Of a stretch of 64,000 bases of DNA, positions 1-64,000 are shown piece by piece (position 1 is the stretch's first letter; each line of letters opens with the position of its first letter). Source of the stretch: a virus; IMG/VR virus record IMGVR_UViG_3300008050_000024, positions 1 through 64,000 of that record. One strand, given 5' to 3'. The translations under genes were made by a program, and so were the position numbers. The notes beneath the pieces are model-generated. The model worked only from the letters and a program-made list of their open reading frames with translations, did no database searches and was not told the DNA's origin.

Positions 1-39
1 ACCCGATATGCTTTCTTTTAATCTATCAATTGCCTTCAC
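1..39 (-). CDS. Start of a gene running off the left edge
   Basis: Only the first 13 codons are inside the window. A GTG start at 39 is preceded by an AAGGAG ribosome site six bases upstream, overlapping the end of pyrE. The peptide reads VKAIDRLKESISG. Short N-termini with an IDRL pattern occur in some orotidine-5'-phosphate decarboxylases (PyrF), and a pyrF next to pyrE would make sense, but 13 residues cannot establish this. Confidence 0.55.
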   Translation of the reverse strand, partial: MKAIDRLKESISG

Positions 40-49
40 GTTCTGCTCC

Positions 50-697
50 TTATTTATAGTTCAAACAAACCCTGGCCGCAATAGCTTTATCACTCCAGGC
101 TTCTGGATCAATATACCATGCTTCTAGCTGTTTTAATTCATCTTCTGTATTTAGTTTACAATTTTTTAAATGCGAATACAATTCTTCAAAACCAGCCAGA
201 CAAACTAAAATCACATCTGCAGCACCAAAAGCCGATGACGCCTTCCCATAAGAAAAAAGAGATATGACAGCATCTACTTCTGCTCCCTCCTTGCGAAGAG
301 CTTGGACTGCGCTTAGAGCACTTCCTCCCGTAGTTACCAGATCTTCAATAACTACTAAACGCTTGCCCTCAACCAAACCGCCTTCTACCTGGCACGCTGT
401 TCCATGATCTTTAGCTTTAGACCGAACATAATACAAAGGCAAGCCCAGAGTAGTGGCCACCATTGTAGCCCAAGGTATCCCAGCAGTGGCTACACCTACG
501 ATACCGTCAACGCCCCCGATCAAACGATGTTGAAGCAATTCAACAAAGACTGCATGGCGTTGTGCCGGATGCGATAACAGTGCGCGATTGTCACAATAGA
601 CAGGACTGTACATTCCACTAGAATACAAGAAAGGCTCTAGAGGATTTACTTTCACAGCACCCGCCGATAGAAGTGCTCTTACTACAGTATTTTTCAT
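50..697 (-). CDS. pyrE: Orotate phosphoribosyltransferase
   Basis: A 215-residue protein of normal length for PyrE, which joins orotate and PRPP to give OMP in pyrimidine synthesis. The PRPP-binding loop is clear at about residues 115-127 (VVIEDLVTTGGSA), and the lysine-rich flexible loop YVRSKAKDHG lies at about 90-99. It is the last complete gene of the leftward operon, nine bases after its neighbour. A pyrimidine biosynthesis enzyme is uncommon in phages. Here it probably boosts UMP and hence dTTP/dCTP supply, together with the RNR and dUTPase far to the right. The assignment is strong on motifs and length. Confidence 0.93.
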   Translation of the reverse strand: MKNTVVRALLSAGAVKVNPLEPFLYSSGMYSPVYCDNRALLSHPAQRHAVFVELLQHRLIGGVDGIVGVATAGIPWATMVATTLGLPLYYVRSKAKDHGTACQVEGGLVEGKRLVVIEDLVTTGGSALSAVQALRKEGAEVDAVISLFSYGKASSAFGAADVILVCLAGFEELYSHLKNCKLNTEDELKQLEAWYIDPEAWSDKAIAARVCLNYK

Positions 698-705
698 GCT
701 GTTTC

Positions 706-1149
706 CTAATTAGTTAATTCAAACCACAGTTCCCGCATCTTGCTGTCCATCTGCTCAACCACCTTTAAAATGGGAGTTGCTACGCTGATGCGCAAAAGGC
801 TGGCTTTTCTCGACGGTCCTGATTGATCTTCTTTGGGTGTGATTTCAAAAAATATGCCAAATTCAACCAGGTCATCACTACAATGGAAGCGGGTCAGCAT
901 TTGGAATTCTCTTTCCAGTGACACATCTTTCCAAGTAAGGATGACTTCGGCCATTCCAGTAAAGGCGTCGCACTCGCCCGGCTTCTTGCTTAACACTTGA
1001 CAGGTGCCTTCGGTAAACAAAGCGGCGTGCTCTACAAGCCCTTCTACGATCTCATTGACAAAACCACTGCTGTCGATATGTCGCATAAGACAACGACTGG
1101 GGATTTGTTCTTCTTGTTCTTCTTCTGTTTGCTGTTTTTCTTGTTCCAC
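706..1149 (-). CDS. Hypothetical protein, 147 aa
   Basis: It starts with GTG at 1149 behind a good AAGGAG site (GGTAAGGAGAAAAAC). The first 15 residues are almost all Glu, Gln and Lys (EQEKQQTEEEQEEQ), followed by a compact mixed alpha/beta region ending ELWFELTN. No signal peptide, membrane segment or recognisable motif is visible. It lies between a 135-aa hypothetical gene and pyrE in one operon. Function unknown. Confidence 0.7.
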   Translation of the reverse strand: MEQEKQQTEEEQEEQIPSRCLMRHIDSSGFVNEIVEGLVEHAALFTEGTCQVLSKKPGECDAFTGMAEVILTWKDVSLEREFQMLTRFHCSDDLVEFGIFFEITPKEDQSGPSRKASLLRISVATPILKVVEQMDSKMRELWFELTN

Positions 1150-1159
1150 GTTTTTCTCC

Positions 1160-1567
1160 TTACCGTGTTTTTGCTTTTACTGAAACAGGCACTTCGCCTT
1201 TTCCTGCTTGAAACACTTTTACCAATTTATAGGTATCTTCTATAAAAAGAAGAATTTCTTTGTTTAGGTATGCCAGTGTAAGCACTCCAGCGAAATCGGC
1301 CCATAACATGCCCTTCTGCCCATCCACCTTAACAGGGATGCTAGAAGTAGTGTAATCATCCAGCGCCTTCTGCAGTTTTTGCCAAGCGGCGCTCATTATA
1401 TCCAATTTTGTGCCGGCAAAGTCAAGAAGCAACGATTTGCCTTTCATGGAAAGTGTGCCGTCTACTCCACTGGCCTCCATTAACACACGATATTCTTCTC
1501 GCTTGTTCTCACGGAATAGCCTGGATGTCTGTAATCGAGATTCCTGTAGTTTTTGGATAGCTTTCAT
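1160..1567 (-). CDS. Hypothetical protein, 135 aa
   Basis: The N-terminus is basic and helical (KAIQKLQESRLQTSRLFRENKREEY), followed by a beta-rich segment (GTLSMKGKSLLLDFAGTKLDI) and a C-terminal helical part. A weak AGGA site precedes the ATG. The gene is four bases downstream of the zinc-binding 86-aa gene and ten bases upstream of the 147-aa gene, so all three are probably co-transcribed with pyrE. I do not recognise the family. Confidence 0.7.
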   Translation of the reverse strand: MKAIQKLQESRLQTSRLFRENKREEYRVLMEASGVDGTLSMKGKSLLLDFAGTKLDIMSAAWQKLQKALDDYTTSSIPVKVDGQKGMLWADFAGVLTLAYLNKEILLFIEDTYKLVKVFQAGKGEVPVSVKAKTR

Positions 1568-1571
1568 ATTC

Positions 1572-1832
1572 CTATCTTTTTTGAGAAGAAGGGGCGGTGC
1601 CCCCCGAAACTGTTAATTTCAATTCTTGTGAATCGGCGTTCTTTGCCAGCGTAGTGGCTAAAAATCCTAAATGGAAATATTCCGACCTGCGTACGGGCTC
1701 TTCTTCTAAGCCTTCGGCCGGTCCCATCGTGTAGACTACCGCCCCACAAACATTATGCCGAAACTGATACGTAAGATCCTCAAGATCCACAAATACACCA
1801 CACGATGGGCACATCAAAATGTCTAGGGACAT
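1572..1832 (-). CDS. Small zinc-binding protein, 86 aa
   Basis: The N-terminus carries CPSC at residues 8-11 and a further Cys at about 29 (RHNVCGAVV), a partial zinc-ribbon pattern. The rest is unremarkable and ends in a Ser/Gly/Gln tail. It is the first gene after the terminator at 1923-1951, so it probably heads the pyrE transcription unit, although I could not find a convincing promoter in the 126-base gap. One of many Cys-pair mini-proteins on this strand. Confidence 0.65.
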   Translation of the reverse strand: MSLDILMCPSCGVFVDLEDLTYQFRHNVCGAVVYTMGPAEGLEEEPVRRSEYFHLGFLATTLAKNADSQELKLTVSGGTAPSSQKR

Positions 1833-1922
1833 ATTGCATCAATTCCTAGGCCCGATTCGCAAATCGCATAATACTGAATCAGGCGTGTAAGAACCCTTCA
1901 TAGGTCTCCAGAATGAAAGGGC

Positions 1923-1951
1923 TAAAAGACATTACAGGAATGTCCTTTTTT
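1923..1951. terminator. Bidirectional hairpin terminator
   Basis: The hairpin stem is GACATT / AATGTC with a five-base loop, extended by A-T pairs and flanked by T-runs in both directions (six T on plus, four on minus). On the minus strand it lies just after the stop of the 97-aa gene at 1959, so it probably ends that operon. Confidence 0.6.
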
Positions 1952-1958
1952 GCTCGTT

Positions 1959-2252
1959 TCATATAAGATCAGTCCCCCGATCTCGATCAAAACCTTTGCG
2001 TAACCAACACAACCAATAGAAAAATTTAAAGAAAAGATGATGGTGTACTTGTCTAATCCTTTTTTGGCAATGGTCACAATCAACCACGTAATGCTCTTTC
2101 GATGACCACCACACAGTGAGCCCCCGTCGCTTACACACAATGCATGACATATGATAGCAAATAGGATGAAAATTGAGCGGCTTCTTGCCCGGGGTGTTAA
2201 CTGTGTAGGCATGAACCGGTCCAGTCGTTGTCTGTACTTCTAGCCTTAACAC
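1959..2252 (-). CDS. Zinc-ribbon mini-protein, 97 aa
   Basis: Two Cys pairs, CIVC (about 37-40) and CDHC (about 59-62), are spaced as in a treble-clef or zinc-ribbon fold. The end is aromatic and basic (FFKFFYWLCWLRKGFDRDRG). It overlaps the end of the 120-aa upstream gene by seven bases. An alternative reading frame over the same bases lacks the ordered Cys pairs. No catalytic motif is seen. It may bind nucleic acid or a protein partner. Confidence 0.65.
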   Translation of the reverse strand: MLRLEVQTTTGPVHAYTVNTPGKKPLNFHPICYHMSCIVCKRRGLTVWWSSKEHYVVDCDHCQKRIRQVHHHLFFKFFYWLCWLRKGFDRDRGTDLI

Positions 2253-2608
2253 GACGCCCGCTCCTCAAGTAATTTTTCTACAGTTTCTACTGATGGGAGT
2301 TCCATTGGTTTCCAGGCTACTGCCTTATACCCCTCCCGTTCCAAATCAGGATGGAATCTCTGTAAAAACTTCTTTGACGATTCTCCCCTGAATTTGATTT
2401 GAGTACAAAGTGGATCGCCCTTCTTGTACATCAGTTGCACGTGGTCCGCATTATCTGCAGGACACTTGCTCATATCAAAATTCCAAGCAAGAAACACCGA
2501 ACACTCGGGACAATGCCATATATGGGAAACCTCGATGACATCGTCGAAAGAACAGCGTCGACACTTTACTAGTGCATTCTGTGGAAAGCTCATATTTTTA
2601 ATCCTCAA
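2246..2608 (-). CDS. Zinc-binding protein, 120 aa
   Basis: Cys pairs CRRC (about residues 16-19) and CPEC (about 33-36) form a four-Cys zinc site at the N-terminus. The remainder is alpha/beta without recognised motifs and ends in an acidic helix (VETVEKLLEERASC). The start overlaps the end of the DUF551-like gene by 11 bases and the stop overlaps the next zinc protein, showing translational coupling in one operon. Confidence 0.65.
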   Translation of the reverse strand: MRIKNMSFPQNALVKCRRCSFDDVIEVSHIWHCPECSVFLAWNFDMSKCPADNADHVQLMYKKGDPLCTQIKFRGESSKKFLQRFHPDLEREGYKAVAWKPMELPSVETVEKLLEERASC

Positions 2609-2861
2609 ATCTTCCTTCTATTAGTTTTTTGCAGTATTTAGGCCACTGCGGAATAGGACTCCAATGGGAGAACGTGCCTATGCTCCATAGCTCTTTTTTT
2701 ACTTTCCACATCTTATGCGAATCGATGCGCACACTAATCAACCGACCCACAACAGGATAAGGAATATCATCTGACGATGCATTGATTATAGTATGAACAT
2801 CGATCAACACAGCCCACTGCCCATCTTCTGGGTGCTTTTCCGATACTGCAATCCAAGCCAT
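2598..2861 (-). CDS. DUF551-like protein, 87 aa
   Basis: It has the usual layout of small phage DUF551-type proteins: an N-terminal W-I-x-V motif with a P-E-D-G turn (MAWIAVSEKHPEDGQWAVLI) and a C-terminal H-W-x-P-x-P-x-W-P (HWSPIPQWP). The molecular role of that family is not known. The stop of the upstream gene and its ATG share one base at 2861. Family assignment is by motif only. Confidence 0.65.
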   Translation of the reverse strand: MAWIAVSEKHPEDGQWAVLIDVHTIINASSDDIPYPVVGRLISVRIDSHKMWKVKKELWSIGTFSHWSPIPQWPKYCKKLIEGRFED

Positions 2862-3427
2862 TATATCAACCTTAGTTTATTTCCTCCAAGAACAGGGACA
2901 GGGATAAAAATCTTTGACTCCAAAGTAAACTCAATCGGAGGTTGTTTCCATTGATCTTTGTCCAAAGGAAAAAGAATTGTATCGGACGGCAGTCCTATCG
3001 CTAGCAAAAAAACGGGCCAGGGCATTGAATACGTCCTTTCATCCGCAGCTTTTACAGTAGGCATTTGCCAAATTTTTGCTTTTTTATTCCACGTCGGACA
3101 ATGAGAAAAAACCGTCGCCTCTTGGAGACCGGGGTCTGCTGCATACCAGTAAGAAGTAGAAAGTGGCGTTGACTGTGGATCGCGAATTGCCGTGTGCATC
3201 GTCTTTACTTGCTTAGAAAGACAAAGCATACACGGCATTTTTCCACTAGTTGTATCAATGTACAAGGAACTTCCACAAACAGTACATGGATCAGATTCCG
3301 CTTTGAATCCTTTTTTCGATTGTGTACAACGGGAACAGGGTATTGCCACAAGGGTCCGACCCCTATAAACAACTCCTCCTCCCCTACATTTTGGACACAC
3401 TGTTTTGCTGTTTTTCGTATTAGCCAC
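2861..3427 (-). CDS. Multi-zinc-finger protein, 188 aa
   Basis: The first 70 residues hold four Cys pairs (CPKC, CSRC, CTVC, CMLC), and the first has a following GGG as in DnaJ-type zinc repeats. A second part contains YWYAADPG and SHCPTWNKKAKIWQMP, a pattern repeated in the next gene. It is likely a zinc-stabilised binding protein. No catalytic motif is seen. Confidence 0.65.
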   Translation of the reverse strand: MANTKNSKTVCPKCRGGGVVYRGRTLVAIPCSRCTQSKKGFKAESDPCTVCGSSLYIDTTSGKMPCMLCLSKQVKTMHTAIRDPQSTPLSTSYWYAADPGLQEATVFSHCPTWNKKAKIWQMPTVKAADERTYSMPWPVFLLAIGLPSDTILFPLDKDQWKQPPIEFTLESKIFIPVPVLGGNKLRLI

Positions 3428-3446
3428 TTCAACCCTCCTTCAAACG

Positions 3447-3680
3447 CTACTGAGCAACTAAACCTATTCGAACTCGCACTGGGTGCGAGTTAAATTTAAC
3501 ATAGTCAAATCGAGAACTCTTTAATGGGAGTTTGTTCACGCCCATCCATTTTCTAGAATCCCTGTTCCATATAGGGCATTGCGAGTACAACCAGAGATCT
3601 GTTTTGGGTTGACCAGACTTTACCGCATCCCGGGCCACCCAGTATTCTGAGTACTCTAAAGGATTTCTTTCCTTAGCCAT
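3447..3680 (-). CDS. Hypothetical protein, 77 aa, related to the C-terminal half of its neighbour
   Basis: The start is placed at the ATG at 3680 because AGAGGA precedes it; an in-frame ATG at 3707 has no better site. The protein contains YWVARDAVK and SQCPIWNRDSRKWMG, matching YWYAADPG and SHCPTWNKKAKIWQM in the 188-aa protein upstream. This suggests the two genes share a duplicated module of unknown function. Confidence 0.6.
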   Translation of the reverse strand: MAKERNPLEYSEYWVARDAVKSGQPKTDLWLYSQCPIWNRDSRKWMGVNKLPLKSSRFDYVKFNSHPVRVRIGLVAQ

Positions 3681-3885
3681 GCTGTTCCTCTTTTCTCTTT
3701 TTAACACATTTAGGACACCGCATTTTTGTTTCCGGACGCAAGTGGGCCGGGTCCATCATTTCTGCGTAGCAAAGCAGCGTATAATTCCCTTTAGATGACG
3801 GGTAATCATCATCAGGTTCGTCGATCCGAGTCCACCAATGGGCGTATCGTTTGTGGTCGGCATTGAAATAGCCCTTACTCTGCAT
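3673..3885 (-). CDS. Small protein with C-terminal Cys pair, 70 aa
   Basis: The ATG at 3885 is preceded by GGAGG at good spacing and overlaps the end of the HTH gene. The sequence is Trp/Tyr/Asp-rich and ends with CPKC plus a basic tail (MRCPKCVKKRKEEQHG). Only one Cys pair is present, with another Cys at about 46 (LLCYAEM), so a full zinc site is uncertain. Function unknown. Confidence 0.55.
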   Translation of the reverse strand: MQSKGYFNADHKRYAHWWTRIDEPDDDYPSSKGNYTLLCYAEMMDPAHLRPETKMRCPKCVKKRKEEQHG

Positions 3886-4336
3886 CAGGGTCCTCCACCA
3901 TTGTCCAGACTTCCTCAATGGGTACGCCTAGTGCTTTAGCTACTTTTATGCCTACGCTGACTCGAGGCTCTTCGACACAATGGGCAATGGCGTACACTAT
4001 TGATTTCCCTAGCCCTGATCTTGCCTGTATGTCCGGCATTGATAACCCTTTTCTCGCCATGATGTTCCTGACATTGTTCATAGCACCGTTTCGCTCTTGA
4101 GGAGGATACACAAAATTAGCGAACATGCCTAGATTGATATTCAGTATAGTGCAAATGATACGGCACATTTCAGTCCGGGGGACTATTTGGTCGTTTTCCC
4201 ATCGCCGGTATCGCTTTGTGCCAATAACTCGCTTTCCCCGCGCACTTATCGTATTGACCTGGGCCTGTGTGTAGCCTAGGCGGAGCCGGTGAGCCAACAA
4301 AAGCTCACCGATACTCATTCCTTCTTTATACAACAT
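3875..4336 (-). CDS. Tandem helix-turn-helix (XRE-type) regulator, 153 aa
   Basis: It contains two Cro/CI-type HTH domains in series. The first, about residues 8-70, has GYTQAQV and RRWENDQIVPRTEMC. The second, about 87-145, has ARKGLSMPDIQARSGLGKSIVYAI and KVAKALGVPIEEVW. Both have the usual helix pattern with a recognition helix and a conserved hydrophobic end. A phage transcription regulator is the natural role. The target operators are not known, and nothing here proves repressor rather than activator function. Confidence 0.8.
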   Translation of the reverse strand: MLYKEGMSIGELLLAHRLRLGYTQAQVNTISARGKRVIGTKRYRRWENDQIVPRTEMCRIICTILNINLGMFANFVYPPQERNGAMNNVRNIMARKGLSMPDIQARSGLGKSIVYAIAHCVEEPRVSVGIKVAKALGVPIEEVWTMVEDPDAE

Positions 4337-4517
4337 GACTATACATCCTCGATCTAAGAGCGTAAAAAGTAAAAAGCCTAAGATACGGTGTAGGTGTAGC
4401 TCTTCTTCTATACGTTGTCCACCCCGTACCAGAACATCGCTTACAGGGCAGATTTCTAATAATACCAGCAGAATGCACTCCAGCCCCCTTACACGTTCTG
4501 CATCTAACCGTTTTTAC
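4326..4517 (-). other. Zinc-ribbon reading frame without a normal start codon
   Basis: This minus-strand frame is open from 4517 to a TAA at 4326-4328 and encodes CRTCKGAG followed about ten residues later by CKRCSGTG, a textbook DnaJ-type CxxCxGxG pair. No ATG, GTG or TTG precedes the first Cys pair. The frame is shifted by one from the 134-aa gene that ends at 4504 (TAGATG). It could be a separate gene with a rare start, a frameshifted extension of that gene, or a broken gene. Confidence 0.45.
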
Positions 4518-4908
4518 CTAAAACTTTCAAATACACAGCCTCGAATTCCTGGGCAAAAAGAACAGCGTCATCTTCTTCAACTCCCTGCTCTTTTATTATC
4601 CAATGGGCTGGGGTTTTCCACGATTCAAATACCACAGGATTAAATGACGGGCTTTCGTGATAAATCAGCATATCTTCCGCCATCGAATTTAGTGCCTCTT
4701 CTAGCCCGGCACAGATAGGCCTACCTAGACCGTCCCTCCAAATCGTGATTGTTTTCTTATGTCGATCGGGCAACCACTTCGATGTTTCTTTGAGTTCGGC
4801 TAATACTTCGTCGATAAGTGTGTATCGTCCTATTTTGTTTTTGCCCGACAAAGAAAGACAAGCAAAAACAAACTGCAGCGTATCGTATATCGTTAATTCT
4901 TCTTTCAT
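4504..4908 (-). CDS. Hypothetical protein, 134 aa
   Basis: A mostly helical acidic protein beginning MKEELTIYDTLQFVFACLSLSG. A GGAGG lies about 12 bases before the ATG. There is no recognisable motif or membrane segment. Its end (GKNG, stop) meets a zinc-ribbon coding frame shifted by one base, so a longer frameshift product is possible. It lies between the 317-aa gene and the HTH regulator. Confidence 0.6.
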   Translation of the reverse strand: MKEELTIYDTLQFVFACLSLSGKNKIGRYTLIDEVLAELKETSKWLPDRHKKTITIWRDGLGRPICAGLEEALNSMAEDMLIYHESPSFNPVVFESWKTPAHWIIKEQGVEEDDAVLFAQEFEAVYLKVLGKNG

Positions 4909-4966
4909 CCGGGCTGTTGTCCTCCTTGTGTCCCTATAAACAACGGATGTCGTCTATTTTAAGCGT

Positions 4967-5920
4967 CTAATTTTCGGACGCTTTAGCCTTTGGCTGTGTA
5001 ATTACTTCTTCCAAGGTCATCTTGCAGTAGTTTGTATATCCAGGCATGACGTTGACCCCGATAACTTTGCCTGGTGTTCCATCGTAAAAATCACAAGACG
5101 ACCCAATGGGCTGTGCGTCTTGAAACTTGGTGATACGATCGTCAATGCGTGGCACTCCCTCCACTGCTGGATCAATTTTTGAAAGCCGGCGAGTTACCAT
5201 ATCATAGTACCCAGGATGGTTTGTTCGTGCGTAAACTTCTACGACCTCGCCAACTCCGCCTCCAGCGAAAGACAATATCGTACCAACAGGACGTGCCCTC
5301 TCTTTCGGCACAATCTCTTTATGAATTTCTGGCGCACCGTCTAATTCCATGGCAATATCGCTCTTACTTCCTGCTGGATACATATCGCATCCTTCGGGAT
5401 GGAGACGGACTCGAGTCGGGCTATCCGTATCCTTGACATAATCCTGCGATTCTTCTTTAAGCTCGTTGCACTTGTAAATGATAACAGAAGAGGGAGGCGC
5501 CGTTACCGCCCGCCCCACCGGACGCACGTCCTCCACTACAAGAACGACGACTCGTCCGTACTTATGCTCTCCCGAATCAAAGTCTACCGCTCCTACTTCA
5601 GGCTCCGCCCCCTTTTGACAAAATTCATAGCGATACCCATCCTGAAAAACCTGCAATCCCCCGTATATCTTTTCTTCGGTCAATTCCGGTTCTTCTTGGG
5701 GTCCGGCAGGTTTTTTAAGTAGATAAACAAAATCTGGACCCAAAGCCTGTGCGACCATGTAAAGAGGTGCGCCTATGGTGCTTAATGCGTGTGTCGCGCC
5801 CAACACGCACAGCCGCTCAACCGCCATTTGCGCCTCTTTACTCATGAGGGTTTCTTTGCGAAAACCCTCTAAAACTTCTAGCACCTTAAAAATCAATTCC
5901 ATTTTCTCTTCTTCTGTCAC
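4967..5920 (-). CDS. Hypothetical protein, 317 aa
   Basis: GTG start at 5920 after GGAG. The N-terminal 60 residues are helical. The middle and C-terminal parts are beta-rich with repeated G-x-V/I-x-x-V patterns (VGTILSFAGGGVGEVVEVYART; SCDFYDGTPGKVIGVNVMPGY), which may be two related small beta-barrel-like segments. No enzyme motif is visible. The 97-base gap upstream contains no clear promoter. Family not recognised. Confidence 0.65.
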   Translation of the reverse strand: MTEEEKMELIFKVLEVLEGFRKETLMSKEAQMAVERLCVLGATHALSTIGAPLYMVAQALGPDFVYLLKKPAGPQEEPELTEEKIYGGLQVFQDGYRYEFCQKGAEPEVGAVDFDSGEHKYGRVVVLVVEDVRPVGRAVTAPPSSVIIYKCNELKEESQDYVKDTDSPTRVRLHPEGCDMYPAGSKSDIAMELDGAPEIHKEIVPKERARPVGTILSFAGGGVGEVVEVYARTNHPGYYDMVTRRLSKIDPAVEGVPRIDDRITKFQDAQPIGSSCDFYDGTPGKVIGVNVMPGYTNYCKMTLEEVITQPKAKASEN

Positions 5921-6017
5921 TGTTTTCTCCTTATTTGTGATTCCGATTCTTACAATTGTACAACGTACACATTAGGTTCGTATATACTAATTTTTGTGAT
6001 CAAATACAACTCTACTC

Positions 6018-6275
6018 CTAATCAACAAATGACAGAACATCGGATTCTTGGGCGTAATTGTGAAGCTCACCAAACGCATAATCACAATCGATTCGATGAC
6101 GAATATCATCACACACCAGGCACCACCGAAAATGATCCCAACGGCCATTGCATATACCGTCTACCCGTACGTATGTATCGCCAGGCTCAATTTCTTCATG
6201 GCATTCAAAGCACGTATGAGACTTCTGAGCTTTGACTTTCTTTTCGTGGTAAACGGCGGGCTCGTCGTAACACAC
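6018..6275 (-). CDS. Zinc-binding mini-protein, 85 aa
   Basis: GTG start at 6275, four bases after the stop of a 44-aa gene. It contains CFEC followed by a G-D-T-Y turn (CFECHEEIEPGDTYVRVDG) and then CLVC, a two-knuckle zinc site common in small phage proteins. The Cys pairs and the conserved P-G-D turn support a real gene. Partner or role unknown. Confidence 0.7.
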   Translation of the reverse strand: MCYDEPAVYHEKKVKAQKSHTCFECHEEIEPGDTYVRVDGICNGRWDHFRWCLVCDDIRHRIDCDYAFGELHNYAQESDVLSFVD

Positions 6276-6278
6276 AAT

Positions 6279-6413
6279 CTAGCCTTTCTTCCCTGTAATA
6301 GGAGGATCTGGCGGAAGTACGTGTCGAGACTCTACGAATTCTCCGCAGTATTCGTCGGATTCCTTCTCGACAGACACAGGATACCGCCGGCACTTTCCGT
6401 CGCCAGAGGGCAT
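6279..6413 (-). CDS. Possible 44-aa mini-protein
   Basis: ATG at 6413, stop at 6279, just before the next gene. The peptide is charged, with single Cys at positions 8 and 23 (GKCRRYPV, EYCGEF). There is no convincing ribosome site. It is preferred over the longer overlapping frame because that one is highly Arg-rich and spans the next gene. Low-to-moderate support. Confidence 0.45.
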   Translation of the reverse strand: MPSGDGKCRRYPVSVEKESDEYCGEFVESRHVLPPDPPITGKKG

Positions 6414-6458
6414 CTAATAAAATACTCATAACCAATAATAATTTAATTGTGAATCCGT

Positions 6459-6842
6459 TCATGTGTGACAACTCCAACTATGTTCTCTTCCAGTATCCTC
6501 AACCGACACTGTGAAGGCAAGTCCACTACCATCCAATACAATTCCAGGGCCAGAGTAAATGATACCTCCTACAAGATATGGATTTAATCTTGTATGGATA
6601 TCACCCTTGCGGAAATATGCGAAGCTAAAAGAATGGGGAGTAAAGTCAGGACACACCAACATACGAGCATCACTTAGCCGCATCCTCTCATCTCTATTAG
6701 AGAATAAAGTTAGTAGTTTATCAATTGCCTCTGCTCCCATCTTCTTTGCTGCATCATACACCTTCTGAGTATATTCCTCATTATCAAATACAATCCAGGG
6801 AAAAGTCTCAAAAGGAAACCTAATTGACGTTTGCGTTCTCAT
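6459..6842 (-). CDS. Hypothetical protein, 127 aa
   Basis: The start is chosen at the ATG at 6842 (MRTQTSIRFPF) because AAGGAG lies at good spacing before it; an in-frame ATG at 6863 lacks this. The protein is alpha/beta with a GGIIYSGPGIVLDGSG loop and ends HSWSCHT. No known motif. It follows a 50-170 base interval holding only short peptides. Confidence 0.6.
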   Translation of the reverse strand: MRTQTSIRFPFETFPWIVFDNEEYTQKVYDAAKKMGAEAIDKLLTLFSNRDERMRLSDARMLVCPDFTPHSFSFAYFRKGDIHTRLNPYLVGGIIYSGPGIVLDGSGLAFTVSVEDTGREHSWSCHT

Positions 6843-6923
6843 CTTTAACTCCTTCAACTTCAATTATCTTAGTCATCTCAAATCTAATCTTTTCAATTTC
6901 TTCCATATAATCTGAAAACTCAG

Positions 6924-7007
6924 CTACCAACCATACTCTGCCAGTTGCGCATAATCCACATTGTGTGGTTTGAAATACAAACAATGATTGCAATCATTTG
7001 TAGCCAT
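6924..7007 (-). CDS. Cys-pair micro-protein, 27 aa
   Basis: A strong AGGAGG site precedes the ATG at 7007, and the 27-residue product carries a single zinc-knuckle-like CNHC (residues 6-9) and aromatic residues (CLYFKPHNVDY). Too short for most gene finders, but the ribosome site and position nine bases after the 96-aa gene make it credible. Function unknown. Confidence 0.5.
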   Translation of the reverse strand: MATNDCNHCLYFKPHNVDYAQLAEYGW

Positions 7008-7015
7008 TTCTCCTC

Positions 7016-7306
7016 CTAGTGTACAATGTCGGGAACAGTGTTCTCTTCTAATGTTGTCTCGATTACCCCCTCCCAATCGAATGAGTCCAGCATCGTTTCC
7101 GCTATGTCCAGCGTCAATGAATCCAAAAACCCCTGGGCTTCTACACAAGTATCGAACTCTGCCGTAGCTATTGCCGTATTCACTTCATTAGCGGGTTGTA
7201 TGCGTACGGCTAGATTAACAGCAGTATTGCCCGATACGAGTTGTTCCAAATAGCACAAAATCTGACCATACTGTTCGCTGTGTATAATCTTCGCAAAATC
7301 TTTCAT
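7016..7306 (-). CDS. Hypothetical protein, 96 aa
   Basis: The AAGGGG site is followed by the ATG at 7306, which overlaps the stop of the upstream zinc protein by four bases. The product is acidic and helical with a repeated pattern of Thr/Ala/Asn (NEVNTAIATAEFDT). No motif is recognised. Operon member between two Cys-rich small genes. Confidence 0.65.
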   Translation of the reverse strand: MKDFAKIIHSEQYGQILCYLEQLVSGNTAVNLAVRIQPANEVNTAIATAEFDTCVEAQGFLDSLTLDIAETMLDSFDWEGVIETTLEENTVPDIVH

Positions 7307-7524
7307 TGTTCCCCTTTTATAGTTTTAGGATACCCACACCAATGAACAGAAAGGCGCTCCTTCTTCTGGTGATCGCACCCATTCTCTGTACAAATGGGAC
7401 ATTCTGGGCACAGGCAGTCGAAGGGGTCTTCGTTGCATACTTGACACCGCTCATCTACTTCAGGAGGGTCCTCACCTCTAATTGCTCTGCTTGAATATAT
7501 CATATTTCTCGAAAATAACAACAT
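7303..7524 (-). CDS. Cys-rich mini-protein, 73 aa
   Basis: Nine Cys in 73 residues, clustered as CQVC, CLCPEC, CTENGC and a final HWC, suggesting one or two zinc sites. The ATG at 7524 has GAAGGG before it; a second ATG at 7503 is possible. It is the first gene after the promoter-like site at 7613-7641, with a roughly 88-base leader that matches leaders of two other minus-strand units. Confidence 0.6.
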   Translation of the reverse strand: MLLFSRNMIYSSRAIRGEDPPEVDERCQVCNEDPFDCLCPECPICTENGCDHQKKERLSVHWCGYPKTIKGEQ

Positions 7525-7612
7525 AAAACACCCTTCCCTTTTTGTACGGGTTTTGATTAACTCCGTTCCTGCATCTTCGTTGTATGTGACTATTGTTCGT
7601 ATCCTTGTCTTG

Positions 7613-7641
7613 AATATACAGGCGATTTCCTTTCTTGTATA
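7613..7641 (-). promoter_or_regulatory. Promoter-like site with conserved leader
   Basis: A TATATT -10 (7613-7618) is spaced 17 from a weak TATACA -35 (7636-7641). The sequence just downstream, CAAGACAAGGATACGAACAA, closely resembles that after the promoters at 11655 and 12120. Confidence 0.5.
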
Positions 7642-7644
7642 GGT

Positions 7645-8013
7645 CTATTCCCTGTAATAAAAAATTTCAACAGGTTTTCTGAGTCGACGAGCACAGGCTA
7701 TAGAATCCCTTGTCCCAGGACTACGCCCATCCCAAAAAGCCACGCCTCTATCCCCATCCCGCCACATCTCTCGATTGCGAATCATCCCCGCGCCCAGCCC
7801 TAGCTTGGTCCAAGCAGCCGGATATGGGAGCCACTCTAGTCCTCGTTCCTTGGCATACTTTTTTGCCAATAGGTCAGCGCCCCTTGCTTCTCCCTCAATA
7901 ATAATGACTTTCCGGCCCTGGGCATGAGTCTGTATGTACTTGTCTAGGGTCTCACACAGAAAAGGATAGTCAGTAAAATCCTGACCCCCACATACGACAA
8001 TCTTCAAAGCCAC
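7645..8013 (-). CDS. SLOG-fold nucleotide-binding protein (YspA/DUF2493-like)
   Basis: A 122-residue Rossmann-like protein with the hallmarks of the small SLOG family: an N-terminal GGQDFTDY turn (residues 9-16), EGEARGADLLAKKYA (about 40-54), and a late NREMWRD / VAFWDG segment. SLOG proteins bind nucleotides or related ligands, and some act in stress or immune signalling. The role of the phage copies is not known. It lies upstream of the promoter-like site at 7613. Confidence 0.8.
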   Translation of the reverse strand: MALKIVVCGGQDFTDYPFLCETLDKYIQTHAQGRKVIIIEGEARGADLLAKKYAKERGLEWLPYPAAWTKLGLGAGMIRNREMWRDGDRGVAFWDGRSPGTRDSIACARRLRKPVEIFYYRE

Positions 8014-8041
8014 TTACCTCCCACTGCCCGCTTACAGTTTT

Positions 8042-8353
8042 TTACGACTTCCTCCACATCTTTCCAATGGGAATTTGCTTGTAGTCGTCCAGTTCAATTT
8101 GCGCCAGTTTTCGATCCTCCTGGAGATCCTGAAGAGCCCACTCGATTAAGTGTTTCTGCAGGTCCTCAATGCTTTCTATGACATCGAGATCCTCCTGTGA
8201 CACGACTGAATTGATCTTGATCGACAACTCTGTTTCAAACCGAAACATTTCCGGATCTTCCCTCGGCAGAGGTGCCTCTGCCGCCGCTATAGGAAGTTCC
8301 GCCCTTCTCTCCATGGCTATTGCCGGTTGATCTACTGTTTTTGTTCGTTCCAT
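8042..8353 (-). CDS. Hypothetical protein, 103 aa
   Basis: Good AAGGAG before the ATG at 8353. The N-terminal third is Ala/Pro/Arg-rich and likely disordered, followed by an acidic helical region (SIEDLQKHLIEWALQDLQEDRKLAQIELDDY, quoted in part: EDLQKHLIEWALQDL). No motif. Stands between the SLOG gene and the 114-aa gene. Confidence 0.6.
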   Translation of the reverse strand: MERTKTVDQPAIAMERRAELPIAAAEAPLPREDPEMFRFETELSIKINSVVSQEDLDVIESIEDLQKHLIEWALQDLQEDRKLAQIELDDYKQIPIGKMWRKS

Positions 8354-8365
8354 GTCAATCTCCTT

Positions 8366-8710
8366 TTAAACTAGTATTACCCCACATTCTTTCTCTAATG
8401 TCGACAAAACCAAAACAGCCTGCCGTTTCTCTTCCCAGGCGCCCTCTAATCGCTGCTTAGCAATATCCGCCGCCTGTTGCAGTCTATCGCATCTTTTGGT
8501 ATGGTTGTCGACTACTCTCTTAGCGGCTGATACGAGATCGGAAAACCACTCCCCGTCCTTTTCATGTTCACTTTTGACAAGGCACTCTTCCATCCCACAT
8601 TCTAATTCAAAATAGAAACGAGTATCATCTTCCCGGCTAAAACGGAAATGGGAAATGCTGCCAATCGTATATGAGTAATTGTATACCAACCAACGTTCCA
8701 GGGACATCAC
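8366..8710 (-). CDS. Hypothetical protein, 114 aa
   Basis: Its ATG overlaps the stop of the upstream short frame by four bases. The N-terminal half is beta-strand-like (RFYFELECGMEECLV); the C-terminal half is a long probable coiled coil rich in Lys, Gln, Ala and Glu (AADIAKQRLEGAWEEKRQAV). No family recognised. Confidence 0.6.
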   Translation of the reverse strand: MMSLERWLVYNYSYTIGSISHFRFSREDDTRFYFELECGMEECLVKSEHEKDGEWFSDLVSAAKRVVDNHTKRCDRLQQAADIAKQRLEGAWEEKRQAVLVLSTLEKECGVILV

Positions 8711-8823
8711 CGACCTCTTTTCAAAATTTCCTTAGCAAACTGAGCGCCATTAATCAAACAGCAGACAGCCGTTTGTCCGTTATGCTTGGACTCGTACAAT
8801 TCAAGAGCTTCAGACCCAATCAA
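8707..8823 (-). CDS. Possible 38-aa mini-protein with uncertain start
   Basis: The reading frame ends by an ATGA overlap with the 114-aa gene. The most economical start is the TTG at 8823, just inside the end of the 47-aa gene; a GTG further upstream is possible. The product (GQTAVCCLINGAQFAKEIL) is helical. Support is mainly the tight packing with its neighbours. Confidence 0.4.
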   Translation of the reverse strand: MIGSEALELYESKHNGQTAVCCLINGAQFAKEILKRGR

Positions 8824-8953
8824 CTTCCGAACCCACCTGCACACAATCTCGAACTGAATCTTCAAGATCTTCTTGTGCCTCTTCCTTTGTATGGAATGTT
8901 CTGATCGTGGCATTCTCTAGATCGTCGTTTTCAAACATTACTGATAGATGCAT
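8810..8953 (-). CDS. Small acidic protein, 47 aa
   Basis: The ATG at 8953 follows GAGGAG at good spacing. The sequence (TIRTFHTKEEAQEDLEDSV) has the strand-then-helix look of small phage proteins in which a T-K-E-E-A segment begins a helix. The stop at 8810 overlaps the next frame. Below usual size limits but convincing in ribosome site and composition. Confidence 0.55.
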   Translation of the reverse strand: MHLSVMFENDDLENATIRTFHTKEEAQEDLEDSVRDCVQVGSEVDWV

Positions 8954-8975
8954 TTTAACTCCTCATCGTAGGATT

Positions 8976-9155
8976 CTACGCCACCTTAGTACAATAGTAA
9001 CACGAAATACAGACATCGTCTAATTTAGGAGGGTTCATGCGCGCATGAACGTGTACGGACAAGGGTACGGGGGTCCAGTCCTCGTAAGAGTCGATCCTAT
9101 CCGCTGAATTGGTCCAATGCCGAGAAACAAGAAAACCGTTGCGATCAATGTCCAT
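8976..9155 (-). CDS. Small protein with C-terminal Cys cluster, 59 aa
   Basis: ATG at 9155 with GGAG upstream. The sequence opens MDIDRNGFLVSRHW and ends CISCYYCTKVA, a compact Cys cluster resembling the other zinc mini-proteins of this arm. It follows a 55-base three-way-junction structure (9184-9238) in its leader, which may affect its translation. Confidence 0.55.
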   Translation of the reverse strand: MDIDRNGFLVSRHWTNSADRIDSYEDWTPVPLSVHVHARMNPPKLDDVCISCYYCTKVA

Positions 9156-9183
9156 CGTCCATTCTCCGTAAACATACAGGGCA

Positions 9184-9238
9184 GGGGGTCTGCGCCTTGT
9201 CCAGCAGGACTGTGCGCTTGTCGGTTAGGACGACCCCC
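9184..9238 (-). ncRNA. Three-way-junction RNA element
   Basis: The ends pair perfectly over seven bases (GGGGGTC with GACCCCC). Inside are a GTC/GAC hairpin and a GCGC/GCGC stem carrying GTCC-TGCT-GGAC. All stems are G-C rich. It is too short and lacks the arms of a tRNA, and has no T-run, so it is not a normal terminator. It sits in the leader of the 59-aa gene, so a cis-regulatory role is possible. No known riboswitch was recognised. Confidence 0.5.
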
Positions 9239-9257
9239 GTCCCTTATGAAAATAATT

Positions 9258-9569
9258 TTATCTCGTCAACTCCCTAAAGCGTAAGTACGCCTCTCCAAGA
9301 TAAGAACTGATTCCCCTGTACCCGTAGGTATCGCTGATCGCCGACCTAAGCGCCTCTTGATAGTCTGAAAAGGATTTAGTAGAGGAATTCGTTGGTATCT
9401 CGTCCGGTTCCAAGTCCATTCCGCTCAAGTAAACAAGTACCCAATCACCCGAAATGCTCTTGTATATTGAAATCGTTTCAAACCAGTTGTGCCTTTCGGA
9501 AGGCTTCTGGCTGTTGTTCCAGTCGCTTTCTTCTTTCCAGGCCCGGCTTGTCTTGTTCGTAAGTTTCAT
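9258..9569 (-). CDS. Hypothetical protein, 103 aa, probably from a leaderless transcript
   Basis: The N-terminus is basic and polar (KLTNKTSRAWKEESDWNNSQ), then mixed alpha/beta with an acidic loop and a helical end (YLGEAYLRFRELTR). No motif. The promoter at 9576-9604 has its -10 hexamer seven bases before the ATG, so the message should begin at or next to the start codon. Confidence 0.6.
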   Translation of the reverse strand: MKLTNKTSRAWKEESDWNNSQKPSERHNWFETISIYKSISGDWVLVYLSGMDLEPDEIPTNSSTKSFSDYQEALRSAISDTYGYRGISSYLGEAYLRFRELTR

Positions 9570-9575
9570 ACCTTG

Positions 9576-9604
9576 AGTATATGAAAACGAAGTAAAGCTG
9601 TCAA
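9576..9604 (-). promoter_or_regulatory. Strong sigma-70/sigma-A-type promoter
   Basis: TTGACA (9599-9604) and TATACT (9576-9581) are separated by 17 bases. The -10 is followed by CAAGG. The ATG of the 103-aa gene lies seven bases downstream, at the expected transcription start. Confidence 0.85.
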
Positions 9605-9642
9605 CACATAAACGAAAATGAATTAACTCTTTTCATTTATTC

Positions 9643-9852
9643 CTAGCCGTACCACTTACCTACTTTGGCGTACAGCACTAAGATCTCCTGGGTCTTTTCA
9701 TACAAGTCAGGATGCAAATCCTGGGCGATAGTTTTGATTACTGCTTGAAGCAATCCGTCAGCGACAACATGATCTGCTTCTTTATCTCCTCCCGATATTG
9801 TCAACATCTTATCTCGGATTACGGTCAATTCTTCTAATCGTACTTTCTGCAT
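9643..9852 (-). CDS. Hypothetical protein, 69 aa
   Basis: Good GAGGAG before the ATG at 9852. The protein is all helical: a basic first helix (QKVRLEELTVIRDKML), then DKEADHVVADGLLQAVIKTIAQDL and a C-terminal helix. No motif. It lies upstream of promoter 9576, so it is probably the end of the preceding unit. Confidence 0.6.
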   Translation of the reverse strand: MQKVRLEELTVIRDKMLTISGGDKEADHVVADGLLQAVIKTIAQDLHPDLYEKTQEILVLYAKVGKWYG

Positions 9853-9887
9853 GATAGACTCCTCTGATTTCGTTACAGATAAGCGCC

Positions 9888-10166
9888 CTAGGCCTCCACA
9901 CCACGGTAAAGGATCTCAATCCAGGACATACCCAAAACGCTGTCCGAATGCTTCATACTAACGAGCCCCAAAAGCCTTGAGCTGATGGCGATCACATTAC
10001 CAGGAATGGCCCCGTAGAAATCACCCGTGAATTTGACCCGCACATACTCGCCCACGGCTGACTCGATTTCCTGTGCGTTGATCCTGGTTACCTCCAGGTT
10101 TGAAAATGTTTTAAAATGCTTCCTAAACTCATTCAGGTCTACCAGCTTTTTTGAAGTCTTGCTCAT
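9888..10166 (-). CDS. Hypothetical protein, 92 aa
   Basis: GAGGA precedes the ATG at 10166. A basic helical N-terminus (KTSKKLVDLNEFRKHFKTF) is followed by a beta-rich segment (AVGEYVRVKFTGDFYGAIPG) that could form a small barrel. A structured 100-base leader with two tetraloop hairpins precedes it. Function unknown. Confidence 0.6.
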   Translation of the reverse strand: MSKTSKKLVDLNEFRKHFKTFSNLEVTRINAQEIESAVGEYVRVKFTGDFYGAIPGNVIAISSRLLGLVSMKHSDSVLGMSWIEILYRGVEA

Positions 10167-10211
10167 ATCTCTCTATCCTCGGTCTACAGCGTCCTGGCTG
10201 ATCATCAGACA

Positions 10212-10250
10212 CCGGGAGCCATCCCGGCATTACCCAGACCCCGGAGGGTC
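10212..10250. other. Two adjacent tetraloop hairpins in an intergenic leader
   Basis: CCGGGA-GCCA-TCCCGG at 10212-10227 and GACCC-CGGA-GGGTC at 10237-10250. Both have four-base loops and G-C stems, and neither is followed by a T-run. They lie in the 100-base gap between the 138-aa and 92-aa genes and may stabilise or process the mRNA. Confidence 0.4.
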
Positions 10251-10266
10251 CAGGTTTCACACGGAC

Positions 10267-10683
10267 CTACTTTTTCAAATGGTTCTTCACAATACCTTCG
10301 AAGATATCCACAGCCTCCACCATTTCCCTCTTGAGTTTCGCCGTATACTTGATGGCGTCGAAAGTGTCCTCATGGGCTCCCAGTCGCTCGAAATGGGTAT
10401 CTAACACGTTCTCAAACTCTGAAGCTCTGGCGCTGATCTGTCCGACCATGTGATACAGCGGGAGGATAGGAAATAATGCATCCCATTTAGACTCGTTGAC
10501 GAGGTTCCCATCTTCAACCACCATAGCCTGGATCTCATCCCTGCCAACGATGCAAGTCTCCCCTGCCATCGTGGAATCGTCATACCCCCTTTTCATGAGC
10601 TCATCTTTGACTTTCCAAACGATCCCAGTGTCAGGAGTTGTAATGCACGCTTTCGATGTGATGATGTTGTCTTTCTTTTTCAT
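10267..10683 (-). CDS. Hypothetical protein, 138 aa
   Basis: Strong GGGGAGG site before the ATG at 10683. Opens KKKDNIITSKACITTPDTG, has a long C-terminal helical region (ASEFENVLDTHFERLGAHED) and ends in a basic helix. It probably belongs to the same transcript as the 74-aa and 187-aa genes. No motif recognised. Confidence 0.6.
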   Translation of the reverse strand: MKKKDNIITSKACITTPDTGIVWKVKDELMKRGYDDSTMAGETCIVGRDEIQAMVVEDGNLVNESKWDALFPILPLYHMVGQISARASEFENVLDTHFERLGAHEDTFDAIKYTAKLKREMVEAVDIFEGIVKNHLKK

Positions 10684-10713
10684 TGCTGTTTCCTCCCCTT
10701 GATTTTAAGCTCC

Positions 10714-10938
10714 TCACTTAACTTCGATATTGGGTTTACTCAATGGACTTGATGAACCCCGGGCTCTTCGGACAAAGACCTTGTCGGTTTCTCGCCACCA
10801 GATCTTATGCCTGCCATCCTGGGCGATTTCAACGTCGGCGTAAAACCGACTGCCCAGGACTTCCGTATTATAGACTTTTTCGACTGTAGTCAACTTGCTC
10901 AGGGCCGTTCTGGCCTGTTGCTCCATAGTTTTATCCAT
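10714..10938 (-). CDS. Hypothetical protein, 74 aa
   Basis: AAAGGAG before the ATG at 10938, which overlaps the end of the 187-aa gene by eight bases. The first 20 residues form an amphipathic helix (DKTMEQQARTALSKLTTVEK), then short strands and a basic Ser-rich end. No family recognised. Confidence 0.6.
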   Translation of the reverse strand: MDKTMEQQARTALSKLTTVEKVYNTEVLGSRFYADVEIAQDGRHKIWWRETDKVFVRRARGSSSPLSKPNIEVK

Positions 10939-11494
10939 TTGCCTTCTCCTTTGCGCGCCTCTCGTCCTCTAAGACCGTCGCAATTCCTACGATGTGCTGT
11001 AGACTAGTAACCTTGCCATTCAGAAAGTATTTAAAGCGCCAAAACTGTGTTCCAAATTGATTGATCACTTCATGGGAATCTACGGTGACTTCCATTCCCT
11101 CGAAACGGCTGATTTTCAGTTTGTCAAAAAAGCGTTCCTTACTGCGTTCTAGTGCCTCCGTCAACTCCTGGACAATCTCGCTCATCAACTTGTCCGCTGC
11201 CGTTTTCGGTTTCCTGGGCAGCACGCCAATTTCCTTCATTTCATTACGGACTGCCACGAGTTCGATTACTTCATTCAAATGTCCGTAGCGCCTAAATATG
11301 AAATGATGCTTGTCACGTACTTGATGCAGTTGAAATGGCAATCCCCAGTATAGGGAGTCATACAGTTCGCCGTGCCTTTCATCTGGGCCGGTGAATTCCT
11401 GTAGAATCTTTGTCCTTACTGTGTCCTCCAGTTTGTCATACGCCCTGGACACTTTTTCAAGTTCCCTGCTCTTCGCTGCTTTTGAAACGAACAT
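10931..11494 (-). CDS. Hypothetical protein, 187 aa
   Basis: The start is chosen at the ATG at 11494 (MFVSKAAKSRELEK) because a perfect AGGAGG precedes it; an upstream in-frame ATG has none. The protein is largely helical and charged (RELEKVSRAYDKLEDTVRTK; LMSEIVQELTEALERSKERF). Cytosolic, function unknown. The first substantial gene after promoter 11655. Confidence 0.6.
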   Translation of the reverse strand: MFVSKAAKSRELEKVSRAYDKLEDTVRTKILQEFTGPDERHGELYDSLYWGLPFQLHQVRDKHHFIFRRYGHLNEVIELVAVRNEMKEIGVLPRKPKTAADKLMSEIVQELTEALERSKERFFDKLKISRFEGMEVTVDSHEVINQFGTQFWRFKYFLNGKVTSLQHIVGIATVLEDERRAKEKANG

Positions 11495-11495
11495 A

Positions 11496-11615
11496 TTACT
11501 TCCTCCTGCCTGGCAATTCAATCACTGTCTTTTTCGGGCTGCCTACATACTGCAATGTCGGCTTACATCCCATTTTAGCACTGGCTACAAACAACGAGGC
11601 GGCTATCAGTAGCAC
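11496..11615 (-). CDS. Small exported or membrane peptide, 39 aa
   Basis: From a GTG at 11615 the peptide begins with a hydrophobic stretch (LLIAASLFVASAKMGC) that resembles a signal or lipoprotein leader, then a short polar Pro/Lys tail. The -3 position is Lys, so the lipobox is poor. The stop lies one base before the next ATG. An in-frame ATG at 11648 would fall at the transcription start within the conserved leader, so the GTG is preferred. Confidence 0.45.
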   Translation of the reverse strand: MLLIAASLFVASAKMGCKPTLQYVGSPKKTVIELPGRRK

Positions 11616-11654
11616 CTTGCCTCTTGTGTGTATGTTGTTCGTACCCATGTTCTA

Positions 11655-11683
11655 AGTATAAGGAACAAACGAAAAAGACACAA
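11655..11683 (-). promoter_or_regulatory. Promoter with conserved leader
   Basis: TTGTGT (11678-11683), 17 bases, TATACT (11655-11660). The initially transcribed sequence ATGGGTACGAACAACATACA is nearly the same as after the promoter at 12120. It directly follows the terminator at 11686-11720. Confidence 0.7.
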
Positions 11684-11685
11684 GA

Positions 11686-11720
11686 GGGTTTGAAAAAAGA
11701 ATTGAACTTTTTTCAAACCC
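11686..11720. terminator. Perfect 14-bp hairpin terminator
   Basis: GGGTTTGAAAAAAG pairs completely with CTTTTTTCAAACCC around a seven-base loop. It stands just after the 116-aa gene on the minus strand and just before the next promoter, separating two units. No long T-run follows on the minus strand. Confidence 0.65.
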
Positions 11721-11726
11721 CGAGTA

Positions 11727-12077
11727 TTAAATGGTGCGTGACATGGAACTGTGATTGGTTACAGATCCATTCGGTTGTATGCTGATACTGAGATTGGCTA
11801 TTGCTCCTTGGCGCTTGTTGTAGTACGCCACTTGCTCGATTAAAACCGAGCCTTTTTTCTGTTCTGCTCGGTACAGTAAGTCCCGGATCTTTACGGTGGG
11901 CATCTGCCCAAAACTCAAACGCTCAATTGCATTCGTGTGTCCGTTTTGGTCCAAAACATAAATGTCCAAAAGATCCCAATAGACGCCCTTGCGCTTATGT
12001 CCTGGAGTGATGCAGTCTTGCTTGAGTTTGATTACCAGATCCTTTAGCTTGGATTGGTCATTGATGTGTGTTTTCAT
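11727..12077 (-). CDS. Hypothetical protein, 116 aa
   Basis: Single-gene unit bounded by promoter 12120 and terminator 11686. GAGGAG precedes the ATG at 12077. The sequence opens with a helix (KTHINDQSKLKDLVIKLKQD), then alternating strands, and ends Ser/Thr/Asn-rich. No motif recognised. Its own strong promoter suggests early or abundant expression. Confidence 0.65.
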   Translation of the reverse strand: MKTHINDQSKLKDLVIKLKQDCITPGHKRKGVYWDLLDIYVLDQNGHTNAIERLSFGQMPTVKIRDLLYRAEQKKGSVLIEQVAYYNKRQGAIANLSISIQPNGSVTNHSSMSRTI

Positions 12078-12119
12078 TCCCTCTCCTCATGTGTGTATGT
12101 TATTCGTACCCGTGTCTTG

Positions 12120-12148
12120 AGTATAATGACGAGGAGAGGGTATGTCAA
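12120..12148 (-). promoter_or_regulatory. Strong promoter
   Basis: TTGACA (12143-12148), 17-base spacer, TATACT (12120-12125), then CAAGACACGGGTACGAATAA. An essentially perfect housekeeping-type promoter driving the 116-aa gene. Confidence 0.88.
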
Positions 12149-12156
12149 CTGTGTAT

Positions 12157-15100
12157 TTACATTTGCCGCTGTACCCCTCTAGGCAGGGGGCCTAATGGTA
12201 CAGGTGCCTTCTCTTCTATAGCGCCTTTTGCCCAGGACTTAGCCATTCGCCTCACTCTTTCGGAAACCGGGTTTCCCATATTAGACTCTACTTCGTCAAA
12301 CGCATTTACTGCTAGAGTGACCCGCTCCTCCACCAAACGCATAGTAGCTTCCAACGTAGTCCTGCAATCCTGTGGCAAGTCTTCCCAAGTTAAATGACTG
12401 TTAATGTTTTGAAGAATTTTCAGAATGTTAGTATTGGCTTCAATTGCTCCACGCGTTGCTTCTACTACTTGTTCCAATTTATGATCGTAATCATGTGCGA
12501 CTGCTAGAATGGACCTCTGTTGATATTCGGACAAATCACTCCAACCGATCTTTCTGGATTCCGTTGGCGTATCCTCTTCTACGATCTCATTGGCTCCGTC
12601 GCTGAGAGCTGCGAATAGATTTAGAAGGGTTGATTTTTGAAACTTCCCTTCTATTGTATACCTTACTTCTTCATTCAGTAACGCCAAGTCATCTGGAGTA
12701 GGACAGCGTCCCTCATCTCCTGGCTCAGAACGCATATCCCCGATACACAGGAACAAAATTCGTTGTGCAGCTATGAAGTGGGCTATATCACCCCAGGCAA
12801 CAAGACCCTGTTCTACTCCGCCCTGCATCAGTCTCAGTAAGCCTAGCGCCTTTTCTACAGAATTGATAACGGCATACTCCTCTTCCGGATTGCCTATAGG
12901 GTACGAGGATAAGTAGCCTTTCCCTATAACTACCAGGACATCACCTAAATCCAATTCCGCCCTGTCATACTCTGATTTACGATCCTCATCTTGTTCCTTC
13001 TTAAGATTCTCCCGCTCTGCTTTAAGCTCTTCAAGAATCTTTTCGTTTTTTTCTAAATCCCTCTCATAGGAGCCCTTACCCCTTTGCCACTCCTCTATCA
13101 ATTCCGGAAACATTCGATAGATCCTGTCGCGCAAGGATTCGGGAGACTGCACAAAATACTGCAAGGCATTCACCAGCGCCTTAGAGTTACTTACAGGGGG
13201 CAAAGAAGTTGATGCGAAAACTCGCAAGGCTTCTGTCGTAAACCTCATCTGCTCTGATACATATTTTGCATTAGGATCACATTTAAAATCAGTCTGCCAC
13301 TTCGCCTGCAATGACAGGAACCGACACATAGTCCTTCCTGTAAAGAAATGCGCATACAAGGCATCAAACATCACATGCAACGAATTGCACTCCTTCTCTG
13401 AATACGGTACCGACATCCCCCCAACCTTTTTGTACCATTCTGGAATTTCCCTATTCAAGTTCTCAGTATGTCCTATAGCATAGGATGGGCTTGATATTGA
13501 TTTGCTCTCCAATTTAATATCGATATCTGGAGCCCCCTCGTCGAAAGCTCCCTTCTTCTGACACTCGTACACCAGATAATCAAGTAGTATTCGGATACGG
13601 GCAAACAGTGACATATCATTATCAAATTGATCTATGGCCACCAGTATATCTAGGGACACCTTTACTCCCTGTTGCTCCGCACACACCACTGTCATGTTTT
13701 TGATGTGCTCCTCTACAGATAACACCAGTTGAAGCGTATTGTGTCCTTTCCTGGAAGCCTCGTGTTCAATACACTCCTTGTACTCTTTTTTCAGCCACTC
13801 ACATAAAACACGCATATGGTAGGTTTCGACAACATCAAACTCAATGTCCCCGCTGGGATATAGCACACCATGCCACTTGCGGAGATCCTTTTTTAATAGT
13901 CGATCTGCCGCTGTCTCTAACTTTTCCGTCAAATTAACCGTGCCGTAGAATTGGTCAAACGCCGCTGTCTGTGCTTCATTTCGAGTAAATACAGGAGGCA
14001 AAACGAAACAAGTCATTAGCACTTCTCGAATAAGAGAAACCGCCTTGTCCTTTCCTTCAGGGCTGTTTTCCAAAATATTAAAGGCCTCTACCAACGGAGG
14101 AACGGCTACAAGAGGACCCTGTAGATGACGTAAAACCGACTCTGTGACCTGATCTACTTCATGCTGCAATAAAACAGGAGGACCCTCCGAAGGGGTGGAA
14201 TCGAGGGGCTTACGAAAAAACGCAGTAAGATAAGAAAAAAGGAAAGAATCGATATGCTTCCGGATCAACTCCTCCTGTACTTTGTTTAGCAAAACAGGGG
14301 GCTTTGCTGCAAGGGGTACGAAACGAGCGTCACAGACTCGCATAACCAACTGATCGATAGTCCAATCGCAATGACTGTGTTGTTTCAATACCGTAAGGGC
14401 AGTGCCCAGTTCCAAAGAGAATTGCGATAAATCAATTGAACTAAAATGGGTCCGGGCAACTTTCGCCAAGATACCAACCTCGTCCCGTGTGATGCCCTTT
14501 TTGTATTTTTCTACATCGGAAAAAAGCAACTCGTTAATATGTACACATAGGAGATGCTGCTGGGACTCTGTCAGGGGAACATCTGCTGGGCGATCCCTCG
14601 TGACAATTGGCGACCCTGCTTCGGTGAGTTTCACTGGGTCTTCCTCAACAAGGACTTCGCCCCCTACCGCATTTGCCCAGGACGATAACACTCGGTACAC
14701 CGCATCCCGCTCTTCAATAGACTCCCATTCGAACTCGGCCGCCTCGGTTTTGTCCCGCAATCGTTCATAGAAGTCCCGAGCTGTCTCTGGTGTTACTTTT
14801 ACGTCAAATTTAAGAGGGTTAGAATCTGATGATTCCTCCGCAGGGTTGTTACAAAGGGGCTTCATTGCCTCCTGTATTTTATCCGTGCCTTCTTCAATGG
14901 AAGATACTCCGTGGGCGCCTACCGAAACATGCCCAAGGTACCCTTTGACGGGAGTGACTGATACTTTATGAGGAAGAGAAGCTGCCTGAATGGGTAGGTT
15001 GGTTGGTTCTTTCTTTGGAGCGGGAGGGACATGAGCGGGATCGCGTTTATCAATCAAACCGTAGACCGCATCCATACATCGATCCAGGTCCTCCTGCCCT

Positions 15101-15315
15101 TGCCATTTGATCATCCCCGAATACGCCAGGCGTTCCATAGTCGCCTTTAATGTCGCGAAAGAGTCTACACCCCAGCCTAGTGCTTTCGCATAAAGCAAAG
15201 CACGTACCGCTTCATCCCTTTCTTGATTGATCATCCTCGTCATGAATAGACCACAAGCGTCTTTCGCTAGTTGGAACATATCGACGCCCTCAGGCGGTTG
15301 CTGTTTTTCTTTCAC
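12157..15315 (-). CDS. Very large protein of unknown function, 1052 aa
   Basis: The start is set at the GTG at 15315 because AAGGAG lies six bases before it. An upstream in-frame ATG would read through the structured leader. The protein is mainly helical and acidic. Residues about 90-240 hold Pro/Ser/Thr-rich linkers (HVPPAPKKEPTN), and about 746-778 is a strong coiled coil (EKILEELKAERENLKKEQ). There is no signal peptide, membrane segment or recognisable catalytic motif. Its size and solitary position behind a structured leader suggest an important product, perhaps a virion-injected or structural protein, but that is only inference. Confidence 0.75.
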   Translation of the reverse strand: MKEKQQPPEGVDMFQLAKDACGLFMTRMINQERDEAVRALLYAKALGWGVDSFATLKATMERLAYSGMIKWQGQEDLDRCMDAVYGLIDKRDPAHVPPAPKKEPTNLPIQAASLPHKVSVTPVKGYLGHVSVGAHGVSSIEEGTDKIQEAMKPLCNNPAEESSDSNPLKFDVKVTPETARDFYERLRDKTEAAEFEWESIEERDAVYRVLSSWANAVGGEVLVEEDPVKLTEAGSPIVTRDRPADVPLTESQQHLLCVHINELLFSDVEKYKKGITRDEVGILAKVARTHFSSIDLSQFSLELGTALTVLKQHSHCDWTIDQLVMRVCDARFVPLAAKPPVLLNKVQEELIRKHIDSFLFSYLTAFFRKPLDSTPSEGPPVLLQHEVDQVTESVLRHLQGPLVAVPPLVEAFNILENSPEGKDKAVSLIREVLMTCFVLPPVFTRNEAQTAAFDQFYGTVNLTEKLETAADRLLKKDLRKWHGVLYPSGDIEFDVVETYHMRVLCEWLKKEYKECIEHEASRKGHNTLQLVLSVEEHIKNMTVVCAEQQGVKVSLDILVAIDQFDNDMSLFARIRILLDYLVYECQKKGAFDEGAPDIDIKLESKSISSPSYAIGHTENLNREIPEWYKKVGGMSVPYSEKECNSLHVMFDALYAHFFTGRTMCRFLSLQAKWQTDFKCDPNAKYVSEQMRFTTEALRVFASTSLPPVSNSKALVNALQYFVQSPESLRDRIYRMFPELIEEWQRGKGSYERDLEKNEKILEELKAERENLKKEQDEDRKSEYDRAELDLGDVLVVIGKGYLSSYPIGNPEEEYAVINSVEKALGLLRLMQGGVEQGLVAWGDIAHFIAAQRILFLCIGDMRSEPGDEGRCPTPDDLALLNEEVRYTIEGKFQKSTLLNLFAALSDGANEIVEEDTPTESRKIGWSDLSEYQQRSILAVAHDYDHKLEQVVEATRGAIEANTNILKILQNINSHLTWEDLPQDCRTTLEATMRLVEERVTLAVNAFDEVESNMGNPVSERVRRMAKSWAKGAIEEKAPVPLGPLPRGVQRQM

Positions 15316-15338
15316 GTGTTTCTCCTTTGATAAAAAGA

Positions 15339-15427
15339 AAGTCGGTGGCTGGACAATAAAAAGGAGAGAATCAGAAACCTTTCTACCGACATAAGGGGTG
15401 ATCGAGTCCCTTCCAGCCATCCGACTT
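15339..15427 (-). promoter_or_regulatory. Structured leader element B of the 1052-aa gene
   Basis: The arms 15339-15353 and 15412-15427 pair over 15 base pairs with one bulged base (position 15420). The roughly 58-base interior holds a further AAGGG / CCCTT helix. It ends only about 24 bases before the GTG start and its ribosome site, so folding could control translation. No known riboswitch consensus was recognised. Confidence 0.6.
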
Positions 15428-15453
15428 AGACTGTTTTGAAATGTTTTGAAAGT

Positions 15454-15555
15454 GTGAGGACCGCTATTCCCGTTTTTCACCACTAACAAGATAACAGGAT
15501 ACTCCTGCAAGCAATGGTCCACCGAGTGCGAACCTTGCTATCTTCTGGCCCTCAC
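15454..15555 (-). promoter_or_regulatory. Structured leader element A of the 1052-aa gene
   Basis: The closing helix pairs 15454-15462 with 15547-15555 (nine pairs including one G-U). Inside are AAGATA/TATCTT (15488-15493 with 15539-15544), the hairpin CAGGA-TAC-TCCTG (15495-15507) and AGCAA/TTGCT (15510-15514 with 15535-15539). The predicted transcription start at about 15555 is its first base. This multi-branch fold is not a tRNA: there is no T-arm. Confidence 0.6.
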
Positions 15556-15561
15556 TTCTAG

Positions 15562-15591
15562 AGTGTACAAGATGTCAAACTAGAATGTCAA
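15562..15591 (-). promoter_or_regulatory. Promoter of the 1052-aa gene
   Basis: TTGACA (15586-15591), 18-base spacer, TACACT (15562-15567). It lies over the end of the 68-aa gene, and transcription from it would start exactly at leader element A. Confidence 0.6.
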
Positions 15592-15781
15592 TGGTGTTCA
15601 AAAATACATCTTTGAACTGGGATTTAGCTCGCATGAAACGATCGTACGTCTGAGGAGCTTTGAGTGCCGGCTTGCCGGTATATACAGGAGGGGGTTCTGC
15701 AGGTAGGAGTCCCGCGTTTTGGATTCTAACGCGTTCCTTCTTGGGAGGGAGTGGTGATATGGGAGTAGGTGTGATTTTCAT
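15575..15781 (-). CDS. Small Pro-rich protein, 68 aa
   Basis: Overlaps the previous stop by four bases. The first 45 residues are Pro/Lys-rich and probably unfolded (KITPTPISPLPPKKERVR), ending in a short helix (YDRFMRAKSQFKDVFLNTID). No motif. Its 3' end overlaps the promoter for the 1052-aa gene. Confidence 0.6.
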   Translation of the reverse strand: MKITPTPISPLPPKKERVRIQNAGLLPAEPPPVYTGKPALKAPQTYDRFMRAKSQFKDVFLNTIDILV

Positions 15782-16047
15782 TTCATAAATATATGATCAC
15801 TGGCGTTACGTATCATCAGATGGTAATCCATGCCTTCGTGATGATGGCTAAATTCCACAGGGTGTTTGCATTGGCAGGTCCAACGAGTACGCCCTATTCG
15901 ATTATTAACGACCACACGCCCTGTTTCATACGATGCTACGAGTTGATGAACTTCAACCAGCATGGGATTGAACAAGTTCCCGCAGGAACGGCACCAGCCC
16001 GAATTCCACCAAAAACTCTCAAGCCATTTGAAAAACCATTTGAACAT
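15778..16047 (-). CDS. Zinc-binding small protein, 89 aa
   Basis: AAGGAG before the ATG at 16047. An aromatic N-terminus (FKWFFKWLESFWWNSGW) leads into CRSC (about 19-22), with a later CQC (about 58-60) and a His-rich segment (EFSHHHEGMDYH), giving a likely Cys/His metal site. It is the first gene beyond the terminator of the giant RNA, so it relies on readthrough or a promoter not identified here. Confidence 0.6.
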   Translation of the reverse strand: MFKWFFKWLESFWWNSGWCRSCGNLFNPMLVEVHQLVASYETGRVVVNNRIGRTRWTCQCKHPVEFSHHHEGMDYHLMIRNASDHIFMK

Positions 16048-16061
16048 AGATTCTCCTTGTC

Positions 16062-16100
16062 AAAAATAAAGGGGAGCTGGTAAAAACCAACCCCCCTTTA
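16062..16100 (-). terminator. Intrinsic terminator of the giant RNA
   Basis: On the minus strand the stem AAAGGGG / CCCCTTT (with an inner TGGT / ACCA) is followed by an ATTTTT run. On the plus strand there is no T-run after the hairpin, so the terminator is directional and shows that the RNA upstream is read on the minus strand. Confidence 0.75.
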
Positions 16101-16880
16101 ATGCAAGTCTAGACCCAGGGAAACACACACTGAAACCCAGACCAAGCAAACGTAGCTCGACGGAAGACTTGCAAATTCCAGATCAAAAAACACAACAATG
16201 CAAGCAAGCAGGGCTACCAGTGACATATACACGCATGGCAGTGGTAGCCGTTCTATATAGTTTAAGGGGTAAACATGAAAATGTCTACCCCAAGGTAAAA
16301 ACGCCAGGACAAGAGGCGAATCATGTCGTGGCGAAGAGGATAAAGCTGTATACATCCTTGTAAGCTTTACTGGCCATGTCAGGGGCCATCGATGATTGAT
16401 GGTAGGGGAAGTGATCCCCGCCTTCCCCTACCGTAGACAGGGTGTTTGGTCACCCTACCTTCGGATGATTTGAAGTGGGAATGCTTCAGGGGCCTAATCC
16501 CTACACACTCCCACATACTCCCCGCTAGGTATTTAAGGGATCCGGGTAGAAGCCTTAGTTCGCGCACACCTAGCGCCTATGGAGAATCGCCCATGCGTGA
16601 GCGATATCGTATTTTTGGAGCATTGCGAAAGTGTGTGTATAACCAGCCACAGCTATCTCAATACTCGTTAACCTGTAATCAGTCAAGATGTCGGTCAAGT
16701 AAGGAAAAACAGGTTTATGGATTATTTTGGTGGGCTGTTCAACGCTTGCATGGGTGCAAGAAGGTCGAAAACAGCCCACGGAGTGGAGTCTTGGCACTCC
16801 ACTCTAAGAGGAGTCCTGTCTCGTGGTAGGGCTACCACGAGATATCGATATTGGTCAGGCCATCACCCCCGACCAATTCC
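16062..16880 (-). ncRNA. Giant ornate structured RNA, about 820 nt
   Basis: No credible coding frame exists between 16048 and 16883. Instead there is a dense series of perfect helices: 16850-16856/16871-16877; 16820-16828/16833-16841 (9 bp); 16781-16789/16796-16804 (9 bp); 16730-16739/16770-16779 (10 bp) enclosing 16745-16750/16755-16760; 16670-16676/16709-16715; 16523-16530/16568-16575 (8 bp); 16401-16411/16422-16432 (11 bp); 16439-16444/16451-16456; 16341-16347/16363-16369; 16266-16271/16286-16291; 16212-16219/16242-16249 (8 bp); 16103-16110/16165-16172 (8 bp). It ends in a minus-strand terminator. Size and phage context resemble the GOLLD and ROOL classes of large phage RNAs, but I could not match a consensus, so the class is open. 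Confidence 0.8.
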
Positions 16881-16883
16881 AGA

Positions 16884-17249
16884 TTAGTTGAACAGTTTAT
16901 GGGGAACTGTGGCCTTCGTACTCGATGTGATAGAGGGAGGGGAGAAAGTAACGTCGGCGCCTTTCCGTGCCACGTTAAAGGTTGCCCCCGTGTCTACCTT
17001 AAGAGATGCCTTACCACCATCTTTCAATTTCTTAATGATCTCCTGGTGCTCAGGGTGCAGTGGAATCGAATAGGAAATGCCTACTTCAATTCGCATATAC
17101 CGCCATTCCTTTTGTTTTTCATCGAAAGGAACGACAATCTCAGACGTCACTTTGATTTTCCCCTTGGTATAAACAACGGGCGGAGGTTTAAGTCCCTCCG
17201 TGACATTGCCTCTTGCTTCCTTTAATTTGCTTATCGCCGTCTGTGTCAT
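16884..17249 (-). CDS. Hypothetical protein, 121 aa
   Basis: AAGGA precedes the ATG at 17249. A basic helical N-terminus (TQTAISKLKEARGN) is followed by beta strands (KIKVTSEIVVPFDEKQ; MRIEVGISYSIPLH) and a Ser/Thr-rich end. Its stop at 16884 is only a few bases before the first helix of the giant RNA, so the RNA may be processed from the same transcript. Its place soon after portal suggests a morphogenesis role, unproven. Confidence 0.6.
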   Translation of the reverse strand: MTQTAISKLKEARGNVTEGLKPPPVVYTKGKIKVTSEIVVPFDEKQKEWRYMRIEVGISYSIPLHPEHQEIIKKLKDGGKASLKVDTGATFNVARKGADVTFSPPSITSSTKATVPHKLFN

Positions 17250-17260
17250 GTAATTTATCC

Positions 17261-17698
17261 TTATTTCATTTGCTTTTTAGCTTTGATCAAAAAAGCTTTC
17301 ATTAAATTATCAGCAATCTTATCTAAAGGCTTGCTGGGATTGATTACGATTGTACCATTGCCGTACTCTGGACCAAGCACATGGTGGTAGTACAGGAACC
17401 ATCCAAGATAGATTTCGGTCTTGGGATTTGTTCGGTTACTAATACTCCAAATCAAGTCAAAATGAGCACCCGATTTTGGGTCCAGAAAATTAAGGTAACG
17501 ATCAATCGGTCTTATCTTTCCTCGTACGACTGTATCCCCGACAACGAATCCATCGGCTCTCAATGAAGCCATAACATCTCGATGAACAAGATCCGATAAC
17601 TGTGGATTGATTTCAATCTTGATGAAGCTGTTAATGTCCCCGCCCTCATTGATGGGACTGATTGTTTCCTGTAGTCCTTCTATTAAAGTCTTTTTCAC
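17261..17698 (-). CDS. Hypothetical protein, 145 aa
   Basis: GTG start at 17698 behind AAGGAG. The protein is alpha/beta with a polar N-terminus and a segment rich in aromatics (EIYLGWFLYYHHVLGPEYG) and ends in a basic helix (AFLIKAKKQMK). No motif. Located between the membrane protein and the 121-aa gene in the packaging operon. Confidence 0.65.
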   Translation of the reverse strand: MKKTLIEGLQETISPINEGGDINSFIKIEINPQLSDLVHRDVMASLRADGFVVGDTVVRGKIRPIDRYLNFLDPKSGAHFDLIWSISNRTNPKTEIYLGWFLYYHHVLGPEYGNGTIVINPSKPLDKIADNLMKAFLIKAKKQMK

Positions 17699-17731
17699 TG
17701 TTGCGTCTCCTTTTATTTTAAAGAATTAAAT

Positions 17732-18127
17732 TTACATTACCCAACGAAATACTTGCCATACAAGGACAAGCACAAGAACCGCACAGAAAATCAAATGCGA
17801 TGTCTTGGGATTATGGAAGATTTGAAATCGCATAGATTGCTTCTTCATCTTCCCCTTGGTCCAGGCTACGTACATGCCCAGGTCTTCACTCACTTTGTTT
17901 CGAACAGTTTCTTTTTCAATATAGTTGTTAAGCATTGTGGCAATGTCATGATTATTCTGAGACCGGCAATGCGTCTTCACTGACTGGATTCCCTTTATCA
18001 TCCCCTCCAGGATTTTCTGATCCTTTGGCGCCCTCATGTACCGAGCTGCTACCATCCCTACGAAGAGAACCGCGTCTACTACGAGTCCCCAGTCCACGGC
18101 CAGAATTGCTGTTATTGTTTCTTGCAT
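17732..18127 (-). CDS. Membrane protein overlapping the portal gene, 131 aa
   Basis: A perfect AAGGAGAG site precedes the ATG at 18127, inside the portal gene, so the first 176 bases are read in two frames. There is one hydrophobic segment near the N-terminus (VVDAVLFVGMVAARYM), a charged middle, and a second at the C-terminus (LIFCAVLVLVLVWQVF). The two-segment layout would fit a membrane-anchored or holin-like protein, but no lysis genes are beside it and no claim is made. Confidence 0.65.
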   Translation of the reverse strand: MQETITAILAVDWGLVVDAVLFVGMVAARYMRAPKDQKILEGMIKGIQSVKTHCRSQNNHDIATMLNNYIEKETVRNKVSEDLGMYVAWTKGKMKKQSMRFQIFHNPKTSHLIFCAVLVLVLVWQVFRWVM

Positions 18128-19805
18128 TTTCTCTCCTTGCGTAAAACTGTTCTGCCAATTTACCTCTAATGGTTTTGGCTTCTTTTACAGTGTCCTTCTC
18201 TGGGTCTTCTTCCAAAGCTGGATCTTCGTCGTCGTCATCCTTTGGTCCTCTGTCCTCTGGATCTTTGCCCTTTTCTTTTGCGGCTCTTTCTGTTCCCTCT
18301 TCAGCCTGTCTGAACATTTCCGCCCCTCCCTTAATAGATCCCATCAAGGATTGAACGAGTTGAATGGCTTCAGGGAGTTGAACTTCCGGTCCAAAGATTT
18401 CTGATTCCTTCAATGCTTCGACTAGCGCCATCATCCTTTCGATCATGTCCAGCTTAATATCCAGGGCTTCTATCGTCTGGATTTGCGCCGAGTCAATCGC
18501 GTTCACGAAGTCTACCTCGATGTCACGCCAGGACGCTATCTCAACGTCCGCTATACCGCAGTCTATGGCGATCAGGTGACGGATGGACATGGCCACCGCC
18601 TTCTGACCCTTCATAACCCTCTTCTGTAAGCGGGCATACTGTCGAATCCCCGATCTAGCGTTAGCATCGGTCTGACCATATATCACTTCATAGGGCACAC
18701 CGTTGGCAGTAGTGATTGACTCCCTCTTGTCCCTGATCTTCTGTAATCGATTATCAGCAGATGCATTGGTATTTAATACAATGGGGTCGATTCCCCCTCT
18801 GTTGGGGTCTCGCAAAATGACTTTGATTTGACCTGCAAGTCGAACCGCCTGTTCAATATCTTGCGGGCTCATTGACGACGTGTCTTCTACCGAACGGTTG
18901 ATTCGCTGTTCGTAGTAGTCGATCCAAACTTGTTGTTTCTTTAAATCAAGTCCAGCAGGGGCGTCAACATTGACAAGGGAGTTTCTGTTCAGGTCCGCCA
19001 TTTCCTTAGCGACATCGACAATCTCTAAACTCATCAAATCTCGGATCTGAGGAAGGAGTGTCGAAAACATGGGACGGCCGGACCGTAGGTGATAAGGCAC
19101 CCGGGCCATGCCCATGTCGTTCCCTATCATGATCTTTCGTATACTAGTTGAAATTGTCCAAAACTCGGTAGGTTCCTTGATGACAATTTCGTTACCCCTA
19201 TCTTCCAATACAATAGAGGGTAATTTCTTCCGGTGAACCGACACAACCGATAGGGGTTGTAATGTATCTAAAATATCAATCACACCCTCTTTAGGATCAG
19301 TAACGACTTTCAATGAATAGTCACCCCAGAATAGAGCTTCAGGCACTATGTCTGCAACAATCTCTTCCAAGTCGAAAAGCTCCAACAGGCGCTTGATTCT
19401 CTTTTCAATTTTTTGTTGGTTTTTTGCCCCCTCTTTTACCCTAATAGAAAATATCTCATTCGTGATGGGATCTGGGGAGAGCATTTCATCAGACAGTGTA
19501 TGTACGATTTCGTCGACCAAATAATAGTCCTGGTATGAATCCAGGGCTAGATAAAGTCTTCGCAATGACGCATACGTTTCGTACACCTTCATCGCCATCG
19601 CCGATTCGATTTCGTTAAATCGACTAGACCGGCGTAAATTTGTTTCAAGCGTCTTTAATTCAAGAGCTTCTCTCTCTGCGGTCTGTTCTTTTGTTTCCTT
19701 GTCTTTTTTCTTTACTTCGGGATGTTCGAGTTCGTCATCCCTTCGTACTAACTCGCCTACCGCTCGTCTCCATCTCATTGGGTTTAATGCTGAAAACCAA
19801 CTCAT
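17952..19805 (-). CDS. Portal protein
   Basis: 617 residues directly after terminase, the usual portal position, with a four-base overlap. The portal is the dodecameric ring at one capsid vertex through which DNA is packed. The core contains the typical mix of helices and short strands (SLRRLYLALDSYQDYYLVDE; GVPYEVIYGQTDANARSG). The last roughly 130 residues are low complexity: an acidic tract (DPEDRGPKDDDDEDPALEED) and then an Arg/Gly/Ser/Asn tail that overlaps the membrane-protein gene. The assignment rests on context and general sequence pattern. Confidence 0.8.
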   Translation of the reverse strand: MSWFSALNPMRWRRAVGELVRRDDELEHPEVKKKDKETKEQTAEREALELKTLETNLRRSSRFNEIESAMAMKVYETYASLRRLYLALDSYQDYYLVDEIVHTLSDEMLSPDPITNEIFSIRVKEGAKNQQKIEKRIKRLLELFDLEEIVADIVPEALFWGDYSLKVVTDPKEGVIDILDTLQPLSVVSVHRKKLPSIVLEDRGNEIVIKEPTEFWTISTSIRKIMIGNDMGMARVPYHLRSGRPMFSTLLPQIRDLMSLEIVDVAKEMADLNRNSLVNVDAPAGLDLKKQQVWIDYYEQRINRSVEDTSSMSPQDIEQAVRLAGQIKVILRDPNRGGIDPIVLNTNASADNRLQKIRDKRESITTANGVPYEVIYGQTDANARSGIRQYARLQKRVMKGQKAVAMSIRHLIAIDCGIADVEIASWRDIEVDFVNAIDSAQIQTIEALDIKLDMIERMMALVEALKESEIFGPEVQLPEAIQLVQSLMGSIKGGAEMFRQAEEGTERAAKEKGKDPEDRGPKDDDDEDPALEEDPEKDTVKEAKTIRGKLAEQFYARRENARNNNSNSGRGLGTRSRRGSLRRDGSSSVHEGAKGSENPGGDDKGNPVSEDALPVSE

Positions 19806-21673
19806 CTAAATCCTCTCCTCCACCCTTTGCGTTCGAACAATGAGGGTGACGTTTCATTTTTTAGTGCTTCTTCCATTTGTTTGGTAAGGTCGTCTGCGGT
19901 ATTGTCTGGTAGTAAGTTCAACTTAGAACACATATAAGTGCTCCCCGCACAAGCATCCGAACCGTCTTTACTGCCTTTTGGAGGGTGATCGAATTTCTTA
20001 CCCACATCCCTCAATTCTTTGAATTCCTTTTTCAGTATAGCACTCTTTGGTCCCCTCCACCTTTCCTCTACAATCGACTGGGCAATACCCTGATACGCAT
20101 GCTTGTGTTTATCGAGTGAAAGCTCCTCAGTCTTAAACCCGGCTTTCATACATCTTTGGAGGAAATCGACTGATTGGTATCCGTCGGCTGATATGCAAGA
20201 TATTGTCATACCTAAATCTCGAAGTTTAACCACGAAATTGAATATCTTATACAATGGGATTTGATCGCCTTTAAGGGCTTCTAGGAAAAGACAAAACGGT
20301 GTAGATATCAGTGACCCGGCTGCTTCTTCGTAGGAACCTTTCGAAGCATTGAACCGACTTACTTTCTTAGCTCCTACACCTACCGATGCCGCTAGAGCTG
20401 CTCTGTCTGTCGTTTTTGCAAAGTCACAGTGAATACAGTAACTACCCTCCATCGACTTTATCATCGTTATGAGTAGACTGAGGTTAACGAAATCGACTAT
20501 TTCTTCATCTCCCATCACAGGGATTCGAATTACTTCGACCGTCGTTATGGGTTCGATGACGAGGGATTTCGTAAGGGCCTCTACCTTTCGAATTAGCTTC
20601 GACTGGCCCCTTGTACTCCTACCGGCAATCTCCTTCAACGCTTGGTGTATATCTTCGACGAATTCGTTGTAGTACTCAATCGGTACTTCTAAGATGTCTG
20701 CAGCGTCTAATAATGCCAGTTGACCCTCATCCTCTACAATGAAAGGATCTGTATTTTCGTTTCCTTTAAATACTAGGAAAACCTCGTCGGTGTGTTCCTC
20801 TGGTTTTGCTTCCCAAATGGACATATCGACGACGTAGGTCTGGGGATCGTTGCCGGCGGCGTCTACCCTCATGTCTAGGAAGTCTGCTTCAGTGTTTCGA
20901 CTAGACATTAACCACAAATGGCCGGGGACTGGGTTGCCCTTCTTCATGAACCTACTTTTCATTCTTCGTCTTAGGGCTAAATAATTGATCATTACCTGAT
21001 CAGTCACAAACCCTCCGAAGTTCGATTCATCTATCAGAGCGGCGAATATGGCTCGTCCTATACCGTGTCCAGCCCTCGATCCAATCTGTATGTCAATACT
21101 TTTTGGTAGAAGAGGTCGTTTCCCCTTGTGTCCCTTATACTGCTTCTTGGCTAAACCCATATGGTGCTGGAAGAAAGGACTTTCGAGGAGAATGTACTGG
21201 AGCTGGCTCCACGTGACGTCTTCGGCTGTGTCCAAGTTCAAGGAAAACAGTGCGAATGTCAGTATAGTGCTTTCAATCAACCCATACTTGTATTGCGGCT
21301 GGGAAAGATGAAGCATTTTGCACAAGTCATATGCAATACCGACGACAGCGAATGTCGTCTTACCAGTTCCAATGGCACCCGTTAATATGATTTCGGTAAA
21401 GGGTGAAAAGAAAGGGTCTGGAAACAGTTGAATTGCATGCTGTCTCCATACGTCCCACAATGCCTGCTGGCGTCTGACTAGTACCCCGAACTCATCTTGT
21501 ATATAGTCTTGAGTGAAAGGGTCTCTTTCATACCGTCCATATATGTTACCTAAGTAATAAGGATCATCTAGGAAGGTAATGACGTCTGGTGGGGCTTTGT
21601 CGTACCCCTGCTGGCTGGCATACAATGCGTATACCGCCTCGATGGGCGTATTCTCGATAAGGGCTGTCGTCAT
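19802..21673 (-). CDS. terL: Terminase large subunit
   Basis: A 623-residue DNA-packaging motor with N-terminal ATPase and C-terminal nuclease. The Walker A variant is LTGAIGTGKTTFAV at about residues 97-110. A Walker B region with the catalytic acid is FAALIDESNFGG (about 210-221). The RNase H-like nuclease shows HCDFAKTTDRAALA (first acidic cluster) and a C-terminal KDGSDACAGSTYM. It overlaps the upstream probable small subunit by one base and portal by four bases, the classic packaging module. Confidence 0.92.
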   Translation of the reverse strand: MTTALIENTPIEAVYALYASQQGYDKAPPDVITFLDDPYYLGNIYGRYERDPFTQDYIQDEFGVLVRRQQALWDVWRQHAIQLFPDPFFSPFTEIILTGAIGTGKTTFAVVGIAYDLCKMLHLSQPQYKYGLIESTILTFALFSLNLDTAEDVTWSQLQYILLESPFFQHHMGLAKKQYKGHKGKRPLLPKSIDIQIGSRAGHGIGRAIFAALIDESNFGGFVTDQVMINYLALRRRMKSRFMKKGNPVPGHLWLMSSRNTEADFLDMRVDAAGNDPQTYVVDMSIWEAKPEEHTDEVFLVFKGNENTDPFIVEDEGQLALLDAADILEVPIEYYNEFVEDIHQALKEIAGRSTRGQSKLIRKVEALTKSLVIEPITTVEVIRIPVMGDEEIVDFVNLSLLITMIKSMEGSYCIHCDFAKTTDRAALAASVGVGAKKVSRFNASKGSYEEAAGSLISTPFCLFLEALKGDQIPLYKIFNFVVKLRDLGMTISCISADGYQSVDFLQRCMKAGFKTEELSLDKHKHAYQGIAQSIVEERWRGPKSAILKKEFKELRDVGKKFDHPPKGSKDGSDACAGSTYMCSKLNLLPDNTADDLTKQMEEALKNETSPSLFERKGWRRGFR

Positions 21674-22251
21674 TACTCTGTATCCTGTACCGGATTAGAC
21701 TTGATGGCGTCTACCAACACTTCTACCTCTTCCGGTGTGAATTTTGGAATTCGACTCGTTATTTCTTTTTCCTGTTGGCCTGCGTCAATCGTCTTCTGTT
21801 GTTTCGACTCATCTTTCAAGGCTGCTATGGCTTCCGCTATGCGGTCTACCTGTCCTTCCTTGACTGCGTGTCGTAACAATTCGGTCTTTTGTTTGATTGA
21901 GCTTTGGGCTAACTTCGCCACTTCCATCTGGTCTCTCATTGTGACCATCTCTCCAGCGGCTGTCTTACCAGTAGCGGCTGCATCTAGCAATACACCTTCG
22001 AGTCTGTCCGTAGTCGCCATCATCGAATGGAGGGAGTCTGTCGTCCTTAATGCTAAGTCCGTCATGAACACTTGCAAACCTAGGGCTGTCTTGCCCAACA
22101 TAGTGGCAATAGAGGATTCTACCGAGTCTCCTTTGCCTACTCTCAACATAATACTATCCATTATGCTGAGTTGTTCATCATTGCGTTCTTTCGGTGTAGC
22201 AGTAGTACGAATTATACTGTTTTTCTGTACTGGGGGATTAGTTCTTTTCAT
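21673..22251 (-). CDS. Probable terminase small subunit, 192 aa
   Basis: A helical protein immediately before terL. The N-terminal 40 residues are basic and polar; the centre is a long amphipathic helical stretch (LRTTDSLHSMMATTDRLEGV; EMVTMRDQMEVAKLAQSS), and the C-terminus is KFTPEEVEVLVDAIKSNP. Small terminases are coiled oligomers that recognise packaging sites; position and helicity fit, but no HTH is evident, so a scaffold or other morphogenesis role remains possible. It is the first gene of the minus arm. Confidence 0.55.
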   Translation of the reverse strand: MKRTNPPVQKNSIIRTTATPKERNDEQLSIMDSIMLRVGKGDSVESSIATMLGKTALGLQVFMTDLALRTTDSLHSMMATTDRLEGVLLDAAATGKTAAGEMVTMRDQMEVAKLAQSSIKQKTELLRHAVKEGQVDRIAEAIAALKDESKQQKTIDAGQQEKEITSRIPKFTPEEVEVLVDAIKSNPVQDTE

Positions 22252-22327
22252 AGTTTTTTCCTAATGTCGCTAAAGAGTTAACTCAAGTCTTAGACGCAGA
22301 TTTCGCTTTCCCTCATTTATTGAAGTA

Positions 22328-22359
22328 TTGACGTGTATACGAAAAAAATGTAATATAAT
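22328..22359 (+). promoter_or_regulatory. Promoter of the plus arm in the strand-switch region
   Basis: TTGACG (22328-22333) with either TAATAT at 17 bases or TATAAT (22354-22359) at 20 bases. The downstream GTG at 22381 has no Shine-Dalgarno site, so the leader would be very short. The rest of the 129-base divergent gap is A-T rich; no clear minus promoter was found. Confidence 0.65.
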
Positions 22360-22380
22360 AATATCTTGTACTAATTTTGT

Positions 22381-23985
22381 GTGAATACGCCTTACGAAGT
22401 AAGGTTGAGGGGTTTCGACTTAATGATCATAGCTAGAGATTTAGGGGATAGAATTCAAGTCAAAGTAAAGTTTGACCCAGGGTTAATTTCTGTACTTTAC
22501 TCGGGACTGAAAGGAACAGAGGTCTACAATTCTTCATGGCTTGTGGATCGTACTCTTTCGAATGTGTTATTCCTTTCTGCTAATGGGGCTTTACTCGACC
22601 CTGGGTTGCAGGGTCTTTTGCGGGAAAACGTGCCTAAGGGTTTTGAGGCTATGTTTCCTTACCAGAAGATAGGCTATAACTTCCTACAGAACCGCAATGG
22701 GAGGGCTTTACTCGCCGATGATATGGGATTGGGTAAAACTGTCCAGGCATTGGCGTATGTCCAAGGGAACCCTCACAAATGGCCTGTCGTCGTAGTGTGT
22801 CCTGCTAGTGTCAAATACAATTGGGCGCGGGAGGCTGAAAAGTGGTGTGGCATCAAACCTTATGTCATTTCTGGTAAGAAGACTTTCGCACTGTCTCCTG
22901 ATCGTATGTTCATTATCAATTATGATATTCTTTCTAGTTGGGTTAAGCCTTTGCGGGATGTGGGCATTCAAGTCATTATCACTGATGAGTGTCACTACTA
23001 CAAAGCGACTAGTGCTGCGAGGACGAAGGCGGTTAAGAAGCTGGCTATGGGGATTCCTCATTTCATGGCGTTGAGTGGCACACCGATACTCAGTCGTCCT
23101 ATTGAGATTTTCAATGCTGCGCAAATCATACAGCCGGGTGTCGTAGGCACTTATATGTACTTCATACAGCATTTCTGTGCGGCTAAATGGGACGGTTTTG
23201 ATTGGGACACTAAAGGGGCCTCCAACATAGAGGAACTCCATAATACCCTCCGAAGTACGATTATGATTCGTCGTCGGAAGGCGGAAGTATTGCCTGACTT
23301 ACCGGCTAAGCGTCGTGAACTAGTTGCTATGCATATGAGCGAGGCTGTTTGGAAAAAGTACAACAGGGCTAAGACAGGATTGATAGAGGCCTTGGAGGAT
23401 AATCAGTCTTCGCCGGGCGGTAAGTTGAATATGCATGTCTTTTCTTTAATGCATAAACTCCATGACATGGTTGTGGATGCTAAACTCGTTCAATGTATGA
23501 AGTGGATTGAGGATTACCTGGAATGTGGCAATAAACTTGTTGTCTTTGCTATTCATAAAAAGGTTATTGCGCTCGTCATGGATAAGTTTGCGGGGCGTGT
23601 CGTTAAGGTGGATGGCAGTGTCACTGGCATTAAACGCCAGGAGGCCGTGGATCGTTTTCAACAAGATGAAGGAATACGGCTATTCGCAGGTAACATCAAG
23701 GCGGCTGGTGAGGGGATCACTCTTACGGCTGCCCAGGATACATGCTTCTTGGAGTTTGATTGGACCCCGGGAATGCACCAACAGGCAGAGGATCGTGTTC
23801 ATAGAATTGGACAAACGGCGAGTTCCTGTATTGCCTATTACCTAGCCGTTGCTAACACGATTGAGGAAGTACGTATCAACACCCTTACTCGTAAACAGTC
23901 TGTCCTAGATGGCGTCCTTGACGGGGAAGCCGGGATGGATGCTATGTCATTCAAGGAGTTATTAGAAACACTGAAAAAGCATTGA
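22381..23985 (+). CDS. SNF2-family helicase, compact form (534 aa)
   Basis: Superfamily 2 ATPase of the SNF2/SMARCAL1 type. Motif I is MGLGKT at about 115-120, motif II is DECH at about 202-205, and the C-terminal lobe ends with QAEDRVHRIGQT at about 468-479, the standard SNF2 motif VI. A further motif, LSGTPILSRP, follows motif II. Such phage helicases are usually linked to replication-fork remodelling and recombination. It starts with GTG and is the first gene of the plus arm. A longer paralogue lies at 27411. Confidence 0.92.
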   Translation: MNTPYEVRLRGFDLMIIARDLGDRIQVKVKFDPGLISVLYSGLKGTEVYNSSWLVDRTLSNVLFLSANGALLDPGLQGLLRENVPKGFEAMFPYQKIGYNFLQNRNGRALLADDMGLGKTVQALAYVQGNPHKWPVVVVCPASVKYNWAREAEKWCGIKPYVISGKKTFALSPDRMFIINYDILSSWVKPLRDVGIQVIITDECHYYKATSAARTKAVKKLAMGIPHFMALSGTPILSRPIEIFNAAQIIQPGVVGTYMYFIQHFCAAKWDGFDWDTKGASNIEELHNTLRSTIMIRRRKAEVLPDLPAKRRELVAMHMSEAVWKKYNRAKTGLIEALEDNQSSPGGKLNMHVFSLMHKLHDMVVDAKLVQCMKWIEDYLECGNKLVVFAIHKKVIALVMDKFAGRVVKVDGSVTGIKRQEAVDRFQQDEGIRLFAGNIKAAGEGITLTAAQDTCFLEFDWTPGMHQQAEDRVHRIGQTASSCIAYYLAVANTIEEVRINTLTRKQSVLDGVLDGEAGMDAMSFKELLETLKKH

Positions 23986-23999
23986 CAAAGGAGAATCAA

Positions 24000-24215
24000 A
24001 TGTGTCAAGAGCGTTTAGCACTCGAAGAGCTAGAAACCATTCTTAAGAATCCCCGCCTACAGCTCAAACCTACAGATCCCGAGCCCACGACAGAACAGCT
24101 CGAAGAGTGGGCGGGGGATAGTGTCATGGAGGCTACTGACGGCTGTACCGTTGAACCCGATGGTATTTGTTGTCACGGGCATGTGAGTTGGTTCCTCCAT
24201 TACTTGGTCATCTAA
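24000..24215 (+). CDS. Small acidic protein, 71 aa
   Basis: AAAGGAG precedes the ATG at 24000; the frame opens further upstream but without a better site. Acidic with five Cys (MCQERL, DGC, GICCHGH), the last three close together near the C-terminus, so metal binding is possible. Function unknown. Confidence 0.55.
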   Translation: MCQERLALEELETILKNPRLQLKPTDPEPTTEQLEEWAGDSVMEATDGCTVEPDGICCHGHVSWFLHYLVI

Positions 24216-24226
24216 TTACGTGTGTA

Positions 24227-24421
24227 TTGTCATATAAAGAGAAACTCTTGAGAGATATAAAAGCGACTGCTGAGGAGATCAGAGAGGCTACGGGCATTTG
24301 TTATAAATTGCCCGCACTGTGTCCTCAGTGTGATTCGTTGTCGGTCGTTTTGAATAATGCGACAAAGCGCATTGCTTGTGCGTTCTGCGAGTGGGACAGG
24401 GACAAGGACGAGGAGGAATAA
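24227..24421 (+). CDS. Zinc-ribbon mini-protein, about 64 aa
   Basis: CPQC and CAFC, 19 residues apart, form a zinc ribbon in the second half, followed by an acidic tail (DRDKDEEE). No ATG is available; TTG codons at 24167, 24227 and 24249 are candidates, and 24227 is chosen because it avoids overlap with the previous gene. The start is therefore uncertain. Confidence 0.55.
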   Translation: MSYKEKLLRDIKATAEEIREATGICYKLPALCPQCDSLSVVLNNATKRIACAFCEWDRDKDEEE

Positions 24422-24561
24422 TGGCCGGGCCGATAAGAATCGTACTTGAAAATAAAAACACAAAAGAGGCCTTGCTTCTTCAGTACCTTAAATTACTCAA
24501 AGATATATGTTCCCTGCAAAGTATGGTAGATGTTATCCGAGACCTAGACAAGAGTGGATAG
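24421..24561 (+). CDS. Small helical protein, 46 aa
   Basis: The ATG at 24421 overlaps the previous stop by one base and has GGAGG upstream. The product is a helix-rich 46-mer (NKNTKEALLLQYLKLLKDIC). No motif. It is too short to place in a family. Confidence 0.55.
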   Translation: MAGPIRIVLENKNTKEALLLQYLKLLKDICSLQSMVDVIRDLDKSG

Positions 24562-24564
24562 ATA

Positions 24565-25227
24565 ATGAGAAAGAATAATACCATAAAAATCACGAAAGAA
24601 GAGGCCGAAATCATCCTTGTGTGTTTATCCTTATGCATTAAAGATGTGGAACTGTGGACCGACATCCCGATGTTTCTTCGTAAGATGTGCAAATCTACTA
24701 TATCAGATCTTATGACCTATCAGGTTCCTCCATTTAAGCTGGGTGATCCTCTAGATTACGCCACAGAAATAACTACAGACACCGACGTACTGTGTGAGCT
24801 TCTAACCTATACCTCAAACTCTCTTCACGAAACATGGAAGATGTGGTACAAGGGATTCTTTCCTGATGTCAGTGACAATACTTTAGAACGAGTATGGGAA
24901 GGCTACCGTTTGAAAATGGTTGAGGTTTTGCAAAACCTCCAACGACAAACCGACTACAAACTAAAAAAAGAAATTACCGAAGACCCGACCCCCTTCCCAA
25001 CAGAAGAAGAAGGAGATTGGCCCTTTGATCCTGTTGTAGGACAGCGTCTCATAATTAAACGAGTTGTGATACCAGGTGAAGATCCCACCACTTACTATCG
25101 AGTAGTTGCCAACGTACAAAAGGAAACGTTTATTCTTGTATTTACCGAACCAATAGAAGGCCTCAATAGAATTGCCTTTCCCCCTTACGACTGGCACAAT
25201 ATGCAATTTGATCGAGCGGAGAGTTAA
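24565..25227 (+). CDS. Hypothetical protein, 220 aa
   Basis: Helical N-terminal two thirds (KITKEEAEIILVCLSLCIKD; YRLKMVEVLQNLQRQTDYKL) followed by a beta-rich C-terminal part (GQRLIIKRVVIPGEDPTTYY). ATG three bases after the previous stop. No recognised family; no membrane segment. Confidence 0.65.
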   Translation: MRKNNTIKITKEEAEIILVCLSLCIKDVELWTDIPMFLRKMCKSTISDLMTYQVPPFKLGDPLDYATEITTDTDVLCELLTYTSNSLHETWKMWYKGFFPDVSDNTLERVWEGYRLKMVEVLQNLQRQTDYKLKKEITEDPTPFPTEEEGDWPFDPVVGQRLIIKRVVIPGEDPTTYYRVVANVQKETFILVFTEPIEGLNRIAFPPYDWHNMQFDRAES

Positions 25228-25228
25228 A

Positions 25229-25390
25229 ATGGAACAGCCTATCGATAAGTTCACGGCTATACAATACGCATTAGGTGCTTTTGCCTTCTATGTCCTCTGG
25301 TGTATATTCTGGCTAAGAATAGAAAAGAAGTTTTGCCAGAACCAAGAGGAACAAGACAAGACAAGAAAAGAAGAACATAGATTATATTGA
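25229..25390 (+). CDS. Single-span membrane protein, 53 aa
   Basis: The ATG at 25229 shares bases with the previous stop region. One hydrophobic segment (ALGAFAFYVLWCIFWL, about residues 13-28) is followed by a charged basic/acidic tail (KKFCQNQEEQDKTRKEEHR), suggesting an N-out, C-in inner-membrane peptide. Function unknown. Confidence 0.6.
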   Translation: MEQPIDKFTAIQYALGAFAFYVLWCIFWLRIEKKFCQNQEEQDKTRKEEHRLY

Positions 25391-25416
25391 CTTTGTCTTT
25401 TCAACTCCTTTATACT
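25387..25416 (+). promoter_or_regulatory. Promoter with hairpin next to the ribosome site
   Basis: TTGACT (25387-25392), 18-base spacer, TATACT (25411-25416), then CAGACAAG. The leader contains the hairpin TTTGAA-AGCG-TTCAAA (about 25433-25448), whose 3' arm directly abuts the AAGGAG ribosome site of the next gene. Confidence 0.75.
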
Positions 25417-25456
25417 CAGACAAGTCCATGTTTGAAAGCGTTCAAAAGGAGAATCA

Positions 25457-25672
25457 GTGAAAAGAAAAACAGTCGTACACGCCATCACAGCCATCCTGTA
25501 CATTGGCATGATTAAAGCATCAATCTACTTAGGCTATTTTGGTATGCAATATGAAACAACCGCAGTTGCCGCACAGTACAGCAAGTATCTAGCTCTGGTC
25601 CTTGTAGAAACAGCTCAAATGTTTATTTGTGCCGGGATGTTATTGCTACTAATCACAAAGGATCCCCAATGA
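25457..25672 (+). CDS. Two-span membrane protein, 71 aa
   Basis: GTG start behind AAAGGAG. Two hydrophobic stretches: about 7-29 (VHAITAILYIGMIKASIYLG) and about 44-66 (LALVLVETAQMFICAGMLLL). A short basic N-terminus precedes the first. It is the first gene of its promoter unit. Role unknown. Confidence 0.6.
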   Translation: MKRKTVVHAITAILYIGMIKASIYLGYFGMQYETTAVAAQYSKYLALVLVETAQMFICAGMLLLLITKDPQ

Positions 25673-26652
25673 TTGAACAATTCAGAAACAAACGATTCAA
25701 CTCCCGAAAAACGGAGTTGCTAGAATACACCCAGGGCATTATGGCCGAATATGCCCGTCAAGGAATCGCTCTTACACTGCGACAACTCTACTATCAGTTA
25801 GTGGCCCGGGGTGTTATTCCCAATGAAATACGTCAATACAAAAATCTAAGCGTATTTGCCACAGACGCTCGCTATGGAGGATACGTTGACTGGAATGCTA
25901 TTGAAGACCGTATCCGCAGACCCTCTGTCCCTGGAGAGTGGGAAAACACTCGACAAATGATCGATCAAGTGATGCCGTCCTACAGGCTACCCCGTTGGCG
26001 GGACCAAGACAAATACGTCGAACTCCTCACGGAAAAGGACGCCCTCAGTTCTGTCCTGCAACCCCTGGCTAGCAAGTATCATATCCCCTATTGTGTTAAT
26101 CGAGGATACACGTCGGCGTCGTCAATTTACGATCTCCGAAACCGCCTCTATTATCAAGTCAAAGTAGAAGGCAAAAAAGTCGTTATTCTATATCTAGGGG
26201 ATCATGACCCCAGCGGATTAGACATGATCCGGGACATTAAGGACAGACTGCACGAAATGCTAGAATCGCCGTTCGCTGAAAAATGGATTGATTTTGAGGA
26301 TAATGTTCAAATTATACAAGTCGCCTTAACCATGGAACAAATCAAACAGTATGATCCTCCTCCTAACCCCGCCAAGCTCACAGACACTCGAGCCCGTTGG
26401 TATATTGAAAAATGGGGAGAGTCCTGCTGGGAAGTGGATGCCCTTCCTCCAGACAAAATGATTCGAATAGTGGAGAATGCCATCAAGGAGCATATCGACC
26501 TTGAGAAGTATGAAGCGATTAAAGAATTAGAGTGCAAGCAACGCAAACAGGTATTTGACCTTCTTGACGGCAAAGGCCTTAAGAAGAAAAAGCGAAGACG
26601 CAAGAAGAAAAAGGGAATCGAAAAGTGCTACGGCAAAAAAACCAAACGATGA
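25669..26652 (+). CDS. Toprim protein related to topoisomerase VI subunit A / Spo11
   Basis: The ATG at 25669 overlaps the previous stop (ATGA) and follows AAAGGA. The N-terminal half has a winged-helix-like region (TLRQLYYQLVARGVIPNE). The Toprim centre at about residues 175-189 reads YLGDHDPSGLDMIRD, with the D-x-D and P-S-G pattern of TopoVI-A-type Toprim domains. The last 30 residues are an extreme Lys/Arg tail (KKKKRRRKKKKGIEK), suggesting DNA binding. Whether a catalytic Tyr is used for cleavage is not clear. It may nick DNA or act in recombination. Confidence 0.7.
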   Translation: MIEQFRNKRFNSRKTELLEYTQGIMAEYARQGIALTLRQLYYQLVARGVIPNEIRQYKNLSVFATDARYGGYVDWNAIEDRIRRPSVPGEWENTRQMIDQVMPSYRLPRWRDQDKYVELLTEKDALSSVLQPLASKYHIPYCVNRGYTSASSIYDLRNRLYYQVKVEGKKVVILYLGDHDPSGLDMIRDIKDRLHEMLESPFAEKWIDFEDNVQIIQVALTMEQIKQYDPPPNPAKLTDTRARWYIEKWGESCWEVDALPPDKMIRIVENAIKEHIDLEKYEAIKELECKQRKQVFDLLDGKGLKKKKRRRKKKKGIEKCYGKKTKR

Positions 26653-26740
26653 TTTAAGGGGGCTAAAATCCCGGGATAAAACTGTTTTGGATACAATGTA
26701 ACGGCGTATATGGCAAGAACACAAATTTGGAGGATCTAAA

Positions 26741-27070
26741 GTGACAACAAGACAACCCATACAGCAGCGCTACAACGATATAGAGCAGTATATCCGACAA
26801 GGAGAATGCGCCGCTCCCTCAAATAACCGAATGGTCCGCTGGTTTGTTACATACCCACAATGTCGACATGAAGCCTATCCAATTGAAATACTACTAGCCC
26901 CGAATAAAAAAATGCTAGACGCCAAAGAATTAGATCCTGTCGGCTGGTTGGTAGTAGAATGGTTGCTGGAAGGATCTCCTCGCTTTTATCTAACACAACA
27001 GGACGCATACAACGATACCAATCGCATTCCCTCTACTGAATACACTCCAAAGGATTTCAATGATTACTAG
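26741..27070 (+). CDS. Hypothetical protein, 109 aa
   Basis: GTG start behind GGAGG. Mixed alpha/beta, rich in Tyr, Gln and Arg at the start and ending in STEYTPKDFNDY. No motif. An 88-base gap separates it from the Toprim gene and contains a short GGGGGCTAAAATCCCGGG stretch that might form a weak hairpin. Confidence 0.6.
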   Translation: MTTRQPIQQRYNDIEQYIRQGECAAPSNNRMVRWFVTYPQCRHEAYPIEILLAPNKKMLDAKELDPVGWLVVEWLLEGSPRFYLTQQDAYNDTNRIPSTEYTPKDFNDY

Positions 27071-27398
27071 ACACTTTATTCGACTTGCTGGCGAATGGCG
27101 AAGCAACTTCGATCCCAAAAGTCCGAATGACATGATAGTCAAACCTCGCCATGAAATGCTCATCAACTTAGACTGGATCAAGTTTGCTTTTCGAATACGG
27201 GAAAACCTTAGTGTCTTTCTAATCAAGGAAAAGATCCCAGGGATTTCCGAAATGGAGTCGATCTGGTTCTTCGTTCCTATGTCTTTAGAGGACATTGAAA
27301 AGCATATCATAGCCTGTGGGGGCAAAATAAGACACACAAGGAAATTCAATAAAACGAAAAAAGTTAATAAAAAGCCACACAAAAAGGAAAAAGACTAG
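27060..27398 (+). CDS. Hypothetical protein, 112 aa
   Basis: Overlaps the previous gene by 11 bases. An alpha/beta body (HEMLINLDWIKFAFRIRENL) ends in a strongly basic tail (TRKFNKTKKVNKKPHKKEKD), possibly for nucleic-acid contact. No family recognised. Confidence 0.6.
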   Translation: MITRHFIRLAGEWRSNFDPKSPNDMIVKPRHEMLINLDWIKFAFRIRENLSVFLIKEKIPGISEMESIWFFVPMSLEDIEKHIIACGGKIRHTRKFNKTKKVNKKPHKKEKD

Positions 27399-27404
27399 TA
27401 TACT
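27399..27404 (+). promoter_or_regulatory. -10 element giving a leaderless message
   Basis: TATACT followed by CAAAAT and the ATG of the second SNF2 gene at 27411, seven bases away. The matching -35 is weak. No Shine-Dalgarno lies within normal range, so translation probably starts from a leaderless transcript or by readthrough. Confidence 0.45.
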
Positions 27405-27410
27405 CAAAAT

Positions 27411-29543
27411 ATGGAAACAGAAACTTTTTTCGAAATAACACAGGAAAGTAGCCCAGAGGTAGTGGCCGGGGCCCTTCTTCACATTTATGGATATCAAACC
27501 AGTGAAGAGCAATCGGCGGGACACACGATCGAGAATAACAACGCAGGGTTCAGCGGATGTGATTCGGACTTTTTATCGGATTTAGCCGAGAAAGTCATAA
27601 ACTACAAAAAATTGACGGACAAGCAATTAGCCTCCGTACACAAGGCAATCACAAAATATCACCGCCAGTTGAAAAGTGGATTTAGGGCATATCAAATTGC
27701 CGTTAAAACTACGCCGATGATTCGAACCTGGTGGCCCTTGTTTGTTAAACCAGATCCCCTGAATACTGGTATGATTATCATACAGTATACAAACAACTCA
27801 ACCGAGCGGGAATGGATTAAAAGCAACATCGACGGACGCCAGTTCGACTGGGACAGGAAAATTTGGATTGCTCCTGCAATTGACGAGAACATCAAAAAAC
27901 TAAAGGACTATGGTTTTGGCATCAGCGAGAATTTAACCAATCCTGGCAAAATTACAGACCTAGTCAAAATCACAGAGGCAGGCAAAAAACTCCTACACGT
28001 TAGATTCCCAAAAATGAACGAACTTGTTCAAAAAATGAGGCAAGTACCGGGAGCCCGCTGGAATCCAGACGAGCACTGCTGGGAAGTCAAAATTAACGAG
28101 GCATCAATCAGCGCCATGAAGCGCCTGGAATTCAACTTGCCCGACATTGACTTTTCTGGTCCTAAGTACACACAAGGCACATTGCCCGATAAACTGCGTG
28201 AAGTGATGTACGACTACCAAGTGGAGGGATACGACTTCGTTGAAAGTAAAAAGGGAAGAGCAATCATAGGCGACGAGATGGGCCTGGGGAAAACTATACA
28301 GGCAATCAGTTATGTTGCCTCTAACCCCGACAAGCGTCCCGTTTGTGTTGTGTGTCCCGCCAGTGTCAAAGGCGTTTGGAAAAGGGAATTCAAAAAGTGG
28401 GCAGGGCTCGACAGTGTTATCCTGGAAGGCCAGGGAAACAAGATCCCAGAAAAAAGTGAAATTTACATTGTCAATTACGACATACTGTCTTATAAAGTAG
28501 CCGCCCTCAGAGAACAAGGAATTCAAACACTAATCATTGACGAATGTCATTACATCAAAAACAGGGACACAAAACGTACCGCCGCAGTCACTACACTAGG
28601 ATCGGAAGTAGCCAAGTATGTAATCGCACTCAGTGGCACTCCCATCACTAATCGCCCTGAAGAATACTTCACAACCCTGAACCTCATCAACCCCGACGAA
28701 TTTGATAATTTTGTCAAATACGGGATTCGATACTGTGACGGGCATAAAGGCGAGTACGGATGGGATTTTAGTGGCAAGAGCAATGAAGCGGAACTGTACG
28801 AGCGTACCACACGATCCCTGCTGATACGACGGAACAAGTCAGAGGTCCTAAGTCAACTGCCAGCCAAGACTCGCACAGTCGTGCCGCTACAGATGAACAA
28901 GAAGCAACAAGCCACATATGATGAGCACATCGATAACATGATGAATGAGATGTATGATAAACAACTCAAAGGAGGGGCCGAAGCCCTGGCAATGATTGAG
29001 GCCGCGAAACAAGCAGTCGTTAAGGCTAAAATAGATCAGGCAATCACTTGGATCGAAGACTACTTACGAGTTGAAGACAAAATTGTCGTATTTGCAACGC
29101 ACAAATGGACTGTTGAAAAACTCATGACGCATTTTGGGGACATCGCCGTTAAAATAGACGGATCAGTTCCTACAGACAAACGACAGGCCGTTGTAGATCA
29201 GTTTCAAACGAATGATAAAATCAAAGTATTTGTAGGCAACATCAAAGCGGCGGGGATTGGCATCACACTAACTGCCGCACACGCCACTTGCTTTTTGGAA
29301 TTAGCTTGGACGCCTGGAGATCATGACCAGGCCGAAGATCGTGTACACAGGATTGGACAAACGGCGGATCACGTAGACGCTTACTACTTACTCATGGAAG
29401 GAACCATTGAGGAGGACATAGCAAGTCTATTAGACGACAAACGAGCTACACTGGACGCCGTTTTGGATAACAAAGTAACGGAACAACATGACGAGAGTTT
29501 ACTCACGACACTGTTGAAGAAATACGGAGCAAAAGATGAGTAA
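27411..29543 (+). CDS. SNF2-family helicase with HARP-like N-terminal repeats (710 aa)
   Basis: The C-terminal 430 residues form a SNF2 motor: GDEMGLGKT at about 287-295, DECH at about 376-379, and QAEDRVHRIGQ at about 640-650. The N-terminal region holds two segments resembling the HARP fold of SMARCAL1, including VPGARWNPDEHCWEVKI (about 206-222) and DGRQFDWDRKIWIAP (about 142-156). HARP-containing SNF2 proteins anneal DNA strands and remodel forks. It is a divergent paralogue of the 534-aa helicase at 22381, with matching motifs but an added N-terminus. Confidence 0.9.
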   Translation: METETFFEITQESSPEVVAGALLHIYGYQTSEEQSAGHTIENNNAGFSGCDSDFLSDLAEKVINYKKLTDKQLASVHKAITKYHRQLKSGFRAYQIAVKTTPMIRTWWPLFVKPDPLNTGMIIIQYTNNSTEREWIKSNIDGRQFDWDRKIWIAPAIDENIKKLKDYGFGISENLTNPGKITDLVKITEAGKKLLHVRFPKMNELVQKMRQVPGARWNPDEHCWEVKINEASISAMKRLEFNLPDIDFSGPKYTQGTLPDKLREVMYDYQVEGYDFVESKKGRAIIGDEMGLGKTIQAISYVASNPDKRPVCVVCPASVKGVWKREFKKWAGLDSVILEGQGNKIPEKSEIYIVNYDILSYKVAALREQGIQTLIIDECHYIKNRDTKRTAAVTTLGSEVAKYVIALSGTPITNRPEEYFTTLNLINPDEFDNFVKYGIRYCDGHKGEYGWDFSGKSNEAELYERTTRSLLIRRNKSEVLSQLPAKTRTVVPLQMNKKQQATYDEHIDNMMNEMYDKQLKGGAEALAMIEAAKQAVVKAKIDQAITWIEDYLRVEDKIVVFATHKWTVEKLMTHFGDIAVKIDGSVPTDKRQAVVDQFQTNDKIKVFVGNIKAAGIGITLTAAHATCFLELAWTPGDHDQAEDRVHRIGQTADHVDAYYLLMEGTIEEDIASLLDDKRATLDAVLDNKVTEQHDESLLTTLLKKYGAKDE

Positions 29544-29949
29544 GAAAAAAGTAATGAAACCGAAATCAATAGTATTCCCTCCGGTGATACAGGGGATGTT
29601 CCCGGGCGGATGGAAACCAACCCCGGGAGTACGAGAACACGTCTATAACAGTTTGATGTACGAAACAAAAGATATGACGGGCTTCGTCACAGGAGATTTT
29701 GGCAAAATAAATATGGGCGTCGAGCCCTGCTACATCGACACCAGTATTCGGATAATAACAAATGCAACTAAACAAAGAGGCCATCAAATATTTTACGAAG
29801 GGAAGATAGTCCTGGGCCACAGGAATGCTATCAGCTCTTTTTTGCTTAAACTTGGACATCGTATGACTACGATCCAGAATGAGAGGAATTGCCTTGAAGA
29901 GATTATTAGAGAATCTACCAGAAAACAGCACGCAGATACTACTCCATGA
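29536..29949 (+). CDS. Hypothetical protein, 137 aa
   Basis: Overlaps the helicase stop by eight bases. Opens basic (SKKKVMKPKSIVFPPVIQG) and continues alpha/beta; ends in a charged helix (ERNCLEEIIRESTRKQHAD). Its last 70 bases overlap the start of the exonuclease frame. No motif recognised. Confidence 0.6.
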   Translation: MSKKKVMKPKSIVFPPVIQGMFPGGWKPTPGVREHVYNSLMYETKDMTGFVTGDFGKINMGVEPCYIDTSIRIITNATKQRGHQIFYEGKIVLGHRNAISSFLLKLGHRMTTIQNERNCLEEIIRESTRKQHADTTP

Positions 29950-30817
29950 AGTATCTCTAGACATTCTCCGGAAACACAAACCGGACAAGCAACACCCAGT
30001 TCATCCCATCAAAGTCACGTTTGCCGACGTTGAAACAACGGGGGTGACACACGGAAAGGACAAAGTAACGCAACTCGGTTTGTTGCAAATCCTTTTTTGT
30101 GGAGAATCGGGACTGCCTCACCAGATCTTAAACTGGTATGAAGGATTTAATGATCCTGGAATACCGATCCCAGAAGACGTGCAACGATTGACGGGGATCA
30201 CCGATGAAATGGTAAAGGGGCAGGTCCTCGATACAATGGAGATTGGCAACATCATCAGTGACAGTGACTTAATCGTAGCTCACAAGGCGGATTTTGACCG
30301 CCCTTTTGTCGACGATATCTGTCCTGTTAGTAGGACAGTGCCTTGGTCCTGTAGTCTAATGCAAATTGACTGGAAAAAAGAGGAATGCGAATGTGCCCGT
30401 CTTTCTCACATTTGCCTGGAACACGGCTTTTTCTACAAGGGCAAACATTCGGCACTGAGCGACTGTGTAGGACTGGCCTGGTTAATGTGCCACCGATCCA
30501 TACATAAGCAGAAACTCACTTATATGAAAATCCTGCTATGGCAGCTCAACAACGGCGGGATCGTATTTGTGCAAGCCCTGGGAGCTCCCTTTGAGAAAAA
30601 GGATGTACTGAAGGGCATGGGATTTCAATGGAATCCCGCCGACAAAGTATGGGAACGGAAAATGCCATTCTACCTGTGGCGTGAAGTGCAACACGCCTTA
30701 CGGGAATTAGTGTACTTCGCTCCTGATGTGCCGGCTAAGTATAAGTACCAGAGTGAAAATCCCTGGTGTGTTAGAATAATAGACGCAAAGGACGCATTTA
30801 AAAGCAGTTTCTACTAA
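29879..30817 (+). CDS. DEDD-type 3'-5' exonuclease with HARP-like tail
   Basis: A DnaQ-fold nuclease: ExoI FADVETTGV (about 46-54), ExoII AHKADFDRPFVDD (about 134-146), ExoIII HSALSDCVGLAWL (about 190-202). The C-terminal part contains MGFQWNPADKVWERKM (about 247-262), which resembles the W-N-P-x-x-x-x-W core of the HARP-like repeats in the neighbouring SNF2 helicase. Probable role: trimming 3' ends in repair or recombination, or proofreading in trans. The first codons overlap the previous gene; a TTG at 29894 behind GAGAGG could be the true start. Confidence 0.82.
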   Translation: MRGIALKRLLENLPENSTQILLHEVSLDILRKHKPDKQHPVHPIKVTFADVETTGVTHGKDKVTQLGLLQILFCGESGLPHQILNWYEGFNDPGIPIPEDVQRLTGITDEMVKGQVLDTMEIGNIISDSDLIVAHKADFDRPFVDDICPVSRTVPWSCSLMQIDWKKEECECARLSHICLEHGFFYKGKHSALSDCVGLAWLMCHRSIHKQKLTYMKILLWQLNNGGIVFVQALGAPFEKKDVLKGMGFQWNPADKVWERKMPFYLWREVQHALRELVYFAPDVPAKYKYQSENPWCVRIIDAKDAFKSSFY

Positions 30818-30818
30818 A

Positions 30819-31757
30819 ATGACACAGCAACGAGATTATACCTTATTTGACGTACAGGCCTTCTACAGCCAGCACGGGATACCCACTGCACCCGCCGGGG
30901 ACAAACACAGTCGAGCCGGATGGGTGCAGAGTGGTTGTCCTTTCTGCAAAAGTAGCGAAAAGTACCACCTAGGATTTTGTCTTTCTACAGGCAAGTACAA
31001 TTGCTATCGATGTGGATCAAAGGGCGTTGTCGCTGTTGTACGGGAATATCTCAAAAGCGACTGGGCTGCGGCCTTTAGGCAAATAGATGAACACATGAGG
31101 GGCATGACTCCTCTAGACATAAAGAAAAAGGATGAGCCCAAGCTAAACCGACCATTCGAAACAGAGTGGCCGATGGGGACTGTGCCCCTGTTACCCTCCC
31201 ATCAGAAGTATTTACTAAGCCGAAACATCGACCCTAATATCTGGTTTCTTTATAGCTTGCGCTCTTGTGGTCCTATAGGGCCCTACAAGCACCGGATAAT
31301 CATTCCTATCTACATCCAAAACAGGTTGGTCAGTTACCAAGGAAGGGACGTGACAGGAAAAGCGGAACTGCCGTACAAGGCTTGTGAGGATAGAAACGAA
31401 GCAATCCACCATAAAGACATTGTCTACGGGTTTGATTTAGTACCCAAAAAAGGAGACGCCCCTGTCGTCCTTGTAGAGGGGGTCGTGGACGCCTGGCGTC
31501 TAGGTCCCGGGAGTCTAAGTACATTCGGAGTAGGCTACACCAAAAAACAGATAGATTTTCTTTGTCAACACTTCAATCGTTTCGTAATCATGTTTGATGG
31601 AGATGAGGCTGGAATGAATCGGGGTGACTTGTTACACAACGAACTCCTATTCCACGGGAAAGAAAGCAAAAAGATGTTTATCCCCGGAGATCCGGGATCA
31701 CTATCGGCTGTCAGGGCCTGGCAACTAATGAAAAGCATACGGGAAGGAAGGACATAG
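30819..31757 (+). CDS. DNA primase
   Basis: DnaG-type organisation in 312 residues: an N-terminal zinc-binding CPFC ... CYRC site (about 40-65) and a Toprim domain with VLVEGVVDAWRL (about 217-228) and MFDGDEAGMNRG (about 257-268). It synthesises RNA primers at the fork. Shorter than cellular DnaG because it lacks the C-terminal helicase-interaction domain. ATG one base after the exonuclease stop. Confidence 0.88.
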   Translation: MTQQRDYTLFDVQAFYSQHGIPTAPAGDKHSRAGWVQSGCPFCKSSEKYHLGFCLSTGKYNCYRCGSKGVVAVVREYLKSDWAAAFRQIDEHMRGMTPLDIKKKDEPKLNRPFETEWPMGTVPLLPSHQKYLLSRNIDPNIWFLYSLRSCGPIGPYKHRIIIPIYIQNRLVSYQGRDVTGKAELPYKACEDRNEAIHHKDIVYGFDLVPKKGDAPVVLVEGVVDAWRLGPGSLSTFGVGYTKKQIDFLCQHFNRFVIMFDGDEAGMNRGDLLHNELLFHGKESKKMFIPGDPGSLSAVRAWQLMKSIREGRT

Positions 31758-31758
31758 A

Positions 31759-32418
31759 ATGATACACGAATCAGTCAATATGCTAAATCTGGGACGATTT
31801 TACGAATCGCTAAGAACACGGAGGAGCGGCGAGTTTTCGTACAATCCCTACCACATCGAAAGCCCTCGAAACTTTACCCTGGGCAATCTAAAGCAGTATA
31901 TCGAGTACATGAGGGAACAAAAAACGAAAGTGTTCCTAGTAGGAGAAGCCCCGGGATATAAAGGCTGTGCCCTTACGGGCATACCCTTTACCAGCCAAGA
32001 AGTCGTTGAATCCAAGAAACACACTATCTGGCAACGACTAGCCCCTAACATAGTACTCAACGACGACCATCCCGGGAAAGAGAACACAGCGACAATCGTT
32101 TGGAAGCTTTTGGAGGAACTCAATTACTTGCCCCTCTTTTGGAATGCCTTTCCATTCCACCCACATGAAAGAAATGATGTGTATTCAAACAGAAAACCAG
32201 ATTCGTTTGAACTAAGAGAAGGCGCCTTCTACTTGACCTACTTGATTGAGTATTTCAAACCGGAGCACATTATCGCCATTGGACGCCAGGCACAAAACAC
32301 ACTGTCTAGAATTCTAAATAAAGAAATCAAATACATCCGCCACCCTTCAATGGGGGGTGCGTGCGCTTTTCGTCACGGCATGCGAGATTTACAAGAAGTA
32401 CTCGACTCGCAAAAATAG
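31759..32418 (+). CDS. Uracil-DNA glycosylase-superfamily protein
   Basis: 219 residues with the UDG-fold signature VFLVGEAPGYKGCALTGIPF (about 58-77) and a late IRHPSMGG (about 195-202). A WNAFPFHPH segment fits the mid-domain motif. There is no four-Cys iron-sulphur set, unlike the UDG domain fused to the polymerase at 42999. Probable role: removal of uracil or another damaged base. Substrate not proven. Confidence 0.75.
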   Translation: MIHESVNMLNLGRFYESLRTRRSGEFSYNPYHIESPRNFTLGNLKQYIEYMREQKTKVFLVGEAPGYKGCALTGIPFTSQEVVESKKHTIWQRLAPNIVLNDDHPGKENTATIVWKLLEELNYLPLFWNAFPFHPHERNDVYSNRKPDSFELREGAFYLTYLIEYFKPEHIIAIGRQAQNTLSRILNKEIKYIRHPSMGGACAFRHGMRDLQEVLDSQK

Positions 32419-32575
32419 GCGCCACAGGAAATAACCGTCCAAAAACCTTGAATATCTAATTGTAGGCTGTGTAGACACTACTTTGCCTCTGGATAGGGAA
32501 TTTGACGTCCTATAAGTGACACCAAGACGCAAAAAAAGAACTTAATAAGCTACCAAACTATTTTGTAATAAACTA

Positions 32576-32604
32576 TTGACGGGTAATACACAAATATATA
32601 TAAT
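32576..32604 (+). promoter_or_regulatory. Promoter of the initiator operon
   Basis: TTGACG (32576-32581), 17-base spacer, TATAAT (32599-32604), then CAAGGACAA. It lies in the 414-base gap between UDG and the initiator. The first roughly 155 bases of that gap show no gene or clear structure. Confidence 0.88.
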
Positions 32605-32624
32605 CAAGGACAATATGTACTAAA

Positions 32625-32715
32625 TTGCCAAACTAAGGGACTCCCGTAGGCCATGGGAGTGGCAAAGGCCGGGAAGGAAGCTACCCAAAGCTTCTCTGAT
32701 ATTCTTTCCGGCCCT
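32625..32715 (+). promoter_or_regulatory. Structured 5' leader of the initiator operon
   Basis: TTGCC (32625-32629) pairs with GGCAA (32661-32665) around the hairpin ACTCCC / GGGAGT (32640-32645 with 32655-32660). Next is a hairpin 32667-32676 / 32704-32713 (ten pairs with one G-U) capped by GAAGC / GCTTC. The second hairpin is followed by CTCCCTTTTG, so weak attenuation is possible. Beyond it, TTGAAACAGTTTCAA (32751-32765) is a perfect palindrome that could be an operator. Confidence 0.55.
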
Positions 32716-32832
32716 CCCTTTTGTACTAACCGAAAATATCAGGGGTTACATTGAAACAGTTTCAAAAAATCAGCACAGTTTTGAGTTGCTCATTTGAGTT
32801 TCGTTGTTCCCTTCGCAGGAGTTTATGCAGCA

Positions 32833-34140
32833 ATGGCAGATGACAATCATGGAATTGAATTAGTAAACGCAGACCAAAAGCTATTTCATATAGTAGACCA
32901 AGATCTTACCGATTTATGGTTGCCGTTAATTGGACCCACCGCATACACGGTATGGAACGTATTGAAACGCTTTACCAATACACTGGAACGAGGAACGGCC
33001 TTCCCTGTAGTGACCCAAAGGCATTGGGCAGAACGAATAGGGATAAGCCAGAATACGTTTAATACAGCGATCAACGTGCTAGAGAAACACCGTCTAGTCA
33101 AAACAATAAAGAAAAAGGGAAACACCCGTCAACTCAAGTACGCGGTACTCAGTGTGCCTGCTATTTTACCCGATCACCTAAAAAAGAATAGCAAACCATA
33201 TTCAAAAAGCAATCCTTTCATGCACCCTGTGTTAGAAGGCCGAAGCCGACTCTTTGTAAAGCAAAAAATAAGCTTTACACCAACGCAGGATAAACAGGCA
33301 ATAGATATCGCTCAACAACGGGAATCCCAAAATTTGGGAATCCCAGAAATAGACGAGTTACAAGAAAAAGACAGTTTAATGGGATTCCCAAAAATTGGGA
33401 ATCCAAATTCCCAAAATTTGGGAATCCAAATTCCCAAAAATTGTGAATCCTTAGTAGAGGGTACTATAGTACCCCCTACGGTAAAAGAAAGTATAAAAGA
33501 TAGTAATTTAAAAAACAGTGGTGTGACCTGCGTTCACACCAGTGATATTTTAGAAGATGAGGTTCCTTCTACCCCGAATGGAATTGTTAGGACGAATCAA
33601 CCAATACCACAATCCCATCAAGTAAAATCAGACCATGAGAAACTGGTTGACTGGTTTGATAACAACAGAATAACATCCCATCCAAATCTGGTTAAGCCGG
33701 GAGCACTTACCCCATCAAGGAAAAAGAATAGCCTGGATGAGATAGACAGACTGATCAGGATTGACGGATTCGACTTTGAAACCGAAATCAAACCAACCAT
33801 TGAATGGGCAGTAACCGATCCATTCTGGGATAGCAATTTGTTGGCGCTTACTCGTTTGCGGAACATTGGAAGCAATGGTCAATCTAAGTTTTTGAATATG
33901 CACAGATCCAGAACAGCTCAACCGACTGCCGGATCATCAGCTCCCACGTTTGAGGCTAAACTGAGCAAAATCAAACATCCCTACTATTCGCCGCAAGAGA
34001 TGGCGAAAAAGACACCAACCGAAATAAGGGATTTGCAAGGAACACACTACGACAAGAAGACAGGCGAGTTTTGGGAATACGATCAACAGGGAAACGAACT
34101 TCAGCATCGATGGTTAAGAGATGAGGAGGAAACAGCATGA
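32833..34140 (+). CDS. Replication initiator with winged-helix domain, 435 aa
   Basis: The start is at the ATG at 32833, 12 bases after AGGAG. The N-terminal domain (about 50-105) has a winged-helix pattern: TQRHWAERIGISQNTFNTAI, then NVLEKHRLVKTIKKKG. The central region is low complexity, with repeated SQNLGI peptides that are simply the translation of four iterons. A C-terminal helical domain ends HRWLRDEEETA. Neighbours are a helicase loader and a DnaB-like helicase, the lambda O / P type of arrangement. A DnaD-like or RepA-like initiator role is inferred. Confidence 0.78.
   Translation: MADDNHGIELVNADQKLFHIVDQDLTDLWLPLIGPTAYTVWNVLKRFTNTLERGTAFPVVTQRHWAERIGISQNTFNTAINVLEKHRLVKTIKKKGNTRQLKYAVLSVPAILPDHLKKNSKPYSKSNPFMHPVLEGRSRLFVKQKISFTPTQDKQAIDIAQQRESQNLGIPEIDELQEKDSLMGFPKIGNPNSQNLGIQIPKNCESLVEGTIVPPTVKESIKDSNLKNSGVTCVHTSDILEDEVPSTPNGIVRTNQPIPQSHQVKSDHEKLVDWFDNNRITSHPNLVKPGALTPSRKKNSLDEIDRLIRIDGFDFETEIKPTIEWAVTDPFWDSNLLALTRLRNIGSNGQSKFLNMHRSRTAQPTAGSSAPTFEAKLSKIKHPYYSPQEMAKKTPTEIRDLQGTHYDKKTGEFWEYDQQGNELQHRWLRDEEETA
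33320..33518 (+). other. Likely replication origin inside the initiator gene
   Basis: Four iterons built on ATTCCCAAAA-TTGGGAATCC: 33320-33344, 33381-33404, 33405-33427 and 33428-33450. The last three are directly tandem at 23-24-base spacing, and each is a dyad with the centre AAAATTT or AAAAATT. They are followed by a perfect palindrome GGGTACTATAGTACCC (33459-33474) and an A-T rich stretch (33482-33518) suitable as an unwinding site. The arrangement copies that of phage lambda ori within gene O. Confidence 0.75.
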
Positions 34141-34703
34141 CACCTCCACCAAACGAAATGATACAGGCAAGGACCCAGGAACTGCTTCCTCAAATAGGTA
34201 TTCCCGAACGGTACCAACTGGCTAAATTAGATGATTTCCCACCAGAAGAAAGAAAAATGGTCAGGGCACTTATCGGACCCAAAATCAACACGATCATCGT
34301 CGGACCCAACAAAACAGGCAAAACACATCTCATGGCCGCTATTGCCCGGGAAAATAGCCATAATGCATTTCTCCCACATTTATCTAATTTCATTTCAATG
34401 TCTGACTTGATTCTAAATGTGCGGGAAGGCATCGGAGCGGAAGGCGAAAAAGCGTCCGATATCGTTCTAACTCGAAGATATATGGAATGTCCATATTTGT
34501 ACCTGGACGATCTGGGAGCAGAAAAGACAACAGACTGGGTGAGACAAGTGCTGTACACGATTATCAATTATCGATACAATCACATGAAACATATTCTCAT
34601 CACTTCGAACTTGATGCCTTCGGAATTAGACGATAAACTAGGAACTCGAATTTGTCGAAGAATTGAAGATATGTGTACTGTACACAGAAAGGACGAACGA
34701 TAG
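34137..34703 (+). CDS. DnaC/DnaI-like helicase loader
   Basis: 188-residue AAA+ ATPase. Walker A is GPNKTGKTH (about 56-64); Walker B is LYLDDLGAEK (about 122-131); a sensor-1-like ILITSNL follows (about 150-156). It overlaps the initiator stop by four bases (ATGA). It would load the adjacent DnaB-like helicase onto DNA opened at the origin. Confidence 0.88.
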   Translation: MTPPPNEMIQARTQELLPQIGIPERYQLAKLDDFPPEERKMVRALIGPKINTIIVGPNKTGKTHLMAAIARENSHNAFLPHLSNFISMSDLILNVREGIGAEGEKASDIVLTRRYMECPYLYLDDLGAEKTTDWVRQVLYTIINYRYNHMKHILITSNLMPSELDDKLGTRICRRIEDMCTVHRKDER

Positions 34704-34705
34704 AC

Positions 34706-36259
34706 ATGGAAGAAGTGGGTACACTGGAACGCCGGATAGTCATCGGCCTTGTGCTGAGCACAGACTATCTCCTGCACATACACCAGAAATATGATCCACT
34801 ATATCTCCAGTCTATGACGGCCCGCACAGTGTCCCATTGGTGCCTAGACTACTTCAAAACATATGAAAAGGCTCCAGGGGCTGAAATTGAGGCCCTGTAC
34901 GATGACTGGAAAATCCTAAATGAACAGGATGAGGACATAGTCAATATCACTAACTGGGTCTGCGACATCCTGGAAAATCTTGAAGAGACGGCCCAGGGAC
35001 TCAATGTCGATTATTTAATCACCCAGAGTTTAGACTACTTCAAAAAGAGGTCAATGGAAAACCTCAAGACCATGATGGAATATCACTTGGGACGAAACGA
35101 CCTGTTGCAAGTGGAACAGATGATCGCAGATTATCGAGGAGTCCAAGAAGAGTTGTGCTACGGCGTAACGCCCCTAGACGATGACCAACTAGTCATTGAC
35201 GCCTTTGACGAGAGCATGAAGCCCATGATTCAACTCCCTGGCGTGCTAGGAGATATGTACAATCGGTTCCTGATACAGGATTCGCTCATAGGTATTATGG
35301 CTCCGGAAAAAAGGGGCAAAACATGGTTTATGATGGAACTCCAAATGAGCGCCACTAAATCTAATCTGCCTGTAGCCGTTTTCCAGTGCGGGGATATGTC
35401 CGACAAGCAATGGACTCGTCGCCAAGGCATCCATTTATCTAAAAGAAACGACATGGGTGAGTTTTGTGGGAAATTGATGGTTCCGGTCATTGATTGTGTG
35501 TTCAACCAGAATGACACTTGTATCCGTCCCGAACGGGAACCCAAAACTGACCCCGGGGTGTTATTTCCAGAACTTGACAACGTCACACTAAAGAACATGA
35601 CCTTGGAAGAATACAAGACGGTCAAAGCGTGCAACCCCCATCACGTAGCCTGTACATCATGCCGCTATTCTCCTGATTCACAATTTAGAGGAGCCTTGTG
35701 GTACAAGCAACGGGAAAAGGTCCAGCCACTAACATCAAATAGTGCCCTTTACGAAACGCGAAGATTCCGTAAAATGTTTAAAGCGCCGTTCAAGTTATCT
35801 ACCCATCCAAGTGGGGATTTGAATATTAAGCAAATAAAAGACATTCTTCATGTATGGGAAGATTCGGAAGGTTTTGTGCCTAAGCTCATTTTAATTGATT
35901 ACGCCGATGTGCTTGGAGCAGAGGACTCCCGGAAGGAATTAAGGCATCAGCAAAATGAAACATGGCAGGCTATGAAAGGACTATCCCAAGTAGGCAAGAG
36001 CCTGGTCATTGCGGCGACACAAACGGATGCCGATAGTTATGACAGGGACAGCATTGGCTTGAAGAACTTCACAAACGATAAAAGGAAGTACAGTCATGTT
36101 TCTGCGATGTTTACGCTAAATCAGAACAAAGTAGAAAAAGCAAAAGGACTAATGCGTATAGGCAACTTGATTGCTCGGGAAAGCACAAGCGATGACCGAC
36201 AAGTCAAAGTGATACAACGGCTAGAAATGGGACGTTTCTATCTAGGGAGTTATTTATGA
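34706..36259 (+). CDS. DnaB-like replicative helicase with a Cys-rich insertion
   Basis: 517 residues from the ATG at 34706, two bases after the loader stop. RecA-fold helicase core: Walker A-like MAPEKRGKTWF (about 198-208), Walker B LILIDYADVLG (about 395-405), then a QVGKSLVIAATQ strand. Between them, about residues 263-318, lie seven Cys, among them CTSC after CNPHHVAC, a probable zinc module not found in ordinary DnaB. The N-terminal helical domain fits DnaB. This is the fork helicase. Confidence 0.85.
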   Translation: MEEVGTLERRIVIGLVLSTDYLLHIHQKYDPLYLQSMTARTVSHWCLDYFKTYEKAPGAEIEALYDDWKILNEQDEDIVNITNWVCDILENLEETAQGLNVDYLITQSLDYFKKRSMENLKTMMEYHLGRNDLLQVEQMIADYRGVQEELCYGVTPLDDDQLVIDAFDESMKPMIQLPGVLGDMYNRFLIQDSLIGIMAPEKRGKTWFMMELQMSATKSNLPVAVFQCGDMSDKQWTRRQGIHLSKRNDMGEFCGKLMVPVIDCVFNQNDTCIRPEREPKTDPGVLFPELDNVTLKNMTLEEYKTVKACNPHHVACTSCRYSPDSQFRGALWYKQREKVQPLTSNSALYETRRFRKMFKAPFKLSTHPSGDLNIKQIKDILHVWEDSEGFVPKLILIDYADVLGAEDSRKELRHQQNETWQAMKGLSQVGKSLVIAATQTDADSYDRDSIGLKNFTNDKRKYSHVSAMFTLNQNKVEKAKGLMRIGNLIARESTSDDRQVKVIQRLEMGRFYLGSYL

Positions 36260-36765
36260 CATTCAAAGTGGAAAAAGAATTCAAATGGGAAATGGCGCAC
36301 AGACTCCCATATCACCAAGGGCAGTGCCGTAGACTACATGGCCACTCCTACAGAGCGTTGGTACAATTGACAGGAGCAGATGCCGCTCTTGTGGAAGTAG
36401 AGGGTGATCCAGAAGATGGTATGTTGCTTGACTTTTATCGTCTCAAGTTTTTGAAGGATTACATCGATAAAGAATGGGACCACCGCACCATGTTGAAACA
36501 TGATGATCCTTTGGTGTTTCCCCTCACAGGAGCCGAAGTGTACATGCCTGATTCTCTGGTAATCGTTCCCCATTCACCCACGGCAGAGCACATTGCCAAA
36601 ATGATTTGCGACGTGGTAATGAAAAATATGGCTATAATGCCTTTCATGTGTAAACTGGCTGCCAGTGGTCAAGGAAAAATCAGTGTCAAAGTGTTTGAAA
36701 CGTGTACTTGCTCAGCCACGTATGAAAGGAATTTAAAGGAGGAATCTAATGTCAGAAAGTCTTAA
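36256..36765 (+). CDS. queD: 6-carboxytetrahydropterin synthase
   Basis: 169 residues of the PTPS/QueD family. Zinc ligands are His15, His28 and His30 (RLHGH), the catalytic Cys is Cys24 (GQCRR), and the later PTAEHIAK and FETCTCSATY motifs are present. It converts dihydroneopterin triphosphate to 6-carboxytetrahydropterin, step two of preQ0 synthesis. It overlaps helicase by four bases and queE by 17, so it is read as one operon. Confidence 0.93.
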   Translation: MTFKVEKEFKWEMAHRLPYHQGQCRRLHGHSYRALVQLTGADAALVEVEGDPEDGMLLDFYRLKFLKDYIDKEWDHRTMLKHDDPLVFPLTGAEVYMPDSLVIVPHSPTAEHIAKMICDVVMKNMAIMPFMCKLAASGQGKISVKVFETCTCSATYERNLKEESNVRKS

Positions 36766-37474
36766 TGTTTTTAGCGTATTCGGTACAATTTCCGGGGAAT
36801 GTGGTGTATTCCCGGCTGGGACACTGGCTACGTTTATACGTCTCGCAGGCTGTCCCTTTAAATGTGCCTGGTGCGACACTCCCGAATCTCTCCCATCAGA
36901 TTCTGGCAATCCTTTTACCATACCAGAAATACTGGAATGTGTCAGCTTCCCTCACATTGTAATCACCGGGGGAGATCCACTAGTACAACAAAAGAAACTC
37001 CCCGCTTTGACTGAAGCCTTACATAACAAGTTTATGGAAGCACGTGGAGAAGCGCCATTGATTCAAATAGAAACATCGGGATTGATTAAACCGGACGTGA
37101 TCCCGCATGTCCAGGGCTACATCCTGGATTATAAACTGGTAGGATCAGAAGAGTTTAATTCGGAAAAGGGGACTACCGATTTTTGGATGGATATGTTGGA
37201 ACCTCTAGGAGCCGCACCTAAGCTGAAACCGAAAGTCTTTATTAAGTATGTAATAAAAGATGTAGCGGATTTGTGCCAGGCGATGCAGTTTACAAGATCA
37301 TTGCATTCTAAACTAACAGCAAGACTGGGACCTACAGTCACATACGCCTTTTCACCCGTACATGGAGCCATGGAAGCTAAGGAAATCGTACGGCACCTTA
37401 TGGATAGTCGTAATAGTCTTCCTCGGAATGTAATGCTAAACATGCAGATGCACAAAATAATTGATATGGCGTAA
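36749..37474 (+). CDS. queE: 7-carboxy-7-deazaguanine synthase (radical SAM)
   Basis: 241 residues. The iron-sulphur motif is C-x3-C-x2-C at Cys35, Cys39 and Cys42 (CPFKCAWCDT), and the N-terminal FGTISGECG and ITGGDPLVQ (about 72-80) match QueE. It contracts the pterin ring to 7-carboxy-7-deazaguanine. AAGGAGG precedes the ATG. Third enzyme of the preQ0 pathway. Confidence 0.93.
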   Translation: MSESLNVFSVFGTISGECGVFPAGTLATFIRLAGCPFKCAWCDTPESLPSDSGNPFTIPEILECVSFPHIVITGGDPLVQQKKLPALTEALHNKFMEARGEAPLIQIETSGLIKPDVIPHVQGYILDYKLVGSEEFNSEKGTTDFWMDMLEPLGAAPKLKPKVFIKYVIKDVADLCQAMQFTRSLHSKLTARLGPTVTYAFSPVHGAMEAKEIVRHLMDSRNSLPRNVMLNMQMHKIIDMA

Positions 37475-37551
37475 TTTGTCTATATAAGAGGACTTGGTGT
37501 TATAAATGAACCTTGAGAATAAAAAAATACAAACTTTTTTTAAAAAGGGTA

Positions 37552-37580
37552 TTGTGTCCGGTGACAAAAAGTCATATAAT
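37552..37580 (+). promoter_or_regulatory. Promoter inside the preQ0 cassette
   Basis: TTGTGT (37552-37557), 17-base spacer, TATAAT (37575-37580), then CAAGGTGTAC. It drives the 184-aa gene and, past the terminator at 38206, folE. The -35 matches that of the promoter at 11655. Confidence 0.75.
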
Positions 37581-37629
37581 CAAGGTGTACTTAACAAAAA
37601 CACTCAAGTCCAAATAGGAGGACACACTA

Positions 37630-38184
37630 ATGAAAATGGATCAAGTAACCAAAGCAGCAACGGAACTGAACACTGTACTTGGATGCAAGCCACCAATACC
37701 TACCGCCCCCGGAACCAAGAAGGCAGACATTTTGGTGAAGATCACCGAAGCAGCCACTTTAATTCAGGAAGGCGACAACGTCAGCAACGACACCAGAGCA
37801 GTGATTGCATTTGCGGCCAACCCAGAAGCGGCGGCCCCTCCTGCAGCACCAGCAGCTCCCGAAGGAACACCAGAAGGAACTCCTGCACCAGCTCCTACCA
37901 GCACTGCCAAAACTGTAAAGCAGTCCAAGCCAAAGTCGGAATACGGACACGCCCTGGGATCACTTTCCGGACAGATCGATGTTGCATTGATCGCCCATCG
38001 GGGAACTGTAACCAACTCGGCGGAAATTGCCAAAGTAGTAACTCAAGCGGCAGGCAAAGAATGTACGGCCAAGCGTATTATCGATCACGCCAAGAGCCTC
38101 AACACTCGCAAGCTCGCCGAAGTGGACATCCAGGTTGTGAACCCGGAAGAAGGAGAAAAGTATCACACAGTCAAACTTGCCTAG
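37630..38184 (+). CDS. Hypothetical protein with Ala/Pro linker, 184 aa
   Basis: TAGGAGG precedes the ATG. A helical N-terminal part (about 1-65) is joined by an Ala/Pro/Thr linker ([18 protein letters not shown]) to a basic C-terminal domain that may be a winged helix ([35 protein letters not shown]). It has its own promoter and a strong terminator, which suggests abundant expression. A DNA-binding or nucleoid-type protein is possible. It is not a known preQ0 enzyme. A longer out-of-frame reading here is a shadow. Confidence 0.7.
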
Positions 38185-38761
38185 GCCAGTTGACGATAAA
38201 AACTCAAAGGCGGATCAGTTAAATCTGGTCCGCCTTTTTTTATCTCAAATTGGAGAGAACCCAAATCGTGATGGCCTACTCGAAACTCCATCACGTGTAG
38301 TCAAATTATGGAAGGACGTGTACGGCGGATATGATCAAGATCCGGCGGATATATTGAAACAGTTTGATAATGATGGAGACTATGATCAAATCGTACTTCT
38401 CCGGAATATCGAATTCTATTCAATGTGTGAACATCACATGCTTCCATTCGTAGGAACTGCGCATGTAGCGTATATTCCTAAGGACAAAATAGTAGGCATA
38501 TCTAAACTAGCTCGTCTGGTGGACATATATGCCCGTAGACTCCAAGTACAGGAGCGGCTAGGGCAACAAGTAGTCAACGCTCTAACTACTCATTTAGACG
38601 CTCTTGGAGCCGCTTGTATTATCGAAGCAGACCACTTTTGTATTCGTATGCGTGGCGTTGGTAAGCAGCACTCAAATATGGTCACTTCTTCCTTGGTCGG
38701 GGCGTTCAAAGATAACATCCAAACCCGACAAGAACTAATGTCACTCATAAAAGGAGTTTAG
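38177..38761 (+). CDS. folE: GTP cyclohydrolase I
   Basis: 194 residues. The zinc and catalytic residues Cys84, His87 (CEHHMLPF) and Cys155 (DHFCIRMRG) align with the FolE active site, and the conserved [17 protein letters not shown] is present at about 25-41. It converts GTP to dihydroneopterin triphosphate, the entry step for preQ0. The only available start is a TTG at 38177 overlapping the previous gene; an ATC closer to AAGGAG is conceivable. A terminator hairpin lies within its first 25 codons. Confidence 0.93.
38206..38241 (+). terminator. Intrinsic terminator embedded in the start of folE
   Basis: AAAGGCGGATCAG pairs with CTGGTCCGCCTTT (13 pairs with one G-U) around a six-base loop, followed by further T residues (seven in total). 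It lies after the stop of the 184-aa gene but inside folE codons for the conserved NLVRLFL helix. Confidence 0.75.
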
Positions 38762-38762
38762 C

Positions 38763-39758
38763 GTGGAAACCGTAAAAGCAGAAATACTATGGACCCGGAA
38801 TTGCCATCTAGATTGTCAATATTGTGGAATGGTTACGGGAAGGCCCGCATCATACGGCGTTGAACGCTGGAAAGAAACGGTAGACAATCTGAAAAAGCTA
38901 GGATGTGGGTTTATGGCGTTTTATGGAGCTGAGCCTCTTTACGATCCCGATTTTGAAGAGCTTCCTGAAGTAGTAGGATATGCCGAATCACAGGGCATTC
39001 ATACCACGGTAATCACATCTGGTGTAGCCTCCAATGTCAAACAAAAAATAGACAGACTCATTGAAGCCGGTGCTCGTAGTTTGTCCATGAGTTACGACAT
39101 GGTTCCTCTGGACAAACACTCCAAAGCAAAAACAGGAAAAGCCCTGCAATGGCTGACATACTTCCGGGACAATTGTAAAGACTTGAGAGATGTCGCAGCT
39201 ATCGCTACCCTGACCAGTACGAACTTCCATCTGTTGCCTGAAACAATTGAAACAATGTCTTCAGAAGGTATCTGGATGTTTTTTGATATGATCCACCCAG
39301 ACCGAGGACAGCATGGCAGCAAAACCAGAAACCTGCCAGGGACAGAGGAACTGCTATTCAAACCAGAGCATCACAAAAACTTGAAACACATCCTGGACCT
39401 CACTATGGAGATGTCGGATGACGGCTACCTGGTGCACACATCCCGAGAATTTGTGGATTTGATTAGCGCTAACGACTTCGCCCACTTGCAAAACTATTCC
39501 TGGCATTGTACCAAAGAAAAGATGTTTCCGTCCTGGGTGACAATCGATTGTGATGGTAGGGTATTGACGTGCGATGATTACACGATCGAAACTCCCATTG
39601 TGTTTGGTCATGAGCTAGTTGAGAATTGGGATCGGTTCTGTGAAGAAGCCCGAAAGGATACACTCAAATGCCCTGGGTGCATTTGGAACACACACATTGA
39701 TGCGATGTACATTAAAGAGGGGTCAATTCCTTTTTCAAATTACGTCCATACCCTGTAA
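38763..39758 (+). CDS. Radical SAM protein of unknown reaction in the preQ0 cassette
   Basis: 331 residues, GTG start one base after folE. The SAM-cluster motif is C-x3-C-x2-C at Cys14, Cys18 and Cys21 (CHLDCQYC), followed by a FYGAEPL glycine-type motif (about 53-59). The C-terminal region has more Cys (WHCTKEK, IDCDGRVLTCDDY, LKCPGCIW), as in SPASM or twitch domains binding extra clusters. It is not QueE. Its position between folE and queC suggests it modifies the 7-deazaguanine base or a precursor. Substrate unknown. Confidence 0.85.
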   Translation: METVKAEILWTRNCHLDCQYCGMVTGRPASYGVERWKETVDNLKKLGCGFMAFYGAEPLYDPDFEELPEVVGYAESQGIHTTVITSGVASNVKQKIDRLIEAGARSLSMSYDMVPLDKHSKAKTGKALQWLTYFRDNCKDLRDVAAIATLTSTNFHLLPETIETMSSEGIWMFFDMIHPDRGQHGSKTRNLPGTEELLFKPEHHKNLKHILDLTMEMSDDGYLVHTSREFVDLISANDFAHLQNYSWHCTKEKMFPSWVTIDCDGRVLTCDDYTIETPIVFGHELVENWDRFCEEARKDTLKCPGCIWNTHIDAMYIKEGSIPFSNYVHTL

Positions 39759-39769
39759 AGGAGAAAACA

Positions 39770-40573
39770 GTGCTATATGATAAACAGCGAATAGAATCTC
39801 TATTAGAAGCAGAGTGCTTTGAAATAGATTCGGATTTACGAGCTCATCCGAATAAGAAAATCGCTCTTTGCTATAGTGGTGGGATTGACAGTTTCACAGC
39901 ATTCCACTTCTTACGAGATCGGTACGGTGTTGAGCGTCTCCGTCTTGTTTGGTTTGATCTCAAATCTCGCTATAGTGAACGGGAGTGGGAATGGATTCAA
40001 CGACAGGATCTGCGTTCCAATATTTCCATACAAGTAGATCGCAGTTTAGACTTGAGTGATCGGGAAGTCGGAGAAAAGGCATACATACCTTTTCGCAATA
40101 TGTTAATTGCTGCCCAAGCTGTCAAATACGGGGACATCGTATGTATGGCGGGAGTCTTGGACGATGTTGTAGCCGATAAAAACAAGCCCATTTTTGAAGA
40201 AATGTCGCATGTGCTCAGTATGATGGAAAAACGGCCCCTTCGGGTTTGGAGTCCGTTTTGGGGATTAAGGAAGCACGAAGTCGTTGCCTGGTTCCTAAAC
40301 AACACGGAACATCCCAGAAACATTCTTGATACTATTTCCTGCTATTCCGGGCATTGCGACAGTAACTACTGCGGAGAGTGTCCCTGCTGTTTTCGAAAGT
40401 GGGTTGCTTTGCGGGCCAATGATGTGATCATAGATTTTATAAATATGAAATTATTGGAAGAATACTATACACTGTGTCGTGACGGACATTACGATACAGA
40501 GAGGAATAGAAGCACTATTGAAGTTATCGATGAATATCGGCGTGAACTAAAGTTCCGAAAGGAAAGTGAATAA
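39770..40573 (+). CDS. queC: 7-cyano-7-deazaguanine (preQ0) synthase
   Basis: 267 residues, GTG start behind AAGGAG. The PP-loop ATPase motif YSGGIDSF is at about 35-42, and the C-terminal zinc set C-x5-C-x4-C-x2-C-x-C-C (CYSGHC...CGECPCC) lies at about 191-207. QueC turns 7-carboxy-7-deazaguanine plus ammonia into preQ0. With folE, queD and queE, the preQ0 route from GTP is complete in this window. Confidence 0.88.
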   Translation: MLYDKQRIESLLEAECFEIDSDLRAHPNKKIALCYSGGIDSFTAFHFLRDRYGVERLRLVWFDLKSRYSEREWEWIQRQDLRSNISIQVDRSLDLSDREVGEKAYIPFRNMLIAAQAVKYGDIVCMAGVLDDVVADKNKPIFEEMSHVLSMMEKRPLRVWSPFWGLRKHEVVAWFLNNTEHPRNILDTISCYSGHCDSNYCGECPCCFRKWVALRANDVIIDFINMKLLEEYYTLCRDGHYDTERNRSTIEVIDEYRRELKFRKESE

Positions 40574-40574
40574 C

Positions 40575-40889
40575 ATGAGAATCGCAGTTGACATTGACGG
40601 TGTCTTGACTTTGGAAACGGAAGGTCATGACTATACAAACCGAACACCGAATAAAGAAAACATCGAAAAAGTAAATGAACTAGATGCGGCAGGACACACT
40701 ATCATTCTGCACACAGCAAGATGGGAACAGGACCGTGGGGTTACCAAGGCGTGGTTAGATGCTCACGGTCTTGTTGCTTGTGAATTGCTCATGGGCAAAG
40801 TGCTTTGTGATCTGTACATTGACGACAAAGCATCCACAACCATCCCGACGCCGCATGATCTCTATATGGCCCAGGAGGTATTCTCATGA
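40575..40889 (+). CDS. HAD-superfamily phosphatase, 104 aa
   Basis: The N-terminal DxDG motif (AVDIDGVLTLE) is the HAD nucleophile loop. LHTARW (the T/S motif) is at about 43-48, and LYIDDKA (the acidic motif) at about 84-90. The start is chosen at the ATG at 40575 behind AAAGGA. Very short and without a cap domain, as in small polynucleotide or nucleotide phosphatases. Its position between queC and dpdA hints at a role in the base-modification pathway, unproven. Confidence 0.75.
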   Translation: MRIAVDIDGVLTLETEGHDYTNRTPNKENIEKVNELDAAGHTIILHTARWEQDRGVTKAWLDAHGLVACELLMGKVLCDLYIDDKASTTIPTPHDLYMAQEVFS

Positions 40890-41962
40890 TTGTATGGTTT
40901 GCCGGCACGGTAGGGAACAGAATTGAAGTTGAAAACTTTTGCAAATATCGCTTGCATTCGTATCACAGCATCCAAGATGGCGCAGCTACTCGCAATGTCA
41001 TGCAAAACGAGGAACGGACGTACACTCTGTTCCTAGATAGTGGTGCTTTTTCCGCTTGGAACCTAGGCAAACCCATCCAAGTCCAAGACTATATCGATTA
41101 CGTCAAAAATAACTTGTCTAAAATCGATTATTATGTGGTACTGGACGTAATTACCCAAGTCCAAGCTTCGTGGGAAAATCAGTGCGCTATGGAGGCCCAG
41201 GGACTTAAACCCCTTCCAGTCTACCATACGGAAGATCCGTTTCCATACTTGGATCGCTGTTTACACTATGATTATTTCTGTTTAGGCGGGATGGCAAAAG
41301 GGTTTACGACAAAACAGCGTCGGGACTTTTTAGATGCCTGCTGGGAAAGAATGACAGACGCCGACGGGGCGCCTCTCACCAAGGTACACGGACTGGGAAT
41401 GACATCCATCGACTTAATGATGCGTTATCCCTGGTACTCGGTTGACAGCACGTCTTGGCTATTAGCCAGTGCCATGGGAAATATCCTACTCCCCCGGTTG
41501 ACCGAGTCCGGACCTGTATTTGATCAAAAGCCGTTGGTGCTGTCATCCTCCTCTCGGTCGCCTCAACAGGGTGATGACACAAAACACATACTAGCTATGA
41601 AAGGAAAAGAACGGGATCGTGTCTTTGGGTACTTGGCAGAATTGGGCGTCCCCTTGGGTGTATCGGAATTTGTCAAGTATGAAGGACAGGAGATTTTAGA
41701 AGGACAAAAGAAATGCAAAGACGGGAAGGGACAGGAGATTTTAGAAACCATCAAGGAAGAGGGTGTAGCAAACAGTCGATACAGTCGATTTATCGTCAAT
41801 GCGACATTCTTCAAACGATTAGCAGCTGGGTTGGGCAACTGGCGGGAACGTAGATTTGAACAAAAAAGAAAAGCCAAAAAAGGGTTCTTTTCAAAGAACG
41901 TATTTGTACAGCCTCCAGTAAAACGAGCGAAAGGAAAAGTGGATCATGATAAAAACAAATAG
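40886..41962 (+). CDS. dpdA: DpdA-like DNA 7-deazaguanine transglycosylase
   Basis: 358 residues of the TGT-like DpdA family, which swaps guanine in DNA for preQ0. Family motifs are visible: FLDSGAFSAWN (about 49-59), YYVVLDVITQ (about 83-92), YDYFCLGGMAKG (about 129-140) and KVHGLGMTS ... WYSVDSTSW (about 165-192). It overlaps the HAD gene by four bases. The C-terminal 90 residues are basic. The key evidence that the phage DNA carries a 7-deazaguanine base. Confidence 0.88.
   Translation: MIVWFAGTVGNRIEVENFCKYRLHSYHSIQDGAATRNVMQNEERTYTLFLDSGAFSAWNLGKPIQVQDYIDYVKNNLSKIDYYVVLDVITQVQASWENQCAMEAQGLKPLPVYHTEDPFPYLDRCLHYDYFCLGGMAKGFTTKQRRDFLDACWERMTDADGAPLTKVHGLGMTSIDLMMRYPWYSVDSTSWLLASAMGNILLPRLTESGPVFDQKPLVLSSSSRSPQQGDDTKHILAMKGKERDRVFGYLAELGVPLGVSEFVKYEGQEILEGQKKCKDGKGQEILETIKEEGVANSRYSRFIVNATFFKRLAAGLGNWRERRFEQKRKAKKGFFSKNVFVQPPVKRAKGKVDHDKNK
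41684..41746 (+). repeat. 18-bp direct repeat within dpdA
   Basis: GGACAGGAGATTTTAGAA occurs at 41684-41701 and again at 41729-41746, encoding a duplicated GQEILE peptide. This looks like a local duplication in the C-terminal tail. Confidence 0.7.
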
Positions 41963-42989
41963 GGAATACCTTTTAGACCTGCTCCGGCTATTGAAGCCGG
42001 GATTGTCTGAAAAGGATTTAGTAGAGGAATTCGGCGCATTGCGCATTTGTCAAGGCACACTCGTCACCTACAACGACAAAATATCCGTCCAAGTACCTGC
42101 GCCACCCGGCTTAGAGGCACTTAACGGCATTGCAGTGAGGGTTCAGCCCCTTTATGAAATCCTATCAAAAATGGATGATACCGATATTGCATTATTGGCA
42201 GGAGAAGACAACCTTGAAATACGAGGAGCCCGAAACAAAGCCGAGCTTAAACTTCAAATCGTACAGGAAGAAATTCCCATTTGGAACGACATCGCCGCCC
42301 TAGAACAGCACGGAGGCTGGAGTGAGTTTCCCAAAGAATGCATTGACGCTATTCAAATGTGTCTATTCTGTTGTTCTAAAAACATGATGGACGGTGTGTT
42401 GACGTGCCTACACTTTACAGATTCAATGGTTGAGGGTTGTGATAACTATCGACTAGTCCGATATGCCTGGCCCGTACCGCTGCCCTCCTTTGGCGGACAC
42501 ATTATGATCCCGGGAGGTGCACTGTCCACATTGAGCCAGTATCCCATTTCAGAGATTGGATTGACCGATGCCTGGATACACTTCAGAACAGAGCAGGGCG
42601 TGGTGTATTCATGTCGTACGTTTGCCGGCGAATACCCAGACACGGCTGGGTTTCTTGAGGTAACAGGAGACGCAATTAAACTCCCTTCACAGATCACAGA
42701 TGTGATGGAGCGTGCCGCTGTGTTTTGCGACGACAAGTTTGAAGACGAGCAACTTGTAGATATTGAATTACAGGGCCAGGGCAAGGTTTTGATCTCCTCC
42801 AAAGGATCCGACGGCTCATTCATGGAACAGCGGGTTCTTCGGTACGCAGGTCCGCCCAGGAAGTTCCAAGTGCATCCTGAATTTATCTCGGGAGTAATGT
42901 CAATCACGGATGACGCCATTATCGGCGAGGCTAGCCTCAAACTGGAAAAGGGCCCACTAGTTCATGTCGTACTATTGAGTGACGAGTAG
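41946..42989 (+). CDS. DNA sliding clamp (DnaN-like)
   Basis: 347 residues, the usual size of a three-domain bacterial beta clamp. The pattern of strands and the central GVLTCLHFTDSMVEGCDNYR (cf. DnaN G-x-L-x-x-T-x-x-x-A-T-D-x-x-R-L) support this, as does the end LVHVVLLSDE. It overlaps dpdA by 17 bases. It would tether the polymerase at 42999. Together with the DnaX-like loader at 46108 it makes a phage-encoded processivity system. Confidence 0.75.
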   Translation: MIKTNREYLLDLLRLLKPGLSEKDLVEEFGALRICQGTLVTYNDKISVQVPAPPGLEALNGIAVRVQPLYEILSKMDDTDIALLAGEDNLEIRGARNKAELKLQIVQEEIPIWNDIAALEQHGGWSEFPKECIDAIQMCLFCCSKNMMDGVLTCLHFTDSMVEGCDNYRLVRYAWPVPLPSFGGHIMIPGGALSTLSQYPISEIGLTDAWIHFRTEQGVVYSCRTFAGEYPDTAGFLEVTGDAIKLPSQITDVMERAAVFCDDKFEDEQLVDIELQGQGKVLISSKGSDGSFMEQRVLRYAGPPRKFQVHPEFISGVMSITDDAIIGEASLKLEKGPLVHVVLLSDE

Positions 42990-42998
42990 AAAGAGCTT

Positions 42999-45725
42999 AT
43001 GAAATCTTTTTTTAGTAAGTCAGATCCCCTTTTAAAGCAAAAGGGATATTCGGGGAGTTGCCATACTTGCCGGCTGTATCTAACTTGCCAGAGCCCTAAA
43101 ATGGTAGCATCTGGGATGGGTAATCGTAGAATCCTTCTAATAGGTGAAGCGCCAGGAGAAGCAGAAGACGCCAGAGGGGAAGCAATGGTTGGGCCCTCTG
43201 GTCAGTTCCTGGAACAGACACTCCGGGCTAATGGTATTCTAATGTATGAGGACTGCTGGAAAACCTACGCACTCCAATGCCGTCCTCCTAAAGGAAAGCA
43301 GATAACCGATGAGAGTTTATCTGCTTGTAGGACTCGAGTCATAAAAGAAATAGAAACACTCAAACCCCATCTAATCATTTTGCTAGGAAAAACGCCTTTG
43401 TCCAACGTGCTGTTAGAAGAGTTAGATTCCGAGTTTACTGGAGCCATTGCCTCTTGGCGAGGTAGAGTGATTCCCTTTTATAAGTGGAATTGCTGGGTGG
43501 CTGTGGTATCTAATCCGGCATTCGTCCTAAAATCAGACACTAAGAAGGATTGCAATGCGCTACTTTTTAAGCAAGATATAGCAAAGAGCATCCAATACAT
43601 AAATAAACCCCTTCCGGCGCCTATAGAGGAGCGTAGACACGTGCTCGGAACTCGGGAGGCTGTGGCCTTCTTGTCTAAATTGATCGTACGACCACCTGGA
43701 AACCGTGTCGCATACGATTATGAAGGAACAGGACTAAAGCCTCACGCAAAGGGACATGGCATTGTCTGTGTAGGATTAGCCGTAAATGAATCAGACGTGT
43801 ACTCATTTCTTCTACCCCACATTGATCCTAAATGGACTGATGCTGAAATGCAGGAACATCTCCAACCTGAAGAGTTTCAGCTTATCTGTCTTTGGCGGCG
43901 ATTCCTAGCAAGTGAACTGGTAAAGAAAACAGCACATCATTTGAAATTTGAACACAGCTGGTCTAAAGAGATCTACGGAACTGAGGTGAGGGGGTGGGAG
44001 TGGTGTTCAATGGAAGCTGCTCACATCTTGGACAATACGGAAGGAACAAACGGATTGAAATTCCTTGTGTTTGTTGAGTTTGGCATCACGGACTATAACG
44101 CCGATGTGTCGCAATACTTAAAATCCAGCAAAAAGGAAGAAAAGAGAGTAGGCAAAAACGCCATAAACCGAATCCATCAGTGTAGCAAGCAACTGCTACT
44201 CGAATACGTAGGTGGCGATGCCTTGTACCAATGGCATCTAGGAGAACGACAAAGACAGCAGATGGAAACGCATAAGTTTCGATATCCTCCTAATGTTCTC
44301 ACAATACATGACGCATACGACTTGTTTCACGAAGGTGCTATTGTCCTGGCCGAGATTGAAGCCCACGGAGTAGCCATTGATACAAAGTATTCGACGCAGA
44401 CCATGCAGGAACTCAATGGCCAGATTGAGGGGATCAAAAACGACCTAAAGGAAACCGAGGTGTACAAAGCATGGTATCAAAAATACGGATTCAATACCAA
44501 TGTAGAATCCGGGGCCCAGCTAGCCGATGTGCTCTATAACATCCTGGGTCTTACTCCCACCAAAATGTCTGAAAGTGGAGAACAGGGGTCAACAGACCAC
44601 GAAGCCGTAGCCGGTCTCATCGGAACCGTACAAGGAATTGAAGAAATAGCCCGCATAGGCAAATTAAGGAAAATATCAAGCACATACCTAGGCGGATACT
44701 TGAGGGAAAGCGTTGACGGTATCATACACCCCTTCTTTCATTTGCACATTCCCAGGACATTCCGATCCTGTAGCCGTAACCCTAACTTTCAAAACGTCCC
44801 GAAACGGGACTATGAGAGTATGTCAATCACACGTCGATCCATTATACCCCGCCCTGGACACGTTCTTGTCGAGATTGACTTCTCAAATATCGAAGTTCGC
44901 ATCAGCGCCTGCTATCACAATGACAAGCAGATGATCATCTACATCAAAGATCCCACTACGGACATGCACAGAGACCAAGCCATTGAAGTATTCAAAATGC
45001 AGCCTTCTTGGTGGCACGGATTAACTAAGCCCCAAGAGAAGAAAATGAAGCCTATCCGACATACAGCAAAGAACAAATTTGTATTCCCTCAATTTTACGG
45101 AGACTACTTTGTTAGTTGCGCCCAGGCTATGTGGCAGGAAGCCGCTGAACATACGCTTTTCAATGATGTTCCACTACTTGAACACATGAGATCTCAAGGC
45201 ATTGGTACCTTAGAATCCTTCACTCAGCACATGAAAGAGGTCGAACACAGGTTTTGGCATGAACGCTTCCCAGAGTACACAGCTTGGAAGGAACAGTGGT
45301 ATAAGGATTACATTGCCCGGGGTTGGTTTATAATGAAAACCGGGTTCAAATCAGAAGGGCTGTTTACCAGAAATGAAGTAATCAATCACCCTGTACAAGG
45401 ACCAGCATTTCATTGCCTTTTATGGAGTGTCATTCAAATGCACAAGGAATTAAAAGCCCAAAACAGCCAGTCACGTATTTGTGCACAGATTCACGATTCC
45501 ATGTTTTTAGATGCAGACCCGGATGATTTAGACTTTATTTTCGAGAAATCTACAGAGATAATGACACAGCGGTTGGTAGACGAATGGAAGTGGATCACAG
45601 TCCCATTGGCGATAGAACACGATGTCAGCAGGGTAGACGGGACTTGGCAAGAACAGACGACATTACCGTGGGATAAGTTAAAGAACAGACAAGAGGATAT
45701 CCGTACGTTTTTAGCGAGTATATAG
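42999..45725 (+). CDS. Family A DNA polymerase fused to an N-terminal uracil-DNA glycosylase domain
   Basis: 908 residues. N-terminal UDG-like domain (1-200): Cys21, Cys24, Cys30 and Cys94 as a 4Fe-4S set, plus GEAPGEAEDARGEAMVGPSG. 3'-5' exonuclease: AYDYEGTGL (about 236-244) with the D-x-E pair. Polymerase: motif A EIDFSNIEVRI (about 625-635), motif B RHTAKNKFVFPQFYG, motif C QIHDSMFLD (about 830-838), where the usual HDE is HDS. This is the replicative polymerase. The fusion places a uracil sensor or excision domain at the fork. Confidence 0.93.
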   Translation: MKSFFSKSDPLLKQKGYSGSCHTCRLYLTCQSPKMVASGMGNRRILLIGEAPGEAEDARGEAMVGPSGQFLEQTLRANGILMYEDCWKTYALQCRPPKGKQITDESLSACRTRVIKEIETLKPHLIILLGKTPLSNVLLEELDSEFTGAIASWRGRVIPFYKWNCWVAVVSNPAFVLKSDTKKDCNALLFKQDIAKSIQYINKPLPAPIEERRHVLGTREAVAFLSKLIVRPPGNRVAYDYEGTGLKPHAKGHGIVCVGLAVNESDVYSFLLPHIDPKWTDAEMQEHLQPEEFQLICLWRRFLASELVKKTAHHLKFEHSWSKEIYGTEVRGWEWCSMEAAHILDNTEGTNGLKFLVFVEFGITDYNADVSQYLKSSKKEEKRVGKNAINRIHQCSKQLLLEYVGGDALYQWHLGERQRQQMETHKFRYPPNVLTIHDAYDLFHEGAIVLAEIEAHGVAIDTKYSTQTMQELNGQIEGIKNDLKETEVYKAWYQKYGFNTNVESGAQLADVLYNILGLTPTKMSESGEQGSTDHEAVAGLIGTVQGIEEIARIGKLRKISSTYLGGYLRESVDGIIHPFFHLHIPRTFRSCSRNPNFQNVPKRDYESMSITRRSIIPRPGHVLVEIDFSNIEVRISACYHNDKQMIIYIKDPTTDMHRDQAIEVFKMQPSWWHGLTKPQEKKMKPIRHTAKNKFVFPQFYGDYFVSCAQAMWQEAAEHTLFNDVPLLEHMRSQGIGTLESFTQHMKEVEHRFWHERFPEYTAWKEQWYKDYIARGWFIMKTGFKSEGLFTRNEVINHPVQGPAFHCLLWSVIQMHKELKAQNSQSRICAQIHDSMFLDADPDDLDFIFEKSTEIMTQRLVDEWKWITVPLAIEHDVSRVDGTWQEQTTLPWDKLKNRQEDIRTFLASI

Positions 45726-45746
45726 ATTTAGTTGTTTATATAAGTC

Positions 45747-45776
45747 TTTACTTCGTATATAAAAGTATGTTATACT
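45747..45776 (+). promoter_or_regulatory. Promoter for the clamp-loader operon
   Basis: TTTACT (45747-45752), 18-base spacer, TATACT (45771-45776). A strong AAGGAGG ribosome site follows in the leader. A short A-T rich region precedes. Confidence 0.6.
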
Positions 45777-45815
45777 CTATTATTCGTATGAGAGTTTTTA
45801 AGGAGGTTTGTATAG

Positions 45816-46172
45816 ATGGAGCGAACAATGCCTATCTCAGGAACTAACTCCTGTTCCGATAACGCACCACCAAAGATGACCCGGACATCGTTTCCTGGTC
45901 ATACGGTTACAAAGGGCTACTATCGAATGTTCGTGGATAATCGTACCATGAAGAATATAGTAGGCGGCATGAGGACTGTGTTCATTCACAGAAAAAGAAA
46001 ATGGGTCAGGATTTACGACCCGTTCACTTCTTCAGGATCTGCCCAACTATCTAAAGGCATGTTTGACACGATGACGGTAGAGCTCCTGACGCCAAAGCAA
46101 CAGGCGTATGCGCAAAAGAAAGACAGGAGATTACGTGGGTTTATACCAGAAGCATCGTCCCTCGACCTTTGA
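45816..46172 (+). CDS. Hypothetical protein, 118 aa
   Basis: AAGGAGG before the ATG. Basic, with Thr/Ser-rich N-terminus and a strand-rich centre (MKNIVGGMRTVFIHRKRKWV). Its last 65 bases overlap the clamp-loader start. First gene of the 45747 promoter unit. No motif recognised. Confidence 0.6.
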   Translation: MERTMPISGTNSCSDNAPPKMTRTSFPGHTVTKGYYRMFVDNRTMKNIVGGMRTVFIHRKRKWVRIYDPFTSSGSAQLSKGMFDTMTVELLTPKQQAYAQKKDRRLRGFIPEASSLDL

Positions 46173-47064
46173 CGGGGTCATAGGGAACAAGGAAGTAGTA
46201 GCGTCGCTTAAGACAATCTTAGCTAGGCCTAAAGAGCACATTCCAAAGGCCTTTCTTTTATCAGGACCTAGTGGCTGTGGCAAAACTACGATTGCCCGCA
46301 TTATACGGGACGTGCTAGGCTGTGCCATTTTTGATTTTAAGGAAGTTGATACCGCAGACATGCGAGGTATTGACATGGTGCGGGAACTCAACCGTATCGC
46401 TCATTACAAGACCACAGGAGGTTCCTGCCGGGTTATCCTTTTGGACGAATGCCACAAGATGACCAACGATGCCCAGAACGCCTTACTCAAGTTGCTGGAA
46501 GATCCTCCACCCAATGTCTTTTTCATACTGGCCACAACAGATCCCCAGAAACTAATCAAAACAATCATTACTCGTTGCACGTCCTTTGAACTGAAACCCC
46601 TACCCCAAAATGAGTTATGCTTACTACTGATGAAAGTAGCCCGTGCCGAGGGCAAACTCATAAAGCCGACGTCACTCCAAAAGATAACCGAAGGAGCCAA
46701 CGGCAGTCCTCGAGGCGCTCTCCAGATTCTAGAAAAAGTAATAGACTACCCCATTGATCAACTAGAAGAATTGATTACCAATATGGAGAGTTTTGATGCA
46801 CGTGGTATCGATTTAGCACGTGCCTTAATAAAACGGGCGCACTGGAGTGAGATCCTCAAGATTTTAGCCGGTCTAACCGAGCCAGAAGAGTCCATTAGAC
46901 GCTGTATCTTAGGATATAGCACGACTGTATTATCAAACCCCAAGACGTCAACAGCAGATCAAGCTCGGGCATACGTATTGTTGACCTGTTTCGAACGCCC
47001 GTACTACGATACAGGAAGAGCGGGGCTTATCATGTCCTGCTATGAAGCAAAGGCAACCAAATGA
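46108..47064 (+). CDS. Clamp-loader AAA+ subunit (DnaX/RFC-like)
   Basis: 318 residues. RFC box YQKHRPSTFDGVIGN (about 13-27), Walker A GPSGCGKTT (about 53-61), Walker B VILLDECHK (about 109-117), sensor-1 ILATTDPQKLIKTIITRC (about 139-156), and a C-terminal helical collar. It loads the sliding clamp at primer ends. No zinc site is present in the AAA+ domain, unlike bacterial DnaX. It overlaps the previous gene. Confidence 0.9.
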   Translation: MRKRKTGDYVGLYQKHRPSTFDGVIGNKEVVASLKTILARPKEHIPKAFLLSGPSGCGKTTIARIIRDVLGCAIFDFKEVDTADMRGIDMVRELNRIAHYKTTGGSCRVILLDECHKMTNDAQNALLKLLEDPPPNVFFILATTDPQKLIKTIITRCTSFELKPLPQNELCLLLMKVARAEGKLIKPTSLQKITEGANGSPRGALQILEKVIDYPIDQLEELITNMESFDARGIDLARALIKRAHWSEILKILAGLTEPEESIRRCILGYSTTVLSNPKTSTADQARAYVLLTCFERPYYDTGRAGLIMSCYEAKATK

Positions 47065-47615
47065 CAACAGTTATAATTGAATCAGAAGAAGATTTCAAAC
47101 ATCGCATACGGCTTAATATGGGTGAGCTTGAGGAATTGTTTTTTGAGCATCCCGCAATCGTAGCCGAATATGGCGAACTTGCTGCGAAAGCTGAGCGTGC
47201 CTACAATCTCGCTCACGAAACAGCACGGGAAACCCTTTTTGGTATTATGAACGATGCTAGAAAGAGTCCCACAGACTATGGGATCGTGTCGGCCCGTTCA
47301 GCTCCTCCCGAAGGCGCTATAGAGAGCACGGCACGGTCCGAACAAAGTGTAATTGACGCCCGCAGGGCAGAAGTAGAGGCACAGTCCATTTGGAATATAA
47401 CCAAAGGACGAATGCAAGCTCTACACCACAGGAAAAAAATCATAGAGTCACTTGTAAACCTAACGCACATGGGGTTTTTTGCTGCTCCTAAAGATGCGCC
47501 TGGGGCACGATTGACTCCAACTAAGGAAAAGTCACAAGCTATCAATGAATCAGTGGACGCCGCAATCCGGCGATCACGCAATTTACCACATCCATTGGAG
47601 GGAACACATGAATAG
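47061..47615 (+). CDS. Hypothetical recombination-associated protein, 184 aa
   Basis: ATGA overlap with the clamp loader. Mostly helical and charged with a central coiled segment (ARRAEVEAQSIWNITKGRMQ). In many phages a small helical protein just before the ssDNA-binding protein is a recombination mediator of UvsY type; this fits the position but the sequence resemblance is not clear to me. Confidence 0.6.
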   Translation: MTTVIIESEEDFKHRIRLNMGELEELFFEHPAIVAEYGELAAKAERAYNLAHETARETLFGIMNDARKSPTDYGIVSARSAPPEGAIESTARSEQSVIDARRAEVEAQSIWNITKGRMQALHHRKKIIESLVNLTHMGFFAAPKDAPGARLTPTKEKSQAINESVDAAIRRSRNLPHPLEGTHE

Positions 47616-49221
47616 ATCGGAACGAGCACAGGCACAGAGGGACAGGATCAAACAAGATGCTGTTGCCTCTCAATCAAAAGGAGCGGATTACTTAGGAAAT
47701 TCCAAGTTTCCTATAAAGACGCTCAACCTCAAAACAGGCACCCATTTTTTGGATTTCATGCCCTATGATGTTACTATGGAGGGATCTCCTCACAAGGTAA
47801 TACCGGGCGACATTTGGTACAGGAGGAGTATCCTACTTCACCGAAACATCGGTTCAGAAAACATCAAACTGGTTTGTCCCAAAACCTTTGGGAAAGATAA
47901 ACCCTGCCCCATTTGTGCCCATCGTAACTATCTACAAGGGCTCGGAGATCCTTCCATGGACGCTCTTATCAGCTCGATTAAGCACCATGAACGTACTTTG
48001 TTTAATGTGGTGGATCTTAATAATTCGTCCGTGGGTACTCAAATACTGGATGCCGGGGATTTCCTGTTTACTAACTTAATGATGAAGGAAGTTAATGAGA
48101 ATGATGATTTCCTCTACTTCACTGAGTTGGAGGGTGGGTATCAAGTCAAAATCCGAATGGATGAGAGTAGTTTCCAGGGACGCAGTTTTCCAAAGGCTGG
48201 TCGATTCGATTTCATACCCAGGGATTACACGTACCCAGAAGCCGCTATGCAGGCTGTTCATGATTTGGATGCCATCATCATCGTGCAACCCTATGAAGAA
48301 ATCAAAGAGTTGTTTTTTGAAGGAGAAGAGCCTCCTGTTGCTGGGGCAACCACTGTTTCTGTTCCTGGTGCCGTAGCCGGCGCAGCTCCCGCTGCTAATT
48401 CTGTTGCGAGTTTTATGCCAGCCGGTGCTGTTCCTTCAGGGACTGCTCCAGGTGCTGCCGCTGTTAGTCCTCCAGCTTTAGCCACAACGCAACCCGCCGC
48501 TCCTCCCGCATCAGTACCAGCGGCGCAACAAGCCGCACCGGGACCAGTAGCTCAACAAGCAGTACCGGCGCCAGCAGCTCAACAGGCCGCCGCTCCTGCG
48601 CCGGCTACTCCTGGAGTAATAACAAGAGACCCCATGCCAGAACAAAAGGCGAATGAGGCTCCCACGCAAACAGCTCCTCTAGCCACGGCACCTCAACGCA
48701 CAAACCCTCCCGGGACTGTAGCTGCTCAAGCCCCTCCCGCTGCTCCTCCTGCTGGGATACAGAGAAGTGCCCCTGCCGGAGCGGCAATCACTCAACCTAC
48801 CGAAATACCAACTCCCCCAAAAAAGGCGCCTCCTGGTCCTACCGGATATGAGCCTTGTATTGCCTGCCAAGAAACAGGCGTACCCTCAAATGGAATTGGT
48901 GACTGTTTCCCTTGCAAAGGATTTGGTTGGTTGACTGTGCAGGCCCCCCCTGCACAGCAACCACCCGCCCAGCCTCCTGCGGTTTCCCCTCAAGCTGTTG
49001 CACCCCCAGCAGCGACTCCCCCGCAGGAGGCTCCAGTAAATCAAGTTCCCGCCCCAGCAGCACAAGTGCCCGTGCAACAACAGGCCGCTACTCCGGGAGG
49101 AACGTGTCCAGATCCCGCTGGTACCTTTGGTGTTTCTACAAACGACATTCCCGCCTGTACAGCCTGCCCCTTATGGGAAGCTTGTGCGGATCGTAAGTTC
49201 GGAGACACCGTCCCATTCTAG
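47608..49221 (+). CDS. ssDNA-binding protein (gp32-like) with Ala/Pro linkers and extra zinc modules
   Basis: 537 residues from the ATG at 47608. Residues about 15-230 form a gp32-like core with a zinc site at Cys91, Cys101 and Cys104 (CPKTFGKDKPCPICAHR). Then follow over 150 residues of Ala/Pro/Gln repeats (AAQQAAPGPVAQQAVPAPAA). A second zinc unit of DnaJ type, CIACQETG ... CFPCKGFG, is at about 415-435, and a third Cys cluster (CPDPAG, CTACPLWEAC) is at the C-terminus. The T4 protein has only the first zinc site. The tails may recruit replication partners. Confidence 0.78.
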   Translation: MNRSERAQAQRDRIKQDAVASQSKGADYLGNSKFPIKTLNLKTGTHFLDFMPYDVTMEGSPHKVIPGDIWYRRSILLHRNIGSENIKLVCPKTFGKDKPCPICAHRNYLQGLGDPSMDALISSIKHHERTLFNVVDLNNSSVGTQILDAGDFLFTNLMMKEVNENDDFLYFTELEGGYQVKIRMDESSFQGRSFPKAGRFDFIPRDYTYPEAAMQAVHDLDAIIIVQPYEEIKELFFEGEEPPVAGATTVSVPGAVAGAAPAANSVASFMPAGAVPSGTAPGAAAVSPPALATTQPAAPPASVPAAQQAAPGPVAQQAVPAPAAQQAAAPAPATPGVITRDPMPEQKANEAPTQTAPLATAPQRTNPPGTVAAQAPPAAPPAGIQRSAPAGAAITQPTEIPTPPKKAPPGPTGYEPCIACQETGVPSNGIGDCFPCKGFGWLTVQAPPAQQPPAQPPAVSPQAVAPPAATPPQEAPVNQVPAPAAQVPVQQQAATPGGTCPDPAGTFGVSTNDIPACTACPLWEACADRKFGDTVPF

Positions 49222-49256
49222 ATTGCAAAGGGATTGGAACGGAAAGGAAAATAGTT

Positions 49257-49670
49257 GTGAATGAGTTAGATGAAAACCTATTAGAAGACCCGCCAACAAA
49301 GAAGAGTTCCAAGTATTTTGCTGCTTGGACTAAGCCGGAGATTGTGGATCGTTTGGATTTAGCATGGGCAAGTACAGGCGCTCGTAGCCGGGCCCATTGC
49401 TTGAAAGCACTGGTTAATGATTTTATTAACCAAGCCAGTAATTCTGAGGATCGATGCATTACACGGATGGCGGAGGAAATGGCGAACGTCTGGCTAACTC
49501 GCACGTTTCAATCCCTCCCCGGTTTTTTAGACGAAGTGCGTCTAAAGTACACAAAGATGAAACTACCAACAAAGTACATTGAACAGGTATGTGAAAAGAT
49601 AAAGGTTATAATCAATGAAAAGAACGAACACGCCCGACGAGCAAACTTCGGAACCCCCGAAAATAAGTAG
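49257..49670 (+). CDS. Possible ribbon-helix-helix-like protein, 137 aa
   Basis: GTG start nine bases after AAAGGA. Residues 20-60 (YFAAWTKPEIVDRLDLAWAS; SRAHCLKALVNDFINQ) look like a ribbon-helix-helix DNA-binding unit: a strand, then two helices. The rest is helical. It may be a regulator of the neighbouring recombination genes. Its end overlaps the UvsX start by 56 bases. Confidence 0.55.
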   Translation: MNELDENLLEDPPTKKSSKYFAAWTKPEIVDRLDLAWASTGARSRAHCLKALVNDFINQASNSEDRCITRMAEEMANVWLTRTFQSLPGFLDEVRLKYTKMKLPTKYIEQVCEKIKVIINEKNEHARRANFGTPENK

Positions 49671-50877
49671 AACGCCGATAGCAGCAGGACCGCCTGTTGC
49701 TGCTGTTCCAGCCCTTGTTCAGGATGTTGCGCCGGTTATGCAAAGAATCCCCGGGACTGTACCAGCCGCTGCTCCCGTCCAAAGAGAAGCCCCTGGCGCA
49801 TCGATGTGCGGAGCAGTTCTTCCTGACAACTATATCGTATTTCCTACAGGATCATCACTTCTTAATACATACATGGCCCGTGATACGGGTTTGGGAGGAT
49901 TTGCCTCTGGAACGATTTCGAACGTGGTAGGAGATTCTGGTGGAGGCAAAACATTGCTGGCATTATCGTGTTTTGCCGAAATGGCTAAAAACCCGAAATT
50001 CAATGATTATCGATTTATCTTCGATGACGCTGAGCACGCCCTTGCCTTCGATTTAGAAACCATGTTTGGAGCAGAAGTAGCTCGGCGCATAGAACCTCCT
50101 AGAGAACCCAGAGATGCCAATGATAACGGCAGTTCGGCTACTGTTGAAGAATGGATGGATAACATGCATGCTGCAGGGGCGGACGGTCGTCCTTTCTTTT
50201 ACGTGTTAGATTCTTTAGATGCATTGCCGAGCGAAGACGAGCTTGATCAGATTGAAGACGAAAGAAAAGCAAGGCAAGGCGGTAAAGAAACTTCTGGGTC
50301 ATACGGTACGGCTAAGGCTAAGCGAGTAGGACAGGCCATACGTACGAGCTTAAAGCTAACAGACAACACAAGTTCCCATATAATGATTCTCTCGCAGACT
50401 AGGGATAAAATTGGAGGATACGGGGGTAAGGGACGCAGTGGCGGGAAGGGTTTACAGTTCTTCTCCTCCCATGTCCTCTGGGTGTCCATTAAAGCGTCAA
50501 TAAAACGCACTGTCAATAAAATGGAATTTGAGGTAGGGCGCACGATTGAAGTGCTTTTAGACAAGAACAAAACAGGGGGCATTCGCCGTAAATTCCTAGT
50601 CAATATTTTAGACCACTACGGAATTGACGATTTGCTTAGTATGTTGCAATACCTGGAAGCATGTGGTTGCATAGGACACGAAATAGACCCAAAGACTAAA
50701 AAGCCAAAGAAAAGCAGTCTACACTTTGAGGAACTGGGTTTAACCGGTGTTCCCGATACCATCATAAAAAGAATAGAAGAAAATGGATGGGAGTCTCGGG
50801 TTCAATCGATTCTAGTTCGTTGGGTAGCCAAAGTTGAAAAAAGTGTGTTAAAAGGAAGGAAGCCCCGGTACGCATGA
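49615..50877 (+). CDS. RecA/UvsX-type recombinase
   Basis: 420 residues. An Ala/Pro-rich N-terminal 60 residues (unusual) precedes the RecA core: Walker A NVVGDSGGGKTLLAL (about 103-117), Walker B-like FFYVLDSLDALP (about 198-209), and an L2/ATP-loop region SSHIMILSQTRDKIGG (about 257-272). It forms filaments on ssDNA for strand exchange, homologous to T4 UvsX rather than bacterial RecA. The C-terminal region ends basic. Confidence 0.88.
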   Translation: MKRTNTPDEQTSEPPKISRTPIAAGPPVAAVPALVQDVAPVMQRIPGTVPAAAPVQREAPGASMCGAVLPDNYIVFPTGSSLLNTYMARDTGLGGFASGTISNVVGDSGGGKTLLALSCFAEMAKNPKFNDYRFIFDDAEHALAFDLETMFGAEVARRIEPPREPRDANDNGSSATVEEWMDNMHAAGADGRPFFYVLDSLDALPSEDELDQIEDERKARQGGKETSGSYGTAKAKRVGQAIRTSLKLTDNTSSHIMILSQTRDKIGGYGGKGRSGGKGLQFFSSHVLWVSIKASIKRTVNKMEFEVGRTIEVLLDKNKTGGIRRKFLVNILDHYGIDDLLSMLQYLEACGCIGHEIDPKTKKPKKSSLHFEELGLTGVPDTIIKRIEENGWESRVQSILVRWVAKVEKSVLKGRKPRYA

Positions 50878-51776
50878 TTTTGTTCGTTGATTGTAGTAAT
50901 CTCTGCCACGCCGCCGCACACACGACGGGTGATCTAGAATTGGAAGGAAAAAAAGTAGGGGTCATATTCGGATTCTTACAGAAGTTCCTATCCATTCTAA
51001 GGGAACGCCCGCAACCACCCTCCGCAATCGTGTTTACTTGGGATACTAGACGTCATGAGAATTACAGGAGGCGCATATATCCCAAGTATAAGGCCCAGAG
51101 ACAGGCAGAACCGGGCAAAGAGATTGATTATGATCAATTTACCCAGTTGCGTACTGAAGTTCTTCCCAATATGGGATTTGCTAATCAGTGGCACCAAAAA
51201 GGATATGAAGCCGATGACTTAATGGCTCAGGGCGTCCTATGCTATCCACAGGAACATCATACCATAATTTCTACTGATACAGACTTGTACCAACTACTTC
51301 GACCGAGCGTAGATATCATCAAACCAAAAACCCGTTTGAAGTTTACGTTGAAAGATTTTGAAGAACTGTTCGGAACAACGGATATGTCCCTGTTTATACA
51401 GGCAAAAAGCCTTGCCGGAGACAATTCAGACAACATCACAGGAATTGACGGTATCGGCGTACCCACCGCTATGAAATTTCTAACAGGGAAACTATTCAAA
51501 GGCAAAAAATACGATGCTTTGGTGGATCCACAATACACACATCAAACATCCTTAAATTCACGTTTAATCTGTTTGCCCTACAAACAAGCAGAAGATCCAA
51601 TCAAGATTCCGCACATCCAAGGAGATCCCATAGATTGGCCCACTATTTCTGCAGTATTAAAATCATTCAAATTTGAACGAATACTGATGCAAAACAGAGG
51701 GCATTACGCTGGAAAAACCGTAGATGAAAAAATGAGAAGAGTAGGAATAGCAAGGAAAGGATTTTTTAATGACTAG
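50874..51776 (+). CDS. 5'-3' exonuclease / flap endonuclease
   Basis: 300 residues of the T5 FEN / RNase H family. Metal ligands: VDCSNL (5-10), FTWDTRRHENYR (about 54-65), YEADDLMAQ (about 104-112), ISTDTDLYQLL (about 125-135) and SLAGDNSDNITG (about 181-192), with the helix-hairpin-helix GIDGIGVPTA following. It removes RNA primers and flaps. ATGA overlap with UvsX. Confidence 0.9.
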   Translation: MILFVDCSNLCHAAAHTTGDLELEGKKVGVIFGFLQKFLSILRERPQPPSAIVFTWDTRRHENYRRRIYPKYKAQRQAEPGKEIDYDQFTQLRTEVLPNMGFANQWHQKGYEADDLMAQGVLCYPQEHHTIISTDTDLYQLLRPSVDIIKPKTRLKFTLKDFEELFGTTDMSLFIQAKSLAGDNSDNITGIDGIGVPTAMKFLTGKLFKGKKYDALVDPQYTHQTSLNSRLICLPYKQAEDPIKIPHIQGDPIDWPTISAVLKSFKFERILMQNRGHYAGKTVDEKMRRVGIARKGFFND

Positions 51777-52380
51777 TGGTAGTAGAAAAGGTTCGGGGGA
51801 AGAAAGAACTATATGCAAAATATTATCTCTTTGGTGGTCAGACGGGGAAGACGACAACGTATTTTATCGAACCGATGGATCAGGTGGAAGGGCTACTCGA
51901 AGAGCACAAAGAGGACAAAGCACTGCGGGCGCTTACGGCGATGTCGGCGCCACAAGTCCTACTGGCCAGCCCCTTTTAGATCGCACCGTAATAGAAATAA
52001 AAACAGGGTACAAGGGATGGAACATACAGGACTTGATCGACAGTCCCATGCGGAAAGGCGTACGCTCAGAGCAAACATACGAGCGTTTCCTGTTACAATG
52101 TATGCAAGACCGTCAGTTGGCTGTTGCGGCAGGGCTTCCTATTATCGGATGCACCGTCATAGCCAAAAGAAACGGAAGAAGGCGTACCATCTCTATTGAA
52201 GCACCTCTATACAATCATATCCAGGAAATGCAAGGTCCCTGGCCTGAATTTACTCGAATGATACTCAAGGCTTTCACTCCTGTTACCTGGACGGTCCCGC
52301 TTCCACATGATTCGATTATGATGGACTTTGAGGACTTCTTAAAATGGGTACAACCCTCGTCACTTGGAGGACAGGAATGA
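51769..52380 (+). CDS. PD-(D/E)XK nuclease, resolvase-like
   Basis: 203 residues. GSRKGSGEERTICKIL (3-18) gives the N-terminal acidic helix, GDVGATSPTGQPLLDRTVIE followed by IKTG gives D-x(n)-E-x-K, the PD-(D/E)XK core, at about 58-80. This layout resembles phage Holliday-junction resolvases and related restriction-like nucleases. The context between FEN and Mre11-Rad50 supports a recombination role. Precise substrate unknown. Confidence 0.7.
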   Translation: MTSGSRKGSGEERTICKILSLWWSDGEDDNVFYRTDGSGGRATRRAQRGQSTAGAYGDVGATSPTGQPLLDRTVIEIKTGYKGWNIQDLIDSPMRKGVRSEQTYERFLLQCMQDRQLAVAAGLPIIGCTVIAKRNGRRRTISIEAPLYNHIQEMQGPWPEFTRMILKAFTPVTWTVPLPHDSIMMDFEDFLKWVQPSSLGGQE

Positions 52381-53642
52381 GCCAACCGCCCTCCGGACAT
52401 ATGATGGGCTTTGGCGGTAAAAACTGGCAGGCCCATTCGGACACGCAAATAGAACTGCATCATGGAATCAATGTATTTACCGGGATATCTAATAATGGGA
52501 AATCGACTCTATTGCGTATTCTTTATTGGTTGCTTTTTAATGAGTACCGAGGAGATTGGTACCGATCATGGTGGGGAGGGGACACAGAGGCTTATGCCCT
52601 GTTTGAAGGAAGAACACGCATTTCCCGGGTAAAGACAAACTCCGACGACGTGTATCGGATACAGACTTTAGCCGGAATAAATGAATTTCGAGCCTTTAGC
52701 CGCTCTGTTCCTACAGAGATTGAGTCTTTCATCAATATGTCCGAATGTAATATCCAAAAGCAACTCGGAAAGCATTTCATGTTAGCTGATCGTCCTGTAG
52801 ACGTAGCCAAGTACCTAAATAGGCTAGTCAAATTAGATGACATGGAACTGGCGTTGCATAACATATCTAAAATGCTTACCCGGGAAAAATCAAGCAGATC
52901 TCACGAAAAAGAAAACCTAAAAAGACTTGAAGCAGGTTTTGCCGAGTTCCTGGGATTGGATGTTGTTGAGGCTGCTGTAGCCAAACTAGAAAATATGGAC
53001 AAGATGCGTGTCCAGATGATTAACGAAAGGACGCAAATAGAAGGGCTTGTATCACAAGCAGAGAGCGTCCAAAAATCCATTGATAAGAATCAACATCTAC
53101 TTACCGTGGAAAAGGAATTGCAAGGAGTATTAGAACTAGTAAGACAGCACAAAGAGTGTCAGCAAGAGATACTCACTTTGAAAAACGTATCTACGGATAT
53201 AACTACTCGAGAAAAGCTAGTATCAGAACAAATAGACCGAAATAACGTACTGGCACAAATCCTTAAAGATCTAGAAAGTCTTTTGGCTCAAACGAAACAA
53301 CTCGACAAAGTGCGAGCCGAAAGATCTGAGTTAATCTTGATGGTTAGTGATGTTGAAGCGAAACGCACTCTTCTGGAAACCAACGTCCACATGCAGTCCT
53401 TTTGGACAGAGCGGGCGGAGGCACTGTTGGGTCTCCAAAAACTAACAGTAGAATTAGAAGCCGTCCAGACAGAACACGCCGCTCTAACTGTTGCCGTAAA
53501 CAATTGCACAAAGACACAAGCAAACATCACAGAAACTCAGACAAGGCTGAGTTCTTTAGAGAAACATCGAGATGAAATCTTTCCTGATATTTGTCCCCTC
53601 TGTAACCAAGTCGTCCATAAGGAGTCCGCCGCATGTCAGTAG
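52377..53642 (+). CDS. Rad50/SbcC N-terminal half
   Basis: 421 residues from the ATG at 52377 behind GGAGG. Walker A is FTGISNNGKSTLL (about 34-46), then a long coiled coil (about 170-400), ending with a zinc-hook-like ICPLCNQVV (about 404-412) eight residues before the stop. The Walker B half is missing here and occurs as a separate gene at 54902. Thus this is one arm of an SMC-type ATPase, probably pairing with the C-terminal half and Mre11. Confidence 0.85.
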   Translation: MSQPPSGHMMGFGGKNWQAHSDTQIELHHGINVFTGISNNGKSTLLRILYWLLFNEYRGDWYRSWWGGDTEAYALFEGRTRISRVKTNSDDVYRIQTLAGINEFRAFSRSVPTEIESFINMSECNIQKQLGKHFMLADRPVDVAKYLNRLVKLDDMELALHNISKMLTREKSSRSHEKENLKRLEAGFAEFLGLDVVEAAVAKLENMDKMRVQMINERTQIEGLVSQAESVQKSIDKNQHLLTVEKELQGVLELVRQHKECQQEILTLKNVSTDITTREKLVSEQIDRNNVLAQILKDLESLLAQTKQLDKVRAERSELILMVSDVEAKRTLLETNVHMQSFWTERAEALLGLQKLTVELEAVQTEHAALTVAVNNCTKTQANITETQTRLSSLEKHRDEIFPDICPLCNQVVHKESAACQ

Positions 53643-54598
53643 ATGGAATTATAGCCAGTGATGTTCACATCCGGGAAGATAGACCATACTGCCGGGTGGA
53701 CAATTATCAGGCAACACAATGGGATAAGATTGCGCAGATAATGCAAATTCAAGCGCAATTCAAAATTCCTGTATTTTACGGCGGAGATGTATTTAATGCC
53801 TGTAAAAGCTCTCCGGAACTTCTAGCAAAAGCAATGAGACGAATGCCTACAGGGTATATGGTCCCGGGCCAACACGATCTACCCAACCATAACATGAACT
53901 TGATGTATAAAAGCAATTTAGAAGTGATGATGGCGCACGGGACCATGGAATGCGTTTGCAGTAAAGGCGTTATGGTCACCTACGCTGAATACGCCGGAAT
54001 AACACGTCCGTATGCCGTATACGGTTTGCCTTGGCGGTATCTGGAAGAGCACGACGAAGTGACCCCAGAATCCTTTCCTATGCAATACCAAATTGGATCA
54101 GAACCCCCTTCTCGCAAAGTACTCATCCTCCACAAATTTGTATATGAAGGAGCCCTTCCCTGGCCAGGATGCGAAGAATGTCAACCCGAAGATTTCTTCA
54201 AAAAGATTAAAGGCTTTGACCTTATCGTCACAGGGGATCATCATACTCCCATAGTGGCTGAATCGGGAGACGGTGTTATACTGTGTAATCCAGGGCCGCT
54301 AATGAGAATGAAGGCGAATGAAGCGGACTACAAACCCCGTGTCTATTTATGGGATGCCGAGGCTAATCAAGTAAAGCCGCATTTCTTAACAATAGACGCA
54401 GAGGCAGTGTCAAGAGAGCACCTAGACACACAGAAAGAAAAAGATCAACGCATGAACGCCTTTATAGATTCATTGCAAGAAGATTTGGAATTGAGTTTAG
54501 ACTTTCGTGAAAATATGCATAAAGAGATTAGAGAATCAAAAATATCCGAGCCCGTCACGCAGCTCATACACAGGTCAATGGAAGAGAGGATTAAGTAA
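53633..54598 (+). CDS. Mre11/SbcD-like nuclease
   Basis: 321-residue calcineurin-fold phosphoesterase. Metal motifs: ASDVHIRED (8-16), YGGDVFN (about 48-54), PGQHDLPNHN (about 77-86), ILHKF (about 164-168) and VTGDHHTPIV (about 198-207). It is the nuclease partner of the split Rad50, overlapping the N-terminal half gene by ten bases. It likely processes double-strand ends for recombination-dependent replication, as T4 gp47. Confidence 0.92.
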   Translation: MSVDGIIASDVHIREDRPYCRVDNYQATQWDKIAQIMQIQAQFKIPVFYGGDVFNACKSSPELLAKAMRRMPTGYMVPGQHDLPNHNMNLMYKSNLEVMMAHGTMECVCSKGVMVTYAEYAGITRPYAVYGLPWRYLEEHDEVTPESFPMQYQIGSEPPSRKVLILHKFVYEGALPWPGCEECQPEDFFKKIKGFDLIVTGDHHTPIVAESGDGVILCNPGPLMRMKANEADYKPRVYLWDAEANQVKPHFLTIDAEAVSREHLDTQKEKDQRMNAFIDSLQEDLELSLDFRENMHKEIRESKISEPVTQLIHRSMEERIK

Positions 54599-54900
54599 TG
54601 ACTGAAATTAACAGCCAGCAACTAGAGAAAGAGATTCTAGAGCTAAATGAAAAGATAGGAACCGCCCGGGATACGGTAGCTCGGGAAACTGGTGTTTTAG
54701 GGCAGTTGAATAAAAACCTAAGCGAACTAGGCTGCAGCTCAGTAGCAGAAGCCGCCGAGAAGATAAAGGTCTTGGAACAACGGGAAGTGACACTGACTAA
54801 AAAAATTCAAGAACAGTACGCAGACATACAGACTAAACTGCTAACCCCTTCTCCTGACGCACATCCGGCGCCCCTAGCACCCCCGGGGCTTGGACAGTAA
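54598..54900 (+). CDS. Coiled-coil protein, 100 aa
   Basis: An ATG overlaps the Mre11 stop by one base. Almost entirely coiled coil (EKEILELNEKIGTARDTVAR; EKIKVLEQREVTLTKKIQ) then a Pro/Ala-rich end (LLTPSPDAHPAPLAPPG). Lying between Mre11 and the Rad50 C-terminal half, it may be a remnant or accessory of the missing part of the Rad50 coiled coil. Confidence 0.65.
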   Translation: MTEINSQQLEKEILELNEKIGTARDTVARETGVLGQLNKNLSELGCSSVAEAAEKIKVLEQREVTLTKKIQEQYADIQTKLLTPSPDAHPAPLAPPGLGQ

Positions 54901-54901
54901 C

Positions 54902-55546
54902 ATGGATGCTATTTCTCAAGGCATATCGGGCATACGCACGGCACTCGATAAGACTATTGGTCGTCGAGAGCAGCTCATGGCTACTGTACAAGCCAGCAGG
55001 ACGCGTATCGAGGAATTAGAACAGAGCGTCAAAGATCACGAAGAAGCCTGTGCGACAATCAAACACGTAGCCCAGAAGACACAGGATCAACTGCGGTTCC
55101 ATGTCACAAACATACCGACAATCGCCCTGGAAACAGTCTTCCCAGAAGAAGACCTCTCAGTCAATCTAACATTCGATCAAAAGAGAAATACCACCGAGGC
55201 CCTTATCGAGTTTCTAGATTCGAAAATACACCTAGTTGATCCACAAGAAGCCTGTGGAGGCGGGGTAGGCGATGTGGGATCCTTCGGTTTGCGTATGTCC
55301 TCCTGGAAACTAGCCACACCAGCAACACGACCCATTCTAATCCTAGATGAGCCTTTCAAGTTTTTGGATAAAACCAAAATAGGACTAGGAGCCCAGATGA
55401 TCAAAGAACTGAGTGATAAAATGGGAATCCAAATTATTATGGTCACACACTTGACAGAGATGGAAGATGTGGCGGATCGTGTTTATGCGGTAAACAAGAC
55501 TAAGCAAGGCGATTGGCGTGTCGCTAAGGCTGAGAGGAAATTCTAG
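54902..55546 (+). CDS. Rad50/SbcC C-terminal half
   Basis: 214 residues. An N-terminal coiled coil (about 20-70), an ABC-signature-like GGGVGDVGSFGLRMS (about 117-131), Walker B PILILDEPFKFLD (about 144-156) and D-loop region, then a QIIMVTHL switch His (about 179-186). This completes the ATPase whose Walker A is on the 421-aa protein. A TTG 12 bases earlier is an alternative start. Confidence 0.85.
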   Translation: MDAISQGISGIRTALDKTIGRREQLMATVQASRTRIEELEQSVKDHEEACATIKHVAQKTQDQLRFHVTNIPTIALETVFPEEDLSVNLTFDQKRNTTEALIEFLDSKIHLVDPQEACGGGVGDVGSFGLRMSSWKLATPATRPILILDEPFKFLDKTKIGLGAQMIKELSDKMGIQIIMVTHLTEMEDVADRVYAVNKTKQGDWRVAKAERKF

Positions 55547-55995
55547 TGGCTGATTTAGTAGTTACTTTGCCTCAGATTTCCAAAATATTCAATATTCCTG
55601 TATCCAAGCTAAAGCAGTGGCAATTCAGTGGTGTGTTCAATTCTACTACACAATACGCCGATAATTTCTGTTTCCGGGATATCATCCCTTTGAAGTTATA
55701 TCTTTGGCTTACGAAAAGCATGCACCCTTCCATTGTAATTGGGATGATATTGCCCCATCTTCAAAAAAACTACGATCTAGAAAAACTGCATATCATAAAA
55801 GTAGGAAACAATATTATTCCAATAATGACAGACACGGTTGCACAGGTGGGCATGACGGCGCAAGTCCCCAGAAAAGAAAACGACGACCTCAAAACTTTTG
55901 ATACTTCAAATCTGTCTATTCCTCACTTCCATATACAGTTTATGAAACAGTTCGAAAAGCTAGCACCTATATGGACCAGCCCAGGAGATCAATGA
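55546..55995 (+). CDS. MerR-like helix-turn-helix protein, 149 aa
   Basis: GTG start sharing a base with the previous stop. The N-terminus has a small winged-helix pattern, TLPQISKIFNIPVSKLKQW followed by a wing (FSGVF..FCFRDIIPLKLYL), similar to MerR- or excisionase-type domains. The C-terminal half has no motif. Possibly a transcription regulator. Confidence 0.55.
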   Translation: MADLVVTLPQISKIFNIPVSKLKQWQFSGVFNSTTQYADNFCFRDIIPLKLYLWLTKSMHPSIVIGMILPHLQKNYDLEKLHIIKVGNNIIPIMTDTVAQVGMTAQVPRKENDDLKTFDTSNLSIPHFHIQFMKQFEKLAPIWTSPGDQ

Positions 55996-56243
55996 AACGA
56001 CTAATTCCAAACAAACCTATTCGAATATCGGAACAAGACATGGCCAAGGCTATCGGTGTCCCTACCGATGTTCTAGAAAATATAGCAAATGTACTCATCT
56101 CTTTGCGCCCGGAAGACAGCGTGAATTTAGGCAAAGTCTGTATGACTAAAAAATCAAATAATTGCATAGAAGTCGTATTGCCCAGACCAATACAATCTCA
56201 AGTGATTTACAGGGAGTTAATGGACGCTATTGACAGCCACTAG
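55992..56243 (+). CDS. Hypothetical protein, 83 aa
   Basis: ATGA overlap, AGGAGA at good spacing before the ATG at 55992. Begins basic (KRLIPNKPIRISEQDMAKAI) with a possible HTH-like helix pair (MAKAIGVPTDVLENIANVL), then strands. No firm family. Confidence 0.6.
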   Translation: MKRLIPNKPIRISEQDMAKAIGVPTDVLENIANVLISLRPEDSVNLGKVCMTKKSNNCIEVVLPRPIQSQVIYRELMDAIDSH

Positions 56244-56277
56244 GACTAAGTAGCCAAACTACGATTCATCTAAAAAT

Positions 56278-57513
56278 ATGACAGAAACAACGCACGGTAC
56301 CCAGCCAATAAAAGCCAGTTCTAAAGTGTATGACAAAGCAGCATCCATTTCCGTACTTGTAGACAAGTACCGAGAAGATCCTGATAATAATGGTCAAAGC
56401 CTTTTAGATGCATATCTGGCAATTCAAGCAGTTGCACAAAACATCATCCTCAAGGAATCGCCCACCGATGCTTGGACTACCTTAGAAGAGGTCAAGATGT
56501 GTGCGGAGGAATACGCCGCCTACCTGGTAGAACAGATTATACGCCGGGACGAGTTAATCTTTGAAGGCGGATCTGCTTATAATTACATCAAGAAAAGCAT
56601 AATGAAGGTCCTGTCAGAATTTCTTAATCGAAACCAGACTATCGAAGATGTGTACGGAATTGACGAAGTAACATCATCTCACGGTGAGCCCGACAGTAAG
56701 CCCCCTCGAGTCACTTCCAGCTACGTACTACAGCATACCCAAAACTGTGAAGAAACGGCACTTCGTCGTATTATCCTATCCGAGACAATAGAAAGCGTGA
56801 TGCTCATCCTGGAACAAGAAGATGTCCCATTGTTTTTCTCTTGGATTATGGGCCGGATTACTAACATCCGATGTCTGTTGAGTAGACCCCGCCGTATCAA
56901 ATTCCAAGTATGCAAAAGTTTACTTGTGCATCGAGGGCGCGTGATACTCCAACCAGAAATGGAAGAACGGTTGAGTGAAGATTCTCTTGTGTCTTTGGTG
57001 TTTATGACCTATCTAACAAAAAGTGATCCAGCCTTAATGTATTTGCCTATGCTAGTTGGCGAAAACAATTTTATCAAAATGCTCTGGGCGTTAGCGGGAT
57101 CGAATATCCGATTCCCCGACAAAGAAGCATTAGAAAATATACACCGCCAGGCATTACAGGTCAGACACAGCTCCATTGGTAACTTTTTCATAGGAGAGCA
57201 TATACTAGCTCATTTAGCCGATAACATTAAACACCTGAAAAATCATACAATAAATCCAGCAAAAGTGATAAATGTAACAAATTCTGATCCCCTGGACTTG
57301 ACACATCATATGGTTTTCACGTACTTTTTAACAGTGTTCAACCGGACACACGATATATCAAAAAAAATACAAGAGAGAATCGACCGAGCCAGCCCAGACG
57401 ATTTAGAACCTATCGTCAATTTAATGCCCGATTTTATTCGATTGACTACAAATTTAGCGCATCTAATGAAAGAACTAAACGAACATCTTAATCCACGACA
57501 GGAGCTAGCATGA
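56278..57513 (+). CDS. Hypothetical protein, 411 aa
   Basis: Almost entirely helical; no recognisable catalytic motif. The last 50 residues (RIDRASPDDLEPIVNLMPDF) are helical and acidic. There is no Shine-Dalgarno site before the ATG, and the 34-base gap holds only a small GTAG / CTAC hairpin. Function unknown. Confidence 0.65.
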   Translation: MTETTHGTQPIKASSKVYDKAASISVLVDKYREDPDNNGQSLLDAYLAIQAVAQNIILKESPTDAWTTLEEVKMCAEEYAAYLVEQIIRRDELIFEGGSAYNYIKKSIMKVLSEFLNRNQTIEDVYGIDEVTSSHGEPDSKPPRVTSSYVLQHTQNCEETALRRIILSETIESVMLILEQEDVPLFFSWIMGRITNIRCLLSRPRRIKFQVCKSLLVHRGRVILQPEMEERLSEDSLVSLVFMTYLTKSDPALMYLPMLVGENNFIKMLWALAGSNIRFPDKEALENIHRQALQVRHSSIGNFFIGEHILAHLADNIKHLKNHTINPAKVINVTNSDPLDLTHHMVFTYFLTVFNRTHDISKKIQERIDRASPDDLEPIVNLMPDFIRLTTNLAHLMKELNEHLNPRQELA

Positions 57514-57698
57514 GCAATGATCCTTTAATCAAAAATTGCGACTCTGTTGAGGAGGCCCTCAACTTCATAGCCCAGCATCAACACAAGTATCAAAGTGCCT
57601 CCCAGACGCCATTACAGGGAGGCCGAGTGAGGGCAACACTATCTGGAAGAAAGCCTGACAAAGATCCAGACCTAATTCCTCTATGGGAACAGACGTGA
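57510..57698 (+). CDS. Small protein, 62 aa
   Basis: ATGA overlap with the 411-aa gene. A short acidic helix (SVEEALNFIAQHQHKYQ) and then a polar, basic tail (GGRVRATLSGRKPDKDPDL). Operon position supports a real gene. No motif. Confidence 0.55.
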   Translation: MSNDPLIKNCDSVEEALNFIAQHQHKYQSASQTPLQGGRVRATLSGRKPDKDPDLIPLWEQT

Positions 57699-58189
57699 TG
57701 GGAAGTGAAACGAAGGTTCCACCGCCCTCCGGGGCAATGCATAAAGCATTCCGTGATTTCTTTTCTGAAAACCCAGAAATGAAGGACATAAAATCTACGG
57801 ACATTATCACGACGGCAATGAACCTCCCATCCAATCGCTGGGACTTAGCCTTAGAACTACTTAGGCGAGAACGGGACAAACAAGAAAGAGAAGACGCTGA
57901 ACTAGAAAACACGTTCAAACTCCTGGAAAATTATGCAAAAAACCACGACAGGGGTTGCTACCTCTTCAACTATACAGCTTGGAACGCTGTAAAGTATTTA
58001 CAAAAAACGAAGGAAGAGCCTATTGCTCATCCTTTTGGAATGGGGGCTGTATTTCTCCCGGACGAATTTGATGCTCTATTCACAGTAGAGTACATGCTTG
58101 AAAGTTATTTTATTGAAACGCCCTGTAGTTTACACCCAGGGGTTAAGTTAGTATCACTGTCCTCAAAAGGACATGCTTGGGCCAGATAA
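57683..58189 (+). CDS. Hypothetical protein, 168 aa
   Basis: Overlaps the previous gene by 16 bases. Helical centre with a highly charged segment (RRERDKQEREDAELENTFKL) and a C-terminal alpha/beta part. No motif recognised. A second in-frame ATG five codons in is an alternative start. Confidence 0.6.
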   Translation: MGTDVMGSETKVPPPSGAMHKAFRDFFSENPEMKDIKSTDIITTAMNLPSNRWDLALELLRRERDKQEREDAELENTFKLLENYAKNHDRGCYLFNYTAWNAVKYLQKTKEEPIAHPFGMGAVFLPDEFDALFTVEYMLESYFIETPCSLHPGVKLVSLSSKGHAWAR

Positions 58190-58203
58190 GGAGGATCCAA
58201 CAA

Positions 58204-58944
58204 ATGGAAAGAGCTAAAGAAAAAGGCACAGAACAAACCAAAGAGGCACCAAAAGTTCCGGAAGGGGAAAGAGAGATAACGCTATCAGAAGGTTACTCCT
58301 TAATGGAAACGGGTAATGCGATGATGCTCCACTATGCCGGAGGCGCATTCTTATCCGCTATACCTAAAGGCGAAGTGCCTGAAGGCTTCGAAACCCGGGA
58401 ACACTTTGTAGAGGCTACGAAAAGAAAAGCTAAGATGACACAAATAATCATGGATCATCTGGAAAGTCTTACCAAGCAAATCATCGGCGTAGTACACAGA
58501 ACCAAAATTACCATCCCAGGAGAGCCCGAACAGGTGTCCATTGCACAGGCTACATCTTTAATGGATTCTAAGTCCTGGGCGCAGAAACTCTACACTTCTT
58601 TGGAAAACCAGAGAGAGCAAACCAAAAAAGCGGGAGTGGAAGCCCAGGAAGAAATTCTTAAAGGGTTTGAAACCGCAGTTAAGGACTGGAGAAAAGGAGA
58701 ATCGGGCGGTGACCCTAAAGTAGCAACAGCGCTTGGAGAACTCCGAAAGACGTACCAAAACCAGTACCAGATAGACGTACTGGACCCAGCAGGCGTTGAT
58801 GCTTGGAAAGATCGCTTGAAGACAGTGTTTGTTTCTCACATTGTTCCAGTCAGCCGCGCCCTACAGGACTCAAAGGAAAACACGAAATTGCAGATCAGTG
58901 AGCTGACATACAATCTCCTCAAGGGCCTGATTTTACCAGCGTAA
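58204..58944 (+). CDS. Hypothetical coiled-coil protein, 246 aa
   Basis: The start at the ATG at 58204 has a perfect AAGGAGG upstream. Charged N-terminal 30 residues, then helical coiled-coil regions (LYTSLENQREQTKKAGVEAQ) to the end. It precedes the ribonucleotide reductase. No enzyme motif. A structural or scaffold-like role is possible. Confidence 0.6.
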   Translation: MERAKEKGTEQTKEAPKVPEGEREITLSEGYSLMETGNAMMLHYAGGAFLSAIPKGEVPEGFETREHFVEATKRKAKMTQIIMDHLESLTKQIIGVVHRTKITIPGEPEQVSIAQATSLMDSKSWAQKLYTSLENQREQTKKAGVEAQEEILKGFETAVKDWRKGESGGDPKVATALGELRKTYQNQYQIDVLDPAGVDAWKDRLKTVFVSHIVPVSRALQDSKENTKLQISELTYNLLKGLILPA

Positions 58945-58970
58945 TTTTTCATCTTTAAAAAAGGACATAC

Positions 58971-61010
58971 ATGATAAACGACACACCTTGGTTATCGTTC
59001 AAACTCGACGATAGCTTTATCGCACAGTATACAGACATAAATCCCGATCTGGGATTTGACGGGCTTGGCGCTTTTGTTTTTGCCCGGACCTACAGCAGAT
59101 TAAAAGAAGACGGATCCAAGGAGTCGTTTGTCGATGTAATCCGAAGATGCGCGGAAGGAAGCTACTCCCTCCAAAAAGACCACATCATAAGCAACTGCTT
59201 AGGGTGGAACGAGGAAAAAGCACAGTTGAGTGCCCAGGTCATGTTTGATCATATGTACAATTTACGATTCCTGCCAGCAGGAAGAGGGTTGTGGATGATG
59301 GGAACTGAGTACGCACATACTCGGAATCCTATGGGGCTATTCAACTGTGCTTTTGTCTCTACCGAAGAAATTGAGATTGAATCAATCCGCCCATTCACTT
59401 TCCTGATGGATGTGTCGATGGTCGGCGTTGGTTGTGGGTTTGATACAAAAGGTGCAAACAAAATGAAAATGCACAAAGTGCAGAAGGACACTCCTCGAGG
59501 CACTTTTGTAATACCCGATTGCCGGGAAGGGTGGATTGATTCTTTAGCGCTTACAATGCGCCCCTATTTCACGGGCAATGATGCCACTTATGCTTTCGAC
59601 TATTCTAAAATAAGAAAGAAAGGAGAGCTTATTAAAGGGTTTGGCGGGATTGCTGGAGGGCACGAACCCTTAGAACAAATGCACAAGGACATTAAGGAGG
59701 TATTAGATCGCCGTAGCCTGTCCGAAAATCCACTTTTAACTTCCCGGGACATCGTAGACATCATGAATATGATAGGTTCCTGTGTAGTCGCCGGTTCAGT
59801 ACGCAGAACAGCCGAGATTGCTATCGGGGATCCCGACGATGAAGTTTTCCTAAATCTCAAAAATTATGACATAAACCCTGATCGCCAAAACTACGGTCGA
59901 TTCAGCAATAATTCCGTGTTTTCCACAGTCGGCATGAATTACTCGAAACTCGTCCCACGTACACTGGTCAACGGGGAACCGGGATACATTTGGTTAGACA
60001 ACGTGCAGGCCTACGGTCGAATGTGTGATCCTCCGGACTACCGAGATAGAAATGCCCGGGGTTGTAATCCCTGCGGAGAGCAATCACTCGAAAGCTGGGA
60101 AGTATGCAACCTTGTAGAAATCTTCCCACCAAATGTAGAGGATGAAGAGACGTTCATCGATGTTATCAAATATGCCTATCTTTACGGGAAGACAGTAACC
60201 CTGACCAAAACGCACATAGAGGAGACCAACCGAGTCCAGCACAAGAACAGAAGGATCGGTGTAGGCTTATCTGGCTTAGCTATTTTCCGAGAACAGCACG
60301 GCATCGACGCTATGGTACATTGGATGACCCGAGGCTACGGACGCATTAAGTATTATGATGACGTATATTCCAAATGGCTCGGGATCCCCTCATCCATAAA
60401 AACAACAACGATCAAGCCCTCTGGAACTGTGTCACTGGTTGCCGGCGTATCCGCAGGGATACACTACCCTCTATCCCCCTTTTACACAAAAAATATCCGG
60501 ATGTCCGATAACAACCCTTTGACACAATGGGCTAAGGATAGTGGCTTTAAAATTGAACCCGAGATCACACATGAGCAAAACGAAGAAGGAGATTGGGTCC
60601 CTACAGGGAAAAGCAAAGATACCGTAGTTATTTCTTTTCCTGTTAAGATGCCCAATACAAAAAACATGAGAGGACGTGGTGAAGTTTCAGTATGGGAACA
60701 ATTCAAATTGGTTGACCTCGCCCAACGCTATTGGAGTGATAATCAAGTCTCCTGTACAGTGTCCTTCCTAGACTCCGAAGAAGACGATGTTTTGCGAGCC
60801 CTGGAAATGTATGATCGAGACTTAAAGACAATCAGCTTTCTACGGTTTGATGCCGGGATATCTCCACAAATGCCGGAACAAGGGATATCCGAACAAGAGT
60901 ACGATACAATGATTAAAGATATCACCCTTAGACCCCTGTATGATTATGAACTAAAAGATGCAGAAGGCGAATTGGGATGCACTAAAGACACCTGCTCTTT
61001 GGATAACTAG
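58971..61010 (+). CDS. nrdJ: Class II (adenosylcobalamin-dependent) ribonucleotide reductase
   Basis: 679 residues, size of the monomeric class II enzymes. NPCGEQSLESWEVCNLVE at about 365-382 contains the catalytic Cys and Glu and matches the class II signature; FNCAFVST (about 123-130) and KPSGTVSLVAGV (about 482-493) are present. The C-terminus GCTKDTC carries the swinging Cys pair. It reduces ribonucleoside triphosphates or diphosphates to the deoxy form with no separate small subunit. AAGGAC precedes the ATG. Confidence 0.88.
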   Translation: MINDTPWLSFKLDDSFIAQYTDINPDLGFDGLGAFVFARTYSRLKEDGSKESFVDVIRRCAEGSYSLQKDHIISNCLGWNEEKAQLSAQVMFDHMYNLRFLPAGRGLWMMGTEYAHTRNPMGLFNCAFVSTEEIEIESIRPFTFLMDVSMVGVGCGFDTKGANKMKMHKVQKDTPRGTFVIPDCREGWIDSLALTMRPYFTGNDATYAFDYSKIRKKGELIKGFGGIAGGHEPLEQMHKDIKEVLDRRSLSENPLLTSRDIVDIMNMIGSCVVAGSVRRTAEIAIGDPDDEVFLNLKNYDINPDRQNYGRFSNNSVFSTVGMNYSKLVPRTLVNGEPGYIWLDNVQAYGRMCDPPDYRDRNARGCNPCGEQSLESWEVCNLVEIFPPNVEDEETFIDVIKYAYLYGKTVTLTKTHIEETNRVQHKNRRIGVGLSGLAIFREQHGIDAMVHWMTRGYGRIKYYDDVYSKWLGIPSSIKTTTIKPSGTVSLVAGVSAGIHYPLSPFYTKNIRMSDNNPLTQWAKDSGFKIEPEITHEQNEEGDWVPTGKSKDTVVISFPVKMPNTKNMRGRGEVSVWEQFKLVDLAQRYWSDNQVSCTVSFLDSEEDDVLRALEMYDRDLKTISFLRFDAGISPQMPEQGISEQEYDTMIKDITLRPLYDYELKDAEGELGCTKDTCSLDN

Positions 61011-61026
61011 ATTTCTATTAAATGTA

Positions 61027-61056
61027 TTGACCCAGCACACGACCTACATTTAACAT
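61027..61056 (+). promoter_or_regulatory. Promoter-like site
   Basis: TTGACC (61027-61032) with TTAACA (17-base spacer) or TAACAT (18-base). It heads the 129-aa RHH gene and dUTPase unit. Confidence 0.55.
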
Positions 61057-61082
61057 TAGTACAAAGTACAAAGGTTAATATA

Positions 61083-61472
61083 GTGTCTAATCATTTTAAA
61101 CCACAGTCCGATAGCATTGACCGCAAAAGGGTTACCATATTCCTTTCCGACGAAGGCATTCGAGATTTAATGGAAAGGCGAGCGGCCGAGGAAGGCGTGG
61201 AATTAAATGTCTGGATTCGTGAAGTCTTAAAAAGTGCAACAGGAAAAGAAACACAAAACACCAACGACATCACACGGAACTCGGCTGTATGGCAAGAAGT
61301 GATGACTAATGTGCTTACGGGTTCCTTTGATAAAATGCTATTCACAGATGTGCTGTGTAAAATGCTTATGGTACACTGTGATCCTGACCTGTGGAGTAAA
61401 TGTGTGTCCCTGTCATTAAAAACAATGATGACTAATAAAAAAGAAGGAGACGGCTGTGGTAAAGACTCTTGA
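61083..61472 (+). CDS. Ribbon-helix-helix DNA-binding protein, 129 aa
   Basis: GTG start. Residues 16-50 are a good RHH unit: KRVTIFLSDEGIRDLMERRA with a strand, helix, and then VELNVWIREVLKSA. The rest is helical and Cys/Met-rich. RHH proteins are small repressors that bind as dimers. It may control the following dUTPase genes. Confidence 0.7.
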   Translation: MSNHFKPQSDSIDRKRVTIFLSDEGIRDLMERRAAEEGVELNVWIREVLKSATGKETQNTNDITRNSAVWQEVMTNVLTGSFDKMLFTDVLCKMLMVHCDPDLWSKCVSLSLKTMMTNKKEGDGCGKDS

Positions 61473-61734
61473 TGGCTTGTTGAAGAACAAGGAATTGTTC
61501 ACTGCTCCCGACAATCGGAAGAACCGCAGGAAAAAGCAACAAAAACTAAAAGCATCGCAACAAAAATTAAATGACCAAGCCCATCGAATCAATTTATTCG
61601 TACAACGGCGTGGAAAAGATCTACCAACTAATCTTGACGCAGGAGATAACAAAGATGACGAAAACAACCCCGATAGAGATTCACTACCGAGACCTGGAAG
61701 TGAAGAAGATGTACATCGAAAACGGCGGAATTAA
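61456..61734 (+). CDS. Basic, likely disordered protein, 92 aa
   Basis: GTG start with AAGGAG at good spacing. A basic helical region (DNRKNRRKKQQKLKASQQKL) then an acidic/polar disordered tail. It overlaps the dUTPase by 80-164 bases in another frame, so part of one reading may be fortuitous. Confidence 0.45.
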   Translation: MVKTLDGLLKNKELFTAPDNRKNRRKKQQKLKASQQKLNDQAHRINLFVQRRGKDLPTNLDAGDNKDDENNPDRDSLPRPGSEEDVHRKRRN

Positions 61735-62191
61735 AACAGACGGATCAACCGGATTTGACCTCTTGCTTGAAAAAGACGTTCGTTTGCTGGGAACATCCGC
61801 ACTACTCCCTCCCACTTGGCGTCCCTTGCGATTCATGGCGGAATTCGGTGTTGTAGTTCGAGTACCCAGAGACACCACCCTCTTGCTTATGCCTCGTTCC
61901 TCTACGTTTAATCGTTACAATTTAATGCAGGGCAATTCCCTGGGATTGATTGATAACGACTACTGCGGAGAAGGCGACTTCCTAAAAACTACCTGCATTT
62001 GGTTTCCTCATATAGGAGAAGTGGGCGAGCAGGATGGCTTCCGAGAAATGCACAATCCAGAGAACCTCACAATTCCCAAAGGGACTGCCATGTTCCAATT
62101 GTTTTGTGTCAAAAAGTGCATGATCGAACTGATAGGCGATTTTACTCCCGACAATAAATCCCGGGGTGGTTTTGGGTCTACTGGAGTTTAA
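61571..62191 (+). CDS. dut: dUTPase
   Basis: 206 residues from the ATG at 61571; an internal ATG at 61655 with AGGAG upstream gives 178 residues and is the likelier start. Trimeric dUTPase motifs: STGFDLLL (motif 1), MPRSST (2), GLIDNDYCGEGD (3), PKGTAMFQL (4) and the C-terminal SRGGFGSTGV (5). It hydrolyses dUTP to dUMP, supplying dTMP precursor and lowering uracil incorporation. Confidence 0.92.
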   Translation: MTKPIESIYSYNGVEKIYQLILTQEITKMTKTTPIEIHYRDLEVKKMYIENGGIKTDGSTGFDLLLEKDVRLLGTSALLPPTWRPLRFMAEFGVVVRVPRDTTLLLMPRSSTFNRYNLMQGNSLGLIDNDYCGEGDFLKTTCIWFPHIGEVGEQDGFREMHNPENLTIPKGTAMFQLFCVKKCMIELIGDFTPDNKSRGGFGSTGV

Positions 62192-62195
62192 TCAT

Positions 62196-62858
62196 ATGAA
62201 TTTGCGCCGAACCTGCTATGAAGCAATGCACGACATCATTACCACGTTGGTGCGGTACGATGTGCACAAAGCACACGACATAGCCGAACCCTATCGTAAA
62301 AGCCTACAAAGTATGCCCATACTCGACAACACATACGACGGCAATCTGCTTATCCTTACTCTGTACTGGTCTTGGATCCCTGCCTTATGTTTTGACGAAG
62401 TATGTGCTAATAAAGCCATTGAGAAGTTAAGCCTAAAAAGAGGACGACTTTCTTTTAATATGCTAGAAGAAATGGCACAAGCCCAAGACATCGAAGAGCC
62501 TCCAAACCCCGAACAACAAAAAACAATAGAAGAAATGATGTGCCATCGTTGGGATGTTCAACACTATTTAAGAAGATCCGCTATGGGATTGCTTGAACAG
62601 TCGACTCGTGCACTTATCATAGGACTGACAGAACCCAGCAAGAGGATGCAAGCCTGGGTGCACAGACCTATGATGTTGGACAATGCGATATTCCTAGCAA
62701 ATACGTATAATTTCACCATAATGTCCCGCCTGGGATCACTGTGTGAACTAGGATCAAATCACATCATACAAAATAACAAGCGATACACTAAGGAAAAACT
62801 GCACACCAGATTAGAAAGCACAGTAGAAGAAAATGAAGCAAAGGAGTGTGCGAAATGA
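62196..62858 (+). CDS. Hypothetical protein, 220 aa
   Basis: Start chosen at the ATG at 62196 behind GGAG, four bases after the dUTPase stop. Helical with one Trp-rich segment (LTLYWSWIPALCFDEVC) that could be membrane-proximal or a core helix. No motif. Confidence 0.6.
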   Translation: MNLRRTCYEAMHDIITTLVRYDVHKAHDIAEPYRKSLQSMPILDNTYDGNLLILTLYWSWIPALCFDEVCANKAIEKLSLKRGRLSFNMLEEMAQAQDIEEPPNPEQQKTIEEMMCHRWDVQHYLRRSAMGLLEQSTRALIIGLTEPSKRMQAWVHRPMMLDNAIFLANTYNFTIMSRLGSLCELGSNHIIQNNKRYTKEKLHTRLESTVEENEAKECAK

Positions 62859-63085
62859 CGACACCTACAATAGACAACAAAGTGAAACTGCCCGTAGCTA
62901 TTTTCTGCGATTCTGGGACAATGGCTAAATTCCGAAAGATTTGCAGAAAGAATAGATTTTCGTATTCTTTCATGTTGTACAAACTGATGATGATGTTCTG
63001 TTCAATGTCACAGGAGGACATAGATAAACTCATCCTTTTAAAGGCCGAAAATTCGGACGATCCGACTCCAGACACTACTACGTAA
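62855..63085 (+). CDS. Small helical protein, 76 aa
   Basis: ATGA overlap; the ATG at 62855 is about 10 bases after AAAGGAG. A basic Cys/Lys segment (TMAKFRKICRKNRFSYSFML) and an acidic C-terminal helix; a short RHH-like arrangement is possible but not clear. Confidence 0.55.
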   Translation: MTTPTIDNKVKLPVAIFCDSGTMAKFRKICRKNRFSYSFMLYKLMMMFCSMSQEDIDKLILLKAENSDDPTPDTTT

Positions 63086-63161
63086 GCAATTTAAGGATTC
63101 TTCACAAAATAAGACAGCCATGTTTGACACAAAGCCTACATACCACAAAGGAACGTATCCC

Positions 63162-63797
63162 ATGGACAGAATAACAGAACTTTTTCAACAAGTAATGGGC
63201 AAAGGCTACTCAGATCAACTGTTTCCCGATGGATCTACTCCGTATCTTCACCTGGAACTCCAAATGAAAATGTTTCAAGATACTCTAATCTACGGGTTAG
63301 ATTACATCTCATATCAAGCTATCCCTTCTCTAGCCCGCTTTTGTGGTTACATGGAAGGGATCATGGCCTGTGAACCTCCCAAAGAAGACACTGAGGCCAT
63401 CATCTATACAGTCAAAAAATACGCTCAAGTCTATCTACAACCTAACGAGTTAGCTACTTTTCAAAAGTATCAAACAGAAATAGCCCTCTGGTGTTCAACT
63501 GAGCCTCCGCCTGTTCCTGCCACAATAAACACCGACAGTGAACTCGTCCCATGGCTAAACTGGTTCTGCTCCCACATCACAACCATGTATGAAGATGCCC
63601 TAAAAAGAACGGGATATCCACCAGCGACTGTGGAACTTGTCATTCTAAGAGATTTTGTCAATGCACTTGTTTTTGGTCTTACTTCCAATACACTGTGCTG
63701 GTTAGAAGCTACCCCGTCTCTAGACCCGGCCGAGTTACAAGAACTATCGAACAGCCTCCAAACACCCAAAGAAACGAATGTCAGCATTGTAAACTAA
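63162..63797 (+). CDS. Hypothetical protein, 211 aa
   Basis: The ATG at 63162 has AAAGGA before it; an earlier ATG at 63120 has none. The protein is helical with several aromatic-rich segments (YGLDYISYQAIPSLARFCGY; VPWLNWFCSHITTMYEDAL). No motif recognised. Confidence 0.6.
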   Translation: MDRITELFQQVMGKGYSDQLFPDGSTPYLHLELQMKMFQDTLIYGLDYISYQAIPSLARFCGYMEGIMACEPPKEDTEAIIYTVKKYAQVYLQPNELATFQKYQTEIALWCSTEPPPVPATINTDSELVPWLNWFCSHITTMYEDALKRTGYPPATVELVILRDFVNALVFGLTSNTLCWLEATPSLDPAELQELSNSLQTPKETNVSIVN

Positions 63798-63807
63798 AGG
63801 ACATCGC

Positions 63808-64000
63808 ATGCCTACCAGAGAATACCTCAAAAGAGAAGGAAAACTGACTACAGAACAACGTGTGCTCGCTAATCTAAGCACTGTTACCTACATTGCTACA
63901 GACACATTAGCAAAACGAGTCCACAAAAGCGAACCCAGTGTCTTTGGTGTGCTGCAAAGACTATTAGCAGAAGGTAGAATAGAAAAGAAAAAAGAAGGAA
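63808..64000 (+). CDS. Winged-helix DNA-binding protein, truncated by window end
   Basis: ATG at 63808 behind AAAGGA; 64 codons are visible. The pattern EQRVLANLSTVTYIATDTLA and VFGVLQRLLAEGRIEKKK is typical of a winged helix, ending in a basic wing. The rest of the gene lies beyond the window. Confidence 0.7.
   Translation, partial: MPTREYLKREGKLTTEQRVLANLSTVTYIATDTLAKRVHKSEPSVFGVLQRLLAEGRIEKKKEG

Follow-up and report, generated by a model that had tools for sequence, protein, structure and literature searches.

A candidate large structured RNA beside the packaging genes of a phage, without a match among catalogued RNA families

ROOL and GOLLD RNAs form cages built of RNA only, the purpose of which is unknown, and ROOL is often encoded near tRNA islands (PMC12286853). 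As cited in two papers (PMC5643018, PMC7567579), GOLLD is a phage-borne RNA of ~800 nt that accumulates during lytic infection. The most abundant transcript of the Vibrio phage ICP1 is an RNA of ~800 nt, which arises from an ORF-less gap in a phage devoid of tRNAs (PMC7567579), and the large Staphylococcus phage K produces two long, abundant non-coding RNAs, lnc001 and lnc002 (PMC9241854). Here we describe a gene-free block in the 103,868-base record of an uncultivated phage (IMG/VR record IMGVR_UViG_3300008050_000024), whose first 64,000 nucleotides are the window in which all unlabelled coordinates below are given. Judged from its sequence, the block appears to be a large structured phage RNA by kind, and membership of either ROOL or GOLLD is not supported. 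The closest precedent is the ICP1 RNA, which lies in the same genome stretch and on the same strand as the ICP1 terminase gene, in an ORF-less gap of ~1 kb (gp139-gp140 in the numbering of the paper) with a minus-strand neighbourhood, in a phage likewise without tRNAs, and with an intrinsic-terminator-like hairpin near the RNA end. The two differ in that the search of the phage collection gave no sequence match between them, that the ICP1 RNA folds with a z-score of just -3.1, and that it has been demonstrated by RNA-seq, whereas the present candidate is predicted from sequence. The phage K RNAs differ from the block in adjoining tRNAs and in folding more weakly (z -2.1 and -4.6), and share no sequence match with it.

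The block occupies positions 16048-16883 and is the largest of its kind in the record, extending from the stop codon of a 121-aa ORF to the base before the ATG at 16047 of the next minus-strand gene (Table 1). The next-largest inter-gene gap measures 513 nt and the median gap 32 nt, in a gap listing where spurious ORFs within the block mask the block itself. On the minus strand, confident helices begin at 16877, and the last base of the U-run is 16062. The terminase and portal genes are encoded on this same strand, whereas a replication module comprising SNF2-type helicases, a primase, a DnaB-like helicase, a DNA polymerase and a ribonucleotide reductase occupies the plus strand from 22.4 kb, a layout implying that the candidate RNA is read along with, and downstream of, the packaging genes. 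Downstream of the candidate a 1121-aa protein is encoded (12157-15522, minus strand), for which phages and PHROGs offer no match and Pfam none that is significant. The longest ORFs inside the block measure 85 aa on the minus strand and 127 aa on the plus strand. Searches of the internal ORFs of 75 and 127 aa against phages with tblastn returned no match, and a comparison of five internal ORFs with PHROG returned nothing except one match at E=0.0056; tblastn gave no support to this plus-strand ORF as a PHROG member, and we rejected it. Thus, neither the PHROG comparison nor tblastn found a coding signal inside the block. An initial annotation had described a gene-free block in the packaging operon that ends in a minus-strand intrinsic terminator. 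Its absence of genes is borne out, the assignment to the packaging operon is right because upstream of the block the same strand encodes the terminase and the portal, and the terminator, with 15 pairs followed by a T-run, is indeed found at 16100-16062.

Table 1. Coordinates in the window of the candidate RNA, its neighbouring genes and its predicted helices
Feature	Position	Strand	Basis or remark
Candidate large structured RNA, ~820 nt	16062..16883	-	fold z, top rank, without coding signal; first confident helix from 16877
121-aa ORF directly upstream, without family match	16884..17249	-	
89-aa ORF directly downstream, CxxC and CxC motifs; AAGGAG at 16051-16056	15778..16047	-	
Portal protein	17952..19805	-	26-45% identity to portals including nearest relative
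Terminase large subunit	19802..21673	-	34% identity over 95% of length to Rhizobium phage terminases
Hairpin ATTGGTCGGG/CCTGACCAAT, loop GGTGATGG	16850..16877	-	pair probability 0.99
10-bp perfect hairpin TCTCGTGGTA/TACCACGAGA, loop GCCC	16819..16842	-	fold and inverted-repeat count
9-bp perfect hairpin GAGTGGAGT/ACTCCACTC, loop GCCAAG	16781..16804	-	fold and inverted-repeat count
Two-tier hairpin GTGGGCTGTT/AACAGCCCAC, inner CTTGCA/TGCAAG, loop CCCA	16730..16779	-	fold and inverted-repeat count
16-bp interrupted hairpin	16618..16666	-	pair probability 0.96
7-bp hairpin TCGCTCA/TGGGCGA	16587..16604	-	fold
Helix CGCTAGGTGT/ATACCTAGCG around second hairpin at 16557-16534	16523..16575	-	fold and inverted-repeat count
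15-bp interrupted hairpin, loop ATTAGGC	16475..16514	-	pair probability 0.98
10-bp hairpin, loop ACCAAA	16435..16460	-	fold
11-bp perfect hairpin GGTAGGGGAAG/CTTCCCCTACC, loop GCGGGGATCA	16401..16432	-	fold and inverted-repeat count
Short hairpin TGGCC/GGCCA, then hairpin GTAAAGCT/AGCTTTAT	16340..16388	-	fold
11-bp interrupted hairpin CGCCACGACATGA/TCTTGTCCTGGCG	16302..16333	-	fold
11-bp hairpin GGGGTAGACAT/ATGTTTACCCC with G-U pairs	16266..16291	-	fold
14-bp interrupted hairpin GGCTACCA...TGGTAGCC	16212..16249	-	fold and inverted-repeat count
Perfect helix TGCAAGTCT/AGACTTGCA closing 3' domain	16102..16173	-	local fold and inverted-repeat count
Intrinsic terminator: 15-bp hairpin, loop TTTT, T-run	16062..16100	-	terminator and fold

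The folding of the block is extreme and biased to one strand. The whole block folds on the minus strand at -333.8 kcal/mol (z -10.4 against 20 dinucleotide shuffles), and repeat shuffle sets on a slightly shorter stretch gave z-scores of -8.5 and -8.8, while the plus-strand fold is weaker (z -6.0, and -5.7 on repetition). We also carried out a regression-based scan of 18,600 windows of 150 nt on both strands of the phage and of TerL-bearing loci, together ~1.4 Mb, in which the minus-strand run 16051-16800 ranked first among 17,904 strand-runs of 750 nt with a mean z of -4.1. The second-ranked run, with a mean z of -3.1, corresponds to a repeat array that the phage carries at 33.3 kb, where four copies of a 27-nt palindromic repeat of the AACGGGAATCCCAAAATTTGGGAATCC type are found at 33317-33450 within a plus-strand ORF (32794-34140). 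The product of this ORF is similar to O-like replication-initiation proteins, and the array has the appearance of an iteron origin lying in the initiator gene, like that of lambda O. Elsewhere in the record, a GC-rich and strongly folding segment (48901-49050, z -7.7) lies in a plus-strand ORF (47545-49221) weakly similar to single-strand DNA-binding proteins, and a structured spot beyond the window (G000:C1:98701-98850; z -5.0 on the minus and -3.5 on the plus strand) falls in a 124-nt intergenic gap.

Perfect Watson-Crick inverted repeats with loops of up to 60 nt were counted over 16062-16884 and in 200 dinucleotide shuffles. There are 20 with arms of at least 6 bp (shuffle mean 8.8, maximum 16), 12 with arms of at least 7 bp (mean 2.2, maximum 7), eight with at least 8 bp (0.63 in shuffles) and five with at least 9 bp (0.14 in shuffles). 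At every arm length the count is above that in shuffles, so that the "more than a dozen" perfect helices of 6-11 bp claimed in the initial annotation are both real as a count and beyond chance. By prediction, the RNA from the block ranks among the most hairpin-dense in the compared sequence. Both strands of a perfect palindrome fold, and this block adjoins the packaging genes, which would suit palindromes acting as DNA in a packaging-initiation site, an origin or a recombination site. We consider this improbable, given that the transcribed strand folds better and has twice the G-U pairs (17 at P>0.8 for the minus strand versus 8 for the plus), that the core interruptions, though just three, are GT and never AC, that a transcription terminator stands at the block edge, and that the iterons in the O-like replication gene are a better origin candidate, the likely origin being located elsewhere than the block. 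The G-U excess is as expected if a minus-strand RNA has been selected, and is suggestive rather than proof because the thermodynamic method favours whatever pairs.

Read from 5' to 3' on the minus strand, the predicted anatomy begins with four or five strong local hairpins (16877-16730), followed by a less certain middle region (16715-16577) that moderately probable long-range helices connect to 16260-16156. Next come about nine local hairpins in a row (16575-16212) and a 3' domain closable by a perfect 9-bp pair and succeeded by the terminator. A pairing of TTTTCCTT with the next gene's AAGGAGAA also appears in the minimum-free-energy model, probably as an artefact of including a ribosome-binding site in the folded stretch. 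At the 5' end the first confident helix follows the upstream stop codon after only 7 nt, and just upstream of the 5' part of the block there is no sign of a sigma-70-type promoter; hence, the candidate RNA seems to be either co-transcribed and trimmed, or started inside the upstream gene, and the latter option seems to call for a promoter within that gene that the consensus does not describe.

At the 3' end the AAGGAG of the next gene begins five bases past the U-run. This proximity keeps alive the main rival to a released RNA, namely that the block is a long cis-acting leader or attenuator preceding the ribosome-binding site of the gene at 15778-16047, which sets the transcription reaching that gene, its neighbour and the 1121-aa gene. 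No space is left past the terminator for a separate promoter, so the downstream genes need either read-through or a promoter inside the block. We assign such a leader a low but appreciable probability: at 820 nt and about 20 helices the block is far above known leaders, the permissive Rfam scan gave no riboswitch or leader family match, and no alternative anti-terminator helix is apparent by eye in the folds.

To place the block among described RNAs we searched the whole record with Rfam at gathering thresholds, which gave no match, and scanned 15500-17400 permissively, which gave just two chance-level matches (snoU54 and Pedo-repair); in the permissive scan none of OLE, HEARO, raiA and the other Rfam large RNAs reaches E 10. 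The ROOL model (RF03087) does not match this phage at E 10 or 1, while it scores 264.8 bits on Enterococcus phage EF24C, 213.5 on Lactobacillus phage Lb338-1 and 128.4 on LP65, against a cut-off of 99.1. With the GOLLD model (RF02032) 18 candidates in the record were scored and none passes at E 10, a negative of undemonstrated sensitivity as the control phages tried were also without a match. The covariance models named in the initial annotation (GOLLD, ROOL, HEARO, OLE and raiA) are thus all without a match, GOLLD lacking a working positive control, and its caution that the RNA may be neither GOLLD nor ROOL was well placed, as neither model matches and the usual tRNA neighbourhood is absent. 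The packaging RNA of phi29 is a structured RNA of ~174 nt from a podovirus with a different motor; it is connected with packaging, and the block, compared with it via the Rfam scan alone, resembles it by location only.

The size, the phage location and the ornate fold of the block would all be compatible with a highly diverged GOLLD, ROOL or other catalogued large RNA that the models missed. We regard this as very unlikely. The ROOL model, which detects ROOL in three control phages with 128-265 bits, returns nothing from this phage; none of the GOLLD candidates passes; the permissive scan yields no large family at E 10; and the entire 103.9 kb record is devoid of tRNA genes. The block does share with ROOL the character of a large phage RNA with many helices in a gene-free block without protein coding, and with GOLLD the size of ~800 nt and the phage location. 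A tRNA neighbourhood is usual, although not obligatory, for ROOL, and GOLLD frequently has a tRNA in or beside the RNA; neither situation obtains in this phage. The three ROOLs over the Rfam cut-off (L128:1501-2077 in EF24C, L129:1501-2073 in Lb338-1 and L130:1501-2075 in LP65) are ~575 nt long, as against ~820 nt here. The ROOL of EF24C has a tRNA within 120 bp, and a 135-nt hypothetical ORF218 is annotated overlapping the ROOL end. The fold z-scores of the three controls are -4.0, -5.0 and -1.1 versus -8.8 here, values only roughly comparable across RNA lengths; the inverted-repeat counts offer a cleaner contrast, with 3, 3 and 1 perfect 7-bp repeats in the controls versus 12 in the block. 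As true ROOLs have ordinary inverted-repeat counts, the hairpin density of the block is not what a ROOL-like RNA would predict. ROOL forms an octameric cage with intermolecular kissing loops, whereas the hairpin loops of the block include no pair with at least 5 complementary nt (0.68 expected, in a comparison with no ROOL run alongside), so that ROOL-like self-assembly through kissing loops is without support from the sequence; A-minor and other contacts are beyond what a comparison of loop complementarity can judge. In sum, size, setting and kind ally the block with ROOL and with the long RNAs of ICP1 and phage K, from which it differs by a much greater density of long perfect hairpins.

Searches for homologues returned no relative of the block. 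Neither blastn against phages and plasmids nor exact-pattern scans of viral contigs and genomes recovered a homologue, and IMG/VR yielded no close relatives of the proteins encoded by the upstream gene and the terminase gene. A wider terminase profile recovered at least 80 distant loci, with best-segment identities of at most 41% among the matches listed, and a portal profile found one IMG/VR contig and none of the GTDB genomes. The nearest IMG/VR record among the matches listed is a 75.7 kb contig (G001; portal 45%, terminase 38% identity), in which no sequence match and no folded block of this sort turned up; there and in other relatives the block finds only scraps of 13-24 nt. Several candidate counterparts were rejected: matches of 17-mers fell in one group of related coding contigs and a few unrelated ones, with nothing common beyond ~22 nt; a 20-base stem pattern occurred in two contigs, one with the same 50-nt span, with unrelated loops and surroundings and in one case inside a gene; the structured run at 47851-48450 of G001 is inside a gene; and the structured runs inspected in three further loci (L035, L032 and L016) resembled ordinary genic or intergenic DNA. 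A separate viral contig (L115:2163-2213 and L115:2454-2504) carries two near-identical intergenic palindromes (GTAACTCTAGTACTACTACTTAGTAGTAGTACATAGAGTTAC) before successive small genes. By these searches the phage appears nearly alone in the collections searched, from which records very near the window may be missing, and absence from them is therefore not absence in nature.

That the gene-free block is missing from the nearest relative might point to the remnant of a mobile RNA element, such as an intron, a retron or a TnpB or IscB guide RNA, or to a decayed coding region. There is only a slight chance of this: no intron or guide-RNA family matches, Pfam gave no match above threshold for RVT_1 (reverse transcriptase), TnpB-type or HNH domains in the whole record, and decay would lower the folding score, not raise it. 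Lying outside every catalogued RNA family and without a detectable relative, the block has a strong, if unproven, claim to be a new large phage RNA.

On balance, the block quite probably yields a functional structured RNA from the minus strand, and we lean towards a released, trans-acting RNA rather than a leader. The large, ornate RNA of the initial annotation, on the minus strand in the packaging region, stands as the best reading of the anatomy; that it is made and that its helices are conserved are predictions. In the mechanism we favour, the block would encode a large structured non-coding RNA of ~820 nt, with a late packaging transcript running through the short upstream genes into the block. 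The RNA would be cut or initiated from this late operon, with most transcription halting at the terminator. Its roughly 20 stable hairpins, the 3' terminator stem among them, would shield the fragment and allow it to accumulate late in infection. By analogy with ROOL, GOLLD and the ICP1 RNA it could have a structural role in trans while representing its own family, and we guess that it assembles either with copies of itself or with a ribonucleoprotein of the phage or host. More tentatively, the block may represent a family of giant phage RNA that is new and has its own architecture, in which a dense series of about 20 hairpins, mostly local and near-perfect, takes the place of a ROOL or GOLLD fold; such an RNA would be produced together with the head-packaging genes and serve in capsid assembly, packaging or the takeover of host RNA metabolism. 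The candidate is short enough for in vitro transcription followed by direct probing or cryo-EM. The abundant long RNAs of ICP1 and phage K belong to no named class, and a further candidate outside ROOL and GOLLD, with denser hairpins and without neighbouring tRNAs, would extend the diversity of giant phage RNAs and raise the question of whether they share a job rather than ancestry.
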